Positions 1 through 57,872 of a DNA stretch of 57,872 nucleotides are shown here, piece after piece. This stretch comes from a virus. Each line of letters starts with the position of its first letter. The first letter of the stretch is position 1. The DNA lies in IMG/VR virus record IMGVR_UViG_3300032315_000356, positions 1-57,872 of that record, one strand, 5' to 3'. The notes under the pieces were generated by a model. The model was not told the origin of the DNA. It did no database searches and saw only the letters and a list, made by a program, of their open reading frames with translations. A program made the position numbers and the translations under genes.

Positions 1-420
1 GTAACAACTGCGGCACAACCAAATATCACTTCAGTGGGTACACTAACAGCACTGGGTGTAAATGGTACAGTAACAGCAGTAGCATTCACTGCCAATACAG
101 GTGTGTTCACAGGTAATGGCAGTGGATTAAGTGCTATAGCAGGTGCTAATGTTACCGGTACTGTCTCAAGTGCTACCACAGCAGGTACTGTAACAACTGC
201 GGCACAACCCAACATCACTTCTGTGGGTACATTAACATCACTGGGAGTCAACGGTACAGTAACAGCAGTAGCATTCACCGCTAATACAGGTGTGTTCACG
301 GGTAATGGCAGTGGATTAAGTGCTATAGCAGGTGCTAATGTTACCGGTACTGTCTCAAGTGCTACCACAGCAGGTACTGTAACTACAGCAGCACAACCCA
401 ACATCACATCAGTCGGTACT
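1..420 (+). repeat. Tandem 189-bp in-frame repeat in tail fibre gene
   Basis: Unit 1 spans 1-189 and unit 2 spans 190-378; a third copy starts at 379 and diverges after about 420. The period is exactly 63 codons, so the frame is kept. The copies differ by scattered, mostly synonymous changes. The array may continue upstream of the window. Confidence 0.9.
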
Positions 421-1080
421 TTGTCAACTGCAACAATCACGACTGGTAACATTACTACCATCAACAGTGGATTATTGCAGAACGGCAACTCAAACGTAAC
501 TATAACAGCAAACGGAAACGTTACACTAAATGCAGTTGGTGGAGCAAGAATCATTGCTACCTCAACCGGAGCTAACATTACCGGTACATTGGGTGTATCA
601 GGTAACTTAACTGCTGGTAACTTGATTGGTCCTTATGCAAATGGCAACTCGAACGTCAACATGCCAGCAGCCAACGGCAATATCAACATGTCTGTTGCCG
701 GTAACGCTAACGTTCTTGTTGTCACTGGTACCGGTATTAGCTCGACCCGCATTAATCCACGTATCGGTGCAATCGCTTCGGCTGCTACTATCACACCAAC
801 CGGTGACACATCTGATCAATATGAGGTAACCGCCCTTGCAACGGCTGCAACTATAGCTATACCAAGTGGAACTCCTGTTAACGGACAAAAACTAACAATA
901 CGAATTGATGATAACGGCACGGCACGGGCATTGACATGGACTACATCTGCCGGTGGTTATCGGGCTATAGGTACAACACTGCCAACAACTACCGTAATTT
1001 CTAAAACAGTCTACATCGGATGCATATATAATTCTACTGCTGGATTTTGGGATGTAATTGCTGTAGCGCAGCAGGCTTAG
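1..1080 (+). CDS. Tail fibre protein, C-terminal part (5' end outside window)
   Basis: The reading frame is open from the first base of the window, so the start lies upstream; a GTG at 34 is an internal codon of a repeat. The visible 359 residues are rich in Thr, Ala, Asn, Gly and Val. They begin with a 63-residue repeat in two full copies and part of a third, then a section with the words NITTINSGLLQNGNSN and IIATSTGANITGTLGVS. The last ~100 residues form a distinct C-terminal domain ending WDVIAVAQQA, of a type I recall from tail fibres of marine phages. A fibre or receptor-binding role is inferred from this composition and from the adhesin-like gene two positions downstream. A second fibre at 34615 carries the same middle section. 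Confidence 0.8.
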   Translation, partial: VTTAAQPNITSVGTLTALGVNGTVTAVAFTANTGVFTGNGSGLSAIAGANVTGTVSSATTAGTVTTAAQPNITSVGTLTSLGVNGTVTAVAFTANTGVFTGNGSGLSAIAGANVTGTVSSATTAGTVTTAAQPNITSVGTLSTATITTGNITTINSGLLQNGNSNVTITANGNVTLNAVGGARIIATSTGANITGTLGVSGNLTAGNLIGPYANGNSNVNMPAANGNINMSVAGNANVLVVTGTGISSTRINPRIGAIASAATITPTGDTSDQYEVTALATAATIAIPSGTPVNGQKLTIRIDDNGTARALTWTTSAGGYRAIGTTLPTTTVISKTVYIGCIYNSTAGFWDVIAVAQQA

Positions 1081-1095
1081 ATATGAGGAATAAAC

Positions 1096-1293
1096 ATGAC
1101 TGAATATATTTCAACTAGATGCGCTGTCTGTCAGCTTTCAGATGGATTAGTGATCAATATCATTGTTGCTGCCCCGTCTGATCTTTGGCCGGATGATTGC
1201 CAGATCATCGAGATCATGTCAGGACAAAAATGCGGCATCGGATGGTATTGGAATGGCATCGAGTTTGCTGCAACACCAACTGGAGCTGAATAA
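1096..1293 (+). CDS. Small tail-fibre-associated protein, unknown function
   Basis: A 65-residue protein starting at ATG 1096 after a GAGG ribosome site. It lies between the fibre gene and the glycine-rich adhesin, and its stop overlaps the next ATG (TAATG). The C-terminal half has a GIGWYWNGIEF stretch, a Trp/Gly pattern seen in small phage proteins next to fibre genes. It could be a fibre assembly factor or a minor tip protein. That role is inferred from position only. Confidence 0.6.
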   Translation: MTEYISTRCAVCQLSDGLVINIIVAAPSDLWPDDCQIIEIMSGQKCGIGWYWNGIEFAATPTGAE

Positions 1294-2303
1294 TGCCTAC
1301 GATAAAACTTACTTCTGGCACAACTTGGACTATACCAGCTGACATCACTGCCTCGACTGTGGTTACCGTTATTTGTATCGGCGGCGGCGGCGCCGGAAAA
1401 GACGCCGGCGTCGGCTTCATGTACGGTGGCGGCGGCGGCGGGGCGTTTTCTCTTACTACAGTTACAGGTCTTACCGGGGGCGGAACAGCATACATACAGA
1501 TCGGTTTCGGCGGACTCTCTGACGAGGTTGGGACAGGTGGCGACACTTGGTTTAATAAAGCTGCCAATAGTGCTCCTGGTCTTACTACAGATGGCGCTCT
1601 GGCTAAGGGCGGTTCTGCCCCAACCGGCACAGGCGGCGCGGCAGGTGGCGCCGCTGGATCAGGAGTCGGCACTACAAAATATAGCGGAGGTGCTGGCGGT
1701 AGTGCAGCACTTTCTAGCAGTTCGGGCGGAGGTGGAGGAGGAGGATCAGCCGCCTCCAATCTTGGTAATGGCTTCGCCGGCGGCGCCACAATTGCTGGAA
1801 TTAGAACGGGAGGATCGGGCGGCGGCGGAGTACGTTCTGTCGGTGGAGCACCGGTCACCCAAACTGGTGGCACTGGCGGCAACGGATATCCAAACAATGC
1901 CGGCGGCGCAGGCGGCACCGGCGTCTTCCCTGGTGGTGATGGTACAACCGGTGCCGGCGGCGGGGGCGGCGGAGCATCTGGCTCCATCAACGAGACCGGC
2001 ACCGACGGCGGCGAAGGCGGCCTGGGTGCTGAATATACTATTACCGCAGGTGGAACAGCGGGTGCCGGCGGCGGCGGCGGCGGCGGGGCGGGCGCCGGCG
2101 CGACGATATCTGGCAATTTCATCTTTGGGGGCAACGGCCGGGATGGCGGAGTGGGCGGCGGCGGCGGCGGGTCCGGTGGCTCGATCAATTCTGAAGGCGA
2201 CGGCACCTGCAATGGCGGGTTCGGCGGCAACGGCGGCAATGGATTGATTATAATCGAATATACACCAAGTTTAAATTCTGGCAATTTCTTCATGATGTTT
2301 TAA
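1293..2303 (+). CDS. Glycine-rich tail adhesin-like protein
   Basis: This 336-residue protein opens with a short beta-type domain containing TWTIPADITASTVVTVICIG. Almost everything after that is runs of Gly mixed with Ala, Ser, Thr and Asn. The pattern W-T-I/V-P-A followed by poly-Gly is typical of phage glycine-rich tip proteins. In S16-type T-even phages the gp38 adhesin packs such runs as polyglycine helices at the fibre tip. The gene directly follows the fibre gene, as gp38 follows gp37, so a receptor-binding role is a reasonable inference. Its DNA is far more GC-rich (GGC-rich codons) than the neighbours because of the Gly content. Long open frames on both strands here are by-products of that composition. 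Confidence 0.7.
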   Translation: MPTIKLTSGTTWTIPADITASTVVTVICIGGGGAGKDAGVGFMYGGGGGGAFSLTTVTGLTGGGTAYIQIGFGGLSDEVGTGGDTWFNKAANSAPGLTTDGALAKGGSAPTGTGGAAGGAAGSGVGTTKYSGGAGGSAALSSSSGGGGGGGSAASNLGNGFAGGATIAGIRTGGSGGGGVRSVGGAPVTQTGGTGGNGYPNNAGGAGGTGVFPGGDGTTGAGGGGGGASGSINETGTDGGEGGLGAEYTITAGGTAGAGGGGGGGAGAGATISGNFIFGGNGRDGGVGGGGGGSGGSINSEGDGTCNGGFGGNGGNGLIIIEYTPSLNSGNFFMMF

Positions 2304-2335
2304 TACCTGCGATTTGTTTTTAAGATAGTATATTG

Positions 2336-2779
2336 ATGAATGTGTTCTTGTCTGATTATTACATTAGGCTCCGAAATTGGCATGAGTTAAGAACATCATT
2401 GAAAGACTCCGATATACAAACTATATGCGTTGAGGTCGACAAGTTTTGGCAAAAATGCCCAATGAGTAATCATTATCTGCATCCGGCAGACATAGAAGAT
2501 TGGCCCGATCCATGGAACTTGTTGAATGACAATAACTATTGCGAGTATGCCCGAGCTTTAGGAATGTTATACACATTGATGTTATTGGGCGTACAGGACA
2601 TTGACTTTGTGGATGCAATAGACGATAATGCAAATGAAGTTGTATTAGTCATGGTTGACAACGCAAAATATGTAATGAACTGGTGCCCGGAGTCAGTACT
2701 AAATACTGATCTAACAGAATTTAAAATTACAAGGCGTATCGATATAGGTGTGCTAGCAAAGAAAATAGGTAAGATATGA
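2336..2779 (+). CDS. Conserved-type hypothetical protein upstream of nrdA
   Basis: A 147-residue acidic protein with no motif I recognise. It is rich in Trp, Tyr and Asp and lacks a signal peptide or membrane segment. ATG 2336 is preferred to the TTG at 2333 just before it; no clear ribosome site is visible. Its stop overlaps the nrdA start (ATGA at 2776-2779), so it is probably translated together with nrdA. Confidence 0.75.
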   Translation: MNVFLSDYYIRLRNWHELRTSLKDSDIQTICVEVDKFWQKCPMSNHYLHPADIEDWPDPWNLLNDNNYCEYARALGMLYTLMLLGVQDIDFVDAIDDNANEVVLVMVDNAKYVMNWCPESVLNTDLTEFKITRRIDIGVLAKKIGKI

Positions 2780-5097
2780 TTAGTATTATAAAGAGAAACG
2801 GTAAGTCAGAACCGTTGTCATTGGAAAAATGGCAAGCGCAAATCACGAAAATATGCAAAGGCATCACAGATGTGAGCCAGTCTATGATAGAAATCAAGGC
2901 TTCTCCTCAATTTTATGACGGCATCACTACGCAAGAAATTGATGAACTTACTCTTCGTGCCATCGTAGACTTGATTGACGTTGAATCGAACCCAGATATC
3001 GGTAATACTAACTATCAATATGTAGCGGGAAAACAAAGACTTTCTATGCTCAGGAAGTCAGTTTACGGGCAGTATACTCCTCCTCATCTATATGAGATCG
3101 TCAAAAAGAATATAGCTACAGGTCTCTACACTCCAGAACTTCTTGAATGGTATTCAGAAGATGACTGGAACAAGATGAATGATATCATTGATCATGCCAA
3201 AGACGAAACATATGCATATGCAGCAGTAGAACAACTAGTTGAAAAATATCTAGTCCGAAATCGTGCTACTAAAGAGATTTACGAGACACCCCAAGTAAGA
3301 TACATGGTCGCTGCTGCGACTGTATTCCACAGAGAAGAACCTAACAATGCAAGAATGAAGTACATCAAGGACTACTATCATGCTGCGTCCGACGGATTAT
3401 TCACATTAGCAACACCTGTTCTTGCTGGATTGGGTACACCAACTAAGCAGTTTTCAAGCTGTGTTCTTATTCGCAGTGACGATGACCTTGACAGTATCTT
3501 TGCGTCAGGTGAGATGATGGCCAAATATGCTAGTAAACGTGCTGGTATCGGTCTTGAGATTGGAAGGCTTCGCCCCCTCGGTTCGCCTATTCGCGGCGGC
3601 GAGATCATGCATACTGGTATGATTCCGTTTCTAAAGAAGTGGTTCGGTGATTTACGGTCTTGCTCGCAAGGTGGAATCCGCAATGCCTCAGCAACCATTT
3701 TTTACCCAATCTGGCATTATCAGTTTGATGATCTTATCGTATTGAAGAATAACCAAGGTACAGAAGAGACACGTGTCCGTCATATGGATTATGGGGTTGT
3801 ATTGTCTGCATTCTTCTGGCGCCGGTTTAAGAATAAGCAAAACATTACCTTCTTTGATCCAAACGAAGTACCAGACCTGTACGAAGCATTCTACAAGAAC
3901 ACACCACTGTTTGAAGAACTATATGTAAAGTACGAGAAGCGTAAGGACCTTCGCAAGAAGACTATGAATGCTGAAGAAGTATTCAAGGGCGGAATCCTCA
4001 AAGAACGCACTGACACTGGTCGTATCTATCTTGTCTTCATTGATAATGTCATGAACCAGGGCCCGTTTGATCCTGAATATCACACGATCTATCAATCTAA
4101 CCTTTGCGTTGAGATATTGCTACCAACAAAGCCATTCAAGCGTCTTGATGACCCTGCTGGCCGAATAGCGTTGTGTACCTTAGGTAGCATGAACTGGGGT
4201 GCGTTTAAACATCCAGAAGAAATGCGTCGTGCATGTCGTTTGTTGCATCGCAGTTTGAACAACATCCTAGATTATCAAGATTTCTTGTCAATCCAATCAC
4301 ATTTGTCTAACGAAGAGATCAGACCAATCGGTATCGGGGTGACAAATCTCGCATACTGGCATGCAAAGCGTGGCTACAAGTACGGCGAAGCGGATGCACT
4401 ACAAGATGTCAAGTCATGGGCGGAACATCAGACCTATTATTTGATGCAAGCTAATGTTGAACTCGCTAAAGAGCGTGGAAAATGTTTAGACAGTGACAAA
4501 ACACGATATGGTCAAGGTATCTTCTCATGGGAACTAAGAGCAAAAGGATCAAATGATCTTGCTGACTTCTCTCCTGAACTTGATTGGGAAACTGTAAGAA
4601 AAGAAATGTTGATCTATGGTGTGCGTAACTCTACAGTAGGTGCGGTTGCTCCAGTTGAGTCGTCGTCTGTTGCTATCAACTCTACAAATGGTATCGCATT
4701 GCCCATGAACTTGATCACTATCAAGGAATCTAAAGCAGGTGCATTCGTTCAGGTCGTTCCTGAATATCATAACGCAAGGGTTCGCAAGAACTATCAACTT
4801 ATGTGGGAGCAAACTGACTGTATCGGTTATCTAAAGACCTCAGCGGTACTGGCAGCATATATGGATCAGTCAATCTCTACTGACACATTCTACAATCCAG
4901 CACACTTCCCTGATCGCAAAGTCCCCGCTACACTGATTGCAAAGAACTTGATGCTCGCACATCATTATGGACTCAAGACACTTTATTACAGTCTCGTGTG
5001 TAAGCAAGGATCGAAAGAAGAAGCCGACGACATGCCTGTCATGTTAGATCCTATCGACTTTGATGACGAATCTGATTGTGACTCGTGTAAGTTATGA
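2776..5097 (+). CDS. nrdA: Ribonucleoside-diphosphate reductase, class Ia alpha subunit
   Basis: The 773-residue protein (E. coli NrdA has 761) reduces ribonucleoside diphosphates to deoxy forms for phage DNA synthesis. Residues 1-90 look like an ATP-cone regulatory domain. The catalytic set is visible: C229 in FSSC, N442-C444-E446 in NLCVE, C467 in ALCTLGSMN, the Tyr pair in KTLYYSL near the C-terminus, and the terminal redox pair C768/C771 in CDSCKL. These match E. coli C225, N437/C439/E441, C462, Y730/Y731 and the C-terminal cysteines. It is coupled to neighbours by ATGA overlaps on both sides. The beta subunit is two genes downstream, and a glutaredoxin that could re-reduce the C-terminal cysteines follows. 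Confidence 0.97.
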   Translation: MISIIKRNGKSEPLSLEKWQAQITKICKGITDVSQSMIEIKASPQFYDGITTQEIDELTLRAIVDLIDVESNPDIGNTNYQYVAGKQRLSMLRKSVYGQYTPPHLYEIVKKNIATGLYTPELLEWYSEDDWNKMNDIIDHAKDETYAYAAVEQLVEKYLVRNRATKEIYETPQVRYMVAAATVFHREEPNNARMKYIKDYYHAASDGLFTLATPVLAGLGTPTKQFSSCVLIRSDDDLDSIFASGEMMAKYASKRAGIGLEIGRLRPLGSPIRGGEIMHTGMIPFLKKWFGDLRSCSQGGIRNASATIFYPIWHYQFDDLIVLKNNQGTEETRVRHMDYGVVLSAFFWRRFKNKQNITFFDPNEVPDLYEAFYKNTPLFEELYVKYEKRKDLRKKTMNAEEVFKGGILKERTDTGRIYLVFIDNVMNQGPFDPEYHTIYQSNLCVEILLPTKPFKRLDDPAGRIALCTLGSMNWGAFKHPEEMRRACRLLHRSLNNILDYQDFLSIQSHLSNEEIRPIGIGVTNLAYWHAKRGYKYGEADALQDVKSWAEHQTYYLMQANVELAKERGKCLDSDKTRYGQGIFSWELRAKGSNDLADFSPELDWETVRKEMLIYGVRNSTVGAVAPVESSSVAINSTNGIALPMNLITIKESKAGAFVQVVPEYHNARVRKNYQLMWEQTDCIGYLKTSAVLAAYMDQSISTDTFYNPAHFPDRKVPATLIAKNLMLAHHYGLKTLYYSLVCKQGSKEEADDMPVMLDPIDFDDESDCDSCKL

Positions 5098-5291
5098 CCA
5101 CTAATAGAACCGACTTTAATGAGACTTGGTTGGCAGAAATGTCACGAGGATTAGGTACATTTCCTATGTATGATACTATTAAGTATAGTATAGGAGTACG
5201 CATCGGAGTTGCAGCAGAGACGACTAGAGGCCACGATGAGCGTTGGTTTAAAGATTTAGCCAGAACTATTATCAAACTATTGAGAGATTAA
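5094..5291 (+). CDS. Small hypothetical protein in nrd operon
   Basis: A 65-residue protein whose ATG overlaps the nrdA stop (ATGA), with the next gene starting 2 bases after its stop. No motif was recognised. The coupling suggests co-expression with ribonucleotide reductase. Confidence 0.7.
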   Translation: MTTNRTDFNETWLAEMSRGLGTFPMYDTIKYSIGVRIGVAAETTRGHDERWFKDLARTIIKLLRD

Positions 5292-5293
5292 CA

Positions 5294-5914
5294 ATGTTAG
5301 AAACAATCTGTGACATCCTAGTGGATGCATATAAACGCAACTGGATCACTAGTCGAGACGGCAACATCTCGATTAGACATCATGATCGCGACCACTTTTA
5401 CATTACACCTAGTGGGGTTCGCAAACAAACATTACAGCCGGATCAGTTCAAGAAGCTGCTGATAAACGGAGAACAGTGGGAAGACATGCCCTACACTACT
5501 ATCAGTAAGAACCTAATACCAAGTGGTGAAGTGCCTTTACACTTTGGATTGCAAAAGCAACTGGGTCAGCACAAAGATGATATTCGCGTGATTGTTCACC
5601 TTCATCCTACTTACTGTGTTGCAGCAATGCATGCCGGAATAGAACTAAGTGAACTAGTCAAACATTTTCCTGAACTAAGTAGATATACTACAGTTGGTAA
5701 AAATGTCGGGGAAGTTCCTCCTATTAGTCAGCATCTTGCCGATGAATGTTTTAAGTCCTTTAATCTTGACGCCGACGGTAATATCGACTATGATATAATT
5801 GGAATCAAGGGCCATGGTGTTGTCGCAATTGCTAACACACCATGGAGAGCCTATGAACACATTGAGCGGTTAGAACATATCTGCCATATCGTACTTGCTA
5901 GTGGGAATTATTAA
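5294..5914 (+). CDS. Class II aldolase/adducin family protein
   Basis: A 206-residue single-domain protein of the class II aldolase family, whose members act on sugar phosphates using a metal ion. The metal-binding histidines are visible as H102 and H104 in VHLHPTYC and H174 in GIKGHGVVAIA. A Glu in SGEVPLHF (E79) lies where the family has its catalytic acid, and ITPSG (37-41) matches the usual phosphate-binding region. The substrate cannot be told from sequence; ribulose/fuculose-phosphate aldolase or epimerase and methylthioribulose-phosphate dehydratase are all possible. It lies between nrdA and nrdB and overlaps nrdB by one base (TAATG), so it is part of that operon. Confidence 0.85.
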   Translation: MLETICDILVDAYKRNWITSRDGNISIRHHDRDHFYITPSGVRKQTLQPDQFKKLLINGEQWEDMPYTTISKNLIPSGEVPLHFGLQKQLGQHKDDIRVIVHLHPTYCVAAMHAGIELSELVKHFPELSRYTTVGKNVGEVPPISQHLADECFKSFNLDADGNIDYDIIGIKGHGVVAIANTPWRAYEHIERLEHICHIVLASGNY

Positions 5915-7008
5915 TGTCTAAAGATCAATATAATATAAGCGAAGTCCCTAACTATCTAAAACGAAAGATGTTTTTGGATGGGGTAGTGACTGTTCAGCGA
6001 TTTGAAGAATACCGCCAGCCCAAACTTGCAAAGTTTGAGGAAATGCAACGTGGATTCTTTTGGATTTCCGAAGAAATTAACTTATCTAAGGATGCGAACG
6101 ACTTCAAGGAAGCAAGTGATACGGTACGCCATATTTTCACTAGTAACTTACTAAGGCAAACCGCACTTGATAGTATTCAGGGCCGCGCACCGGTTCAAAT
6201 CTTTTCACCCGTTGCGTCAATTCCGGAGCTAGAGTCATTGGTATTGATATGGTCGTCGTTTGAAACTAACATTCACTCGCGCGCATATTCACACATTATC
6301 CGTAACATCTACAATGTGCCAAAAGAAGTATTCAATACGATTCACGATACCAAAGAGATCATCGATATGGCTGCTAGTGTAGGTGACTATTACGAGAGAT
6401 TGCATATTCTTAATTGCAAGAAAGAACTTGGTATTGAAGTACCAGAGCAAGAACATATCAATGCAATTTGGTTAGCACTTCATGCGTCATACGCGCTTGA
6501 AGCTTTCCGCTTCATGGTTTCGTTTGCTACTTCACTTGCAATGGTAGAGAACAAGATTTTTATGGGCAATGGCGCAATTATTTCATTAATACTAAATGAT
6601 GAGTTGCTTCACAAAGAGTGGACGGCATGGATGATCAATCAGGTTGTCAAAGAAGATAGTCGTTTTGTTATTGCTAAGACAGAATGTGAACAAGAAGTCC
6701 GCAAGATTTATGAAGATGTCATTCGTGAAGAAAAAGAATGGGCTATGTATCTTTTCAAGAAGGGCCCGGTAATCGGCCTCAACGAGCGCATCATGATTGA
6801 TTTCGTAGACTTCAATGCGGTAGATGCACTTAAGCAGATTGGAATCAAGTACTGGAACCCATCTTCAAAGACGACTCCTATTCCCTGGTTTAATAAGCAT
6901 ATGGACACTTCCAAGAAGCAGTCGGCCCTGCAAGAAGCAGAATCGGTTAGTTATGTTATTGGAGCTATGACGGCTGAGTTAGATTATGACCAATTGCCAA
7001 ATTTGTGA
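5914..7008 (+). CDS. nrdB: Ribonucleoside-diphosphate reductase, class Ia beta subunit
   Basis: The 364-residue ferritin-like subunit carries the di-iron centre and the tyrosyl radical. Visible ligands are D86 in ALDSIQGR, E117 and H121 in ETNIHSRAY, a Glu in ALEAFRF, and Glu and His in NDELLH. Y125 is the expected radical tyrosine, and the C-terminal VSYVIG holds the Tyr used for radical transfer (E. coli Y356). One oddity is that E117 and H121 are four apart, whereas E. coli E115 and H118 are three apart. D86 to E117 (31 residues) and His to Tyr (4) match E. coli, so one residue seems inserted between the ligands. It is the last gene of the coupled nrd block. Confidence 0.95.
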   Translation: MSKDQYNISEVPNYLKRKMFLDGVVTVQRFEEYRQPKLAKFEEMQRGFFWISEEINLSKDANDFKEASDTVRHIFTSNLLRQTALDSIQGRAPVQIFSPVASIPELESLVLIWSSFETNIHSRAYSHIIRNIYNVPKEVFNTIHDTKEIIDMAASVGDYYERLHILNCKKELGIEVPEQEHINAIWLALHASYALEAFRFMVSFATSLAMVENKIFMGNGAIISLILNDELLHKEWTAWMINQVVKEDSRFVIAKTECEQEVRKIYEDVIREEKEWAMYLFKKGPVIGLNERIMIDFVDFNAVDALKQIGIKYWNPSSKTTPIPWFNKHMDTSKKQSALQEAESVSYVIGAMTAELDYDQLPNL

Positions 7009-7069
7009 CCGTAGTTATTAAAATGTCGCCGTTAATATTACGATAAGTATTGATGTATAAGGAGAAAAA

Positions 7070-7303
7070 ATGAACGCAATTATCTGGTCACGAGACAACT
7101 GTCCTTACTGTATACAGGCTAAAACACTTCTAGAACAGAAGGGCATCGAGTATGAAGAACGAAAGATTGGGGAAGGCTATACTAGAGAAGATTTATTAGA
7201 AGTGGCGCCGCGCGCCCGAACCGTACCGCAGATTTTCCTTAATGGTGAACTGATCGGCGGATTCACAGAACTTAGAGCTAAATTTTTAGCAGAAGCAGCA
7301 TAA
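7070..7303 (+). CDS. grx: Glutaredoxin
   Basis: A 77-residue thioredoxin-fold protein with the dithiol active site CPYC at 11-14, a TVPQIF cis-Pro segment and a C-terminal GG motif. It should reduce NrdA disulfides using glutathione. A strong AAGGAG ribosome site precedes ATG 7070. A degenerate late-type sequence (GATAAGTAT, 7042-7049) lies upstream and might be a promoter. Position after nrdAB fits the role. Confidence 0.93.
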   Translation: MNAIIWSRDNCPYCIQAKTLLEQKGIEYEERKIGEGYTREDLLEVAPRARTVPQIFLNGELIGGFTELRAKFLAEAA

Positions 7304-7315
7304 AGGAAATATATT

Positions 7316-7615
7316 ATGAAAATCACGGTCGGGGATGTATGGACATTCAAGATGAATAGCGGTGAAGAAATTATCGCTAAAGTAAGTAAAGTAGAAGACA
7401 CTGAAGTCCTTTTACATCAACCGGTTTCGGTCGCTCCGGGACCTCAAGGACTAGGATTAGTTCCCAGTCTGTTTACTGCAGGAGTAAAGGCCGAAGTAAG
7501 ACTAAACACTAGTAATATCGCTTTTTATGCGTTGACGGACGACAGTATCAAGGCAAAGTACATCGAAGCAACAACTGGATTAGTGGTGCCTGACAAAAAA
7601 CTCATACTTGGCTAG
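7316..7615 (+). CDS. Small beta-rich protein, possible Sm/Hfq-like fold
   Basis: A 99-residue protein that starts KITVGDVWTFKMNSGEEIIAKV, a pattern of short strands around a conserved Gly like that of small Sm-type beta-barrels. A similar protein is common near the structural genes of marine T4-like phages. An RNA-binding role is only a suggestion from the fold-like pattern. It follows the glutaredoxin by 12 bases and may share its transcript. Confidence 0.65.
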   Translation: MKITVGDVWTFKMNSGEEIIAKVSKVEDTEVLLHQPVSVAPGPQGLGLVPSLFTAGVKAEVRLNTSNIAFYALTDDSIKAKYIEATTGLVVPDKKLILG

Positions 7616-7633
7616 TGGATAGAGTAAAAGCAT

Positions 7634-10600
7634 ATGGCAGAAACAGGAAAACAGAGCCCATTAGGAATGAACGTATTCGGTCAGTTCCTAAGTAATATTG
7701 GACTAAACGTTAATCCGGTCGCTGCATCGTATATGGGCGCGAGTAAAACTAATGCTTCTTATACACCCGGATCTTTGATCAATCATACAGTATTGCGTTG
7801 TTTGACATATGCGATCAACGACGCCTATCTGAGAGGGGAACCGGGAAATCCTATAAAAACAGCAACGTTGGCAAATTGCATCATTAGTGGAGCAGGATCA
7901 CCGAGCGGAGACATACTTCAAGTTGGGTCGGTGACTTCGGGCAAGGAAGGTAAGATCGAGTTAGGAATGACGCTCAGTGGTACCGGAGTAACTCCCGGTA
8001 CCACTATTATCGGCAACCTAAGTAATAGTGACGGCACAACTAGTGGAAGTAGATGGCTATTAAGTACTAGTTCGACAGTCAGCACCCCTACTCCGATGGT
8101 CGCGACTTTTACTCCCGGCAATACTACAATAACAAATGATACGTATGATCAATTGATCTCTATCGGCAGTGGCACACTTCCAGTATTAGGCAACGCTAAA
8201 CCACCTACATATGTCGCAGAAGATCCTGCAGGCATCTGGACAACCGCAGCAGTAAATTATGGAATTCAAAACGGATATCCGTCGGCATTGCCAGGACCAG
8301 CAACGTCCGGATATGGAATAGAAGGAATAACCCTTCAAGGACAGTCAGCTACTTGGCTTCCGTATAACACTACCAATCCAAACATATCAGTAACACAATG
8401 GGGGTATCTAAGACTTCACGCGTTGCAGGCGTGGAACGAGTTTAATTGGAACAGCGATGAGCCGACAGCAGCTAATCCAAATTATTCAGAGTTCACAAAT
8501 TCGTTCTCTCAAATATCAGGGTGGATCACTCAAGAAAATCAAACAATTTCTATTGCTAGTAACTCTGCTCAGTTCCTTGACGGCGTGTACAGCAATATGA
8601 ATGATTTGATGACAGGAGACATTGCCGGTGTCAACCTCTCATCATTCGAGTTTGGCACTGACTTGATCAATCTAGGTAAAGTTATCGACTTGCAGGATAT
8701 TGAATCGTTTGGATTACCTTCTAACTTGTTGAAGGCAATCACTACGGCTGGCGCCCTAACTAAAGATTTGAGCTTAGCTTTATTAGCAGCGGGTCTAGAC
8801 ATCAACGAGATTCAAGATATCTCTGATGGTACTATTATTACTCCTACTAAACTTCAAGAACAAAAGATTTACGGTGCGTACTTGATCATAACTGGACAAA
8901 ATTTAATTGATGTGCTAGCGCCGCTACAATGCAAGACTCTTGGGTTGACTGCGTTATCAGACTTGCTAGATGTCAAGATGATGTTTCCTATCAGTTATGC
9001 TGCGATGACTGTTCCTATATACAATGCCGATGTAGTCCCTACGAATAGTAAGACCTACTATCTATTGTACGTCGACGGCGCGATCAATATGGCATTGGAC
9101 ACCCCTACTATGAGAACATATGTTGGAATTCAAATTCCAACTAGTGTTCCTTCTACATACGAGAGAGCATTAAATTCAACTAACTACAACGATGTTCCGA
9201 TTGGATTCGGCGCATATCTCAGAGATATCATACCTCTCGATCAGGCGATAGCAGCAGGAGCTTGGTCTTTTGCGATGCGCCAGGTTCGTAACATCAAGTT
9301 TACTGATATCAATCGATTGGGCAAAGCGATCCAAGGATTAGAAAACAACGCTAATCTTCCGTTGACTGCAGGCACTAGCAAACCAACTGCACAAATATCA
9401 ACCGACGCCGCCAATTCAATTACTGCGTTAGGCAGCGGCCCCAATGGCACATATACGATGTCTGATGCATTCGGATGTCTGACAGGCTTACCTTATCCCT
9501 GGGAATTACTGCAAAATAGAATACAAAATGTAAGCACAACCAAACTACATAATATCTACCGAGAAAACTATCTAGCTACCACATGGAGTGAAGCGCAGGT
9601 TACGATAGACTGTGCGACCAGGACTGTTGGTCCTACCACATATTATAGTATAATCGGAATTACAGTTACTGATCCTGGCGGCGGATATGGGCGAGGAAAT
9701 GCCCCAGTCCCTTCTATTACTATTTCGGGAGGTTCGGGTGCTACTGCAATCGTCTCGATCGGGACAGATGATATGGACATGACAACTTTTGGTAAAGTAA
9801 CCACAGTAAGAATAAGTTCTTCCGGTATTGAAACTACGTCATTGCCGACTGCTACGATTGAAGCTCCCCCGATTGGGGCATTACCCGTAACCGTGACAGG
9901 GGAAATTGCCACCGGAGGCACGAATACCATATCAGGTACCGTAGCATGGCCCGATCCTATGAATAGTGTCGTTCAAGGTTATGTCTCACAAGCAAATGCC
10001 GAGATTTCTTCGATCTATCAAAATAATATAGAGCAAAGCGTGTACTTGAATGCATACTGGGATATATGTGGTGCTCAACTAAAACGGGAGCAACGTACTC
10101 GCTATAAGGCATTAACTCCGGTGTCGATCCCAAAGAATTACTTCTCAACATCCTACCCAAACCAATTGTCTAACTTTGTAGACACGCTTCCTGCAGCAGC
10201 GCAAGACACCAGACCGCACATGACTGTGCAAACATTGGAAGCACTTGCCGACTTGAACACCGTCGGTGGACAAAGTTTAGTTGCAATGATGCGAGAATCC
10301 AGAAATCAAACTAGACTCGCATTGGCAGGACTTGAACTAGATAATTCTATTCCGGACACTCCAACTTCAGATAGTCAGAAAGCAGTTACCACGAACGGAA
10401 CAATCGGAGGTGCAGTTGATGGCATCACTAATCTAACTACAGGGACAGACTATACGATACCATCATGGCCCGGTAATATTGATGACGGTGGAAATGTATT
10501 AACTCCTTCCCCGATCGGAACATATAATCCTGATTTACCGAAATATCAACCCACTGCAGGCACTGCACCCGGTGATATCACTGGACCATTGCTAGGGGCC

Positions 10601-10831
10601 GACCCCAATCCTTCTTCTGGTCCACGCGTACCTATAGGCCCTACTACTGAAATATTGTCACCGATAACATTAGTTCCGTTTATTAAACCCGCACCCGAAT
10701 ACGATCCTGTTAATCTTCCACCAAATCTTGATCCTAGATTTATAACGAGTACGATACTACCTGCAACATTGTCGATCCCCGAAGCGATTGATCATGTAAT
10801 TAACTGCAACTGTGATTGCTGGATCAACTAA
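7634..10831 (+). CDS. Large putative virion structural protein
   Basis: A 1065-residue protein without recognised enzyme motifs. It is rich in Thr, Ser, Asn, Ile and Pro, as in phage tail or neck proteins. Around residues 95-160 is a module with LSGTGVTPGTTIIGN and GSRWLLS that recurs in the virion-type protein at 40606. Around residues 680-700 is a Gly-rich PGGGYGRGNAPV stretch of the kind found in beta-sandwich repeats. The last ~150 residues are Pro-rich and probably flexible, ending in NCNCDCW. No clear ribosome site was seen before ATG 7634. Confidence 0.7.
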   Translation: MAETGKQSPLGMNVFGQFLSNIGLNVNPVAASYMGASKTNASYTPGSLINHTVLRCLTYAINDAYLRGEPGNPIKTATLANCIISGAGSPSGDILQVGSVTSGKEGKIELGMTLSGTGVTPGTTIIGNLSNSDGTTSGSRWLLSTSSTVSTPTPMVATFTPGNTTITNDTYDQLISIGSGTLPVLGNAKPPTYVAEDPAGIWTTAAVNYGIQNGYPSALPGPATSGYGIEGITLQGQSATWLPYNTTNPNISVTQWGYLRLHALQAWNEFNWNSDEPTAANPNYSEFTNSFSQISGWITQENQTISIASNSAQFLDGVYSNMNDLMTGDIAGVNLSSFEFGTDLINLGKVIDLQDIESFGLPSNLLKAITTAGALTKDLSLALLAAGLDINEIQDISDGTIITPTKLQEQKIYGAYLIITGQNLIDVLAPLQCKTLGLTALSDLLDVKMMFPISYAAMTVPIYNADVVPTNSKTYYLLYVDGAINMALDTPTMRTYVGIQIPTSVPSTYERALNSTNYNDVPIGFGAYLRDIIPLDQAIAAGAWSFAMRQVRNIKFTDINRLGKAIQGLENNANLPLTAGTSKPTAQISTDAANSITALGSGPNGTYTMSDAFGCLTGLPYPWELLQNRIQNVSTTKLHNIYRENYLATTWSEAQVTIDCATRTVGPTTYYSIIGITVTDPGGGYGRGNAPVPSITISGGSGATAIVSIGTDDMDMTTFGKVTTVRISSSGIETTSLPTATIEAPPIGALPVTVTGEIATGGTNTISGTVAWPDPMNSVVQGYVSQANAEISSIYQNNIEQSVYLNAYWDICGAQLKREQRTRYKALTPVSIPKNYFSTSYPNQLSNFVDTLPAAAQDTRPHMTVQTLEALADLNTVGGQSLVAMMRESRNQTRLALAGLELDNSIPDTPTSDSQKAVTTNGTIGGAVDGITNLTTGTDYTIPSWPGNIDDGGNVLTPSPIGTYNPDLPKYQPTAGTAPGDITGPLLGADPNPSSGPRVPIGPTTEILSPITLVPFIKPAPEYDPVNLPPNLDPRFITSTILPATLSIPEAIDHVINCNCDCWIN

Positions 10832-10883
10832 ATTTTTGATACTTTTGTTTTCTACATAACTATTGATAGAGGATTTATATACA

Positions 10884-11978
10884 GTGACATATCTATTTAC
10901 CAGTGAAAGCGTTTCCGAAGGTCACCCAGATAAAGTTGCTGATGCCATTAGTGACGGCATCCTAGATATGATAATGGCAAATAGAGATACTTCACTAAGA
11001 TGTGCGTGTGAGACATTGGTTACTACTGATCAGGTAGTTGTCGCAGGTGAGTTTAAGGGCGAGATAGATAGCCTTGATTTAGAATATATGGTTAGGCGTG
11101 TCGTAAAGAACATTGGGTATGAACAAGAGGGGTTTCATTGGAAAACCCTCAACGTCACTAATTTTATGCACGAGCAAAGTTCGGACATTGCTTTAGGCAC
11201 TGACAATTTCGGCGCCGGAGATCAAGGTTTGATGTTCGGATATGCATGTAAAGAAACTGAAAATTTTATGCCGGCTCCTATCTATTATTCACATAGGATT
11301 GTAGAAGCATTGTCCCAGGTTCGCCGCTCTAATGAAGGCACGTGGTTAGGCCCCGATGCTAAAAGTCAGGTAACGGTAGAATACAATGATGACAGCACAG
11401 TAAGTCGCATCGCGAAAATTGTATGCTCATCACAACATCATGCCGACATCAACATTGCATTAGTTAGAGCTAGCATCGAAGCGATTATCCGTGCAGTGAT
11501 TCCTGCTAATCTAGTTGACAATAATACTGAATTTTTGATTAATCCAACCGGACGCTTTGTGATAGGCGGCCCCGTTGGAGATACCGGATTAACTGGTCGC
11601 AAGATTATAGTTGATACATACGGCGGCTCATCTCCCCATGGCGGCGGCGCATTCTCCGGTAAAGACCCTACCAAAGTAGATAGGTCAGCAGCATACATGG
11701 CTAGATATCTCGCAAAAAATCTAGTTGCTTCTGGTAAAGCAGAGTGGGCTACGGTACAACTCAGTTATGCAATTGGAATGGTAAATCCTACTAGTGTGTA
11801 TGTCGAAAGTGATAGGGACAGCAGAGACTTGACTGAATGGATCATCAAGAATGTCGACCTAACTCCAAAAGGCATAATCGACCGATTCGACCTGTTTTCT
11901 CCGATCTATAGCAGTACTACTAACTATGGTCACTTCGGAAAAAGCTATCTGCCTTGGGAAAAAATCAACCTTTTCTAA
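10884..11978 (+). CDS. metK: S-adenosylmethionine synthetase
   Basis: The protein makes S-adenosylmethionine from methionine and ATP. From GTG 10884 it is 364 residues (E. coli 384). The N-terminus MTYLFTSESVSEGHPDK aligns with the family start, and a TTG at 10863 would add seven unmatched residues, so GTG 10884 is preferred; GAGG lies 11 bases upstream. Key motifs are GHPDK (13-17), GAGDQG (110-115) and GGGAFSGKDPTKVDRSAAY (253-271), all intact, so the enzyme should be active. Phage copies are uncommon. It could supply SAM for methylation, polyamines or the methionine cycle of the host, or counter host control. No SAM-using methylase is visible in this window. Confidence 0.95.
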   Translation: MTYLFTSESVSEGHPDKVADAISDGILDMIMANRDTSLRCACETLVTTDQVVVAGEFKGEIDSLDLEYMVRRVVKNIGYEQEGFHWKTLNVTNFMHEQSSDIALGTDNFGAGDQGLMFGYACKETENFMPAPIYYSHRIVEALSQVRRSNEGTWLGPDAKSQVTVEYNDDSTVSRIAKIVCSSQHHADINIALVRASIEAIIRAVIPANLVDNNTEFLINPTGRFVIGGPVGDTGLTGRKIIVDTYGGSSPHGGGAFSGKDPTKVDRSAAYMARYLAKNLVASGKAEWATVQLSYAIGMVNPTSVYVESDRDSRDLTEWIIKNVDLTPKGIIDRFDLFSPIYSSTTNYGHFGKSYLPWEKINLF

Positions 11979-11987
11979 CTTTTTCGG

Positions 11988-12016
11988 TTGACATTAGTTG
12001 CCCGTTTTGTTATATT
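11988..12016 (+). promoter_or_regulatory. Vegetative-type early promoter
   Basis: TTGACA at 11988 and TATATT at 12011 are separated by 17 bases. The -10 is followed by TGAATTATAGA, a downstream motif shared with three other nearby promoters. It drives the 12045 gene, which has a GGAG ribosome site in its leader. Confidence 0.85.
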
Positions 12017-12044
12017 GAATTATAGATAGCAACGGAGACACGAC

Positions 12045-12260
12045 ATGGGTTATCAAGTTTTGAACATTTCTCAAGATTTCCGTTCTAAGTATCAGGCCCG
12101 CAAGGGCCTTGAAGGTCCCTTTTTCTACCCAAACGGTCGAGTGAGTTACTACGATCCAAAGGAAGGTGCCTACTACGATCCAACTACTGACTTCTATCTC
12201 TCGCATGAAGAAGCTGCTGAGCTTCAGAATTCGGTGTTTGATGCCATCAGGGGCAAATAA
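12045..12260 (+). CDS. Small hypothetical early protein
   Basis: A 71-residue Tyr-rich protein (YYDPKEGAYYDP in the middle) directly downstream of a strong early promoter and a GGAG ribosome site. The next gene starts immediately after its stop. No known domain was recognised. Early expression suggests a host-takeover or regulatory role, which is inference. Confidence 0.75.
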   Translation: MGYQVLNISQDFRSKYQARKGLEGPFFYPNGRVSYYDPKEGAYYDPTTDFYLSHEEAAELQNSVFDAIRGK

Positions 12261-12536
12261 ATGTTTGTATTGTATGACAACGAAATGAATCAATACATGT
12301 ATCCCTGGCGGGCTAATCCATATACTTCAAATTTGCAACAAGCTAAACAGTACATCCGCCGCCATGCTGCGATTGAAGCGGGCGCGTTGCAAAACGTTAC
12401 TCGCTCTCTTCCTCCGGGATATTCTGCTCCGAATAAGCATTATCAAAATCGTCCTCAAGTCGAAGTACGAGAGATAGACTCTCACGGTAATATTCTTAGC
12501 ACAATTGTTCCTCCCCCATCATGGATTAGTGTATAA
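12261..12536 (+). CDS. Small hypothetical early protein
   Basis: A 91-residue protein with many Tyr, Pro, Asn and Gln residues. Its ATG follows the stop of the 12045 gene with no gap, so the two are translationally coupled and share the promoter at 11988. No motif was recognised. Confidence 0.7.
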   Translation: MFVLYDNEMNQYMYPWRANPYTSNLQQAKQYIRRHAAIEAGALQNVTRSLPPGYSAPNKHYQNRPQVEVREIDSHGNILSTIVPPPSWISV

Positions 12537-12540
12537 CAGC

Positions 12541-12569
12541 TTGACTTTATTTTTGATATAGTCTATATT
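12541..12569 (+). promoter_or_regulatory. Vegetative-type early promoter for RNA ligase
   Basis: TTGACT at 12541, 17-base spacer, TATATT at 12564, followed by TGAATTATAGA. The sequence after the -10 is nearly identical to that of the 11988 promoter. Confidence 0.85.
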
Positions 12570-12598
12570 GAATTATAGATCGAAATAAGGAATATGTC

Positions 12599-13807
12599 AT
12601 GAACTATGATTTCCCCAGGATCACTAACATATCTGATGTTTTGCCGGCGATTGAAGGTCGTGCCGAATTTACAGTAGCCCAGAAAGAAGGCTACACGGTC
12701 ATCAACTATAACGTGATGTTCGAGGATACGTTTCCGGAAGTAATCCACTATGGTGATCTTCGCGCAAACCATGATCACTATGAAATAGAGAACTTTAACG
12801 CTCGTGTTCGGCGTGAGTGCCGCGGCATCATCTTTGATGCGGAGACTGGTGATATAATCCGTCGTCCGTTCCATAAGTTCTTCAATGTCAACGAGCGTAC
12901 TGAAACGCAAGATCACATCGTTGACTTGTCGCAGCCGCACGTTATCCTTGAGAAGCTGGACGGGTCTATGATCGTTCCTTTCCTGCTCAACGGCGAGATC
13001 CGCTGGGGCACCAAGATGGGGCTGACTGATGTGGCTGCTCCGGTTGAAGAGTTCGTTAAGAATTCCAATATTGAATACGTGGATTATGCTCGCGATCTTT
13101 TGGAGTTGGGCTTTTGCCCGATTTTCGAATGGTGCTCGCGCAAGCAAAAGATTGTTCTTGACTACGGCCAAGAAGATCAACTGATCCTTACCGCGGTCCG
13201 AGAAATCAAGACCGGCAAATATATGCCTCTCAACTATTATAATCGAGGGTTGTATGACATCCCCGAAGTTCGAGGCTTCGATCCCATTACGGATATGAAG
13301 GCTTTCCTCGAGTATGTTTCGACGCTCACTGACGTTGAAGGTTTTGTTATTCGCTTCGCTGATGGTCATATGGCCAAGGTGAAGTGTCATTGGTACCTTC
13401 AGATTCATAAGGCTAAGGAAGCTATCCTGCAGGATCGCAACATTGTCGAACTGATTCTTGAGGAACATCTTGATGATGTCAAGGCGCATCTTATCGATGA
13501 AGATCGTGTTCGTATCACTAAGTTCGAATCTGATTTTAACAACGCAGTCTATCGGGTAGTTGATAAGATCCAAGCTGACCATCTTGCACTGAAAGTTGCT
13601 GGTATGGATCGAAAAGCGTTTGCTCTTAATGAAGCACAGAAGCATGACGCATTCGTCCGCCCGATCCTTTTCAGAATCTTCGATGAGTATACTCTGCCGA
13701 ATATCCTTCCTCTAGTGCATAATATGATTCGCAACAACCTGACCAAGACCGCACGGTATGAAGAAATTCGTGATGCGTGGTTCCCTGACGTAAAATACAA
13801 CAGCTAA
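12599..13807 (+). CDS. rnlA: RNA ligase, T4 Rnl1-like
   Basis: A 402-residue ATP-dependent ligase (T4 Rnl1 has 374) that joins RNA 5'-phosphate and 3'-OH ends. In T4 it repairs the tRNA cut by a host anticodon nuclease. The nucleotide-binding lysine is K119 in EKLDGS (motif I). Further motifs are RECRGIIFD (72-80), FEWCSRKQKIVLDY (motif IIIa region), EGFVIRF (motif IV) and MAKVKCHWY (motif V). The C-terminal ~130 residues are helical, as in the Rnl1 tRNA-specificity domain. An AAGGAA ribosome site fixes ATG 12599. The gene uses more CGT/CGC and GC-ending codons than many neighbours, consistent with strong early expression. Confidence 0.92.
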   Translation: MNYDFPRITNISDVLPAIEGRAEFTVAQKEGYTVINYNVMFEDTFPEVIHYGDLRANHDHYEIENFNARVRRECRGIIFDAETGDIIRRPFHKFFNVNERTETQDHIVDLSQPHVILEKLDGSMIVPFLLNGEIRWGTKMGLTDVAAPVEEFVKNSNIEYVDYARDLLELGFCPIFEWCSRKQKIVLDYGQEDQLILTAVREIKTGKYMPLNYYNRGLYDIPEVRGFDPITDMKAFLEYVSTLTDVEGFVIRFADGHMAKVKCHWYLQIHKAKEAILQDRNIVELILEEHLDDVKAHLIDEDRVRITKFESDFNNAVYRVVDKIQADHLALKVAGMDRKAFALNEAQKHDAFVRPILFRIFDEYTLPNILPLVHNMIRNNLTKTARYEEIRDAWFPDVKYNS

Positions 13808-13828
13808 TTAACCTCAAAGGAAAAGAGA

Positions 13829-14107
13829 ATGAGCGAGAATATTTTTATCCCTACTGTAAATCAAGGCTACGTTCGTACCATCGAAGGACGAATCGGCAGT
13901 TTGAAGATCAACAAGCCTGAAGGTTACATCGGAGAAATCAAGTATATGGAACATGCTCTCAAAGATGTGATCAATCGAATGGAACCAGGAGAACTAGCCA
14001 ATCTTCGTAGTTATCAGAATATAGTGATGACTCCTAAGGAGATCGAAGAAGAACGGGTCCGTGTTAATAAGGCGATGGCAGAAAATCGCGATAAGCCTAG
14101 TATCTAG
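13829..14107 (+). CDS. Small hypothetical protein
   Basis: A 92-residue charged protein with a good AAAGGAAAAG ribosome site. It lies 21 bases after the RNA ligase and is probably co-transcribed from the 12541 promoter. The C-terminal half looks helical, with many Glu and Arg. No family was recognised. Confidence 0.75.
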   Translation: MSENIFIPTVNQGYVRTIEGRIGSLKINKPEGYIGEIKYMEHALKDVINRMEPGELANLRSYQNIVMTPKEIEEERVRVNKAMAENRDKPSI

Positions 14108-14119
14108 TTACGATTTCGG

Positions 14120-14148
14120 TTGACTTCATATCCGTCTCTTGCTATTAT
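14120..14148 (+). promoter_or_regulatory. Vegetative-type early promoter
   Basis: TTGACT at 14120, 17-base spacer, TATTAT at 14143, followed by GAATCATAGA, a variant of the shared downstream motif. It precedes ATG 14178. Confidence 0.8.
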
Positions 14149-14177
14149 GAATCATAGACAATCAATCGGAAAAAGCA

Positions 14178-14792
14178 ATGCTTGATACTCAAGCTGAGAT
14201 GTGGGCGGTTCTTTGTGAACCGCCCGAGCAGTTCAACGACCTGATACGCCATTTCGATACGGTAGAATTCAAGAAAAAGTTCAACAGTACTTCGTTTACT
14301 TGGAATACCATCGATCCAGATGAAGTGATGCGCAAGTTTCGTATCGCGTGTATCGAATATGCCATGGCTGCGGCGGAAATCAAGGTTGTGTCGATCCCAA
14401 TTCCTGATTACTGGCAAACGGTAAAAGATGCCTGTCAACAGGTCATCGATGCCTTGAATGGTAATGGTGATTTGGTTGATGCTCGTGCCGCTGCTGCTCA
14501 TGCTGCTGGTGCTGCTGCTAGTACTGCTGCTGCTAGTGTTGCTGATACTGCTTATTATGCTGCTCGCGATGCATCACTTGCTTTGGTGCCCGCTCCCGCG
14601 CGCGATTCATTCACGACGTTCCGCAACCCCTATCCTACCACTGCTTATGCTGCTGTTAACGCTAACACTGCCGCTGCCGAAGCTGACCTATTTGAAATCT
14701 TTATCAACATTATTTTGTCCGAATACGAAAATAAAAGGTTGACATCAGATGCCCCTTTTGCTACATTGAATTATAGAAACGATTCAAAAGGA
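14178..14792 (+). CDS. Ala-rich protein, open in frame into the AAA+ ATPase gene
   Basis: The frame starts at ATG 14178 after its own promoter and a GGAA site. Residues 1-95 are an unrecognised globular-looking domain. Residues ~97-175 are dominated by Ala, encoded mostly by GCT. There is no stop codon before the downstream ATPase start at 14793, so read alone from 14178 the product would be a 542-residue fusion ending at 15806. The -35 and -10 of the next promoter lie inside this reading frame. Either this is a real fusion with an internal promoter and start, or the original stop was lost. The coordinates here cover the part upstream of the internal ATG. Confidence 0.6.
14739..14767 (+). promoter_or_regulatory. 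Vegetative-type early promoter inside an open frame
   Basis: TTGACA at 14739, 17-base spacer, TACATT at 14762, followed by TGAATTATAGA. It lies within the frame that began at 14178 and precedes an AAAAGGA ribosome site and ATG 14793. Confidence 0.8.
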
Positions 14793-15806
14793 ATGAACAT
14801 GTCTCGCGTCCTCGTTAAGTCCGGTGAATACCGTAACTATCCCGTAATCGATGCGAGTTTCGAACTCGTTAAGGGTTTTCAAATCGGTGCAAAGGGTGGA
14901 TACATTACTGTGAAGAACGGCGGATTTTTTCCCGTGGCTATCGAAGACATCAAGATCAAGGTCAACGGTCCTGACGATTTTGAGATCGACGGAGAACCGA
15001 TCGCTGCTGAAGTCAAGGCAGAGGAAACTGACGAAGAAGCGATGAACCGTATTGCTACTCGGTTCGAGATCCTCGACGAGATGTCGACGGCCTGCATTAA
15101 CGGTGACATCCGTGCGATGATCGTTTCGGGACCGCCGGGAGTCGGCAAGTCGTTTGGTGTCGAGACCCAGCTTGAAAAGGCTTCGATGTTTGATAAGATC
15201 GCAGGCAATCGTATTCGGTATCAAGTTGTCAAGGGTGCGATGACTGCTCTTGGTCTCTATACCCAGCTGTACAAGTATAGTGACAAGAAGAACATCTTGG
15301 TTTTCGACGACTGTGATAGTGTGTTCATGGATGATCTCGCGTTGAACATCCTGAAGGCGGCTCTTGACAGCGGCAAGCGTCGTAAGATTTGTTGGAATTC
15401 GGATTCTCGCTTGCTGCGTGAAGAAGGCATTCCCAATAGCTTCAACTTTAATGGCTCGTGCATCTTTATCACGAACCTTAAGTTCGACAATATCAAGTCT
15501 AAGCGTCTGCAAGATCACCTTGAAGCCCTTCAGTCTCGTTGTCACTTCCTCGATCTGACGATTGATACTGCTCGTGACATGATGCTTAGGATCCGTCAGG
15601 TTGATCGTGATGCTACTGGCGGCCTGTTCAGTGATTATAACTTCCAAAATAATGAAGGTGAACAAGTACTCGCATATATGGAAGCGAACAACAATAAGCT
15701 GCGTGAATTGTCTATCCGTATGGCTCTCAAGATCGCTGATCTTATCAAGATGTCCCCGAAGAACTGGGCCAATCTCGCTCAAAGTACTTGCATGAAGCGT
15801 GGGTAG
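14793..15806 (+). CDS. AAA+ family ATPase
   Basis: From ATG 14793 (AAAAGGA seven bases upstream) the product is 337 residues. A small N-terminal beta domain (1-75) is followed by an AAA+ module with Walker A GPPGVGKS (113-120), Walker B ILVFDDCD (D172, D173), and a sensor-1 Asn in FITNL. It probably remodels a protein or nucleic-acid complex. The partner is unknown, although similar ATPases occur in other T4-like phages. An in-frame ATG at 14799 is an alternative start. A strong terminator follows. The same frame is open upstream to 14178, so a longer 542-residue form is possible. Confidence 0.85.
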   Translation: MNMSRVLVKSGEYRNYPVIDASFELVKGFQIGAKGGYITVKNGGFFPVAIEDIKIKVNGPDDFEIDGEPIAAEVKAEETDEEAMNRIATRFEILDEMSTACINGDIRAMIVSGPPGVGKSFGVETQLEKASMFDKIAGNRIRYQVVKGAMTALGLYTQLYKYSDKKNILVFDDCDSVFMDDLALNILKAALDSGKRRKICWNSDSRLLREEGIPNSFNFNGSCIFITNLKFDNIKSKRLQDHLEALQSRCHFLDLTIDTARDMMLRIRQVDRDATGGLFSDYNFQNNEGEQVLAYMEANNNKLRELSIRMALKIADLIKMSPKNWANLAQSTCMKRG

Positions 15807-15828
15807 TCTTTAAAAATACTAACTACTT

Positions 15829-15860
15829 AAATTAGGGGGCATTTGCCCCCTAATTTTTTA
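15829..15860 (+). terminator. Rho-independent terminator
   Basis: A perfect stem of AATTAGGGGGCA with its complement (15830-15841 and 15844-15855) is followed by a T run. It ends the ATPase transcript just before the next promoter. Confidence 0.92.
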
Positions 15861-15869
15861 CCGATATAG

Positions 15870-15897
15870 TTGACTTGTTGTACTACAATGATATACA
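15870..15897 (+). promoter_or_regulatory. Early promoter, probably leaderless transcript
   Basis: TTGACT at 15870, 16-base spacer, TATACA at 15892. Only 8 bases separate the -10 from ATG 15906, so transcription should begin within about two bases of the start codon. Confidence 0.75.
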
Positions 15898-15905
15898 ATA
15901 ATAGA

Positions 15906-16898
15906 ATGAAGAACAAAGAGCAGCTTTTGTATTTTTTCCTCAGTGGAAAAATTTCGTTGAGCCAGTATGATTATAAGTTCATGACCAACCTGCAAACAAT
16001 TATCGGTAACACGCAACGAATCACTTCTAATCAAGCAATGTTGTTTGACAATCTTATTAGTAAATATAAAAAACAGTTAACTAAGACAGGTTATATCAAA
16101 GAAGAACTTAAAAAACTTCCATGGAATGCCTCTCTCGTAGAGAGTACAGTAGAATATACCGGAGCGTTCGTTTCTACTATAGACGGTGAACTTCAAATCA
16201 GAGTCCCCTTTAATAAAGCGTTTATTGCCAAATTCAGAGAGATCCCAGACAATTCTTTTGAATGGAGCAAAGATTCCAAAGTTTACCGGGCCCCCTTCTC
16301 TACTACTGCATTTAAAATCGCACATCATACTCTTCCTAAATACTTCAGTAATGTTAGCTATAGCAACGATCTTTCGGCTATACTAGACAAGTTATCTTAT
16401 TATGATAGCGCGACCGTATGGGAACCCACACTGTTCGATCACAACGGATACCTTTTCATCGCTGCGTCCAATCATGTTGTTCACGAATTGTTACAGGACG
16501 TCGAACTTAAATTGGATATGAAAACACTATATCTGCTATCACAATATGGAATTAAAGTAGATTCAAAAATTACAGATAATCGCCCGGAACTTAAGTTTGC
16601 ATCAGAATTTATCACTGAAGTAGACCTAGATGATATGGCACACGCAGTCCAGTGGCTAGTAGACATTGGTTGTGCTAATGTGACCTTAGGGCAGGGTATG
16701 GCATATGGCAGCGGTCGAACCATCAGAAATCAGATTCTCAGTAAACTAAATGAACACTATATTTCGAGTGTTGTGTTAGACAATTATTCAGGTAATAATC
16801 TTGTCCAAATACAAAACGTTACTCATATCTTTGGGCTTGCACCAAAGATAACTAAATGCATTATCTTAAAAAATTCGAGGCCGATAGATATCACATGA
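15906..16898 (+). CDS. Protein upstream of and coupled to UvsW, possible HARP-like segment
   Basis: A 330-residue protein starting at ATG 15906; earlier in-frame codons lie inside the promoter. Residues ~70-140 contain a pattern of hydrophobic strands and W/Y-x-A/V-P that resembles the HARP-type module of annealing helicases, ending in a YRAPFSTTAFKIAHHTLPKYF-like region. No Walker motif is present. Its stop overlaps the start of uvsW (ATGA), so it is translated with the helicase and may be its partner. The HARP likeness is from pattern memory and is weak. Confidence 0.65.
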   Translation: MKNKEQLLYFFLSGKISLSQYDYKFMTNLQTIIGNTQRITSNQAMLFDNLISKYKKQLTKTGYIKEELKKLPWNASLVESTVEYTGAFVSTIDGELQIRVPFNKAFIAKFREIPDNSFEWSKDSKVYRAPFSTTAFKIAHHTLPKYFSNVSYSNDLSAILDKLSYYDSATVWEPTLFDHNGYLFIAASNHVVHELLQDVELKLDMKTLYLLSQYGIKVDSKITDNRPELKFASEFITEVDLDDMAHAVQWLVDIGCANVTLGQGMAYGSGRTIRNQILSKLNEHYISSVVLDNYSGNNLVQIQNVTHIFGLAPKITKCIILKNSRPIDIT

Positions 16899-18349
16899 AA
16901 CTAGCAAAAATCATAATAAAAGACGAAGTGAATGTATCCGTCACCGGACTAGACCTCGATGTCCGAAAGTTTTTACATAAAAAGTTTGAATTCGAGAAAC
17001 CGGGGGCGCGATATCTTCCTGCAGTCCGATTGGGTCGATGGAACGGCAAGATCAGTTATTTCTCACTTGCTGGTAGTACATATATGAATCTGCTCGATCA
17101 AATTATCCCGATCTTGATCGACTATGATTATCAAATTGAACTAGATGATCGTAGACTTCTACATCCAGAATTCATGTTTGAGAAGGTAACAGAAGAGACT
17201 TTCTCGGGTATCTCGTGGCCTGAAGGTCACGAACGCGCAGGTCAACCCGTAATATTGCGCGATTACCAGATTGAGATCGTAAACAATTTCTTGGAGAACA
17301 CTCAATCACTTCAAGAGGCCGCGACTGGGGCGGGCAAGACTCTTGTGACTGCTGCTCTATCTAAGTCTGTAGAGCATCTAGGACGTTCTCTTGTGATCGT
17401 CCCTAACAAGAGCCTAGTGGTACAGACAGAAGCAGATTATATCAATCTAGGACTTGACGTAGGAGTGTATTTCGGTGATCGTAAGGATTATGGTAAGACA
17501 CATACTATTTGTACTTGGCAGTCGCTAAATAACCTTTTCAAAAACAAAGCAGATGCAGGAGAAGAAGAATCCGATGAATTTTTCTTTGAAGATATTGTCT
17601 GTGTTATGGTTGATGAAGTGCACCAAGCTAAAGCTGAGGTACTTAAGACAATGCTAACTGGTGTATTCAGTAATATCCCCATTCGCTGGGGTCTAACAGG
17701 TACGATTCCCAAAGAACCGATGGATCAGATGTCTATCCTAGTTTCGTTGGGTCCAGTCACTAGTAAGTTGGCAGCAAGTGAATTGCAAGACAGGGGTGTC
17801 CTTGCTAGATGTCACGTGAACATCGTTCAACTTAAGGATAAAGTAGAATTTACAAACTATCAATCTGAATTGAAATATCTATTGGAAGATTCTAATCGAC
17901 TAGACAAGATAGCGGAATTGATTCAAAAGGTAAACGAGACAGGAAATACATTAGTTCTAGTTGATCGAGTCAATGCGGGCAAAGAGCTTGCTAGTAGATT
18001 ATCTAATTCAGTGGTTGTTAACGGCAGCACTAAGCTTACTGAAAGGAAAGAAGAATATGATGAAATTGCCATCAGTGACGATAAGATATTAATCTGCACT
18101 TACGGCGTAGCGGCAGTAGGTATTAATGTTCCTAGACTGTTCAATGTAGTACTAATCGAACCAGGCAAATCATTTGTCCGAGTTATTCAATCGATCGGCC
18201 GAGGACTTCGTAAGGCATCAGACAAAGATTTTGTGCAAATTTGGGACATCACCTCAACCTGTAAGTTTGCAAAAAGGCACCTTACTCAAAGAAAAGCTTT
18301 CTACAAGGATGCACAGTATCCTACCTCTGTAGAAAAGTTAGAGTATTGA
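16895..18349 (+). CDS. uvsW: UvsW-like superfamily 2 DNA/RNA helicase
   Basis: The helicase unwinds branched DNA and R-loops; in T4 UvsW it drives fork regression and the switch to recombination-dependent replication. From ATG 16895 it has 484 residues. Motif I is ATGAGKT (143-149), motif II is DEVH (240-243), motif III is LTGT, and motif VI is QSIGRGLRK. The first ~110 residues form the small N-terminal domain seen in UvsW. An in-frame ATG at 16856 would lengthen the overlap with the upstream gene to 43 bases. ATG 16895 is chosen because it gives the ATGA overlap usual in this genome, though neither start has a good ribosome site. Confidence 0.93.
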   Translation: MKLAKIIIKDEVNVSVTGLDLDVRKFLHKKFEFEKPGARYLPAVRLGRWNGKISYFSLAGSTYMNLLDQIIPILIDYDYQIELDDRRLLHPEFMFEKVTEETFSGISWPEGHERAGQPVILRDYQIEIVNNFLENTQSLQEAATGAGKTLVTAALSKSVEHLGRSLVIVPNKSLVVQTEADYINLGLDVGVYFGDRKDYGKTHTICTWQSLNNLFKNKADAGEEESDEFFFEDIVCVMVDEVHQAKAEVLKTMLTGVFSNIPIRWGLTGTIPKEPMDQMSILVSLGPVTSKLAASELQDRGVLARCHVNIVQLKDKVEFTNYQSELKYLLEDSNRLDKIAELIQKVNETGNTLVLVDRVNAGKELASRLSNSVVVNGSTKLTERKEEYDEIAISDDKILICTYGVAAVGINVPRLFNVVLIEPGKSFVRVIQSIGRGLRKASDKDFVQIWDITSTCKFAKRHLTQRKAFYKDAQYPTSVEKLEY

Positions 18350-18376
18350 TCTTTTTTAAATTGGACTATTAATGTG

Positions 18377-18405
18377 TTGACTTTTTATAACAGAAATGAT
18401 ATGAT
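18377..18405 (+). promoter_or_regulatory. Vegetative-type early promoter
   Basis: TTGACT at 18377, 17-base spacer, TATGAT at 18400. Transcription should start near 18412, where an ATG opens a 12-codon frame (18412-18450) that overlaps the likely CTG start of the next gene. Confidence 0.75.
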
Positions 18406-18437
18406 AATAATATGAAAAGACATATTGGAGAAAAACC

Positions 18438-18938
18438 CTGCGCATCTTAACGTTAGAAAATCAATACTATGATCTAGAGACCCTTCCCGAAGAAGTAGAC
18501 GACTTGAGGTTTGCGATTCTAGATAACTCCGTACCGTCGAATGTGGATTATCATTACATTCCATTGATCTTTCTAGAGTCATTCAATTCTCCTGCACTCG
18601 TGCTAAAGATCGGAAATAGAACAATCAAGATGCCGGTTGATTGGCAAGTTCTTATTGGTGAACAGGAACACGGAGACTTAGAAACACTTCCTCTTTCTAG
18701 TCTGAATGACAGGGGATTCAATGCGTTTGAGTTCAACCCCCTATCGTCATTTGCCCCCACGTTTCAACCGATCGAAATTCTCGACATATATTCTGATGTC
18801 ACTTGGTATGCGCCTAGGCTTAAGAACGGACAATTTTTGTGTGTCCCGTTAGATGATACCCCTAAACCTCGTTGCGTTTACTTTGTAAAAGAAATCAGCA
18901 GAAACTGTGAAGTCGTAGATTACGGGAATGCTTGGTGA
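18438..18938 (+). CDS. Hypothetical protein with probable CTG start
   Basis: The frame is open from 18411 and contains no ATG, GTG or TTG until TTG 18504. A GGAG site at 18427-18430 sits 7 bases before CTG 18438, which gives a natural-looking N-terminus reading (M)RILTLENQYYDLETLPE and 166 residues. From TTG 18504 the protein would have 144. It has a central region with LVLKIGNRTIKMP, then LSSLNDRGFNAFEFNPL, and a Pro-containing end DTPKPRCVYFVKE. I associate this with a conserved protein of T4-like marine phages but know no function. Confidence 0.7.
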   Translation: MRILTLENQYYDLETLPEEVDDLRFAILDNSVPSNVDYHYIPLIFLESFNSPALVLKIGNRTIKMPVDWQVLIGEQEHGDLETLPLSSLNDRGFNAFEFNPLSSFAPTFQPIEILDIYSDVTWYAPRLKNGQFLCVPLDDTPKPRCVYFVKEISRNCEVVDYGNAW

Positions 18939-18980
18939 CATATTCTAATAACACAACGATAGTAATAACAGGACACAATA

Positions 18981-19124
18981 ATGGTTAATTTAGAAGTAGT
19001 AGCGAAGTTTCAAAAGCAACACAAGCATTCGGATATCAACGGGGTGATTAGAACGATGTATCCAAATATAAAAATCACGTTACGCAAGACATCTTACAAG
19101 AGGAGAGATACGCATGAAGTATAG
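18981..19124 (+). CDS. Small basic hypothetical protein
   Basis: A 47-residue frame starts at ATG 18981, 7 bases after AGGA, and ends at TAG 19124, overlapping the next start by 11 bases. It is Lys/Arg-rich (TLRKTSYKRRD near the end). The overlap and ribosome site support translation. No function is assigned. Confidence 0.5.
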   Translation: MVNLEVVAKFQKQHKHSDINGVIRTMYPNIKITLRKTSYKRRDTHEV

Positions 19125-19737
19125 AATCGAAATTACCGGCTGCGGCGGAGAAGCTCTAATCGGCAAAGTCAATCGCGAATTTTACAATCGCTTCATCGAT
19201 GATTCACTGGACATAGCTGACTATGTTTGGAACGAAGACTTCTTCACTGAAAATGAAGATGTTGTTATTCCAGAAGATATCCGTCCTTTTGAGCCTGGTG
19301 AATGGACCGAAGGCGCCTATATCGTACATGAATACGGAGTACCTGTAGATTCTCTTTACGTGACGGTGACACGAAGTGATGAAGTGATCCTAGATAACAT
19401 AGGGTCTTCGGTGTTATCTAATATCGGTGCGACATTCGAATCAGTAGAAGAATTCTTTACGGATGAATTGCTTGAAGATGGGGATACCCACATCGCTATA
19501 CAGTTGCAGGAGAAAGGGTTTTTCCAAAGCTATGAGTTCGACGCAGATAGTTTTAATCCTAACAGGTTGACATTTCAAATGAGTAGTATTGACGGCTGGG
19601 ACCTAGTAACTAGTATAATCTATGATGACCAAGAGCTAGAAGAATTGGGAGAGTTGTCAACCGTAGCCGGCCCAATAGGTCTAAGCGACGCCTGGCTTGG
19701 AAAAGTAGAAAAGGAAAATGAAAATGAAATGGTTTAG
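19114..19737 (+). CDS. Acidic hypothetical protein
   Basis: A 207-residue strongly acidic protein with a good AGAGGAGA ribosome site before ATG 19114. It contains no Cys-rich, Walker or membrane motif. Its end overlaps the next gene by 20 bases. The acidity could suit a DNA-mimic or protein-binding role, but nothing in the sequence proves this. Confidence 0.75.
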   Translation: MKYRIEITGCGGEALIGKVNREFYNRFIDDSLDIADYVWNEDFFTENEDVVIPEDIRPFEPGEWTEGAYIVHEYGVPVDSLYVTVTRSDEVILDNIGSSVLSNIGATFESVEEFFTDELLEDGDTHIAIQLQEKGFFQSYEFDADSFNPNRLTFQMSSIDGWDLVTSIIYDDQELEELGELSTVAGPIGLSDAWLGKVEKENENEMV

Positions 19738-19993
19738 CAAACTGCTTAATAAAAAAAACGAAAATCATATTTACGCACTGAATTCGAAGAGGCAAGAACC
19801 TAAACTCTACATAGATGCTAAATCCTCGATTAGTTTTGCAATTTATCCAGCAAACGGGGGATATGTAGTAGAACATTCGTTGCGAAGACGACATGCAGAT
19901 TCCGATGGCACCACGCTGACATTGGTTAATCGGGAAGAAGATTTAGGAACTGCTATAGCTCATATCATTACATTAGAGTCATTAAAAGCATGA
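19718..19993 (+). CDS. Small hypothetical protein
   Basis: A 91-residue protein preceded by AAGGAAA inside the end of the upstream gene. The C-terminal half (GGYVVEHSLRRRHADSDG, then LTLVNREEDLGTAI) resembles a small conserved family in T4-like marine phages. Its stop overlaps the next ATG (ATGA). Function is unknown. Confidence 0.75.
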   Translation: MKMKWFSKLLNKKNENHIYALNSKRQEPKLYIDAKSSISFAIYPANGGYVVEHSLRRRHADSDGTTLTLVNREEDLGTAIAHIITLESLKA

Positions 19994-20289
19994 AGAAGCC
20001 ACATCCATTTGCCGATGTTCCAGTCGCAAGAATACAGCTAGAACCAGACACGACGGACAAAGTTCATTATTTTCATCGGCTACACCGTTCTCCTGTGGGA
20101 CAATCTATCGTTAGACAACAGTTTCTTATTGCTGAGTTGACGATCCCGGATTATAAACTAGAAGAAGCTATCGACAAGGTTCGGGCTGATTGTGCTAATC
20201 ATTGGTACAATAGTATTATGGATGCGTCGATTTATGTGATATCATACAACAATAAACACCTAGTACTTCCTCATCCTCAAGCAATGTAA
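19990..20289 (+). CDS. Small hypothetical protein
   Basis: A 99-residue protein, coupled by ATGA to the gene before and 2 bases from the gene after. It is rich in His, Pro and Tyr. No family was recognised. Confidence 0.75.
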   Translation: MKKPHPFADVPVARIQLEPDTTDKVHYFHRLHRSPVGQSIVRQQFLIAELTIPDYKLEEAIDKVRADCANHWYNSIMDASIYVISYNNKHLVLPHPQAM

Positions 20290-20291
20290 GA

Positions 20292-20879
20292 ATGGCAAAA
20301 GAAAAACTACCAGCAGAACTTCAACTAGCAGACCAGGCTGTCAACTTGTTTGATGTTCTTGCTGCCCTAGATCGTAAAGATTACAACTATTATAAAAATC
20401 TAAGCGAGACCCAAAAAAAAGGTATTAGTTTTTATATACTAGTGCAGTGGATGAGTACTATCAAAGGTAATAAAGATACCCAATCTTATTATCTTCGAAG
20501 CACGGACTACCATGCCAATAAGTATCTATTTAACGAAAATGTACAGAAGCATCCGCACTTAGTGTGGTTGATGTTGTGTGCTGCAAGCCCAGGAATAGGT
20601 AAACAGTTTCATCAATGGATTCCGCAGATCAAAGACCGTGTCAGTAAACTAAAAGAATCTCCAAAAGTCAAAGAGATCAAGGAATATTTCAAGAAGATTT
20701 ATCCAAAAGTCGGAGAAAACGATATCGCCCTCATTAGCGAGGTCTACGTAGACTCTCATCGCAAAAGGATGTATCTTGCTAATAAGTATCCTAGTTTAAA
20801 GTATGATGAAATCGAGTTGTTAGGCGACCTTATCACAGATGAAGACATTGAACAGTATGAAAAAGATTCCGGCAACTAA
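20292..20879 (+). CDS. Candidate sliding-clamp loader small subunit (gp62-like)
   Basis: A 195-residue helical protein. Its layout recalls T4 gp62: a first helix pair, a block with WMSTIKGNKDTQSYYL (compare the sequence around the gp62 segment NALSQFPECMPAVYAMN), and then GIGKQFHQWIPQIKDR (compare RGKRYGKWAK). Gp62 has no catalytic motif, so recognition depends on this weak pattern. A gp44-like ATPase lies at 44779 and would need such a partner. In T4, genes 62 and 44 are adjacent; here they would be far apart. An unrelated conserved protein remains possible. Confidence 0.45.
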   Translation: MAKEKLPAELQLADQAVNLFDVLAALDRKDYNYYKNLSETQKKGISFYILVQWMSTIKGNKDTQSYYLRSTDYHANKYLFNENVQKHPHLVWLMLCAASPGIGKQFHQWIPQIKDRVSKLKESPKVKEIKEYFKKIYPKVGENDIALISEVYVDSHRKRMYLANKYPSLKYDEIELLGDLITDEDIEQYEKDSGN

Positions 20880-21555
20880 GAGCGATTTTAGTTGTGAGTT
20901 CTGTGGAAGAGGTTTCCAGCGCGAAACTACAATGGGCAAACATTTATGTGAATCTAAAAGGCGGTGGCAGGACAAAGACTTGCCAGGCAATCGCATAGGA
21001 TTCCAATCTTGGATCAGGTTTTACGCAAAGAATACTGCAACAAAGAAACCTAAGACCTATCTAGACTTTACTAAGTCTGCATATTACCTAGCGTTTGTTA
21101 AGTTTGGGCATTATTGCGTCAACATAAAGTGTCTAAATGTTAACAGGTATGCTGATTGGTTATTAAAAAATGATATCAAGATTGATAGCTGGTGCAGTGA
21201 TGCAAACTACACTAAGTTTCTCATTCAACATCTAAAGGACGAAGATCCAATGGATGCTATTGCTCGTAGTATTGAGAACACGATTGAGCTTGCAAAAGCA
21301 ACAGGAATCGAAACGAAAGACTGCCTACGCTATGCAAATCGAAACAGACTAGTCTATGCTATCACTGCCGGAAAGATCAGTCCTTGGATGTTGTTTCACA
21401 GCGAGAGTGGCATCAAATTGATCGAAGACTTAGACGAATCGCAACAGAAGATGATCCTAGACTATATCAATCCAGAGCAATGGGCTATAAAGTTTAGGCG
21501 CGATTCAGTTATCGTTGTCCAGGTAAAGGAACTATTAGCAGCAGCAGGTTATTAA
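20857..21555 (+). CDS. Zinc-finger-containing protein
   Basis: The N-terminus has a finger-like CEFCGRGFQRETTMGKHLC, two Cys pairs with a His, as in C2H2 or C2HC fingers, followed by a basic patch. The rest (about 200 residues) is helical and unrecognised. ATG 20857 gives 232 residues; ATG 20839 in the same frame would add six. Neither has a clear ribosome site. It overlaps the preceding gene and may be translated with it. DNA or RNA binding is likely from the finger, but the target is unknown. Confidence 0.75.
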   Translation: MKKIPATKSDFSCEFCGRGFQRETTMGKHLCESKRRWQDKDLPGNRIGFQSWIRFYAKNTATKKPKTYLDFTKSAYYLAFVKFGHYCVNIKCLNVNRYADWLLKNDIKIDSWCSDANYTKFLIQHLKDEDPMDAIARSIENTIELAKATGIETKDCLRYANRNRLVYAITAGKISPWMLFHSESGIKLIEDLDESQQKMILDYINPEQWAIKFRRDSVIVVQVKELLAAAGY

Positions 21556-21557
21556 GC

Positions 21558-21779
21558 ATGGCATACAGCAAACGGTTTACGTTGAGTTCAACTGTGTTTA
21601 ATGATCTAGTATTTTGGATGTTGGAATCAGGATATGATTGGAAACAGATCGGCATAAGCAATGATTATGTCAATCAGATTTTAGAACCAAAATGGGGAAT
21701 GCAGTTAATAAGCTGGCCAGACAGAGAGTTTGAAATCGTAGATGAATCCAAATATATAATATTTTTGTTGATGAAATAA
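21558..21779 (+). CDS. Small protein of a local paralogous family
   Basis: A 73-residue protein ending FEIVDESKYIIFLLMK. The C-terminal pattern (aromatic, acidic turn, then FxL with a bulky end) recurs in the proteins at 21779, 22048 and 23184. One base overlaps the next start (TAATG). Function is unknown. Confidence 0.7.
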   Translation: MAYSKRFTLSSTVFNDLVFWMLESGYDWKQIGISNDYVNQILEPKWGMQLISWPDREFEIVDESKYIIFLLMK

Positions 21780-22048
21780 TGGACAAGGTTGAACCTGTAG
21801 CTCGAACGATACAAATTATATCGGTGCAGCGTAAGATGCCCGACTATCCCAGCTATTGTGCCAATCCAATCATGTATTCTTTCTCTGAACTACTCAAGAT
21901 GGTCACTTGGTGCCATATGACATTCGGGAACTCCGGATACAACCATACTACTAAACGTATTGTTTGGGAGTGCCATCATGAATCTGACATTAGTTTTTGG
22001 TTTAAAGAAAAAAAACATGCCATGCTTTTTAAATTGAGGTGGGCTTGA
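21779..22048 (+). CDS. Small protein of a local paralogous family
   Basis: An 89-residue protein ending FWFKEKKHAMLFKLRWA, the clearest form of the shared C-terminal motif. Its middle has WCHMTFGNSGYNHTTKRIVWECH. TAATG and TGATG overlaps couple it to both neighbours. Confidence 0.7.
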   Translation: MDKVEPVARTIQIISVQRKMPDYPSYCANPIMYSFSELLKMVTWCHMTFGNSGYNHTTKRIVWECHHESDISFWFKEKKHAMLFKLRWA

Positions 22049-22296
22049 TGCAAGATCAGCAGCTGGCAAACTACGACAGCAGTAAAGGTTGGGAAAATAC
22101 TAATCCGGGCTGGTACGAAACAGCCGTGATATTTGATCCAAACGGTCATGTTTACTATACTGATATGCTCGACTGGTTATATAACCAAATCGACAGTTGC
22201 GAGAAACACAGTAGGTGGGGATTTGTTGACGGAATATGGAAAGTTAAGTTTAGATATGAGAGAGATTTTATATGGTTCAGACTAGTATGGGGTTAA
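22048..22296 (+). CDS. Small protein of a local paralogous family
   Basis: ATG 22048 overlaps the upstream stop (TGATG) and has GAGGTGG at a good distance, so it is preferred to GTG 22039. The 82-residue product ends WKVKFRYERDFIWFRLVWG, matching the shared C-terminal pattern. It is Trp- and Tyr-rich. Confidence 0.7.
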   Translation: MQDQQLANYDSSKGWENTNPGWYETAVIFDPNGHVYYTDMLDWLYNQIDSCEKHSRWGFVDGIWKVKFRYERDFIWFRLVWG

Positions 22297-22559
22297 CTTC
22301 TTATCAAGATGAAATAATTGATGCAGTGCCCCAGACGCAGAAGATCAAGAAGAAGATTGATGTAGATGGTGTCTGGGAAGACAGACTGTTCATTCGCATT
22401 CCGATCGGATCGGAACGTATATCTAGAACCGCCGGAAAGCTAGAGCATTGGTGTCGTGACCATTACAAGGAACCGAGATATCTTGGCAATTGGTTCAAAG
22501 TACCTGGCTACATCATATTAGATGAAAAGACATATACCCACTATAAATTGTGCGAATAG
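22272..22559 (+). CDS. Small hypothetical protein
   Basis: A 95-residue protein that overlaps the upstream gene by 25 bases. An ATG at 22287 is an alternative start. It has basic KKKIDV and WCRDHYKEPRYLG stretches and does not share the C-terminal motif of its neighbours. Function is unknown. Confidence 0.65.
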   Translation: MVQTSMGLTSYQDEIIDAVPQTQKIKKKIDVDGVWEDRLFIRIPIGSERISRTAGKLEHWCRDHYKEPRYLGNWFKVPGYIILDEKTYTHYKLCE

Positions 22560-22571
22560 ATTTATTTGTAC

Positions 22572-22600
22572 TTGACATCCACTAAATCATCGTGTATTAT
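22572..22600 (+). promoter_or_regulatory. Vegetative-type early promoter for dexA
   Basis: TTGACA at 22572, 17-base spacer, TATTAT at 22595. ATG 22633 follows a leader with AAAGGTG. Confidence 0.82.
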
Positions 22601-22632
22601 GATGATATACTAAAAAGAAAGGTGAATTTTAT

Positions 22633-23184
22633 ATGGCTACTGCCATCATGCTAGACATGGAAACGCTTGACACAGCTACGTCAACTGTTATTCTCACTAT
22701 CGGTGCGGTACTGTTTGACCCAATGGGTTCTGGTGTTATTGAGCGCCTAGAACTTCGTCCTACGATAGATGAGCAGACCGATGTATATAATCGCACTATA
22801 AGTGATGATACCCTGCGTTGGTGGAGTGAACAGAGTTCCGAAGCCATCAATGAAGCGATGGGCGACCGTGATCGTATTAGCTATCGTGAATGTATGGAAC
22901 AACTTTACAAGTTCTGTTGGAACAAAAAGAATATCTGGTCCAATGGTTCTGTATTTGACATCATGATCGCAGAGTCGGCCTTCAAAGACCTAGAGATGCG
23001 TGTACCCTGGCAGTTTTGGGCCATTCGAGATTGTCGCACGATATATGATATTGCAGGTGTCAGTCTCAAGGACGGCGGGCATGTTACCTCGCACAAAGCA
23101 GTAGAAGATGCGGAACATCAAGCGATTGTAGTTCAGCGTGCATATCAAAAACTCTATAATGCAGGTTTTATTCACCTCAAGTGA
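22633..23184 (+). CDS. dexA: DEDDh 3'-5' exonuclease, T4 DexA-like
   Basis: A 183-residue RNase H-fold exonuclease. The acidic metal-binding set is visible: D8 and E10 in LDMET, D109 in GSVFD, and H154 and D159 in SHKAVEDAEHQA. Other conserved words are RDCRTIYDIAG and LRWWSEQ. T4 DexA (227 residues) degrades single-stranded DNA and contributes to host DNA breakdown. An early promoter immediately upstream fits that role. It overlaps the next gene by one base (TGATG). Confidence 0.9.
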   Translation: MATAIMLDMETLDTATSTVILTIGAVLFDPMGSGVIERLELRPTIDEQTDVYNRTISDDTLRWWSEQSSEAINEAMGDRDRISYRECMEQLYKFCWNKKNIWSNGSVFDIMIAESAFKDLEMRVPWQFWAIRDCRTIYDIAGVSLKDGGHVTSHKAVEDAEHQAIVVQRAYQKLYNAGFIHLK

Positions 23185-23462
23185 TGAGAATGAATGTTCC
23201 TAATAACATCGAAGACTTTGACTCAGATGATCCTGATATCGAGTTTCGCAAGAAACGACAGGACTATTGGAACATGATCAGGAAAGTCCTTGTCAAGGCT
23301 ATCGACGAAGACTTACTCGAAAATTTCGATCTTGCCAACTTCAGCACTCACTTAGAACGAAACTATGGTCTTAGGATACATATCGTTGACGGTATGATTA
23401 CCGATAAGTTTGACATTGTTGATGAAAAGTTATATGTTTTGTTTCTATTGAAATGGAAATAG
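23184..23462 (+). CDS. Small protein of a local paralogous family
   Basis: ATG 23184 overlaps the dexA stop (TGATG); GTG 23181 would add one residue. The 92-residue product has an acidic N-terminus and ends FDIVDEKLYVLFLLKWK, close to the end of the 21558 product. The next gene begins directly after the stop. Confidence 0.7.
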   Translation: MRMNVPNNIEDFDSDDPDIEFRKKRQDYWNMIRKVLVKAIDEDLLENFDLANFSTHLERNYGLRIHIVDGMITDKFDIVDEKLYVLFLLKWK

Positions 23463-24041
23463 ATGAGAATTGATTCAGACGTTGATATTGACACAGGCGA
23501 CCGTGACAAGATACTTAGCTTGATCAAATATATTCCTGCGTCGATGAGAAACGTAAATCCTATCAGGAAACATGCATCTGGGGTATACCTCACTAGTATA
23601 CCGTATGATCCTATTTATGACATGGCGTCTATCGACTACAAGGAAGCTGAAGATCGCGGATATTTTAAACTAGATTTACTAAATGTTCACGTCTACAATC
23701 TAGTTCGTGATGAAGAACATCTGATTAGCTTGATGCAAGAACCAGATTGGTCAATGTTGAAAAATAGGAAAGTTGTCGAGCAACTGATACACCTAGGTAA
23801 TCAATATAATACAATCAGACGAATGCCGGAACCCATAGATTCTATTCCTAGACTAGCGATGTTTCTAGCAGTAATCAGACCTGCAAAACGACATCTATTA
23901 AACAAGTCTTGGAAAGAGATCAACGAAACAGTCTGGGATAAAGATGATACTGGCTACCATTTTAAGCGTTCGCATAGCCTTGCCTACGCAATGCTGGTTG
24001 TGGTTCATCTTAATCTTTTGACAGAAGCTGCACGAGTTTGA
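23463..24041 (+). CDS. DnaE-like (family C) DNA polymerase core, C-terminal fragment
   Basis: The 192-residue protein reads as a condensed family-C polymerase core beginning exactly at the catalytic palm motif. Against E. coli DnaE I can place IDSDVDID (3-10) on PDFDVDF (D401, D403), RKHASGVYL (35-43) on the KHAGGVVI motif, YFKLDLLNV (67-75) on VKFDFLGL (K553, D555), AVIRPAKRHL (136-145) on the FRPGPL motif, and KRSHSLAYA (168-176) on NKSHSAAYA. All occur in the right order with the long linkers removed. There is no PHP domain, tau- or clamp-binding region. The segment that precedes it in DnaE is at 43153. Whether it polymerises DNA is unknown. Confidence 0.75.
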   Translation: MRIDSDVDIDTGDRDKILSLIKYIPASMRNVNPIRKHASGVYLTSIPYDPIYDMASIDYKEAEDRGYFKLDLLNVHVYNLVRDEEHLISLMQEPDWSMLKNRKVVEQLIHLGNQYNTIRRMPEPIDSIPRLAMFLAVIRPAKRHLLNKSWKEINETVWDKDDTGYHFKRSHSLAYAMLVVVHLNLLTEAARV

Positions 24042-24131
24042 TCACCTGCTAGGAATCACGTTCGATCAAAGGGCCGGGAACTTGTATCAAGATAGCCAAA
24101 GAGAAACGCAAGAAAAACTTAGCAAAAGTAA

Positions 24132-24512
24132 TCAAGGCATCCGTTTAATGAACATGACGCTTTTGCGCTTTGCTCGCTTTTTCATGAAATCGGTCATGCT
24201 AACGACCGGGCCATAGACGATATCTAAGCTCTTATTATTAAAAGTACGAATATAAGGTTTAAAGATACCCCATTCTTCTTTTAAGAACATGTTAATGGGA
24301 ATCGTTCTATTTGATTCCCACCACCAGACTTCACCTAATTCTAAGAATTTTGTTCTTAGTTCAGGGAGAACCAATGAACCATAGTCATACATTGTAGTGA
24401 CCATGTAATCTCGATTCTGAATAATACCAACATAGTCTTGCTGGGCATAGGAACAGACCGTTATAAACGGGTAATTTTCGTTTAGTTTCTTAAAAAAATC
24501 GGGTGTATTCAT
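24132..24512 (-). CDS. Hypothetical protein on the minus strand
   Basis: A 126-residue protein, one of only two genes on this strand. It contains GEVWWWESNRTIPINMFLKEEWG and a basic C-terminus (KKRAKRKSVMFIKR). A late-type octamer TGTAAATA reads toward it from 24539-24532, back-to-back with the late promoter of the next + strand gene. The 90 bases before its stop on the + side hold no supported gene. I recall similar proteins in T4-like phages, without a function. Confidence 0.7.
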   Translation of the reverse strand: MNTPDFFKKLNENYPFITVCSYAQQDYVGIIQNRDYMVTTMYDYGSLVLPELRTKFLELGEVWWWESNRTIPINMFLKEEWGIFKPYIRTFNNKSLDIVYGPVVSMTDFMKKRAKRKSVMFIKRMP

Positions 24513-24531
24513 GCTAAAGTATATTTACACC

Positions 24532-24539
24532 AAAATTTC
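24532..24539 (-). promoter_or_regulatory. Late-type promoter octamer, minus strand
   Basis: TGTAAATA on the minus strand, 19 bases before the ATG of the 24132-24512 gene. It resembles the T4 late consensus TATAAATA. Confidence 0.5.
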
Positions 24540-24566
24540 CAAAGTTAATATTTTCATATTATAGGG

Positions 24567-24574
24567 CATAAATA
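24567..24574 (+). promoter_or_regulatory. Late-type promoter octamer
   Basis: CATAAATA, a one-base variant of TATAAATA, 20 bases before the GTG start at 24595 with AAGGAG between. Confidence 0.65.
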
Positions 24575-24594
24575 TAGATACTAAGGAGCATCTC

Positions 24595-25371
24595 GTGTAC
24601 GCAACGTCAGTATTCTATTATTTTCAAAGACAGATCGTGGTACTCCTATTAGGAAACTCAGTGAGGAAATACATGCCGCAGTATAGCAAGCCCCTCGTAC
24701 TAAACAGAGGGGTGGATAATCAGATACAATTCCAGTTTTTGGATCAGCAGCAAAAACCAATTGACATTACTGGTAAAGAGATCATCTGTAGGGTTATCAA
24801 CTATGATGGCACTGAAGTTCTTATCCAGAAAGCTCTTAGTTTACAATTAGCATTGACTGGAATCGCAGCACTTGAACTTAATGCCGCAGAAGTCGAGGAC
24901 ATTCCTGCACAGAAATGTTATTATTCATTGGAGATTCCCGTTGGCGCATTTAACTATCCGGTATTCGTAGATCAGAATGCAGGAGCTCGCGGGGTGTTGA
25001 ATGTAGTTGACTCGGTGCTCCCGTCGTTCGTGCCGTCATCCAACATTACCATTCCAACTGGTCAACCTTTCCCTAATCTCAATAATCAAACCGAGTGGAC
25101 ATTGCCAGCCAATGCCCGCGCATACTATAGCAGCGTGATCAATACTCAGGATAATCCAATACTCACGATCCAAACCACATTCAACGAATACAACGGCAAT
25201 GTTCTCATTGAAGGATCCTGTCAGCCAGACTCTGAGTGGTACCCGATAACTGATGATTACTACGCCAATACGAGTGACACGGTTGGATATACTATCAGGG
25301 GCTATCATCCATTCGTGAGAATGGTATTCGAATCTGACTCAGGTGAAGTTACAAAGATTTTGGCTAGATAA
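24595..25371 (+). CDS. Putative virion structural protein
   Basis: A 258-residue protein. GTG 24595 is chosen because AAGGAG lies seven bases upstream and the late promoter fits. A start at ATG 24673 would give MPQYSKPLVLNRG, also plausible. The middle has beta-strand-rich text (GKEIICRVINYDGTEV) and the end a discoidin-like or sandwich-like region (GNVLIEGSCQPDSEWYPI). Late promoter and composition suggest a tail or baseplate component. Confidence 0.7.
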   Translation: MYATSVFYYFQRQIVVLLLGNSVRKYMPQYSKPLVLNRGVDNQIQFQFLDQQQKPIDITGKEIICRVINYDGTEVLIQKALSLQLALTGIAALELNAAEVEDIPAQKCYYSLEIPVGAFNYPVFVDQNAGARGVLNVVDSVLPSFVPSSNITIPTGQPFPNLNNQTEWTLPANARAYYSSVINTQDNPILTIQTTFNEYNGNVLIEGSCQPDSEWYPITDDYYANTSDTVGYTIRGYHPFVRMVFESDSGEVTKILAR

Positions 25372-25385
25372 CATAACCGTAATAC

Positions 25386-25413
25386 TTGATTTTTATATCA
25401 AATATGCTACGAT
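25386..25413 (+). promoter_or_regulatory. Early promoter, probably leaderless transcript (primase)
   Basis: TTGATT at 25386, 16-base spacer, TACGAT at 25408. ATG 25419 is only 5 bases after the -10, so the mRNA should begin at or next to the start codon. Confidence 0.65.
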
Positions 25414-25418
25414 AGATT

Positions 25419-26390
25419 ATGTTTGATGTCCTAACCCTTATTCAAGGCAAGAAAAAGCGTACACAAGATGGCTGGTATAGCTTCAACGCTCCCTGCTGTC
25501 ATCATCGCGGACATAATGTTGACAAAAGAATGCGAGGTGGCATCAAACAAAACGGTGACAACTGGTCTTTTCATTGTTTCAACTGTGATTTTAAGTGTAG
25601 CTTTATATTAGGTAGACAATTTTCGTTTCCAACCAAACAGTTTCTTGGTTGGTTGGGTGTCGACGAGAGTCAGATTACCAGATGGAATCTAGAAAATCTA
25701 CGACATAAGGACTTGATCGAATACGTTACCGAGACCAAACAAAAATTTAATCTCAAATTCGATGAAGTTCAGCTTCCTGTAGCTGAACTATTAGACGAGA
25801 ATAATCCAAAGCATAAACGATTCGTAGATTATGTCAACAGTAGGGGACTGAAAGCTACGGATTATCCGTTCATGGTTACTCCAGATGACCATGGAAGAAA
25901 TAATAATAGAATCATCATTCCCTATACATACAAGAATAAGATAGTGGGACACACTAGTCGTTATCTTGATAACCGCGCACCCAAATTTATTAAAGATCAA
26001 CAATCTGGTTTTGTATTTGGATATGATTTACAGAAACCAAACTGGGAAGTATGTATTGTAGTTGAAGGCATATTCGATGCACTGTCTCTTAACGCATTAG
26101 CACTTACACACAACACAATTAGTGAAGAACAAGCAGGACTTATACGTAAACTTAATAGACGAGTCATTGTCGTCCCTGATCAGGATAAAACAGGATTACT
26201 GATATGCGAGCAAGCATTAGAGTTCGGGTTTCAAGTATCTATTCCAGCCTGGGGTTCAGAAGTAAAAGATGTGAATGATGCCGTACTAAAATATGGTAAA
26301 CTACCGACACTTTTATCTATCTTACAAAATGCGACAACCAGTAAAATCAAAGTAGAAATGGCGAAAAGAAAACATGATAAAAAACTTTAA
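25419..26390 (+). CDS. 61: DNA primase, T4 gp61-like
   Basis: The 323-residue primase makes RNA primers for lagging-strand synthesis. A zinc ribbon at the N-terminus shows CCHH (26-29) with H32 and the cysteines C53, C56 and C60 in FHCFNCDFKC. The TOPRIM catalytic part has VVEGIFDALSL (E216, D220) and VVPDQDKTG (D254, D256). T4 gp61 has 342 residues. It overlaps the helicase gene that follows by 17 bases, the natural primosome pairing. No ribosome site precedes the ATG, in keeping with a leaderless mRNA. Confidence 0.93.
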   Translation: MFDVLTLIQGKKKRTQDGWYSFNAPCCHHRGHNVDKRMRGGIKQNGDNWSFHCFNCDFKCSFILGRQFSFPTKQFLGWLGVDESQITRWNLENLRHKDLIEYVTETKQKFNLKFDEVQLPVAELLDENNPKHKRFVDYVNSRGLKATDYPFMVTPDDHGRNNNRIIIPYTYKNKIVGHTSRYLDNRAPKFIKDQQSGFVFGYDLQKPNWEVCIVVEGIFDALSLNALALTHNTISEEQAGLIRKLNRRVIVVPDQDKTGLLICEQALEFGFQVSIPAWGSEVKDVNDAVLKYGKLPTLLSILQNATTSKIKVEMAKRKHDKKL

Positions 26391-27774
26391 CGCAGATGTG
26401 CAAGAACTATTCTTGAGAATGATGGTTACGAATGCGGAACTTTATACTCGTGTTATGAATATCATGAATCCAGCAAATTTTGATCGTACTCTTCGACCCG
26501 TTGCAGAATTCATAGTAGAACATTCTACAAAGTATAGCGTGATGCCTGATCCTTTGCAGATCAAAGCAACGACCGGAACAACTATCGATACTATCCCTGA
26601 ACTAGATGAGGGGCACTACGATTGGTTCTTGGAAGAATTTGAATCATTCACAAAACGTCAGGAGCTTGAACGAGCTATCCTCAAAGCAGCCGACATGCTT
26701 GAGAAGGGAGAATTCGATCCAGTCGAGAAACTGATCAAAGACGCAGTTCAGATCAGCCTCCAACGCGATATGGGCACTGATTACTTTGCTGATCCCAAAC
26801 AGCGCATCCATAAGTATTTCAACGCAGGCGGACAAGTCAGCACTGGCTGGCCTCAGATGGATCGGTTGTTGTATGGTGGATTTAGTCGCGGAGAGTTAAA
26901 CATATTCGCAGGTGGTTCTGGTTCTGGTAAGTCACTTGTCATGATGAACATCGCGTTAAACTGGCTACAGAGAGGCCTCAGCGGCGTGTATGTCAGTCTC
27001 GAACTATCAGAAGAACTGACTTCGTTGCGCACAGATGCGATGTTGACCAGCATGAGTACGAGAGACATTCGTAAGGACATCGAAACGACTGGCTTGAAGG
27101 TCGTGATGATGGGCAAGAAGTCCGGTAAGTATCGGGTTAAGGGTATGCCGGCGCAAAGCACTGTAAACGACATTCGTAGCTATCTCAAAGAAGTTCAGAT
27201 TCAGACCGGAATCAAGGTAGACTTCGTGATGATCGACTACCTCGATCTTGTCATGCCGGTCAGCGTGAAAGTCAATCCTAATGATCAGTTTATCAAGGAT
27301 AAGTATGTGTCAGAAGAACTTAGAAACCTAGCGAAAGAACTAGGCGTTCTCATGGTAACTGCGTCGCAATTGAATCGTTCAGCGGTTGAAGAGATCGAGT
27401 TCGACCACAGTCACATCGCAGGAGGTATCTCAAAGATCAATACTGCTGACAATGTATTTGGTATCTTTACTTCTCGTTCGATGCGCGAACGCGGCAAATA
27501 TCAGATCCAATGTATGAAATCTCGTAGTTCGACTGGCGTAGGTCAAAAGATTGACTTAGAATATAACATCGAGACTATGCGTATTACTGATGAAGACCCA
27601 GAAGGTGATAGCAAGCCACCGCCTAGTGCAAGCCAGATCATGAGTCAGATCAAGAATACTAGCACTGTCGGGACGAATATAGATATATCACATCCATCCA
27701 TTGAAGAAAAACGAGTAGTTCCTGACATTCAAAGCGCAAAATTAAAATCTCTATTAAATTCCCTTAAGAAATGA
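26374..27774 (+). CDS. 41: Replicative DnaB-family helicase, T4 gp41-like
   Basis: The 466-residue hexameric 5'-3' helicase unwinds the fork ahead of the polymerase and works with the primase encoded just upstream. The N-terminal helical domain (1-135) is followed by a RecA-like core with Walker A GGSGSGKS (180-187), Walker B VMIDYLDL, and the conserved TASQLNRS. T4 gp41 has 475 residues. The C-terminal ~60 residues are polar and probably disordered. It shares the primase transcript. Confidence 0.94.
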   Translation: MIKNFNADVQELFLRMMVTNAELYTRVMNIMNPANFDRTLRPVAEFIVEHSTKYSVMPDPLQIKATTGTTIDTIPELDEGHYDWFLEEFESFTKRQELERAILKAADMLEKGEFDPVEKLIKDAVQISLQRDMGTDYFADPKQRIHKYFNAGGQVSTGWPQMDRLLYGGFSRGELNIFAGGSGSGKSLVMMNIALNWLQRGLSGVYVSLELSEELTSLRTDAMLTSMSTRDIRKDIETTGLKVVMMGKKSGKYRVKGMPAQSTVNDIRSYLKEVQIQTGIKVDFVMIDYLDLVMPVSVKVNPNDQFIKDKYVSEELRNLAKELGVLMVTASQLNRSAVEEIEFDHSHIAGGISKINTADNVFGIFTSRSMRERGKYQIQCMKSRSSTGVGQKIDLEYNIETMRITDEDPEGDSKPPPSASQIMSQIKNTSTVGTNIDISHPSIEEKRVVPDIQSAKLKSLLNSLKK

Positions 27775-27788
27775 TTTTGTTTCTTTCG

Positions 27789-27796
27789 AATAAATA
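27789..27796 (+). promoter_or_regulatory. Late-type promoter octamer
   Basis: AATAAATA, a variant of the late octamer, 23 bases before ATG 27820. Confidence 0.5.
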
Positions 27797-27819
27797 CTGT
27801 TAGTAGGATTTTACTCTCA

Positions 27820-28065
27820 ATGCAGAAAAAAACAAAAAGCCTCCTCGAGGAGTTGCAGTCGTATAGCGAGACTCGTGATATCAATCACGTGATCGAATCT
27901 CGTGCATCTAATATTATCACGAGTGCTATCAACTTGATAGAACTAATGCAGCGTAATTATTCTCCTGAAAAAGCAGAACTACTCGAAAAGAAATTGCTTA
28001 GTGCTATCCGAGGCAAAGATCAAGCAAGATTTTCCAAAAGCTTGAGGAAGAAAAATGAAAATTAA
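27820..28065 (+). CDS. Small helical hypothetical protein
   Basis: An 81-residue highly charged, helical protein with a basic C-terminus. It overlaps the next gene by 11 bases and follows a late-type promoter. A role in the virion or its assembly is inferred from timing only. Confidence 0.7.
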   Translation: MQKKTKSLLEELQSYSETRDINHVIESRASNIITSAINLIELMQRNYSPEKAELLEKKLLSAIRGKDQARFSKSLRKKNEN

Positions 28066-28699
28066 TGAAATAGGATTACCCAACATAATCGGAGACGTAG
28101 GTGCTGCTGCATTTAGAAGTAAAGGTCAGCCTGGAACCACAATCAAGTCTCAGATGATTCAGGATATTTTCATCAAAGATTTTGTAGGAGATGCAGCAAC
28201 TTCATTGAGCAATGGAATCTTGGGAGGGTTGATTGACCCAACTGCAAAATCAACTACCACTAGTAATCCACCAATTACATCCGAATCGAGGTATGACAAG
28301 ATGAATCATGTCTTTGAAAGCATTATTAATATCAACGAACAAGCAAAGCTAAGAACAATCAGTGATTTTATGATGGATTGGTTTACTTTGTATATGAAGG
28401 GGGTAAATTGGGAATCGAGCAGAGCAGTTGTTCAACAAAATCTCAACAAATTACAGGATGAATATCCCAGGAACGTAAAAGAAAATCTCACGACTTTAGC
28501 AAGAATTGGACTAGCATTAATAAGTGTTAATGTCGGAAGAACGCCAGCGGGCGCCCCACCGGAATTCAAAAAAGCTCAACAACAAGAACTCGCATCCGTG
28601 GAAGAGCTTAAATCTGACCTCGATAACTTGAGCAATAGCAACCCCCAAGCTTATAATGAATTAGTTAGAGCTTTAAAGCCAGTCAACATCACAGGATAA
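28055..28699 (+). CDS. Hypothetical late protein, possible internal virion protein
   Basis: A 214-residue protein starting MKINEIGLPN. The N-terminal MK-I-N-E-I resembles the starts of the 29569, 32235 and 55991 products and holds I-x-E, the site type cut by T4 prohead protease. The rest is mostly helical with no enzyme motif. It may be packaged in the head; this is inference. Confidence 0.65.
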   Translation: MKINEIGLPNIIGDVGAAAFRSKGQPGTTIKSQMIQDIFIKDFVGDAATSLSNGILGGLIDPTAKSTTTSNPPITSESRYDKMNHVFESIININEQAKLRTISDFMMDWFTLYMKGVNWESSRAVVQQNLNKLQDEYPRNVKENLTTLARIGLALISVNVGRTPAGAPPEFKKAQQQELASVEELKSDLDNLSNSNPQAYNELVRALKPVNITG

Positions 28700-28702
28700 A
28701 TT

Positions 28703-29572
28703 ATGCTTACAGAAGGCGGCTCGATGCCCGGCGTCGGTGCGATTCATATTAGTGAGATCGAACCTACTCTTAAATCATTGGAAAAAGTATTAGGCATCGA
28801 TTTGCGTAATAACACTCTGGGTAGTGTCGGCAAGAAACAGTTCTCGGGTGATATCGATGTCGCCATCGATATCAAGCCAGATGATATTCCTGCCTTTGTT
28901 GAGAAACTAAAGTCTATTCCTGAGATCATGGAACTTGCTAAAAGTTCAGTGATCATGACTAAAGTTAAGATTTCTGGGTATGATCCCGAGAAAGAAGCGC
29001 CAGGAAAGTCACGAACGGGATTTGTTCAAGTTGATTTTATGCCCGGCGATCCAGGTTGGATGAAGACATTCTACCACGCTCCCCATGAGAAAGACTCGAA
29101 ATATAAAGGTGTCTACAGAAATATTTTGATTTCGACAATCGCTGCATTTCTTGATCGCAAAGATTCTGAAGAAAAGATACCAGACGGTAGATCACTGCAA
29201 TCTGAGCGTTATATGTGGAGTTCAGCAGATGGATTAGTCCGTGTCAAAAGAACACCCGAACCTAACAAAAAGGGAGACGGGTACACAAAGAAAAATATCA
29301 ACAAGATCATCGATGGTCCCTACAAGAATCCAGACGAGATCGCCAGAGTACTTAAGCTTGATAATGCAGATGACTTATATTCATATGAGACATTACATAA
29401 GGCAATGGACAAGAATTATCCACCTGAACTAGTCAATAAAATACTAAAAGATTTCGCCAACAACTCAGTGATCAAAGACGCGGGCGTTCCGGATGACATC
29501 AAATCTGGATTATCTGAAGCGAAGATAGGGTCTACCGAATGGTTTAGGATATTACTGGATACCATATTATGA
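28703..29572 (+). CDS. Pol-beta-type nucleotidyltransferase-like protein
   Basis: A 289-residue protein with the signature of the pol-beta nucleotidyltransferase fold: G40-S41 in TLGSVGKK, the Asp pair D50/D52 in SGDIDVAID, and a third acidic residue D111 in VQVDFMPG. Such enzymes add nucleotides to RNA, proteins or antibiotics, or act in toxin systems; the substrate here is unknown. L-T-E at residues 2-4 could be a prohead-protease site. It overlaps the ligase-like gene that follows by four bases (ATGA), and the two probably work on the same substrate. Confidence 0.75.
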   Translation: MLTEGGSMPGVGAIHISEIEPTLKSLEKVLGIDLRNNTLGSVGKKQFSGDIDVAIDIKPDDIPAFVEKLKSIPEIMELAKSSVIMTKVKISGYDPEKEAPGKSRTGFVQVDFMPGDPGWMKTFYHAPHEKDSKYKGVYRNILISTIAAFLDRKDSEEKIPDGRSLQSERYMWSSADGLVRVKRTPEPNKKGDGYTKKNINKIIDGPYKNPDEIARVLKLDNADDLYSYETLHKAMDKNYPPELVNKILKDFANNSVIKDAGVPDDIKSGLSEAKIGSTEWFRILLDTIL

Positions 29573-30702
29573 AGATTAGAGAGATTCTCGGTGAGTCGCG
29601 TATCCTAGCAGAATCAGCTAGAATCCAGCATGCGGAAGATATACTCTTTTGGGAAGGTAGTAAAGGTGCAGTTCGTGCCATCCAAAGTCTAATCAACATG
29701 GAGAAAGGTGGCAATAAAGCTACTACTGTCAAGTGGGATGGAAGTCCCGCTGTTATTTTTGGTAGAGATGACAATGGTGAATTCATATTTACTGACAAAA
29801 GCGGGTTTACTGCCAGAGGATATGATGGCAAAGCTAAATCAGGCAAAGACTTAAAGAACATGTTCTTGAACCGTTCAGGTGGCAAGAACAGAGAGAATCC
29901 TAGTTATGTGAACTTCGCTACGAATATGCAGAACGTTTTCGATGTATTCGCTAGAGCGGTTCCGCGAGATTATAGAGGTTATTTCAAGGGTGACCTGTTG
30001 TACTTCAATACTCCACCGATAGTGAATGGCCATTACGCGTTCAAACCTAATGTAGTAGAATATTATGTTCCGATCAACACTACATTAGGCAAACAGATAG
30101 GTCAATCTAAAGTAGGTGTAGTGATTCATCGTCAGATTGACGATATGGGCAACGAAAGCCCGTTAACGGACGGTAAAGTGTTGCGTAGCGGAGAATTATT
30201 AGTAGTTCCTCCAGTAACAGTAGAACAACCACCGCAGGTAGATATCAACGCAACTAACAAACTGATGTCAATCGCTCGTACACATGGGCGCGATATCGAT
30301 ATGTTGTTGGATGATAGTGAGTTGCGTGAAAAGAAGATAAGTGATTTTGCTAACATACTCTATACTTACGTGAATAGTAAAGTAGACACGGGTCTAGCTA
30401 ACATAGGCGCTGATTTCCAGCAGTGGTTAGCATCCAGTAAAGTAAGTACAGTCAAGCAAGCTAAAATAATCCAGCATATATCTGATAATCTTACAGGCTG
30501 GCAAGCACTATGGACATTGGTTGCAGGCATTATGAATGTAAAGAATGGCATCATCGCACAACTCGATAAGAGTAGTAGTATCAAAGCTACGACTGCAGGT
30601 CAAGAAGGTGGTGAAGGATATGTCATCGCGGATCCACAAGGAGATATCAAACTTGTAAATCGTAGCGGATTTACTGCGGCCAATCGTGCGGTTCAAAGGT
30701 AA
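29569..30702 (+). CDS. Ligase/nucleotidyltransferase-superfamily protein (KWDGS)
   Basis: A 377-residue protein with the covalent nucleotidyl-transfer lysine motif K55-W-D-G-S in TTVKWDGSPAVIF, a motif III-like GYFKGDLLYF, motif IV EGYVI (E349) and motif V-like IKLVNR (K361). This is the layout of ATP-dependent DNA/RNA ligases. The N-terminus MKIREILGESRILAES has three [IL]-x-E sequences, resembling a capsid-targeting segment cut by prohead protease. It is coupled to a nucleotidyltransferase gene and lies in a late region. Whether it ligates nucleic acid is untested. Confidence 0.75.
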   Translation: MKIREILGESRILAESARIQHAEDILFWEGSKGAVRAIQSLINMEKGGNKATTVKWDGSPAVIFGRDDNGEFIFTDKSGFTARGYDGKAKSGKDLKNMFLNRSGGKNRENPSYVNFATNMQNVFDVFARAVPRDYRGYFKGDLLYFNTPPIVNGHYAFKPNVVEYYVPINTTLGKQIGQSKVGVVIHRQIDDMGNESPLTDGKVLRSGELLVVPPVTVEQPPQVDINATNKLMSIARTHGRDIDMLLDDSELREKKISDFANILYTYVNSKVDTGLANIGADFQQWLASSKVSTVKQAKIIQHISDNLTGWQALWTLVAGIMNVKNGIIAQLDKSSSIKATTAGQEGGEGYVIADPQGDIKLVNRSGFTAANRAVQR

Positions 30703-30735
30703 ATCATACCCAAATCCGATTTTTTTTACATTAGG

Positions 30736-30743
30736 CATAAATA
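30736..30743 (+). promoter_or_regulatory. Late-type promoter octamer
   Basis: CATAAATA, followed by AAAGGAA and ATG 30787. With the terminator at 31222 it makes a single-gene late unit. Confidence 0.7.
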
Positions 30744-30786
30744 TCATTATGAGTCAATGAACTCACTTTTTTAAAGGAATATTGAT

Positions 30787-31200
30787 ATGGCACAATTCAC
30801 ACGTACAAACGGCGACTTCAAGCCAGTAATGAATATGGACTCCCCAGCATACACCAACACTGGTGTTAACGCTGTTACATCGGCTGCATCTGTCCAGCCA
30901 CAGGGCCCAAAGCTCGAATTCTTCACTATCGTTGCAGCTTCTACTAGTGCATTCAGCACAACACAAGTAAACGTCATCGTTCAGACTGTTCAGCAAAAAG
31001 CAACTATCTATATGTATGAGTTTACTACTGCTGGTCCTGATACTATAGCATTCGCTGTTTATCCAGTCGGCGTTTGGGCTACAGTTGACGCTACTTATGG
31101 TGCAAATGCTAACGTTGTTGCAGCAGTCAATGCTGCACTTACTGCCGCTTCAGTTGCCAACACTACAACTGGTCTTGCGACTGCAACCTTCACTAACTAA
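30787..31200 (+). CDS. Small abundant-type virion protein
   Basis: A 137-residue protein rich in Ala, Thr, Val and Asn, with no Cys. It has its own late promoter, a good AAAGGAA ribosome site and its own terminator, which suggests a highly expressed product. A decoration or tail component is likely; the exact role cannot be read from the sequence. Confidence 0.75.
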   Translation: MAQFTRTNGDFKPVMNMDSPAYTNTGVNAVTSAASVQPQGPKLEFFTIVAASTSAFSTTQVNVIVQTVQQKATIYMYEFTTAGPDTIAFAVYPVGVWATVDATYGANANVVAAVNAALTAASVANTTTGLATATFTN

Positions 31201-31221
31201 GCTTAGCTAGACATAAAACCG

Positions 31222-31257
31222 AAAACCCGAGAATAATTTATTCTCGGGTTTTTTTAT
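31222..31257 (+). terminator. Rho-independent terminator
   Basis: A perfect inverted repeat around AACCCGAGAA, with a TAATTTA loop, followed by seven Ts. It ends the 30787 transcript. Confidence 0.93.
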
Positions 31258-31259
31258 GC

Positions 31260-31267
31260 TCTAAATA
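31260..31267 (+). promoter_or_regulatory. Late-type promoter octamer, possibly leaderless
   Basis: TCTAAATA ends 5 bases before ATG 31273. A late transcript would begin at about the start codon. Confidence 0.45.
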
Positions 31268-31272
31268 TATCT

Positions 31273-31710
31273 ATGTCACATCGCATCAGTTGCCTTACAC
31301 TGTTTGATATTACACATACCGGAGTAATGAATAGAAGTAAACCTACCCCGGATGATATTGACAACTGGATGCACCGGCGTAATACGCAATGTAATTTTGA
31401 TACTTTATTGCAAGTTATATCATTGCGTTCACAGCCCGAAGTAATTAAAATGCCAAATAAGATAAGCATTCACGAAGCAGAATTTGAGAAGTTTGGGGTT
31501 TTATATAGAAACAGCCCCAGACACTATTGGAAATTTGAATTTGAAGTACAGCATTCTAATGTTTTCGAGAATGGAATTGTTCCGTTAGGAGCGTTGTATA
31601 AGGACTGCGACGGCGTACCGATGATAAGATGCAATGGGCAAGAAGATACGCTACCTGCATTTTTGGACACTTCAGACGAGTTAAAGAACATCTATTTTGA
31701 GGTAGTATAA
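31273..31710 (+). CDS. Conserved-type hypothetical late protein
   Basis: A 145-residue protein with NRSKPTPDD, RRNTQCNFDTLLQVISLRSQP and GALYKDCDGVPMI. I recognise this as a type present across T4-like marine phages, without known function. No ribosome site is visible before the ATG. One base overlaps the next gene (TAATG). Confidence 0.75.
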   Translation: MSHRISCLTLFDITHTGVMNRSKPTPDDIDNWMHRRNTQCNFDTLLQVISLRSQPEVIKMPNKISIHEAEFEKFGVLYRNSPRHYWKFEFEVQHSNVFENGIVPLGALYKDCDGVPMIRCNGQEDTLPAFLDTSDELKNIYFEVV

Positions 31711-32189
31711 TGCACAATGCGATAAAACTCGATCATTTTTTTATGTCAGAACTTAGCTCTGATCTTAAGCATATAATCATCACGTATGACAAAAAAGGAA
31801 CCTATGAGCTATATGGAAAATATATCATTGTTCTTGCAGAGTCTGGCTACTATAGAGTAAAGTCCAACGTCATGCCAAAACCAATTGAGTTCGCTACGCT
31901 TAGGAATGCGACTATCTGGTGTGTGTTACACAACGAACGTAAATATCGAGAAGCAGAAAAGTTCGAAATGTTAGATTTGAAACTATGCAGCATCGAAACT
32001 GAGATCGCCATACACAAACGTTTGATCAAGATGTCCAATACTACTGAGTCCAAATTCATATACACCGTGAAACTTCAACAAGACAGGACCAAACGTAGAG
32101 GTATTCTCAACGAACTCACCTATTATATAAATAGCTGTAAGTACATCCAGTCTACTAGGTTTAAAAAACTCAAACGCCCAACTTTTTAG
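31710..32189 (+). CDS. Hypothetical late protein
   Basis: A 159-residue basic protein coupled by TAATG to the gene before. Its middle, ATLRNATIWCVLHNERKYREA, recalls a conserved protein of T4-like phages. The C-terminal half is helical and Lys-rich. Function is unknown. Confidence 0.7.
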   Translation: MHNAIKLDHFFMSELSSDLKHIIITYDKKGTYELYGKYIIVLAESGYYRVKSNVMPKPIEFATLRNATIWCVLHNERKYREAEKFEMLDLKLCSIETEIAIHKRLIKMSNTTESKFIYTVKLQQDRTKRRGILNELTYYINSCKYIQSTRFKKLKRPTF

Positions 32190-32198
32190 ACTAGGTGT

Positions 32199-32206
32199 GA
32201 TAAATA
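32199..32206 (+). promoter_or_regulatory. Late-type promoter octamer
   Basis: GATAAATA followed by CTATATC; GGAAGAG and ATG 32235 lie downstream. Confidence 0.7.
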
Positions 32207-32234
32207 CTATATCAACACGGGAAGAGTACCACTC

Positions 32235-32930
32235 ATGAAACTAAATGATTTTGACAAAAAGAACGTTGCAGCCAGAGCATTGCACGAGTCTTTTGCTATG
32301 AATTTTGATGTATCTAACTTAGACCGAGCAAAGACTCGTGTAATGCTTAACAAAGTAAATAGCCTCATCAACGAATCTAGAAGATCACCTAAATTTCATA
32401 CAGCCCTGAACGATCCAACTTATCTGAAGTTGAAGTTTATGGAACAAGTACTATCTCAGCACTTGAGGACAGCTAAGACTCCTCGTATCGTATTCGAAAA
32501 CGAAGAAGTAAATAGATCACAAGTTATTCTTGCTGCACAAGACATGGTCGACTCGATTCAGAAGTATTATGAAGATGTTAATGATATGCTCGTCAAAGAA
32601 TTACCTGCCATCATTGACTCGATTCAATCTGAAATCGGAGTTACCGAAAGCGATGCATACAACCAACAGGCATATGGCGCGTTGACGACACTTAACGCTG
32701 CACTTCAGGCAGCAAAAACCGCAATGACAGATGCACTTAACGGCCTAACTGGTCAAGGCAACATGAACGAATTCGGAAGCGAACCTGGTATGGGGGACGA
32801 AGAAGTAGATATAGATTTTGATTTGGACGACGAAGCTCCTGCAGAGGAAGAACTTCCTCCGATGCCTGATCTAGGTAGCCCAGAAGAACCAAATGATTCG
32901 ATGGGCAACGTAGGAAGAATGAAGCGATAA
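32235..32930 (+). CDS. Putative virion or scaffold-like protein with acidic tail
   Basis: A 231-residue protein. It starts MKLNDFDKKN, is helical through residue ~180 (IVFENEEVNRSQVILAAQDM is a recognisable stretch from similar phage proteins), and ends in a long Asp/Glu/Pro-rich tail. It has a late promoter and ribosome site. The helical body plus acidic tail would suit a scaffold or core protein; this is inference. Confidence 0.7.
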   Translation: MKLNDFDKKNVAARALHESFAMNFDVSNLDRAKTRVMLNKVNSLINESRRSPKFHTALNDPTYLKLKFMEQVLSQHLRTAKTPRIVFENEEVNRSQVILAAQDMVDSIQKYYEDVNDMLVKELPAIIDSIQSEIGVTESDAYNQQAYGALTTLNAALQAAKTAMTDALNGLTGQGNMNEFGSEPGMGDEEVDIDFDLDDEAPAEEELPPMPDLGSPEEPNDSMGNVGRMKR

Positions 32931-32934
32931 TCAA

Positions 32935-33264
32935 ATGCTTCTTTTTGAACTAGATCAAGACCGAACTGTCGTTGATAAGATCATAGTATTGACTAATCAA
33001 TTAGCACAGGATCTCAAAGACGGTGAACTCGGAGACGATTATACCGTAGACGACCTATTAAACTATTTTCAAAATTACGACGTTATTCTTGATGTCGAAG
33101 ACTTGTATGGAATGATCAAGGTTCCTCCTTTAAAGGACCTGATTAAGAACATTCAAGGAGACGCAATAGTATTTAAAGGACAGCAGGGAGCACCTGCTCC
33201 GACATTACCCGACAGTGACGCTAACAAAACAGTCGCTAAAATGGCTAAAAGAGCAATGAAATAA
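32935..33264 (+). CDS. Small conserved-type late protein
   Basis: A 109-residue acidic protein with a central DVEDLYGMIKVPPLKDLI and IQGDAIVFKGQQG. It follows the 32235 gene after 4 bases and probably shares its late transcript. I associate it with a conserved pair in T4-like marine phages; function is unknown. Confidence 0.72.
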   Translation: MLLFELDQDRTVVDKIIVLTNQLAQDLKDGELGDDYTVDDLLNYFQNYDVILDVEDLYGMIKVPPLKDLIKNIQGDAIVFKGQQGAPAPTLPDSDANKTVAKMAKRAMK

Positions 33265-33267
33265 AAC

Positions 33268-33296
33268 TTGACTTTTGCAATAATTTGATCTATACT
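33268..33296 (+). promoter_or_regulatory. Early promoter, nearly leaderless transcript (iscA-like)
   Basis: TTGACT at 33268, 17-base spacer, TATACT at 33291. ATG 33306 is 9 bases after the -10, leaving about two to three bases of leader. Confidence 0.78.
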
Positions 33297-33305
33297 ATAG
33301 AATAA

Positions 33306-33626
33306 ATGATTACATTAACTAGCCACGCCGAAGAAAAAATCAAACAACATCTATCGAAGCATGACTCTGGTATAGGCATCAGAGTCAGTGTGAAAACTAC
33401 CGGATGTTCTGGATTATCTTACGTACTAGATTACGTCGAGGTTGCAACAAGCACAGACATTGCGCTTGCTCAAAATGGATTTGTCTTGTTTGTTGATCCT
33501 AAATCAGTCGAGTACTTGACCGGAACAATCATAGATTACGTACAGAAAAACTTCGATTCGAAGTTTAGCTTTATAAACCCCAATGCAACCGATTATTGTG
33601 GTTGCGGAGAAAGTTTCACCATTTAA
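33306..33626 (+). CDS. A-type iron-sulfur carrier (IscA/ErpA/HesB family)
   Basis: A 106-residue protein with the three conserved cysteines of the family: C34 in TTGCSGLSY, and C98 and C100 in YCGCGESF. Members carry or deliver Fe-S clusters. Phage copies may help supply clusters to host or phage enzymes. The next gene begins directly after the stop, and some nucleases of that PD-(D/E)XK type carry Fe-S clusters, but no Cys cluster is seen there. Early-type promoter just upstream. Confidence 0.9.
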   Translation: MITLTSHAEEKIKQHLSKHDSGIGIRVSVKTTGCSGLSYVLDYVEVATSTDIALAQNGFVLFVDPKSVEYLTGTIIDYVQKNFDSKFSFINPNATDYCGCGESFTI

Positions 33627-34340
33627 ATGGCACTAATTAGCAAATTTCCATACGCTGCGATGGAGAAGGTAGAAGTCGACGGCAAGCGTCGGTATCTCAC
33701 TCCCGACGGCAACAAAGTTCCTAGTGTAACGACTATCTTAGAGGCAACAAAATCTGAGGAATCTAAACAAGCTCTACAGAATTGGCGAAACAATGTAGGT
33801 CATAAGAGAGCAATAGAGATCACTACAGAAGCTGCCAATCGAGGAACTAGGATGCACAAGTGGATCGAAAACTACATCAAAGATGATGACCCTGGTTCAC
33901 CGGGCAGTAATCCATATAGTCAGCAAAGCCATCTGATGGCAACCCAGATCATCGAACATGGATTAGTAAACTGCGACGAATATTGGGGTACTGAAGTTGC
34001 ATTATATTTTCCCGAAGTTTATGCAGGCACTACTGATTTGTGCGGAATACATGCCGGTGCAGAAGCTATCATGGATCATAAACAATCAAACAAAGTAAAG
34101 AAGCGCGAATGGATCGACGACTACTTTGTTCAGACTGCTGCATATGGAACTGCACATAATGAAGTGTACAATACCAAGATACGTAAAGGCGTTATCTTTA
34201 TGTGCGTCAAGCCAGAACTAATAAACAACGTTTGGACTAAACCACAGTACATCGAGTTCGTTATCGAAGGTAATGAATACGATAAGTATCAGGATATGTG
34301 GTATAAGCGATTAGAACAATACTATTCTAAATTCGTTTAA
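33627..34340 (+). CDS. PD-(D/E)XK nuclease
   Basis: A 237-residue protein with the RecB/Cas4-type nuclease core. D137 in GTTDLCG and D150-H-K152 in IMDHKQS form the D...D-x-K active site, followed by QTAAYG, which is typical of the motif after the lysine. The N-terminal PSVTTIL and GTRMHKWIE also match phage exonucleases of this group. It probably acts in DNA processing or recombination. It follows the IscA-like gene without a gap. Confidence 0.85.
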   Translation: MALISKFPYAAMEKVEVDGKRRYLTPDGNKVPSVTTILEATKSEESKQALQNWRNNVGHKRAIEITTEAANRGTRMHKWIENYIKDDDPGSPGSNPYSQQSHLMATQIIEHGLVNCDEYWGTEVALYFPEVYAGTTDLCGIHAGAEAIMDHKQSNKVKKREWIDDYFVQTAAYGTAHNEVYNTKIRKGVIFMCVKPELINNVWTKPQYIEFVIEGNEYDKYQDMWYKRLEQYYSKFV

Positions 34341-34358
34341 GGGTTTCGTCCCACTTGA

Positions 34359-34366
34359 GATAAATA
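34359..34366 (+). promoter_or_regulatory. Late-type promoter octamer
   Basis: GATAAATA followed by CGTATAAT, 27 bases before ATG 34394. Confidence 0.6.
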
Positions 34367-34393
34367 CGTATAATCAAGGATTAGGTTATACGT

Positions 34394-34615
34394 ATGATCG
34401 TTTACAAAACCACCAATAATTTATTAGGTAAGTGTTTTATTGGCAAAGATGCTAATAATCTCCGATCCTATTTGGGGGCTGTCAAGGCTCTACCCAATGC
34501 CGTCAACACTCACGGCAAAGAAAATTTTGAAAAAAATACGCTAGAAAACGATAGTATAGAACTACTGTCTATTGACGGGAAACGAATTCGGTCTTATAAA
34601 GAGGATAATTTATAA
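34394..34615 (+). CDS. GIY-YIG-like remnant or small derived protein
   Basis: A 73-residue protein that reads like the first part of a GIY-YIG homing endonuclease: MIVYKTTNNLLGKCFIGKD, then RSYLGA, and GKENFEKNTLE. In an active enzyme the second motif would be Y-I-G; here it is F-I-G, and the protein ends before the catalytic Glu and the DNA-binding domain. It may be a decayed homing gene or a small protein made from one. One base overlaps the fibre gene (TAATG), and a late promoter precedes it. Confidence 0.65.
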   Translation: MIVYKTTNNLLGKCFIGKDANNLRSYLGAVKALPNAVNTHGKENFEKNTLENDSIELLSIDGKRIRSYKEDNL

Positions 34616-37233
34616 TGGCCATCTTGCAAATCTCTAGGATACAGCATCGATCAGGCAATCAAGTTGACTTACCGCAGTTAGCTGAAGCCGAATTAGGATG
34701 GGCAACCGATACCAAACGACTTTTTATCGGTAAAACTACACCTAACGAAAATATCGAAGTGATGACTGCTTATTCGAATATAAGTTTTAGTCAAATCACA
34801 GGTGCGATAGGCAACTTAAATATAAATCCAGTAACACTAGCGAACGGGCAAGCTCTCGTGTACGATGGCTCGAATTGGGTCAATCGCGGCGGCAATGCAG
34901 GCGGCTTGATCACGCTGGGAAACGTGTCAAATGTTAATATCGAAGGCGGCGGCATTGGATACGTGCTAGAAACAGACGGTCTAGGAAATCTATCTTGGAC
35001 TCCTAAGTCAACCATTGTAGCCTATATTCAAAATGTAACGAAAGCTAACCCTGCAGTAGTCACCACTACACAAGACAATTTTTTCACCGATGGCGCTGCA
35101 ATTACGATTACTAATGCAGTGGGGATGACCCAGTTAAATGGTAATTCTTATTATGCCAACGTGTTGACTTCTAATACTTTTTCGCTATATACTGATTCTT
35201 CTCTAACTACTCCTGCAAATTCATCTGCGTACACTGCATATGGCTATACAACTGTAAGTGCTACTACGGTAAACACTAATCTTATTACAGTTGCAGCAAA
35301 CGTACAAGCACTGTTGACGGTCAATGCCCCAGTCAGATTTACTGGAAATATCGCAGCTAATTCGGGTGGCAATCTAACAGGATTGCTTCCTAACGTAACG
35401 TATTATGTAAAATCTACACCTAGTACTACTACGATGACAGTATCTAGTGAATTGCTAGCCAATGGAGTAGCTGGAAACATAGTAGTACTATCAACCGCTA
35501 CTAGTTTATCGGCCGCTGTTTATCAAGAGGGCGGCCGAGCCGTATCGTTTGCGATTGCCGGCAATAGTGTTGGTGCAGGCGGTTCCAACTCGACTATTCA
35601 ATACAACAACACCAATCTATTAGACGGCGACCCCGATTTCACATACAATGATTCTACCAAATTACTAACTTTAAACGGCAATGCTAATGTAGGCAACTTA
35701 AATGCAACTGGTGTATTGACGGCCACTAGATACATTTCTAATATAGCAACTGGTACTGCTCCATTATCTGTTACTTCAACCACGCAAGTAGCCAATCTCA
35801 ATGTTGCTACTTCTGGTTCAGTAGTTAACGGCAATTCGAATGTTACTATTCCCGCAGCAAATGGCAATGTCAACATCAGTGCGGCAGGGAATGCCAATAT
35901 TGTTGTTGTAACTGGTACTGGTGCAAACGTTGCTGGCACGTTAAGAGCGACCGGTAATGCTAACGTCGGCAATATCGGTGCTACTACGGCGATCTTTACT
36001 ACAGGAAACATCACTACTATCAACAGTGGTCTGTTGCAGAACGGCAACTCAAATATAAATATCGCTCCAAACAGCAGTATTACATTCTGGGCTGTGGGCG
36101 TACCAAGATTCGTGGTGGGTTCGGATGGGGCTAACGTCACCGGTACATTTGGCGTGTCAGGCAGCGCGAATATTGGCCAATTCTTAGCTGCTGAGCAATT
36201 ACGTGCAACTGCAAACGTAACTGCCCCGCAACTCATCTCTAACATAGCAACTGGTACTGCCCCATTCGTAGTGACTTCAACTACACAGGTAGCAAATCTA
36301 AGCGTGGCTACTGCCGGCGCCGCAACAAACGCAGCAGCATTATTGCAAAACTCATCAAGTGCAACTACGGTTTATCCAACCTTTACTACATCAAGTGCAA
36401 ACGGTAACTCAAGTGCAGTATTTAATACGGCTATTAGTGCAAACTTAGCAAACGGTGCTATTATAGCAACGACATTTGTAGGTAACGTAACAGGTAACAT
36501 TAGCGGTACGTTGACTGCTCCGGGTTCAAATACTCAGGTAATATTTAATGACACCGGTAACGCAAACGCTACATCAGGGTTGACATTTAACAAATCTACT
36601 AATCTTCTCACCGTTACCGGAAACGTTAGCGGTGGCAATCTAACAACGGCAGGAGTACTGAGTGTTACCGGTAATGCTAATGTTGGCAACATCGGTGCTA
36701 CTACGGCGATCTTTACTACAGGCAACATCACTACCATCAACAGTGGATTATTGCAGAACGGCAACTCGAACGTAACTATTACAGCGAATGCTAACGTAAC
36801 TATCAATGCTGTGGGCGGAGCAAGAATCATTGCTACCTCAACTGGTGCTAACATCACCGGCACGTTGGGGGTGTCAGCCAACATTTCGGGTTCAAACGTG
36901 ATTGCATCTGCTTATCTTATTCGGTCAGTAGGAACAGGTATCGCAGCAGCAGGAACTACCCAAGGTACTGCTACGGCAATCAACAAAGAACTTAATCTCA
37001 TCAGCAGTGTTCCGTCTACTGCAAATGGAATCGTTTTGCCGACGGCAGTTGCTGGTATGGTACTTACTATCACTAACTCGACTGCGAATGCAATGCTCGT
37101 CTATCCAGCATCCGGTGCAGCAATCAATAGTCTTGCAACTAATGCGGCATTTACTCACACTGCCGGTGCAACACTGCAATTCGTCGCCCCTACTACTACT
37201 CAGTGGTACTCAGTCGGCGCAACATACGCTTAA
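34615..37233 (+). CDS. Tail fibre protein
   Basis: An 872-residue fibre. The N-terminus (ISRIQHRSGNQVDLPQLAEA, then ELGWATDTKRLFIGK) is the attachment-domain type found in many phage fibre and tropism-determinant proteins. A YYxK module follows (~residues 235-300), and then a long Thr/Asn/Gly repetitive shaft with several NITTINSGLLQNGNSN-type units. One section (36721-36876) is nearly the same as 445-600 in the fibre at the window start. The C-terminal ~100 residues differ from that fibre, so the tip domains are distinct. Confidence 0.85.
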   Translation: MAILQISRIQHRSGNQVDLPQLAEAELGWATDTKRLFIGKTTPNENIEVMTAYSNISFSQITGAIGNLNINPVTLANGQALVYDGSNWVNRGGNAGGLITLGNVSNVNIEGGGIGYVLETDGLGNLSWTPKSTIVAYIQNVTKANPAVVTTTQDNFFTDGAAITITNAVGMTQLNGNSYYANVLTSNTFSLYTDSSLTTPANSSAYTAYGYTTVSATTVNTNLITVAANVQALLTVNAPVRFTGNIAANSGGNLTGLLPNVTYYVKSTPSTTTMTVSSELLANGVAGNIVVLSTATSLSAAVYQEGGRAVSFAIAGNSVGAGGSNSTIQYNNTNLLDGDPDFTYNDSTKLLTLNGNANVGNLNATGVLTATRYISNIATGTAPLSVTSTTQVANLNVATSGSVVNGNSNVTIPAANGNVNISAAGNANIVVVTGTGANVAGTLRATGNANVGNIGATTAIFTTGNITTINSGLLQNGNSNINIAPNSSITFWAVGVPRFVVGSDGANVTGTFGVSGSANIGQFLAAEQLRATANVTAPQLISNIATGTAPFVVTSTTQVANLSVATAGAATNAAALLQNSSSATTVYPTFTTSSANGNSSAVFNTAISANLANGAIIATTFVGNVTGNISGTLTAPGSNTQVIFNDTGNANATSGLTFNKSTNLLTVTGNVSGGNLTTAGVLSVTGNANVGNIGATTAIFTTGNITTINSGLLQNGNSNVTITANANVTINAVGGARIIATSTGANITGTLGVSANISGSNVIASAYLIRSVGTGIAAAGTTQGTATAINKELNLISSVPSTANGIVLPTAVAGMVLTITNSTANAMLVYPASGAAINSLATNAAFTHTAGATLQFVAPTTTQWYSVGATYA
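36721..36876 (+). repeat. Segment shared with the fibre gene at 445-600
   Basis: This stretch encodes nearly the same protein text as 445-600, with mostly third-position differences. A further partial copy lies near 36000-36060. Confidence 0.85.
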
Positions 37234-37247
37234 GAAAGGAATTACTA

Positions 37248-37415
37248 ATGGCTAAATCAAATATCGGCTCATCCGGTGGAAATAAAATCAGTTTTTCAAA
37301 TCAAACGAAGGGTAAAACTACCATTGGCGGAAACCCATCATCAATAAAATTCAGTACTATGAATAAGCAGACGCGCCGAAGCTTTAAACCTAGTCGCGGT
37401 CAAGGCAACCCATAA
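37248..37415 (+). CDS. Small basic Ser/Asn/Lys-rich protein
   Basis: A 55-residue protein starting at ATG 37248 with AAGGAA seven bases upstream; the open frame to the left is not translated from a better start. It is low in hydrophobic residues and ends RRSFKPSRGQGNP. It lies between the fibre and the endolysin genes. Function is unknown. Confidence 0.65.
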   Translation: MAKSNIGSSGGNKISFSNQTKGKTTIGGNPSSIKFSTMNKQTRRSFKPSRGQGNP

Positions 37416-37424
37416 GGCACAGAC

Positions 37425-38048
37425 ATGAACAAGATAACCCTCACGTTATTAAAAGATATCTGCCCGAGAACAAAAGAAGTAGTCTTAGCCAAATACGTCG
37501 AGCCACTGAACACCATTGGTGAATATTTTGGTTTGTTTGAAAATTCACGACGAATAGCGGCATTCTTAGCACAGACAGCACATGAATCTGGTGGCTTTAA
37601 CGTCACTAGAGAAAATTTAAACTACTCAGTTGCAGGATTGAATAAAACCTTCAGGAAATATTTCCCTACAGTAGAATCGGCAGTACCTTACGCGAAAAAA
37701 CCAGCGAAGATCGCCAATAAGGTCTATGCAAATCGCATGAGCAATGGTCCTGAATCTTCGGGCGATGGATATAAGTTCCGCGGCCGCGGCCTCATTCAGT
37801 TAACCGGAAGACAAAATTATACAAGATTTGCATTGTCAATTAACAAAACGATAGATGAAGCAATTGCATATATAGAAACACCGCACGGTGCGGTGGCATC
37901 AGCGGGTTGGTTCTGGAATGTAAATAAGTTAAATATTTATGCTGATAAAGGCGACTTCATTGGGCTTACTAGACGCATCAACGGAGGAACGATCGGGCTT
38001 GCAGATAGAAAGCACCATTATGCCCTCGCTTTAGCAGCATTGAGCTAA
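37425..38048 (+). CDS. GH19 chitinase-like endolysin
   Basis: The 207-residue enzyme is a glycoside hydrolase family 19 type lysin that should cut peptidoglycan at lysis. Catalytic candidates are E54 in TAHESGGF and E63 in TRENLNYS. The family words GDGYKFRGRGLIQLTGR and RRINGG are present. No signal peptide is seen, so it would need a holin to cross the membrane. A 3TM holin candidate is at 48704. Confidence 0.9.
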   Translation: MNKITLTLLKDICPRTKEVVLAKYVEPLNTIGEYFGLFENSRRIAAFLAQTAHESGGFNVTRENLNYSVAGLNKTFRKYFPTVESAVPYAKKPAKIANKVYANRMSNGPESSGDGYKFRGRGLIQLTGRQNYTRFALSINKTIDEAIAYIETPHGAVASAGWFWNVNKLNIYADKGDFIGLTRRINGGTIGLADRKHHYALALAALS

Positions 38049-38059
38049 TAAGGAATAGT

Positions 38060-40582
38060 ATGGCACAGCCCAATTGGATCACAATTGCAGGTAGTATAGG
38101 TTCATATCCTTCTAATGTAGAAATGGCTACCACATTTCAACTGCAAGCGCAGGCAGTATTACCTGCGACCACTGTGTCATATGCTATTATTAGCGGAAAT
38201 TTACCTCTAGGGGTGACGATGAATGAAGCCGGATTGATTTCTGGAACGCCCGGATTAGTAACAGCCAATACTACATATTATTTCGTAGTTCGAGCAACTG
38301 ACAATCTACAAAATATTAGAGACAGAACATTTTCTATGGAGGTGTCTGGCGTGTCGGGTCCTCAATTTGTAGATTCGATCGGTCCCGTTGTAGTAAATGA
38401 TAGCACCTGGGTAGAACTGCAAGTAGGATATACTAATCCAGTTCCAACGAATCCGGTCGTCATCAGAGTAGTTCAGGGACAATTACCACCAGGCATAGAG
38501 ATAAACACATCTGGGATTATCAGAGGATATGCTGCTCCTCCTTTACTTAATGTTACTTTACCCACAGTAGTTACCTCTGCGACTACAATTAGTTCTAATA
38601 ATATTATTGGGTTTAGCACGGCTGACTTTTCTATAGGTAGACCAGTCAAATTTAGCGGTTCAGTATTCGGCGGTGTAACTCTTGGACAAACGTATTACAT
38701 CAAGTCAATCCTAAATGAAACTACGTTTACGATATCAACTACGGTAGACGGCCCTGTATACCCGTTGAGTAACTCAGTCGGAAACATGACAGTTACCTTG
38801 CCCGGAGTAGAAGTAGGGCAGCCAACCATACAGACATATTCGGTCATTTTAAATCTAGAAAGCCCTTTAGGTCAAGACACTACTTCTTATGCTATCACAG
38901 TAATAAATCAAAATGCTCCGGTAAGTTTTGGCGGCCCGGGTTATCCGCCTAATTCACGGGTGCCTACACTATATAATATCAGGCCACCTACCTATGACAT
39001 ATCAGCAGATCAAGAGAACTATAGATACTATTTGTTGCCACCTATAGGTACGGTAACTCCAGGAGTTACATATCCGTTGACAACGCCTGCATATGCAGGA
39101 CAGGCAGCGAGCGAAAATTATTTCTCATTCAGAATGATGGGTCACGATTTTGATGGAAATACACTTGAATACGCTTTCTCAGATTTGCCCGAATGGTTAA
39201 CTGGAGACCCCGAGACTGGATGGCTTACTGGTAATCCTGTTATCGCAGACAACAGCATCAGCGAATATTATTTCAGTGTTTCAGTGAGAAAAGCTACGAA
39301 CCCAACAATCTCTACTCCTACTGTAAATTTCTCGCTAAAAGTAAGCAATGGCCTTTCAGGTGAAATAATATGGACCACAACGAATGATTTGGGACAAATC
39401 AACAATGGATCAATCAGTCTGCTCAACGTTTCAGCAACCTCTGACGTGCCACTGACATATAGAGTGATAGAAGGTGAACTTCCTCCTAATCTTGTATTAT
39501 TAGATAACGGTGAAATCTCGGGTGTAGTTGCATATCAACCCACGACTGCTCTCTTATCTTTGGCCACGATCACAGACTTCACTTTCACGATTGAAGCATT
39601 CTCATCTGATTATCCAGTCATCAAATCGACAAGAGAATTCACTTTGTCAGTATTCCAAGAATTCAATCAACCAACCGATACACTGTATATCAAATGTTCA
39701 CCTAGTATAGAAGATCGATATCTCATTGCGTCCTTGCTAGAAGACAACATTTTGATTCCTGATGATTATTTGTATCGTCCCAATGATCCTTATTTCGGTA
39801 AAGCAACTAGTGTCATATATGAACATGCATATGGCATTTATGCTAGTAGCTTCGATGAATATGTTGCTGCCATTACTAAGAATCATTACTGGAGAAATAT
39901 CACACTAGGTGAATTAAAAACTGCTATTGCACGTGATGCGAATGGCAACGTTATATATGAAGTCGTGTATAGTACGATTGTTGACAACTTAGTTAATCCA
40001 GACGGAGTAAGTGTACCAGAAGAAATTTACTGGCCTAGATTTATTCCATTAAATCTAGGACCATGGTACACAAGCGTGACTAATACATTCACTAGTTATG
40101 TATCTGCTACAGACGGAAGTCTATATTATACTAGTCTTTCGCCCGGCTATGCTAGGATACTATATCCGAATTCTCTCCCTGACATGCGATTTCGCGTTGG
40201 TCAAGAATTAGGCCAAGACTACAATGCTAGTATACTTCCCGTTTGGATGACCAGTCAGCAAATAAATGGGTCTACTACAGGATTCGTTCCCGCTTGGGTA
40301 ATTGCTTATACCAAACCTGGATATGCCGACATCATCAAGGATAACATCGAAACACAATGGAAAGACTCTTTGGGGCAATTAAAAACTCTTAATACGATCA
40401 ACTTCAGGATAGATAGATTTACGGTTAACAAGAGTATCACGTATAACTATGATAAAAATCTTAATCCAGCAGCTTGGACTGGCCTACCTAGCGGCACTCC
40501 TGTCCCCGATCCGCTCGACTCGAACGACTTTTACGCCCTCTTTCCTCGTAAAACAATTTTACCGGATCGCACCCAGTACTAA
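38060..40582 (+). CDS. Large virion protein with Ig-like (He_PIG-type) repeats
   Basis: An 840-residue protein. Three or more repeats with the Ig-like pattern LPxGxxxxxxGxIxG are visible: ISGNLPLGVTMNEAGLISG, GQLPPGIEINTSGIIRG and EGELPPNLVLLDNGEISG. A YYIK module (residues ~190-250) is shared with the proteins at 34615 and 40606. The C-terminal third is a different domain with many Trp and Tyr. It is probably a tail or baseplate surface protein that may bind host sugars; this is inferred from the Ig-like repeats. Confidence 0.78.
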   Translation: MAQPNWITIAGSIGSYPSNVEMATTFQLQAQAVLPATTVSYAIISGNLPLGVTMNEAGLISGTPGLVTANTTYYFVVRATDNLQNIRDRTFSMEVSGVSGPQFVDSIGPVVVNDSTWVELQVGYTNPVPTNPVVIRVVQGQLPPGIEINTSGIIRGYAAPPLLNVTLPTVVTSATTISSNNIIGFSTADFSIGRPVKFSGSVFGGVTLGQTYYIKSILNETTFTISTTVDGPVYPLSNSVGNMTVTLPGVEVGQPTIQTYSVILNLESPLGQDTTSYAITVINQNAPVSFGGPGYPPNSRVPTLYNIRPPTYDISADQENYRYYLLPPIGTVTPGVTYPLTTPAYAGQAASENYFSFRMMGHDFDGNTLEYAFSDLPEWLTGDPETGWLTGNPVIADNSISEYYFSVSVRKATNPTISTPTVNFSLKVSNGLSGEIIWTTTNDLGQINNGSISLLNVSATSDVPLTYRVIEGELPPNLVLLDNGEISGVVAYQPTTALLSLATITDFTFTIEAFSSDYPVIKSTREFTLSVFQEFNQPTDTLYIKCSPSIEDRYLIASLLEDNILIPDDYLYRPNDPYFGKATSVIYEHAYGIYASSFDEYVAAITKNHYWRNITLGELKTAIARDANGNVIYEVVYSTIVDNLVNPDGVSVPEEIYWPRFIPLNLGPWYTSVTNTFTSYVSATDGSLYYTSLSPGYARILYPNSLPDMRFRVGQELGQDYNASILPVWMTSQQINGSTTGFVPAWVIAYTKPGYADIIKDNIETQWKDSLGQLKTLNTINFRIDRFTVNKSITYNYDKNLNPAAWTGLPSGTPVPDPLDSNDFYALFPRKTILPDRTQY

Positions 40583-40585
40583 ATA
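40578..40585 (+). promoter_or_regulatory. Weak late-type promoter octamer
   Basis: ACTAAATA overlapping the stop of the 38060 gene, 20 bases before ATG 40606. The match is weaker than the others. Confidence 0.35.
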
Positions 40586-40605
40586 GAAGACGGAAATAGA
40601 GAATT

Positions 40606-42327
40606 ATGAGCCAAATAAACACAAACGGAATCAACGTAAACTATCCGGTACCGGGACAGAACAACAGTTCTCAACCATTCCGTGATAATTTTGCTGCGAT
40701 CAGAACAAATATCAATACGGCTGCAACTGAACTTACTGACCTAGAGTCTAAAGTCGTAGTTAAAGCAGCACTTAACAATACCACTTTGAATAACGATATG
40801 GCAAATACATTGATTAGTAATGCCTCAACACGTGGATTCAGGGCAACAACTTATAATCTAGGAAACGCACTATCCGGAACGATCCTAGTAGATGTGAATC
40901 GTGCTGATGTACAATATGGTGCAGTGACTGGAAATACTACTTTACAATTCGGCGGCTGGGCTCCTACTAATACCGAGAGCAATGTTGTACTAAGACTAAC
41001 AATATCTAACACTGCCGCTGTTATTTCATTACCAAGTGCATGTGTCTCGTCCAATAATAATTATGGAGTGACTATACTTGAAAATTATGCCAACATTGGC
41101 AACACTGCTACGATTACTGCTCCTGCCAATGTTGGCATCATGGAATATACATTCAGTTCGTTAGATTGCGGAAATACTATCACAGTTTCCCCGGTAAATA
41201 GAGCGTTTCAGACTGCTCAAATTATTACTCGTGACCCGCCTCCCACTGGATTGATGGGAGACGTTAACGGTGATGTTGCAGTAAGTGCCTCAGTTAGTCA
41301 AATACGGGTAACTCAAACTGCTAATGTCCCTACTGTCATAACTGCAAACACTTTTACCTCTACCGGAAGTACCATCGTTGGTACTGAACTTACTATAGGT
41401 ACACTAGCTACTGGCAATGTGAGTATAGGAATGATACTGTCAGGGGCAGCAGCTAATACATACATCACTGGATATACCTCTGGGTCAGGGTCAGGCTCTA
41501 AGTGGGTAGTGAATCAGAGCCAGTCTGTAAGTTCCGGGCCAATCGACGGCAAGACGGGAATCTATGTGGATGCGGTGACCAATAACCCCGTTCTTTACGT
41601 AGGAGTGCAAACATCCGGAGTTGTGCAAGAAGGCATGATTCTTTCAGGATCCGGAGTCACTGCAAATACTTGGATAGTGCAGAATCTTGCTGGATCCGGA
41701 TCGGGTTCTTTATGGAGAGTCAGCACTTCTCAGTGGGCGACACCTACAACTATAAACGGGGCAATCGATGTGTTGACGGTTGCTAATACATCTGGTTTCT
41801 ATAGAGACATGCCATTAACATTTACCGGAAATACGTTTGGTGGAGCAAATCTTCTTCCTGGAAATACATATTATATTAAAGAAGTTGCAGATTCCAACTC
41901 AATAACCATCTCCTCTACACCAAGCGGCGGTATGGTAGTACTCGCTAATGCTTCGGGTAATATGTATCTCAATCCCGGATCATATCTATATGTTGCGACT
42001 AATAAATATAACTCAACTACATATGCTAGACAGACTACTAATACAACTGCAACTACTAATCTGATTACACTAGAAAACACAACCTACCTAGAAGTAAACT
42101 CACCTATCATCTTTACTGGCTCTACGTTCGGCGGACTAGAAGGAAATGTAGTTTATTATGTCAAGTCTAACGATTTGGGTAATAGTAAACTTACAGTTAG
42201 CCGTACTAGAGTTAATGGAATTGCCGGACCTGAAGTACTATTGACCACTGCGAACGGAAATTGCGTTGCAACTTGTTATACCGGCGGCAATGATATCTGG
42301 AAACGCATTAGCCTGACAGCTTGGTAA
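40606..42327 (+). CDS. Virion structural protein with repeated modules
   Basis: A 573-residue protein. The N-terminus (SQINTNGINVNYPVPGQNN, then SSQPFRDNFAAIRTNI) is a type known from structural proteins of T4-like marine phages. The middle has two copies of a module with MILSG and GSGSGSxWxV (also in the 7634 product). The C-terminal part has two copies of an FTGxTFGG...YYxK module (also in 34615 and 38060). A late-type octamer lies upstream. It is probably a tail or head surface component. Confidence 0.78.
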   Translation: MSQINTNGINVNYPVPGQNNSSQPFRDNFAAIRTNINTAATELTDLESKVVVKAALNNTTLNNDMANTLISNASTRGFRATTYNLGNALSGTILVDVNRADVQYGAVTGNTTLQFGGWAPTNTESNVVLRLTISNTAAVISLPSACVSSNNNYGVTILENYANIGNTATITAPANVGIMEYTFSSLDCGNTITVSPVNRAFQTAQIITRDPPPTGLMGDVNGDVAVSASVSQIRVTQTANVPTVITANTFTSTGSTIVGTELTIGTLATGNVSIGMILSGAAANTYITGYTSGSGSGSKWVVNQSQSVSSGPIDGKTGIYVDAVTNNPVLYVGVQTSGVVQEGMILSGSGVTANTWIVQNLAGSGSGSLWRVSTSQWATPTTINGAIDVLTVANTSGFYRDMPLTFTGNTFGGANLLPGNTYYIKEVADSNSITISSTPSGGMVVLANASGNMYLNPGSYLYVATNKYNSTTYARQTTNTTATTNLITLENTTYLEVNSPIIFTGSTFGGLEGNVVYYVKSNDLGNSKLTVSRTRVNGIAGPEVLLTTANGNCVATCYTGGNDIWKRISLTAW

Positions 42328-42328
42328 T

Positions 42329-42571
42329 ATGGAACATCCATTCATTAATCAAGCTGATTTAACTAGCAAATCAACCGAAGAACTTCATGAAACTATATCA
42401 GGTCTTACTACAAAACTAAGTTTTGCACATAGAACTAGTAATACGGCCCTTATACAACAACTACAGATGGCACTAGAAAGCTATCGCACTCAACTCAGTA
42501 AAAAAATGGACGAGTTGTTTGTTAAACAAAAGATAGATACTAAAATCAAAATTCAGTCGGATAAACAATGA
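42329..42571 (+). CDS. Small conserved-type helical protein
   Basis: An 80-residue helical protein starting MEHPFINQADLTSKSTEEL, with an amphipathic coiled-coil-like middle and a Lys-rich end. I recall similar small proteins in T4-like marine phages. The stop overlaps the next ATG (ATGA). Function is unknown. Confidence 0.72.
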   Translation: MEHPFINQADLTSKSTEELHETISGLTTKLSFAHRTSNTALIQQLQMALESYRTQLSKKMDELFVKQKIDTKIKIQSDKQ

Positions 42572-43116
42572 ATATGCGAATTGAAAAAGACTTTTATTTT
42601 CAAACCGGGATACATTTTGAAAATAAGTACCACATTAACAGCTATGAAATCGTGCTTTCTATGCTAGTCGAGACCGAATCGGCTAGAGAAAAAAATGTAG
42701 CTATGGATAGGATAACATATTTCTTATCTGACGTTGTGCAGAATTCAGTAATCGTAAATTACAAGGATACTGATGCAATTCAATTATACAAGAATGCTAA
42801 TTTAAAAGTATGCGAACTTCCAGATGATCCACATGACCAGATATTTGCCATGGTGTTGCTTCTGAAGTTAAATGCGATCACTGAAGGCCGAATAAAAATT
42901 ACTGATATGGTTTTGGGATCGTCACTCAGTGATGGAGTAAAATATAATATTGTGTCTGAAGTGGCAGAATGTGCATTTACCAAGAAGGCTTGGTGGAACC
43001 AAGCCGATGGTAGTGTCAGCGAAAACGAAGACACGAATGACAAAATAGTAAACCTATTTGCTAAAAAAGTCTGGGTAGAGCTAGGATTAATTTGGAAAGA
43101 AAGAGTTAAAAAATAG
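42568..43116 (+). CDS. Conserved-type hypothetical protein
   Basis: A 182-residue protein coupled by ATGA to the gene before. It has CELPDDPHDQIFAMVLLLKLNAI and GVKYNIVSEV stretches, without known motif. An ATG at 42574 is an alternative start. An early promoter for the next gene begins right at its stop. Confidence 0.7.
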   Translation: MNMRIEKDFYFQTGIHFENKYHINSYEIVLSMLVETESAREKNVAMDRITYFLSDVVQNSVIVNYKDTDAIQLYKNANLKVCELPDDPHDQIFAMVLLLKLNAITEGRIKITDMVLGSSLSDGVKYNIVSEVAECAFTKKAWWNQADGSVSENEDTNDKIVNLFAKKVWVELGLIWKERVKK

Positions 43117-43117
43117 G

Positions 43118-43146
43118 TTGACAGTTAGCGGTAAATCATGTATTGT
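43118..43146 (+). promoter_or_regulatory. Early promoter, probably leaderless transcript (DnaE-like fragment)
   Basis: TTGACA at 43118, 17-base spacer, TATTGT at 43141. ATG 43153 is 6 bases after the -10; an ATG at 43138 lies within the promoter and would not be transcribed. Confidence 0.75.
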
Positions 43147-43152
43147 TACTAT

Positions 43153-43659
43153 ATGATTACAGATAAATTTGGACAATTTATTTACTCTGAAAATGAGTTA
43201 ATCGATGTGTATATGACTGATCCTGATACTACGCTAAAGCGAGTGTTCGTATCTGAACCAATACAGTTTGATACAAGATTAAACTTGAAAAACACTCCTG
43301 AAATGATTCAGTATCTAACGAGCGACCAATCTATCACTGAGTTTGATCAGGAAAAGCAATCAATTTGGTTCATTCCTGATGATTATAAAAATTTCGACAT
43401 CGCCAAATTCGTTTTAGACCAGTGTTCAACCGAAGCAGAGTTGCAACGTGCTGGCGAAGAATTGCTTCTTTATCAAGAGCGAGACATGTTCATACTCCTT
43501 CGTTACTTAAAGTATCTTGTAGATACGATGAGAGCCAATAACTTAGTGTGGGGCGTGGGACGAGGGTCGAGTGTAGCCAGCTTTGTACTCTTCCTCATCG
43601 GGGTACATAAAATCAATTCTTTATTTTATCAATTAGATGTCAACGAATTTTTAAAATAA
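43153..43659 (+). CDS. DnaE-like (family C) DNA polymerase fragment with GRGS motif
   Basis: From ATG 43153 the product has 168 residues. The last ~70 read like the start of a DnaE palm: a helix ending in NNLVWGVGRGSSVASFVLF (compare VGPGRGSGAGSLVAYAL in E. coli), then GVHKINSLFYQLDVNEFLK (compare ITDLDPLEFDLLFERFLN). In DnaE the next words are PDFDVDF, exactly where the 23463 protein begins. The first ~95 residues show no PHP motif and are unrecognised. Arg in FERFL is replaced by Glu here (VNEFL). It is likely to pair with the 23463 product. Confidence 0.72.
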   Translation: MITDKFGQFIYSENELIDVYMTDPDTTLKRVFVSEPIQFDTRLNLKNTPEMIQYLTSDQSITEFDQEKQSIWFIPDDYKNFDIAKFVLDQCSTEAELQRAGEELLLYQERDMFILLRYLKYLVDTMRANNLVWGVGRGSSVASFVLFLIGVHKINSLFYQLDVNEFLK

Positions 43660-43674
43660 TCGTAGTTTTTCGCA

Positions 43675-43682
43675 CATAAATA
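43675..43682 (+). promoter_or_regulatory. Late-type promoter octamer
   Basis: CATAAATA, followed by GAGGAG and ATG 43705. Confidence 0.65.
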
Positions 43683-43704
43683 TAATATAGAGGAGTTGCA
43701 TAAT

Positions 43705-44118
43705 ATGGCAAAACATAGAACAGCATTGGGTAAAGCAGTTGACATGGGTCGGCTTGTTAATATGAATGAACAAGTTCGAGCGGTAAGCAACATGAAAGTA
43801 AACGCCAGAGGAGATACTATTGATGCTCAGGGAAGGATCGTTGTTCCAGTAACCAAAAAAGTTGTAGAAGGGTATCACCGCACTGTCACTACTAAGGCAG
43901 ATAACACAGTGAAACCTGATCACTTACCTGCCGAGCCTGAACTCAGTTCAGAAGCCAAGATAGAACTTTTACCCGAAGAATTGGAATTTGAGAACACGTT
44001 AGACGAAGATTTGGAAATCGAAGCACTCAAAGTAGCAGAAGAAAAACTCAACTTCACAGTCAAGCCGGCGAGTGAAGCTCCGGAATTTGTTCGCCCGGAA
44101 CCAAAGAAAACTAAATAA
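43705..44118 (+). CDS. Conserved-type late protein, acidic
   Basis: ATG 43705 is chosen because GAGGAG lies nine bases upstream; a TTG at 43696 is less likely. The 137-residue product starts MAKHRTALGKAVDMG and has KVNARGDTIDAQGRIV, recalling a conserved protein of T4-like marine phages. The second half is Glu-rich and probably disordered. A role in the virion or its assembly is suggested by the late promoter. Confidence 0.72.
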   Translation: MAKHRTALGKAVDMGRLVNMNEQVRAVSNMKVNARGDTIDAQGRIVVPVTKKVVEGYHRTVTTKADNTVKPDHLPAEPELSSEAKIELLPEELEFENTLDEDLEIEALKVAEEKLNFTVKPASEAPEFVRPEPKKTK

Positions 44119-44120
44119 AC

Positions 44121-44486
44121 ATGGCTGAAAAAGTTAACATAACTAGAACTAAATTAAGCAAACTACATCCAATCAAAGACACTATCTTAGTGTACGGGAT
44201 GGAGTTCAGAGAACGCATCAGTCGGGGAGGACTTATTATCCTTGATGATGATATGAAAAGTGCAGGGATTCGTCCCCGCTGGGCTCAGGTATATGCGGTT
44301 GGCCCAGACGTGCAAGATGTTAAAGTAGGTGATTATATTATGATAGCACACGGTCGCTGGAGTCGCGGACAAACTATCGAAGACGACGAAGGCGAGAAAG
44401 TAATCCGTAAGGTAGATCCAAACGACATTTTATTAGTAAGTGAAGAATATGTCAGTGATTATACGATGACTGACAAAGAATATTAA
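44121..44486 (+). CDS. 31: GroES-like co-chaperonin (T4 gp31-like)
   Basis: A 121-residue protein with the GroES beta-barrel layout: LHPIKDTILV at the start, a mobile-loop region around RERISRGGLIILDDD, then VYAVGPDVQDVKVGDYIMI and a C-terminal NDILLV. T4 gp31 (111 residues) replaces GroES so that GroEL can fold the large capsid protein. The extra GRWSRGQTIEDDEGE segment replaces part of the usual dome loop. It follows the 43705 gene by two bases and probably shares its late transcript. Confidence 0.85.
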   Translation: MAEKVNITRTKLSKLHPIKDTILVYGMEFRERISRGGLIILDDDMKSAGIRPRWAQVYAVGPDVQDVKVGDYIMIAHGRWSRGQTIEDDEGEKVIRKVDPNDILLVSEEYVSDYTMTDKEY

Positions 44487-44497
44487 GGTAACATTAT

Positions 44498-44573
44498 ATC
44501 AGAGATGAGAAATTAAGCCGAGGGGTTGATGGCCCTGGTGACCGTCGACGGCATCGGTTCATCTCTGATTTTT
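44498..44573 (+). ncRNA. Candidate structured RNA or complex terminator
   Basis: A perfect 11-bp closing stem pairs 44498-44508 with 44559-44569 and is followed by Ts. The 50-base interior can fold further: 44517-44521 with 44554-44558, 44523-44525 with 44533-44535, and a CCG(TCGA)CGG hairpin at 44542-44551. This makes a three-way junction on a long stem. It lies between groES-like and clamp-loader genes, where no coding frame is convincing. It may be a terminator with an inserted domain or a small RNA. It does not fit a tRNA. Confidence 0.55.
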
Positions 44574-44597
44574 GTCACATAATGGGTACGACCATTA

Positions 44598-44626
44598 TTG
44601 ACTTTTCAATATACAGCAAGTAGCAT
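44598..44626 (+). promoter_or_regulatory. Early promoter, probably leaderless transcript
   Basis: TTGACT at 44598, 17-base spacer, TAGCAT at 44621. ATG 44633 is 6 bases after the -10. Confidence 0.6.
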
Positions 44627-44632
44627 AGAAAC

Positions 44633-44737
44633 ATGAAGAAGAAAATTATTCCTATGACATTAGGTGCAATCCTGATCTCCGCCTATCTTTTTTATAGGGT
44701 ATATAAAACAATCAATGATATTGACTTTCCGGCGTAA
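44633..44737 (+). CDS. 34-residue single-pass membrane peptide
   Basis: ATG 44633 to TAA 44737. The sequence starts with three Lys, then a ~16-residue hydrophobic stretch (IIPMTLGAILISAYLFY), then a basic and acidic tail. This is the layout of a small inner-membrane peptide with its positive end inside. A dedicated promoter sits right before it. Small phage membrane peptides often alter host functions; the target here is unknown. Confidence 0.5.
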   Translation: MKKKIIPMTLGAILISAYLFYRVYKTINDIDFPA

Positions 44738-44749
44738 TTGACTTATAGT
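44721..44749 (+). promoter_or_regulatory. Early promoter for clamp loader
   Basis: TTGACT at 44721, 17-base spacer, TATAGT at 44744. Transcription should begin near 44756, where ATG 44757 opens a 14-codon frame (44757-44801) overlapping the real start at 44779. Confidence 0.75.
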
Positions 44750-44778
44750 AAATCAGATGACAACGAAAGAAATCAAGT

Positions 44779-45705
44779 ATGAAAAACGCCCTTTGGGTTG
44801 AACGCTATCGACCGAGTTCGGTCGATGATTACGTGTTCGTAGATGATCGTCAGCGAGAACAGGTATTGAGTTGGATAGAAGAAGGCTCTATTCCTCACCT
44901 TTTGCTGTCAGGAGATCCGGGTACTGGCAAGACTACACTTGCTAAAGTTCTTATTCATGAACTCGGAATCGAAGAATATGATGTTCTTGAGATCAATGCG
45001 TCACGTGAGAACGGGGTCGATATCGTCAAGGATAAGATTAATAACTTTGCTCAAACCATGCCATTCGGCAAGTTTAAAGTCGTGCTACTAGACGAAGCTG
45101 ACTACACGACTCCCGCGTTCCAAGCGGCGTTGCGTAACGATATGGAAGCATATTCTTCGTCAGTGCGATTCATTCTGACTTGTAACTATGAACACAAGAT
45201 CATCCCTGCATTGCGTGAATCTCGTTGTTTCAAGTTTCACATCGCAAAGCCTGATTTGAATGAGTTTACCGCTCGTGCAGCAACAGTATTGGTTACAGAG
45301 AACGTAGATTTCGATCTAGATACACTCGATACTTACGTCCGTGCTGCATATCCAGATTTGCGTAAGTGTCTCAATCAATTGCAGAACAATTCTAAGTCTG
45401 GTACACTGAAGGCACCCCAGTCTATTGGAAATAGCGAAGATGAGATTCTCGTCGCAGCCACTGATCTGTTCAAGACAGGTAAGATTCTTGAAGGTCGCCA
45501 GCAACTCATGCAATATATCTCTTTGTATCCGTCCAGGGTTGAAGATACGTATCGTTGGATGTACGAAAATATTGATCTTTGGGGTAAGTCTCCTGAACAA
45601 AAAGACGCAGCAATCATCATCATTCGTAACGGATTAGCTAACTTACCACTAGTGGGTATCCCGGAAATTAGTCTGGCAGCTACACTTGCGGAGTTAACAG
45701 CATGA
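44779..45705 (+). CDS. 44: Sliding-clamp loader ATPase, T4 gp44-like
   Basis: The 308-residue AAA+ ATPase (T4 gp44 has 319) loads the sliding clamp onto primed DNA. Walker A is GDPGTGKT (45-52), Walker B is LLDEAD (D105, E106), and the SRC motif with its arginine finger is S148-R149-C150. The start MKNALWVERYRP matches the clamp-loader N-terminus. No strong ribosome site precedes ATG 44779. The small subunit is not adjacent as in T4; a candidate is at 20292. Confidence 0.95.
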   Translation: MKNALWVERYRPSSVDDYVFVDDRQREQVLSWIEEGSIPHLLLSGDPGTGKTTLAKVLIHELGIEEYDVLEINASRENGVDIVKDKINNFAQTMPFGKFKVVLLDEADYTTPAFQAALRNDMEAYSSSVRFILTCNYEHKIIPALRESRCFKFHIAKPDLNEFTARAATVLVTENVDFDLDTLDTYVRAAYPDLRKCLNQLQNNSKSGTLKAPQSIGNSEDEILVAATDLFKTGKILEGRQQLMQYISLYPSRVEDTYRWMYENIDLWGKSPEQKDAAIIIIRNGLANLPLVGIPEISLAATLAELTA

Positions 45706-45887
45706 TTAAAAAGAAAAAAGAATATAACCAAACTTTTGTTGAAGCTAAGCAACAAGACTTGCGTAGACTTCAATATTGGTTTGCAGGATTTGCAGCCGCC
45801 GGTGGAAAACTCCCTCAGTGTGAACAGTCACTAAGTACAATACAAGCAGCTATCTTGATCCTGGATGATTATAATGAGATCGAATAA
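45702..45887 (+). CDS. Small hypothetical protein
   Basis: A 61-residue protein whose ATG overlaps the clamp-loader stop (ATGA). It has a basic N-terminus (IKKKKEYNQ) and an aromatic/Ala-rich middle. Too short to be a full gp62. Function is unknown. Confidence 0.65.
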   Translation: MIKKKKEYNQTFVEAKQQDLRRLQYWFAGFAAAGGKLPQCEQSLSTIQAAILILDDYNEIE

Positions 45888-45889
45888 CA

Positions 45890-46201
45890 ATGATTTATCT
45901 ATCAGCATACATAAATTGGCCGTTCAAGTTTGATCCTGAATACAGCAAGGATTATTTCTATAAGAGTTGGCCGATAACTAAAAACAAGACATTAGAGATA
46001 CAAATCAGCAGGATGGGTAATTCTCTCATCGGCGGAAGTCTTAGATATTCTATTCGAAAGTCACATGCCGGGCTTGTATTTGATATCGGGTTGCTTCGTA
46101 GATTCATCTATGTCTCATTTGTTGACAATCGACATTGGAATGACGAAGCAGATCGTTATGTAAACTATAATAATCCAGAGGAAGTGGAAAAATACTGGTG
46201 A
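45890..46201 (+). CDS. Small hypothetical protein
   Basis: A 103-residue protein rich in Tyr, Trp and Arg, with a probable beta-rich pattern. It follows the previous gene after two bases, and its stop overlaps the next start (GTGA). Function is unknown. Confidence 0.68.
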   Translation: MIYLSAYINWPFKFDPEYSKDYFYKSWPITKNKTLEIQISRMGNSLIGGSLRYSIRKSHAGLVFDIGLLRRFIYVSFVDNRHWNDEADRYVNYNNPEEVEKYW

Positions 46202-46518
46202 GATATCTTTTAATCAAGTTTTTGCGGAAGATAAATGGGCAGATCGATGAGATGATATCAACCTCGCAACGAATCCGAGATTCAGACCTTGCTAGTAACA
46301 ACGTTATTCTAGATTTTGCTGAAAAAAAGATTGTCAAGTGTATCATTGAAGGTAAAGAACATGATACGGATTTCGACAAGATGCGCGAGTACTATCATAA
46401 GATTTATCCTAACTTGATCGTTCAGCTAGAAAATGAAGCTCCTATCACAAAGAATAGGGAAAGACTAAAAAAAACACTAGAGCCTAAAACTACTAGGCCA
46501 ACGCCAAGGCGTAAGTAA
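46198..46518 (+). CDS. Conserved-type small protein
   Basis: A 106-residue protein with a GTG start that overlaps the preceding stop. The text NNVILDFAEKKIVKCIIEGK and REYYHKIYPNLIVQLENEAP resembles a short conserved protein of T4-like marine phages. The C-terminus is basic and Pro/Thr-rich. It ends just before a bidirectional terminator. Confidence 0.7.
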   Translation: MRYLLIKFLRKINGQIDEMISTSQRIRDSDLASNNVILDFAEKKIVKCIIEGKEHDTDFDKMREYYHKIYPNLIVQLENEAPITKNRERLKKTLEPKTTRPTPRRK

Positions 46519-46525
46519 AAACATA

Positions 46526-46553
46526 TAACTAGGAGAGTTTCCTCTCCTAGTTA
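46526..46553. terminator. Bidirectional terminator between convergent genes
   Basis: An 11-bp perfect stem (TAACTAGGAGA and its complement, loop GTTTCC) lies between the + strand gene ending at 46518 and phoH, which ends at 46579 on the - strand. A T-rich run follows on the minus strand; the + side run is weaker. Confidence 0.8.
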
Positions 46554-46578
46554 CTTGTCTTAATAGGGCAGTTGCTCT

Positions 46579-47352
46579 TTAAGAGTACAGTTCCAAAACA
46601 TGTTCAATGATTTTATGTCTCCTAATATCTCGTGTATCAAATTCACAGGCAGACAAGCCTGGGACATTGTATTGCTGAATCCTATTCTTTAAGTCTAATA
46701 ACCCATTATCGGGCGTTCTACGATCAGTCTGCTCTACGTCACCAGTAATGACTATCTTACTGCCCTCACCAATTCTAGTCATTAGCATTTTCATCTGGCT
46801 AGGTGTTGCATTCTGTGCTTCATCTAGAATGATCCAACTGTGCTTAAAGTTGCGTCCTCTACAGAAGGCGAGCGGAGCAACTTCAATTACTTGTTCTTCA
46901 ACCATATAGTCGAGTTCTCTTGTAGTATAGAACTCTCTCAGTACGTCGAACAAAGGTCTAACCCACGGTTCCATTTTTTCGTTTAAGTCGCCGGGTAAGA
47001 ACCCGTGCTTCTCATCGTCAACTGTAACAGCAGGCCTGGTTAATAGTATTTTTTCGCAATCTCCTTGTCTCATGGCTTTTATAGCAGCTAGCATTGCTAG
47101 ATATGTCTTGCCTGTTCCCGCAGGACCACTGACCATAACGATATCGGTTTCAGGGTCGGTCAATGCGATGATGTATTTTTCCTGATTTATACTCTGAGGT
47201 ATTAATTCGATGGGCTTTCTGGCCTTACGGGGCAGGGTTTGATTAAAGTCGATAGTTTTTGATTCTCTAGTGTCGAATGGTTTACTTTCGGCTCCATATC
47301 TTTGTGACCTAGTGTCTTTTTGTCTTAGTGCGCTAGTTTTGCGTTTTGTCAC
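46579..47352 (-). CDS. phoH: PhoH-like ATPase
   Basis: A 257-residue P-loop ATPase with Walker A GPAGTGKT (76-83), the PhoH words RPAV and HGFLPGD, and IILDEAQNATPSQMKMLMTR as the Walker B region. PhoH-like genes are widespread in marine phages, with unproven function; an RNA-related role has been proposed. GTG 47352 is the start, with AGGAG six bases upstream on the minus strand; an overlapping ATG runs straight into a stop. It is convergent with the genes before it and divergent from those after it. Confidence 0.93.
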   Translation of the reverse strand: MTKRKTSALRQKDTRSQRYGAESKPFDTRESKTIDFNQTLPRKARKPIELIPQSINQEKYIIALTDPETDIVMVSGPAGTGKTYLAMLAAIKAMRQGDCEKILLTRPAVTVDDEKHGFLPGDLNEKMEPWVRPLFDVLREFYTTRELDYMVEEQVIEVAPLAFCRGRNFKHSWIILDEAQNATPSQMKMLMTRIGEGSKIVITGDVEQTDRRTPDNGLLDLKNRIQQYNVPGLSACEFDTRDIRRHKIIEHVLELYS

Positions 47353-47457
47353 ATGTGTCTCCTAATGACTGATACATGAGAGGTGAACTCTTCTCTCAAA
47401 GTTACTTAGAACACTTCAACTGAGTAAACTATGAGCAAGTGCAAATTAGTTTTAGAT

Positions 47458-47465
47458 GATAAATA
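47458..47465 (+). promoter_or_regulatory. Late-type promoter octamer, distal
   Basis: GATAAATA, the first of three similar octamers (also GGTAAATA at 47500 and GATAAATA at 47517) in the phoH-47530 intergenic region. Confidence 0.5.
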
Positions 47466-47516
47466 ATAATCTGATATCAGGAAGAACACCCAAAATTACG
47501 GTAAATAATCCAAAAA

Positions 47517-47524
47517 GATAAATA
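47517..47524 (+). promoter_or_regulatory. Late-type promoter octamer, possibly leaderless
   Basis: GATAAATA ends 5 bases before ATG 47530, so a late transcript would begin at about the start codon. Confidence 0.6.
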
Positions 47525-47529
47525 CGTGT

Positions 47530-48129
47530 ATGAAAAGTTTACCAGCAAATACCTTCTTTAATGATATTGACTTCGTAAGCATCGTTGATACCATCAAGAA
47601 TGTTTACATGAGCGATGGCTCTATGAGTATACTATTGGATTTTGAACGAGTGTTGGATGAAGCCGATGTGTACGCGTTCAAAAATTGGATTGTCGGTGAA
47701 CTTGTTCAAGGTCCCGTGCTTGGTAGGTATTCTGTCAAGTGCATCTTCATGTGGCCTCACAAGCTAATGCCTGATCCAAGAGGTGGACTGAGACTTACTA
47801 ACATTGGCTGTAAAGTTACCTTTGGAAAGAGCGAAATAAACGTTCCCGTAGAAGTAAAAGATTATGAAGATTTTGTACCAGGTACCCGCTATCCAAAGAT
47901 GAATAAACGTAAGGTCTGGTTCGTCGAGATTCAGGTTCCACTTGAACTTATGGATGACATCAAAGAAGGTACTATCGATCTCGCTGACACTACTATCGAT
48001 CTATCAGAGATTGAAGATGCGTACAACGAAGACTTAGATACCGCTGCTGGTAAATCTGAAAATAGTGGTCCAGATACTCAGGCAGACCAAGCACAATCTT
48101 CTGCCATAGCCCAGATGACGCAGATATAA
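47530..48129 (+). CDS. Conserved-type late protein
   Basis: A 199-residue protein with MSILLDFERVLDEADVYAF, FMWPHKLMPDPRGGLRL and KVWFVEIQVPLELM, text I associate with a protein conserved among T4-like marine phages. The last ~50 residues are acidic and polar. Three late octamers lie upstream, and no ribosome site is visible. It forms a pair with the next gene. Probably virion-related. Confidence 0.72.
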   Translation: MKSLPANTFFNDIDFVSIVDTIKNVYMSDGSMSILLDFERVLDEADVYAFKNWIVGELVQGPVLGRYSVKCIFMWPHKLMPDPRGGLRLTNIGCKVTFGKSEINVPVEVKDYEDFVPGTRYPKMNKRKVWFVEIQVPLELMDDIKEGTIDLADTTIDLSEIEDAYNEDLDTAAGKSENSGPDTQADQAQSSAIAQMTQI

Positions 48130-48141
48130 TTGAGGCAAAAT

Positions 48142-48702
48142 ATGATACGTCTAAATGAAAGCCTAGACTATATGGATATGGTGGGACAGATAGAACCCAA
48201 GATAACTGTCGATGAATATGCAGCCAAAATGGGCAAAGATAAGAATATTGTTACGTTAACTTTCAATATTAAGTCTAAACTTGCAGCCGAAGACCTAGTG
48301 TCTTGGTTCGAAAGAGGCTATGAGTTCGTACTAGACGCGAGTGTTAGTGATGGTGAAATCGAGCCCGGTGAATATCTCGTATTTGTCGAAATCGAACGTA
48401 GATCAAAGGTTCCAAGCAGAATCATTCGTTTACTTTCTGAGTTAGAGCCACTAACTGGAATCAAGATGAGAGACTGGACCGTTGAGATCGAAGGCGCCGA
48501 TTTTGATGCTGATGAAGAAATCATCCGTCAAAACATGATTCTGAATCCAAACGAATATGCAGCTAGGACCGAAGCTGAAGCCGAAGACGACGAAAACGCT
48601 GAATTAAATGAAGTTAGAAACCTTGCGGGAATAGAATCCACTCGGCTAGCATACGAAGAAGATACTTATATTAAGAATCTAAAAGCAATGGCAGGAATGT
48701 GA
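48142..48702 (+). CDS. Conserved-type late protein, partner of previous gene
   Basis: ATG 48142 with GAGG six to seven bases upstream is preferred to TTG 48130. The 186-residue product starts MIRLNESLDY and contains LAAEDLVSWFERGYEFVLDA and EYLVFVEIERRSKVP, matching a conserved phage protein that sits beside the one upstream. L-N-E at residues 4-6 is a possible prohead-protease site. Function is unknown. Confidence 0.72.
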   Translation: MIRLNESLDYMDMVGQIEPKITVDEYAAKMGKDKNIVTLTFNIKSKLAAEDLVSWFERGYEFVLDASVSDGEIEPGEYLVFVEIERRSKVPSRIIRLLSELEPLTGIKMRDWTVEIEGADFDADEEIIRQNMILNPNEYAARTEAEAEDDENAELNEVRNLAGIESTRLAYEEDTYIKNLKAMAGM

Positions 48703-48703
48703 T

Positions 48704-49201
48704 ATGATTAACTTGTTACCAAACAAAGAAGTAGGAGAAGGGTTAGATATCATTGCTCGTAATGACAATCATTATGATTCAATGGTAAATGACAAAGAAT
48801 TCTTTGGACTAATACAACAACGCAATGAGGAAGCAAATCAGATGATGAACCTGAATAACGCCGCATTAACTCAAGCCGGCAACAATGCTGCCCAAAACGC
48901 AGATGTTTTAGTCGAGAATGACAACAAAGAGTGGATCAACAAGAAATGGCGGCCAGCAATGGCATATATGTACATGTCGGTATGTATATCAGACTTCATT
49001 TTGTTTCCGATACTGTGGTCAGTATTGCAGCTTATAAGTAACGGAAGCGTAACTACACCGTGGCAGCCAATCAGTCTTCAAGGTGCAGGGCTTTTCCACA
49101 TCGCCATGGGAGCGGTGATCGGTATTACGGCATACGGGCGTACTCAAGAAAAAATTCAGGGCGTGGTCAACCTAAATACCGAAGTAGGTAGTGTAAAATA
49201 A
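48704..49201 (+). CDS. Holin, 3TM type
   Basis: A 165-residue protein. The N-terminal ~80 residues are polar. Then comes KKWRPAMAYMYMSVCISDF, the start of a membrane region with about three hydrophobic segments, and GVIGITAYGRTQEK-like text near the end (AMGAVIGITAYGRTQEK). The WRPA...AYGRT.EK signature is that of the 3TM holin family linked to gene transfer agents and phages. It would release the GH19 endolysin of 37425, which lacks a signal peptide. Confidence 0.78.
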   Translation: MINLLPNKEVGEGLDIIARNDNHYDSMVNDKEFFGLIQQRNEEANQMMNLNNAALTQAGNNAAQNADVLVENDNKEWINKKWRPAMAYMYMSVCISDFILFPILWSVLQLISNGSVTTPWQPISLQGAGLFHIAMGAVIGITAYGRTQEKIQGVVNLNTEVGSVK

Positions 49202-49204
49202 TTA

Positions 49205-49233
49205 TTGACATCTACTAACTAATCTGCTATTGT
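49205..49233 (+). promoter_or_regulatory. Early promoter, probably leaderless transcript (J-domain gene)
   Basis: TTGACA at 49205, 17-base spacer, TATTGT at 49228. ATG 49240 is 6 bases after the -10. Confidence 0.78.
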
Positions 49234-49239
49234 TCAATA

Positions 49240-50040
49240 ATGGATCATTACACTACACTCGGCGTATCTCGCACCGCTACTCAGGAAGAAATTAAAAGCG
49301 CATTTCGCAAACTTGCGATGCAGCATCACCCTGATCGTGGCGGCGATATTAATAAGTTCCAAGAAATCAGTAATGCATATGAAATATTGAGTGATGTTGA
49401 CAAGCGTTCGCGGTACGATAATCCTCAACCACAGCAATACAATCCATTCAGTAGTGGTGCCGACGGCTTTTCAGTGTATAACAATGCGTATGATCTAGAA
49501 AATTTATTCGGACAGATTTTTGGAAATAGACCTAATCCATTCGCACAACAGCAACAAGTGATGCGCACCCGAATTGGCGTATCATTAGTAGATGCATATA
49601 CTGGAACCGAGAGCGTAATACAGCTTAGTACCCCCCAAGGAGTGAAAGTCATCAACATAAAAATTCCTCCGGGTGTTGACAACGGTGACACGATACGATA
49701 TGATAATATCATCAACAATGTAACACTAATTGTTGAGTTCGCGATCACTCCTGATCATAGATTTGAACGGAAAGGCAGTGATCTATATTCGCAACTGACT
49801 ATCTCTATTCTAGACTTGATTGTGGGCGATAAAGTCTCAATTCAAACCATTAATGGAAAAACAATAGAGGTTTCAATCAAACCCTATACGCAACCTACTC
49901 AGCATATTAGGGTACCCGGGTACGGCATGCCCTCTCGTGACGGGACGATGGGTGACCAAATACTATTGCTCAAGCCATACATCCCTGATAATATAGAAAC
50001 TGATATAATTGATAGTATCAAGCGCAGTAAAAATAAATAG
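49240..50040 (+). CDS. DnaJ/CbpA-like co-chaperone
   Basis: A 266-residue protein with an N-terminal J domain (HPD at 30-32 in QHHPDRGGD), a Gly/Phe/Gln-rich linker, and two beta-sandwich substrate-binding domains (VSLVDAYTGTE, IPPGVDNGDTIRY, LTISILDLIVGDKV, IRVPGYGMP). It lacks the zinc-binding CxxCxGxG repeats of true DnaJ, so it is nearer to CbpA. It should recruit host DnaK. It is encoded just before a ClpA-like unfoldase, which suggests a proteostasis unit. Confidence 0.92.
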   Translation: MDHYTTLGVSRTATQEEIKSAFRKLAMQHHPDRGGDINKFQEISNAYEILSDVDKRSRYDNPQPQQYNPFSSGADGFSVYNNAYDLENLFGQIFGNRPNPFAQQQQVMRTRIGVSLVDAYTGTESVIQLSTPQGVKVINIKIPPGVDNGDTIRYDNIINNVTLIVEFAITPDHRFERKGSDLYSQLTISILDLIVGDKVSIQTINGKTIEVSIKPYTQPTQHIRVPGYGMPSRDGTMGDQILLLKPYIPDNIETDIIDSIKRSKNK

Positions 50041-50060
50041 TTTTGTAAAGGAAAAGTACC

Positions 50061-52328
50061 ATTCAGACCTCACCTGAAATCGAAAACATCATTGAACGAG
50101 CAATCGAAGCTGCTAAGCAACGCAACCATGAATATTGCACAGTAGAACATTTGCTTCTTGCATTGATTACTCACTCTCCTTTTAGGAAGTGCTTGAACAG
50201 CTTTAATGCTGACACAGATATGCTAATTGCTGAAGTCGAAGCGTATCTTAACGGTTTACACGCGATTGAATCCAAAGACCCAACCAGTCAGCCAAAACGC
50301 ACTAACACACTCGAACGCGTCATGAACCGTTCTGTGACACAGGTCTTGTTTACTGGCCGCCGGCAAGTGGCTACAATTGACCTGTTCATGAGTATCGCTA
50401 GCGAAGGTAATTCACATGGACATTACTTCCTACTCAAGTACGGCATCGGTAAGGCAGAGTTTCTCGCCCATTGGCAAAAGAACTATCGAGGCGGCGAGTA
50501 TGCTAGTGGTATCAGTGATATCCAAGCTGATGAGATTCTCGAAGAATATACTATCAATCTAACTCAGCTTGCGCGAAATGAGAAACTAGAACCTGTGATC
50601 GGTCGTACTAAAGAGATCGATGACATCATCAATGTCCTAGCAAAGCGATTCAAGGCTAACGTATTGATGGTAGGTGATCCGGGCGTTGGTAAGACTGCCA
50701 TCGCTGAAGGTATCGCCAACGCAATCGTCAACGAAGAAGTTCCAGATTTCTTGCTAGATCATGAACTATATTCTCTTGAGATCGGTTCGTTGCTTGCTGG
50801 ATCTAAGTATCGAGGTGACTTCGAAGAAAAGGTAAAGCACGTACTACAGGCACTTACCGTCAAGAAGAAGGCTATCCTATTCATCGACGAAGCACATACC
50901 ATGCAGGGTGCTGGCGGCTCGACTTCTGGAGCTGTTGACTTTTCTAATATGATCAAGCCCGCTATCACTAAGGGTAACCTTAAGGTGATCGCATCTACGA
51001 CTTGGGAAGAATACTACGAATCGTTCGAAAAGGATCGAGCGTTGATGCGCCGATTCTATCGTGTTTCCATCGATGAACCTTCGCATGATTCTACTGTTCG
51101 AATCCTTCGTGGACTTTCTACCCGGCTAAATGATTTCCATAATGTTAGTATTAGCGAAGAGGCAATCGAAGCAGCAGTCGAAAGTGCCGATCGATATATT
51201 CACGACCGCAAGAATCCAGACAAGTCGATTGACTTGCTTGATGCGGCTTGTGCAAAACAGCGTGTCCTCGAAAACAAGGGTGTAATTATCACTAAGCAGT
51301 TGATTTATGATCAAGTAGAAAAGTTTACTGGCGTCCCGGCAGACAAAATGTCCGGTGATAATCTTGATCGTATTCATCAGCTTGACGCAAATGTCAAGGA
51401 TAAGCTCTATGGCCAAGATGAGACAGTAGATAAGGTCCTCGAACGGGTTTATGTATCATTTGCTGGTATCGGCAATGATAAGAAGCCCGTCGCAAGTTTC
51501 TTGTTCTTGGGCCCTACAGGTACGGGTAAAACAGAATTGGCTAAGCTGCTCTCTAAGAATTTAGAGATGCCGCTTCTCAAGTATGACATGTCGGAATACG
51601 GAGAGAAGCACAGCGTAAGTGGCTTGATTGGTCCTCCCCCGGGATATGTGGGCTTCAGCGATTCACAGGTGCAGGGTGGACGTTTGATTTCAGACTTGAG
51701 CAAGAACCCTCATTCGATTATGCTATTTGACGAAGTTGAAAAGGCTCACCCCGATATCTTCAACATCTTCTTGCAGATTTTGGATGAGGGACGCATCACC
51801 GGTTCTAACGGTAAGGAAGTCTCATGTAAGAACACTATCATTATCATGACTTCTAACCTTGGTTCAGCGGACAATGAGCGCAATAACATCGGTTTCGGTG
51901 CGTTAGAAAAAACCGACGAAGATGAGAAAGCACTCAAGCAGTTCTTCAAACCTGAGTTCCGCAATCGTCTTGATATGGTTTGCAAGTTCAATAAGTTGGA
52001 TACGCTTGCTATCAAGAAGATCGTTATCAAGTTCCTCGATGAGGTCAAGAAGCCCTTGCTCGAAAAGCACAATATCACTCTTAACTTGAGCGAATCGGCA
52101 GTTGACTATCTGGCTGCTAAAGGATACGATAGTAAGATGGGCGCCCGTCCGCTTGCTCGTAAGATCGATGAACTGATTCGTGTTCCCCTCTCAAAGAAGA
52201 TTCTCTTTGAGCGTATCGCGAATTCAAGTATCATGGCAGTTCTGGAAGACGACGAGATTGTTTTCCAGGTTACGCAAAAACAAAACGCAAGGATTGGTCA
52301 TGACGGCATCATTGAAATTCAAGACTGA
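50061..52328 (+). CDS. clpA: ClpA-like AAA+ unfoldase with probable ATT start
   Basis: The 755-residue protein (E. coli ClpA 758) has an N domain, two AAA+ rings and a C-terminal domain. Walker A motifs are GDPGVGKT (205-212) and GPTGTGKT (484-491), with FIDEAH and LFDEVEKAHPD. An IGF tripeptide (610-612) sits where ClpA has IGL, the ClpP-docking loop. An ATG-type start near 50151 would cut the N domain. The frame is open from 50049, and AAGGA eight bases before ATT 50061 gives (M)QTSPEIENIIERAIEAAK, which matches the family N-terminus. No ClpP is encoded here, so it may use the host ClpP. Confidence 0.88.
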   Translation: MQTSPEIENIIERAIEAAKQRNHEYCTVEHLLLALITHSPFRKCLNSFNADTDMLIAEVEAYLNGLHAIESKDPTSQPKRTNTLERVMNRSVTQVLFTGRRQVATIDLFMSIASEGNSHGHYFLLKYGIGKAEFLAHWQKNYRGGEYASGISDIQADEILEEYTINLTQLARNEKLEPVIGRTKEIDDIINVLAKRFKANVLMVGDPGVGKTAIAEGIANAIVNEEVPDFLLDHELYSLEIGSLLAGSKYRGDFEEKVKHVLQALTVKKKAILFIDEAHTMQGAGGSTSGAVDFSNMIKPAITKGNLKVIASTTWEEYYESFEKDRALMRRFYRVSIDEPSHDSTVRILRGLSTRLNDFHNVSISEEAIEAAVESADRYIHDRKNPDKSIDLLDAACAKQRVLENKGVIITKQLIYDQVEKFTGVPADKMSGDNLDRIHQLDANVKDKLYGQDETVDKVLERVYVSFAGIGNDKKPVASFLFLGPTGTGKTELAKLLSKNLEMPLLKYDMSEYGEKHSVSGLIGPPPGYVGFSDSQVQGGRLISDLSKNPHSIMLFDEVEKAHPDIFNIFLQILDEGRITGSNGKEVSCKNTIIIMTSNLGSADNERNNIGFGALEKTDEDEKALKQFFKPEFRNRLDMVCKFNKLDTLAIKKIVIKFLDEVKKPLLEKHNITLNLSESAVDYLAAKGYDSKMGARPLARKIDELIRVPLSKKILFERIANSSIMAVLEDDEIVFQVTQKQNARIGHDGIIEIQD

Positions 52329-52917
52329 AGATCGGACTTTCCTTTACTACAATAAATTTAAGTATAAAGTCAGTGTACGGACACCCAGAGTTCAAGAAAG
52401 TATACAGCTGGGAAACCTCATCAGTCTGCCAGAGATATATACAGTATCGCGCACTGATCGGGAAAAAATCAGCATATTCCTTGATTTGCATCGAGAGAAT
52501 AATAAGTTCAGGATAGAAGGGGACCGTATCACCTTCTTTAGTAACGATTTAGCACTAGTTGAACAATTTCAATCATTGGCTAATTCTGCACTCATAACTG
52601 AAGCTGTTGTAACACATGGCGTAAAATTATTTAAGAATACTCCTCCTGCTAAGTTTAGATCCTATCTTAAGACGACACGGATAGAATCTGAGTTTAGGTC
52701 AGAGTTTGTAAAATACCTAGAACGAACCGATGGATTACGCCCCAACAATCCTTTTCTTCGATGTCTGTATCCACAAAGCAGTTGGGGATATAAATATCTT
52801 TGGATTTATGATCATTACTTCATTGATTACGACGACCCATCTATGTTAACCTATATGCATCTGATGTTTCCTAATGTTTTGGGTAAAACCTACAAATTAG
52901 AAAAGAAATCATCCTAA
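52300..52917 (+). CDS. Hypothetical protein after clpA
   Basis: ATG 52300 with AAGGA six bases upstream is preferred over earlier in-frame codons deep inside clpA. The 205-residue product overlaps clpA by 29 bases. It has RIEGDRITFFSNDLALVEQF and a C-terminal DHYFIDYDDPSMLTYMHLM. I recall similar text from T4-like phages but know no function. Confidence 0.68.
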   Translation: MTASLKFKTEDRTFLYYNKFKYKVSVRTPRVQESIQLGNLISLPEIYTVSRTDREKISIFLDLHRENNKFRIEGDRITFFSNDLALVEQFQSLANSALITEAVVTHGVKLFKNTPPAKFRSYLKTTRIESEFRSEFVKYLERTDGLRPNNPFLRCLYPQSSWGYKYLWIYDHYFIDYDDPSMLTYMHLMFPNVLGKTYKLEKKSS

Positions 52918-52920
52918 TTA

Positions 52921-52928
52921 GATAAATA
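52921..52928 (+). promoter_or_regulatory. Late-type promoter octamer
   Basis: GATAAATA followed by CTCTATATAAT; GGAG and ATG 52953 follow. Confidence 0.7.
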
Positions 52929-52952
52929 CTCTATATAATTTGGAGTATTAAT

Positions 52953-53117
52953 ATGGCTAGAATGATAGAAGAAGCCATCGTTATCAGGTTATCAAAACTT
53001 GTAAAAGACGAAGATGCAACGCAACATATTGTTTCAGCAGATGCGCAACTAGCATTGGAACAAGTGGCTCAGGAATTAGCAGGTCCGGGCGTGATTGTAG
53101 AGGTTGCTAGTACATAA
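52953..53117 (+). CDS. 54-residue late protein
   Basis: ATG 52953, with GGAG seven bases upstream and a late promoter. The small helical protein (MARMIEEAIVIRLSKLVKDE at the start) ends at TAA 53117, whose last base is the first base of the next ATG. Function is unknown. Confidence 0.65.
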   Translation: MARMIEEAIVIRLSKLVKDEDATQHIVSADAQLALEQVAQELAGPGVIVEVAST

Positions 53118-53197
53118 TGTCTTTCACATCCTGTACTTATATGGTTAGTTGGCATTCTGCTGCGATATCGTGTGGGTTATGTGGAGAAAAGGCATGA
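53117..53197 (+). CDS. 26-residue peptide with CxxC
   Basis: ATG 53117 (TAATG overlap) to TGA 53197 (ATGA overlap with the next gene). It contains C6 and a C19-G-L-C22 pair and looks like half of a metal- or disulfide-binding knuckle. The tight coupling on both sides supports translation, at least as a bridge between the two neighbours. Confidence 0.45.
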   Translation: MSFTSCTYMVSWHSAAISCGLCGEKA

Positions 53198-53580
53198 GTG
53201 CTTCTACCACACTAATATTATTGCCACAAACAGCATATGTTAATCCGGGTAACGGAGCACCGTATACTGTAACGGGCGACTCACGCCCCGCCGCGGCATA
53301 TTATTTAGGTAATAAAGACCTGCAAACGGTCAACATAAGTTTGACCAACTGTACAGGTAACATTGTACTGGAAGCCACACTAGCTTCTCAGCCTGTAGAT
53401 TTGGATTGGTTCAAAGTCTATGAGTTAGAGGCAAATGCCAACGCAGCAGCAAACTCACTTCCGCAAATCGCGTCTAATGCTAAGGTGTACACAAATGTCG
53501 AAGGCAATTTTGTTTATGTCAGAGCGAAGATTGAAGGTTTTCAAGGCGGCGCTGTGAATTTTGTAAAGATAAGCTATTAG
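53194..53580 (+). CDS. Small virion-type structural protein
   Basis: ATG 53194 with GGAG at 53183 is chosen over earlier in-frame codons. The 128-residue product (MSASTTLILLPQTAYVNPG at the start) is beta-rich with Thr, Ala and Asn. A late promoter at 52921 leads the unit. It is probably a minor virion or fibre component. Confidence 0.7.
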   Translation: MSASTTLILLPQTAYVNPGNGAPYTVTGDSRPAAAYYLGNKDLQTVNISLTNCTGNIVLEATLASQPVDLDWFKVYELEANANAAANSLPQIASNAKVYTNVEGNFVYVRAKIEGFQGGAVNFVKISY

Positions 53581-53591
53581 AAAGAATTACA

Positions 53592-53777
53592 ATGGAAACT
53601 ACAATCAATATCAAAGCACAGTTCGAGGCATTCCTCGCTGAAAATGAAAAGTTCAATAAGGGCAATGCAGCAGCAGGTACTCGTGCCCGTAAGGCATTAG
53701 GTGAACTTGCTAAGTTGTGCAAGGCTCGTCGCAACGAGATCACTGAAAAAAAGAACGCACGCAAAGAAACGAACTAG
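53592..53777 (+). CDS. Histone-like (Hc1-type) small basic protein
   Basis: A 61-residue Lys/Arg/Ala-rich helical protein with TRARKALGELAKLCKARRNE and a basic end. It resembles small histone H1-like proteins found in some phages and bacteria, which bind DNA. It may be packaged with, or act on, phage DNA. Confidence 0.7.
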   Translation: METTINIKAQFEAFLAENEKFNKGNAAAGTRARKALGELAKLCKARRNEITEKKNARKETN

Positions 53778-53780
53778 TCA

Positions 53781-54836
53781 ATGAATGTGATAGCAGTATA
53801 CCCCGGGAGATTCCATCCTCTGCACAAAGGCCATGCAGCTAGCTTTAAGCAATTGGCGCAGAAGTTTGGTTTGGAGAATACATATCTTGCTATCTCAGCT
53901 AAACAAGAACAGCCAAAGAGTCCATTCTCAGCACAAGATCGTGCTAAGATGGCCTCTGCTTTGGGAATCCCTTCAAAGAACATTATGGCAGTTAGTAATC
54001 CATATATGGCAAAGGAATACTTAGATAAGGTAGAATCGAGTGGCGGTGATACTGATAATACCATTCTAGTTTTCGGTGTGAGTAAAAAGGATATGGAGGG
54101 CGACCCGTCAATGGGCATCGCTCCAGATCCTCGTTTCTCATTCAAGCCCAAGAAAGATGGTTCTGCTCCTTACATGCAACCTTATTCAGCAAAAGCGATG
54201 CAAAACCCACAACCGATGACTAAACATGCATATGTGTTATCAACTGATGTAGCCGAGTTTCCTATCGCGGGGGAAACAATGCGTGACGCAAGTGCTATTC
54301 GTAAAGCATATGCAGGTGCCGATACCAAGAAAAAAATGAGAATTTTAACTGACTTATACGGAGATTCAGCAGAAAAGATGAAGCAAACATTCGACAATAA
54401 CCTGCAGGTTACTGAGAGCATTCGTAGGTTGATTGCTGCTATCAAACCGTTGATCAGCGAAGCGACTCCTGCACAAAAAGCAAAATTCGTTCATTTATTG
54501 AGCGAAGCCAAAACTCAACTCCACAAACGCAATAAGCGTATCTATGAGAGTGAAAGTACAAGAGAACCAATTTACAAAGATGGTAGAGATATCGACATCG
54601 TTAGAGATTTGGGCAATAACTATTATCTGTCTAAAGAAGTCGATGAAGATGACGATGTTCGTAAAGTAAATTATGCAGTCTATACTAAGGTTCCTGATAC
54701 TACAGATATGTATACATTTGTCAATTCTGTGCAGGTGAGTCCATATAGCCCGAGCCGCGAACAACTAGAAGCTGCGATCAAAAAAGTTATCGATGCTGAT
54801 CGAACCACAACCAATGATTACTTAGAAGAAAGATAA
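53781..54836 (+). CDS. Cytidylyltransferase-type nucleotidylyltransferase
   Basis: A 351-residue protein. Residues 1-~200 form a HIGH-type nucleotidylyltransferase: GRFHPLHKGH (9-18; H15 and H18), an LAISAKQ strand end, and MRDASAIRKAY, the second nucleotide-binding site (ISSTxIR-like). This family includes NMN, pantetheine-phosphate and CTP:phosphocholine-type enzymes; the substrate is unknown. Residues ~210-350 are an added domain with L-x-E sequences (LISEAT, LLSEAK) that might be protease sites. Confidence 0.8.
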   Translation: MNVIAVYPGRFHPLHKGHAASFKQLAQKFGLENTYLAISAKQEQPKSPFSAQDRAKMASALGIPSKNIMAVSNPYMAKEYLDKVESSGGDTDNTILVFGVSKKDMEGDPSMGIAPDPRFSFKPKKDGSAPYMQPYSAKAMQNPQPMTKHAYVLSTDVAEFPIAGETMRDASAIRKAYAGADTKKKMRILTDLYGDSAEKMKQTFDNNLQVTESIRRLIAAIKPLISEATPAQKAKFVHLLSEAKTQLHKRNKRIYESESTREPIYKDGRDIDIVRDLGNNYYLSKEVDEDDDVRKVNYAVYTKVPDTTDMYTFVNSVQVSPYSPSREQLEAAIKKVIDADRTTTNDYLEER

Positions 54837-54912
54837 TTAATAATTGGCTTAGGCTAGCCAAAACACAGTAAATATGATGCTTTTCTATCAAATAAAAAAA
54901 TACGCGCCCTCG

Positions 54913-54947
54913 TTCTGATGTAAATATCTGTATAGCTTACATCAGAA
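54913..54947. repeat. Perfect 11-bp inverted repeat over a late promoter
   Basis: TTCTGATGTAA at 54913-54923 is the exact complement of 54937-54947, with a 13-base centre. The late octamer overlaps the left arm, and the right arm ends next to the ribosome site of the next gene. Confidence 0.75.
54919..54926 (+). promoter_or_regulatory. Late-type promoter octamer
   Basis: TGTAAATA, followed after the inverted repeat by AGAGGAC and ATG 54957. Confidence 0.5.
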
Positions 54948-54956
54948 GAGGACTTC

Positions 54957-55856
54957 ATGGCTAAGAAACCAAAGATTACAACTACTGCACCAAACGGCGA
55001 AGAGCGTACTGTTCCCGTAGAAAAGATTCAAGAAATTGCTGATCAAGCAGCAACAGAACAACAGCAAGCTCCGCAAGAAGGTCAAATTCAAGTTAACGTT
55101 GACTTCCTACGTACTACAAAAGTTCACATCGCAATGCCATGTTACGGCGGCATGTTGACTGAATCTACGTTCATGAGTTTCATCAAGTGGGCTAACACTG
55201 CGCGTCAGTTAGGCATCGATTGGACGCTTGAGACTATGGTTAATGAATCACTCATTAGCCGCGCCCGTAATACGCTTACTGCGAAGTTTCTCGCAATGCC
55301 TGATGCAACTCACCTATTCTTCGTGGACGCTGATATTGGTTGGGAACCCTGGCATCTACTCGTTCTGCTAAATCGTGACGTTGATGTCATTGGTGGACTT
55401 TACCCAATGAAGACGATGCCAATCAAGTGGGTCGTCAATGGATTCGAAGGCGCTGAAGAAGGCCCCGATGGTTTACAAGAAGTATCAAAGGCAGGCACTG
55501 GCTTCCTTCTTATGAAGAAGCATGTATTCAGTAAGCTGAATTCTCATCCAGCAGTCAAGCAGTACAAGAACGACATTGGTCTTGACCCGATGTATGATCA
55601 ATACTTGAAGACGTACTTTGATACCGCAGTGCGTCAAAATCGTTATTATTCCGAGGATTGGACTTTTTGCGAGAACCATAGAGATTTAGGCGGTAAGATT
55701 TGGGTTGACAAGCGAGTCTTGTTGAGACATTCCGGTTCATACGTGTTCTGTCAGGAAAATCAGGATTATCTACTCAATTCAATTGGTCCCATGTGGGCTG
55801 AGGCACAAAAAGCTAAGGGCTACAAGATTATTGATGAAAACGGAAACGAAATCTAA
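54957..55856 (+). CDS. GT-A fold glycosyltransferase-like protein
   Basis: A 299-residue protein. After a polar, Gln-rich N-terminus it shows a GT-A core: HIAMPCYGG (57-65), RNTLTAKFL, the metal-binding D124-x-D126 in FFVDADIGWEP, and IGGLYPMK. These suit a family-2-like glycosyltransferase. It could glycosylate phage DNA, a virion protein or host surface sugar. A late promoter and its own terminator make it a single-gene late unit. Confidence 0.8.
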   Translation: MAKKPKITTTAPNGEERTVPVEKIQEIADQAATEQQQAPQEGQIQVNVDFLRTTKVHIAMPCYGGMLTESTFMSFIKWANTARQLGIDWTLETMVNESLISRARNTLTAKFLAMPDATHLFFVDADIGWEPWHLLVLLNRDVDVIGGLYPMKTMPIKWVVNGFEGAEEGPDGLQEVSKAGTGFLLMKKHVFSKLNSHPAVKQYKNDIGLDPMYDQYLKTYFDTAVRQNRYYSEDWTFCENHRDLGGKIWVDKRVLLRHSGSYVFCQENQDYLLNSIGPMWAEAQKAKGYKIIDENGNEI

Positions 55857-55869
55857 GTTTCTATAATAT

Positions 55870-55902
55870 AGAGAGGGTTAACTAAGTTAGCCCTCTCTTT
55901 TT
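55870..55902 (+). terminator. Rho-independent terminator
   Basis: Stem AGAGAGGG with CCCTCTCT, extended by TAAC/GTTA across a TAA loop, followed by five Ts. It ends the glycosyltransferase transcript. Confidence 0.9.
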
Positions 55903-55959
55903 GGCTATTTCGGTACAATCAATATCTTGGATGGACAACCGTAAATCGAAGCAACTAGT

Positions 55960-55967
55960 GATAAATA
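55960..55967 (+). promoter_or_regulatory. Late-type promoter octamer
   Basis: GATAAATA followed by CACTATAAC, 23 bases before ATG 55991. Confidence 0.7.
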
Positions 55968-55990
55968 CACTATAACGATGGATTTTATCA

Positions 55991-57742
55991 ATGAAAATTA
56001 ACGATATTTACGAAAGTACAACAGCCGGCTCAGTTGCAACTGTGGCACAGCCAATGACTGGGAACCCACTGAAACGGTCTAATGTTGGCCAAGGCGTCTA
56101 TCCTAATCAAAAAGCAGGTAGCTTGCTCACTGGTAAGAAAAGTGTGTCAGAAGAATGGACTCATGAGTATAGCCCGGGGAACACTTCACACTGGTCTGGA
56201 ACTGTAAACACAGGTAAGTACATACATGATGGAAATGTTGTAGCCATATATACGGGTTTTGAACATCCTAGTACAGGCAGGCAGTCCCACATTAAAGTTA
56301 AGTTTTTACCAACCGGCAAAGTTAAGCAATTCAGTAATACTAGGTCTGGCTTCAACGAAGCCGAAAAGTGGATTCGGTCAGACTGGCGCCTGCAGGGCTC
56401 GGCCACAGATCGAACAGGAAATATGTTTGAAAGTGCGAAAACTAAGAAAAGTAAAAATGAGTTTGATGCCGAGTTAGATTCTAAGGGCAGATTTACCAAG
56501 GCTTCAGTGAGAAAAATGTTTAACGGGAAACTATCACCAGACGCTAAAGGCATCAAGGAAGCACACCTAGACGAAGATGAATTGATCATCATGCCAGGAC
56601 AAGGGCATAGATTAAAGAGCGGATTCATTCCTCACGATCATGATCGTAGAGATCATGAAGTTGAAATGGCTCGTAGTGACTTATTCCAAGCAGCAAAGAA
56701 TGCTAAGCAAACGTTTGAGATGCTTCAAGGTGTGTCTGAAGATCAAGGACTCGAAGGCTGGGTACAGGCTAAGATCACTAAAGCAGCAGATTATCTAAAC
56801 TCAGTTCGACAGTATCTTGAGGGTAAACACGTCCGTGAGATGACCGGCGGAGTTATTGCAGGGGGCGGTGTTGGAGAAGCAAGAAGCCAAAAGTACGAAA
56901 TGAGATTTACTAACGGAAAGACCCAGCGTTTTGTAGCAGCAACTCCAGAAGAAGCTAAAAAGAAAGCCAAAGGGTTAGGTGCAACTAGTCTGATTAAGGT
57001 TAGTACAGATGGTATGCCACAAGGCAAAGTTGCTGAAGGCAAGAAAGTTCAAGAGGCGGCGTCCGATCCAATCGAAAAAAGAATCACGGTTAAGAAATGG
57101 GGCGGGAATGACGATCACAGCTGGGCTGTTCTAGTTGATGGCAAACCCGCTGTTACTGGTTTGTCAAAAAGAGAAGTACCGCACTATAAATCACAAGTAA
57201 TGAAGAAACTTCAAGAAAAACCTCAACTAACCGGAACTAATTTGGAAGAAGGCAAGCAGGAAACCTACAATCTAAGAGATTTAGGAAATGATCTAAACAA
57301 TTATGTCGGGTCTGACTCCGAGTCCGTTCTGGTTACGAAAATATTAAATATTTTACGAAATAACTATACTGATAGTAGAGGGGCAAGTCTTCCAAATAGA
57401 GAGATATCAGGATCTGAATTGATGTCATTGTATGGCATCAGTGCAAGGCAACAGGGTGCTTTTATTAACTTCATCGACAAAGTATACGGTGGTCCAAAGA
57501 AAGACGAGGAAGACTCTTACAATTCATTTAGGTTTGATGAGGAAGCTGACCTTTTGGATGAAGGCATGGGTCTTAAGCAGCTTGCAGCCGCAGCCGCAGC
57601 AATAGGCTATATGCTTGTCCCAAATAACGTCGGTGATGGGACAAGCAGTAGATCATCGGCTGACCGGGCATATGACACCTATCTATCGCAAACTCCCTCT
57701 CATCTGGTACCGAGATATACGACTCCCATCAAAGGCAAGTAA
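55991..57742 (+). CDS. Probable internal or injected virion protein
   Basis: A 583-residue protein starting MKINDIYEST, the same style of N-terminus as 28055, 29569 and 32235. A central block with HDHDRRDHEVEMARSDLFQ, EDQGLEGWVQAKITKAADYL and GGVIAGGGVGEA is a text I recall from virion-associated proteins of T4-like marine phages. Several [IL]-x-E sequences could be cut by the prohead protease. The C-terminal ~60 residues include an Ala-rich hydrophobic segment (LKQLAAAAAAIGYMLVP), possibly membrane-interacting. It has its own late promoter after a terminator. Confidence 0.72.
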   Translation: MKINDIYESTTAGSVATVAQPMTGNPLKRSNVGQGVYPNQKAGSLLTGKKSVSEEWTHEYSPGNTSHWSGTVNTGKYIHDGNVVAIYTGFEHPSTGRQSHIKVKFLPTGKVKQFSNTRSGFNEAEKWIRSDWRLQGSATDRTGNMFESAKTKKSKNEFDAELDSKGRFTKASVRKMFNGKLSPDAKGIKEAHLDEDELIIMPGQGHRLKSGFIPHDHDRRDHEVEMARSDLFQAAKNAKQTFEMLQGVSEDQGLEGWVQAKITKAADYLNSVRQYLEGKHVREMTGGVIAGGGVGEARSQKYEMRFTNGKTQRFVAATPEEAKKKAKGLGATSLIKVSTDGMPQGKVAEGKKVQEAASDPIEKRITVKKWGGNDDHSWAVLVDGKPAVTGLSKREVPHYKSQVMKKLQEKPQLTGTNLEEGKQETYNLRDLGNDLNNYVGSDSESVLVTKILNILRNNYTDSRGASLPNREISGSELMSLYGISARQQGAFINFIDKVYGGPKKDEEDSYNSFRFDEEADLLDEGMGLKQLAAAAAAIGYMLVPNNVGDGTSSRSSADRAYDTYLSQTPSHLVPRYTTPIKGK

Positions 57743-57744
57743 TC

Positions 57745-57792
57745 ATGAGTTCTATTCGCAAAAGCATGATTGTTAGCGGAGGAGCAAGCTAA
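57745..57792 (+). CDS. 15-residue leader-like reading frame
   Basis: ATG 57745 to TAA 57792. The GGAGGAG ribosome site of the next gene lies inside its last codons, and the next GTG follows its stop directly. It may be a leader that couples translation, or chance. Confidence 0.25.
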   Translation: MSSIRKSMIVSGGAS

Positions 57793-57872
57793 GTGCGTAA
57801 CCTCATCAACCTCTTAGAAGCAGTTCAAAAAGGTTGTCCTCGTGCCACCCATGATATCAATTTAAATCTTAA
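57793..57872 (+). CDS. Conserved-type hypothetical protein, 5' part (cut by window end)
   Basis: GTG 57793 with GGAGGAG eight bases upstream. The first 26 residues include CPRATHDINLNL, which matches the start of a conserved protein of T4-like marine phages as I recall it. The rest is outside the window. Confidence 0.6.
   Translation, partial: MRNLINLLEAVQKGCPRATHDINLNL

Follow-up and report, generated by a model that had tools for sequence, protein, structure and literature searches.

The stem-loop between a groES-like gene and a clamp loader gene in the window, i.e., the whole 57.9-kb stretch of viral DNA analysed here, is probably an intrinsic terminator or transcript boundary, closing the groES-like unit on its 3' side, just 5' of the predicted promoter for a small ORF and the clamp loader. 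What is directly seen is the stem, the T-run, the position, a hairpin that recurs at this junction in related phages, and an outer stem (P1) and GAAA hinge that are kept while the interior diverges (Table 1). Judging from this anatomy, the element is likely to terminate transcription. Taken alone it would be a terminator of unusual form. Of broader use is the GAAAYAU hairpin of its relatives, which on comparative evidence is a new predicted RNA motif, absent from Rfam and displaying strong and clear compensatory changes.

Table 1. Parts of the junction element and its neighbouring features (window coordinates).
Feature	Position	Strand	Basis
GroES-like co-chaperonin gene, upstream of the element	44121..44486	+	Pfam Cpn10 PF00166, E 1.5e-5; tblastn to phage GroES genes
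P1 5' arm, 11-bp outer stem (AUCAGAGAUGA)	44498..44508	+	Sequence; fold; nearly identical P1 in L003
J1/2, one-sided 8-nt 5' bulge GAAAUUAA	44509..44516	+	Minimum-energy fold and comparison with relatives
P2 5' strand GCCGA	44517..44521	+	Minimum-energy fold
P3 5' strand GUUGAUGG	44525..44532	+	Minimum-energy fold
P3 3' strand CCGUCGAC	44542..44549	+	Minimum-energy fold
P2 3' strand UCGGU, flush with P1	44554..44558	+	Minimum-energy fold
P1 3' arm (UCAUCUCUGAU)	44559..44569	+	Sequence; fold
T-run immediately 3' of the stem	44570..44573	+	Sequence
Predicted sigma-70-like promoter TTGACT-17-TAGCAT, just 3' of the element	44598..44626	+	Consensus match only
Small hydrophobic ORF, likely membrane protein (MKKKIIPMTLGAILISAYLFYRVYKTINDIDFPA)	44633..44737	+	Between element and clamp loader
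Clamp loader ATPase gene, downstream of the element	44779..45705	+	AAA, PF00004

The nearest match of the window among cultured phages is found in the clamp loader, with about 52% amino acid identity to the PA5oct-type Pseudomonas jumbo phages, followed by Atu_ph07 and Phosso. No match to the groES-like/clamp-loader junction was obtained when cultured phages were searched by DNA similarity. The element is intergenic, its stem being separated by 11 nt from the stop codon of the groES-like gene and by 28 nt from the TTGACT -35-like box. The promoter containing this box is predicted, and consensus matches of this kind are about as numerous in the region as chance would give. The T4-type late promoter TATAAATA occurs three times in the window, which is no more than expected by chance, and none of these are near the element. 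Relatives encode small ORFs in a position matching that of the small hydrophobic ORF of the window. In the window (44598-44635), as well as in L036 and L058, the small membrane ORF has its start codon about 6 nt past the -10-like box, and its mRNA would be leaderless if the predicted promoter is used. A palindrome, TAATGG-GTACGA-CCATTA, is located directly 5' of the -35-like box (44580-44598) and might be an operator; L003 keeps it with one C changed to T.

P1 is a perfect stem of 11 bp (AUCAGAGAUGA/UCAUCUCUGAU) that encloses exactly 50 nt. It is followed by TTTTG, giving five T in a row when the last stem base is included, and five of the eight bases in the TTTTGTCA after the stem are T. The stem, the 50-base interior and the subsequent Ts reported in the first-pass annotation are thus all present. 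A 96-nt stretch folds at -34.4 kcal/mol, compared to -23.0 ± 3.2 kcal/mol for shuffled versions (z -3.6; 1 of 200 shuffles equally good), and the opposite strand of the element folds less well (-26.2 kcal/mol). The stability of the 50-nt interior by itself is not unusual (z -1.2). Perfect stems of at least 11 bp with loops of 20-80 nt are found five times in the window, mostly within genes, while 0.85 would be expected and the maximum in 100 simulations was six. Stem length alone is therefore weak evidence, and the convincing features of the element are its position and the conservation of the stem in relatives.

The interior had been described as a three-way junction. The minimum-energy fold is instead an unbranched rod consisting of P1, an 8-nt 5' bulge, a 5-bp P2, an internal loop and the P3 hairpin; the best branched fold has an energy of -28.8 kcal/mol versus -31.6 kcal/mol for the rod, and the three-way form is thus 2.8 kcal/mol higher. 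Two folds this close, together with a branched alternative that can be drawn in L003 too, might suggest a ligand-sensing RNA or a conditional terminator toggling between rod and three-way fold. Such a sensor, which the first-pass annotation also put forward, is hardly probable at all: the interior shows no conserved pocket between the window and L003, and the element is found at the 3' end of groES and not in a leader, upstream of and not within the transcript of the next promoter. Nor did Rfam provide a riboswitch match. At both gathering and permissive thresholds the window and its relatives gave only tRNAs and no family for the element, and the sub-threshold matches were weak, for instance a plant miRNA stem matching by its stem letters. 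Two other candidates were rejected by eye; a pseudoknot between the bulge and the P3 loop was inconsistent across the hairpin types, and the core letters of the self-cleaving hammerhead and twister ribozymes do not fit.

The element resembles known intrinsic terminators in that a stop codon, a stem and a T-run succeed one another, and in that a plain version recurs in relatives. It differs from them by its structured 50-nt loop and AU-rich stem. It would work like an intrinsic terminator, but as an unusual variant with a loop outside the typical range of 3-8 nt. The stem with its T-run, the z-score of the fold and the position after the last gene of the unit support terminator function, as do the plain GC tetraloop hairpins with T-runs found at the same place in L041, L056, L071, and L073 and the order of features in Phosso described below. 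This reading is weakened by the G-C content of P1 (4 of 11 pairs), by the size of the loop, and by a standard terminator scan, which did not call the element. The other terminator-like hairpins in the window (at 15829, 31222, and 46526) have loops of 3-4 bases, in agreement with the short loops (about 2-7) ascribed to them earlier. In the proposed mechanism P1 and the T-run would end transcripts arriving from groES. The interior would be an enlarged loop that, by folding on itself and stacking on P1, draws the two arms of P1 together, and the exact sequence of this loop would be weakly constrained in the lineage of the window. The terminator would also insulate the downstream gene or promoter. 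The enlarged loop may have expanded from, or share ancestry with, the GAAA-hinged hairpins of the relatives.

About 200 related loci from IMG/VR were compared, retrieved by searches with the clamp loader and groES that gave 80, 55, 80, and 23 overlapping loci; those whose groES is roughly 66% identical or more are here denoted the group of the window. Within this group the junction usually has a hairpin directly 3' of groES, often just 5' of a TTGAC promoter, the box being situated a few bases downstream in many loci. Ten of the loci listed (L041, L056, L057, L071, L073, L078, L026, L004, L060, and L072) have a plain tetraloop hairpin with a GC stem, mostly followed by a T-run, as in L041 (GGGAGUGAGA-GCAA-UCUCACUCCC-AUUUU) and L056 (GAGAGUGAGA-GAAA-UCUCACUCUC-AUUUUUU). 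A structured hairpin is found in the window and in the L003, L005, L042, L065, L058, L036, L079, L093, L096, L216, L217, and L218 types, while the remaining loci have a homing endonuclease gene after groES (L064 and L109) or nothing of the kind. In the cultured Sinorhizobium jumbo phage Phosso the groES stop codon is followed by a GGCCCGG..CCGGGCC hairpin, AUUU and TTGACT; PA5oct, with a gap of 13 nt, and Atu_ph07 have no hairpin directly after groES. The Phosso hairpin and the plain GAAA/GCAA-tetraloop hairpins (L041, L056, L057, L071) thus occupy the same place as the element, with GAAA atop P1 in several and TTGAC downstream in many, but unlike the window they lack an interior P2 and P3. 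This conserved arrangement agrees with the earlier suggestion of a terminator where one unit gives way to the next. The junction offers a natural series ranging from plain hairpin through structured hairpin to homing endonuclease insertion.

A T-run is found at or near the stem end in the window, L003, L005, and several plain relatives, whereas many structured relatives (the L079, L058, L036, and L042 types) have none after P1. It is therefore possible that termination is not a function shared by every junction hairpin. Those of the main structured clade, and the tRNA-site hairpins described below, may have another or an additional role; they may bind a protein, for instance, or protect or define the 3' ends of RNAs. 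In a tree of the loci, obtained by a quick search and with several weak forks, the structured hairpins form two clusters with plain hairpins between them, and four changes are needed. Both a common and a separate origin of the structured hairpins are thus possible.

The motif of the relatives consists of P1, GAAAYAU, a P2 of 4 bp that sits flush against P1 on the 3' side, and a 17-nt unit containing a P3 of 3 bp. Six types, all with interiors of 32 nt, could be aligned without gaps. Among these, 13 of 21 pairs are changed on both sides and 96.8% of the cells are paired, compared to at most 56.3% for slid versions of the alignment. When two types from a second genomic site were included (alignment A5), both-side changes were found in 11 of 16 pairs and 94.5% of the cells were paired (33-55% in slid controls); P2 alone has 100% of its cells paired and three of its four pairs changed on both sides. 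None of 500 shuffles of A5 reached the observed score or the observed pairing, figures that are not to be read as a probability, given that the sequences share ancestry and themselves served to draw the structure. The argument for covariation rests on the size of the distance from the slid versions and on the independent find at the second site. The interior also matters in the main structured clade, since L058 and L093, in spite of 51% divergence at four-fold sites, share 23 of 25 interior letters (92%). No description of the element was found in the literature on branched terminators or on structured RNAs in jumbo phages.

Since the content of the junction turns over between plain hairpin, structured hairpin, homing endonuclease gene, and other ORFs, it might be proposed that the palindrome functions as DNA, for instance as an operator, an origin, or a mobile hairpin insert. 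This is very unlikely. In nine types, the window among them, the stems contain 13 G-U but only two A-C oppositions (p 0.007), and this one-strand excess indicates that RNA from the + strand is the likely functional form. The hairpin is also always in the sense direction relative to the upstream gene or tRNA cluster.

Covariance model R1 gave one additional match, a weak one (23.2 bits; E 0.014 within that genome), which lies between two tRNA-Leu genes on the 360-kb L042 contig. A further example of this site, L264, was retrieved by a pattern from the flank of the tRNA site and not from the hairpin. Its hairpin, GUGUAAAAACGA-GAAAUAU-UCUG-ACGAGGCUCAAGUGGCG-CAGA-UCGUUUUUAUAC, has flanks almost identical to those of the L042 site, while the letters of P1 and P2 differ and the pairing is kept. 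R1, which was built without L264, scores it at 50.4 bits. No T-run follows P1 in the tRNA-site hairpin. A 30-base interior pattern searched against all of IMG/VR was found at ten places, nine at groES junctions plus L264, all on contigs of this phage group. Within the reach of these searches the GAAAYAU RNA is restricted to a single group of uncultured jumbo phages, where it is present at two unrelated genomic sites, and it constitutes a concrete target for asking how such phages mark transcript ends. Inspection by eye revealed no matching 3' arm in three further viral pattern matches from unrelated sequence (L234, L236, and L239), which were discarded. In bacterial genomes the pattern matched eleven times; these matches were treated as chance, none being supported by model R2. 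The pattern RTGAGAAAYA..TCAY alone proves nothing, as equally many control matches were obtained over 15 records. In L254 (791-930), L255, L256, and L264 about 130 nt of non-coding sequence between the tRNA and the hairpin are near-identical, while the next ORF has clearly diverged; this stretch gave no match in Rfam and is possibly a separate non-coding RNA.

The copy in the window has several features of this motif, i.e., the GA/UC end of P1 followed by GAAA (UGA|GAAA), a 3'-flush P2 with a nested P3, and a location at one of the two types of sites, the junction between groES-like and clamp loader genes. Its bulge, GAAAUUAA, is one letter from the GAAACUAA of L096, which R2 detects (24.6 bits), while the other relatives have GAAAYAU. 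The covariance models did not, however, find the copy above chance. R1 gave 9.6 bits (E 5.8), R2 did not include it among its matches, and a search restricted to 121 nt gave a match of 6.3 bits that spans P1 and the GAGAAAU hinge. The interior is also 18 nt longer than that of the motif, and in the tree the cluster of the window is separated from the main structured clade by plain hairpins. Comparison with L003, the 95% relative of the window, which differs at 27% of the four-fold sites (73% identical), shows P1 to be identical at 20 of 22 positions and the GAAA hinge at 8 of 9. The interior is identical at only 29 of 44 (66%), with several indels, and has diverged at about the neutral rate; L003 keeps a P3-like hairpin, while its P2 has at most three pairs. 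Constraint on the interior is thus not visible in this lineage, and the interior may not matter there.

The first-pass annotation had suggested a non-coding RNA and recommended a covariation analysis. The compensatory changes found in the homologues as a group, in a structured RNA at the same place, lend this indirect support. The window and L003, on the other hand, have no compensatory pair in P1, and with an unconserved interior this pair of sequences is uninformative. We regard it as a tentative possibility that the element is a diverged member of the GAAAYAU family, and that the family marks gene-group boundaries (groES/clamp loader and tRNA cluster) in a lineage of jumbo phages, its interior being read by a phage or host factor and its stem letters free to turn over. 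It is somewhat unlikely that the window's own interior, as that of a diverged P1-GAAAYAU-P2-P3 hairpin, has a job at such boundaries, for example in binding a phage or host protein or in processing or protecting RNA 3' ends, even with the covariation in A5, the L058/L093 conservation, and the form retained in L264 counted in its favour. The terminator reading is preferred for the window.

Hairpins that sequester the ribosome binding site (RBS) of the homing endonucleases I-TevI, segB, and mobE are known from T4-type phages (PMC2988022). They share with the element a long stem and a structured loop at a phage gene junction, but differ in that no RBS or start codon was found within the stem of the window. 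In L064 and L109 a hairpin of the sequestering type occupies the place of the element. The endonuclease ORFs (from 1900 in L064 and from 2864 in L109), HNH-like and GIY-YIG-like by eye, are each found behind a hairpin of 19-20 bp where the 3' arm holds the SD/start ATG region and the 5' arm ATAAATA, a layout that is the same as for I-TevI, segB, and mobE. The two hairpins have interior letters in common despite the different endonucleases. In L281 (5139-5254) a tandem of two junction hairpins is found, with P1 imperfect in the first copy and the second, diverged, just 5' of the small ORF; the second copy in this L218/L281 lineage scores 22.6 bits. Elsewhere in the window, a 173-aa ORF (43138-43659) has only a partial match to PF07733, the bacterial DNA polymerase III alpha NTPase domain (E 1.8e-6), and is short for that family, and an inverted repeat that is perfect over 15 bp and has a loop of 22 nt (41087-41138) is found within the long ORF 40606-42327.
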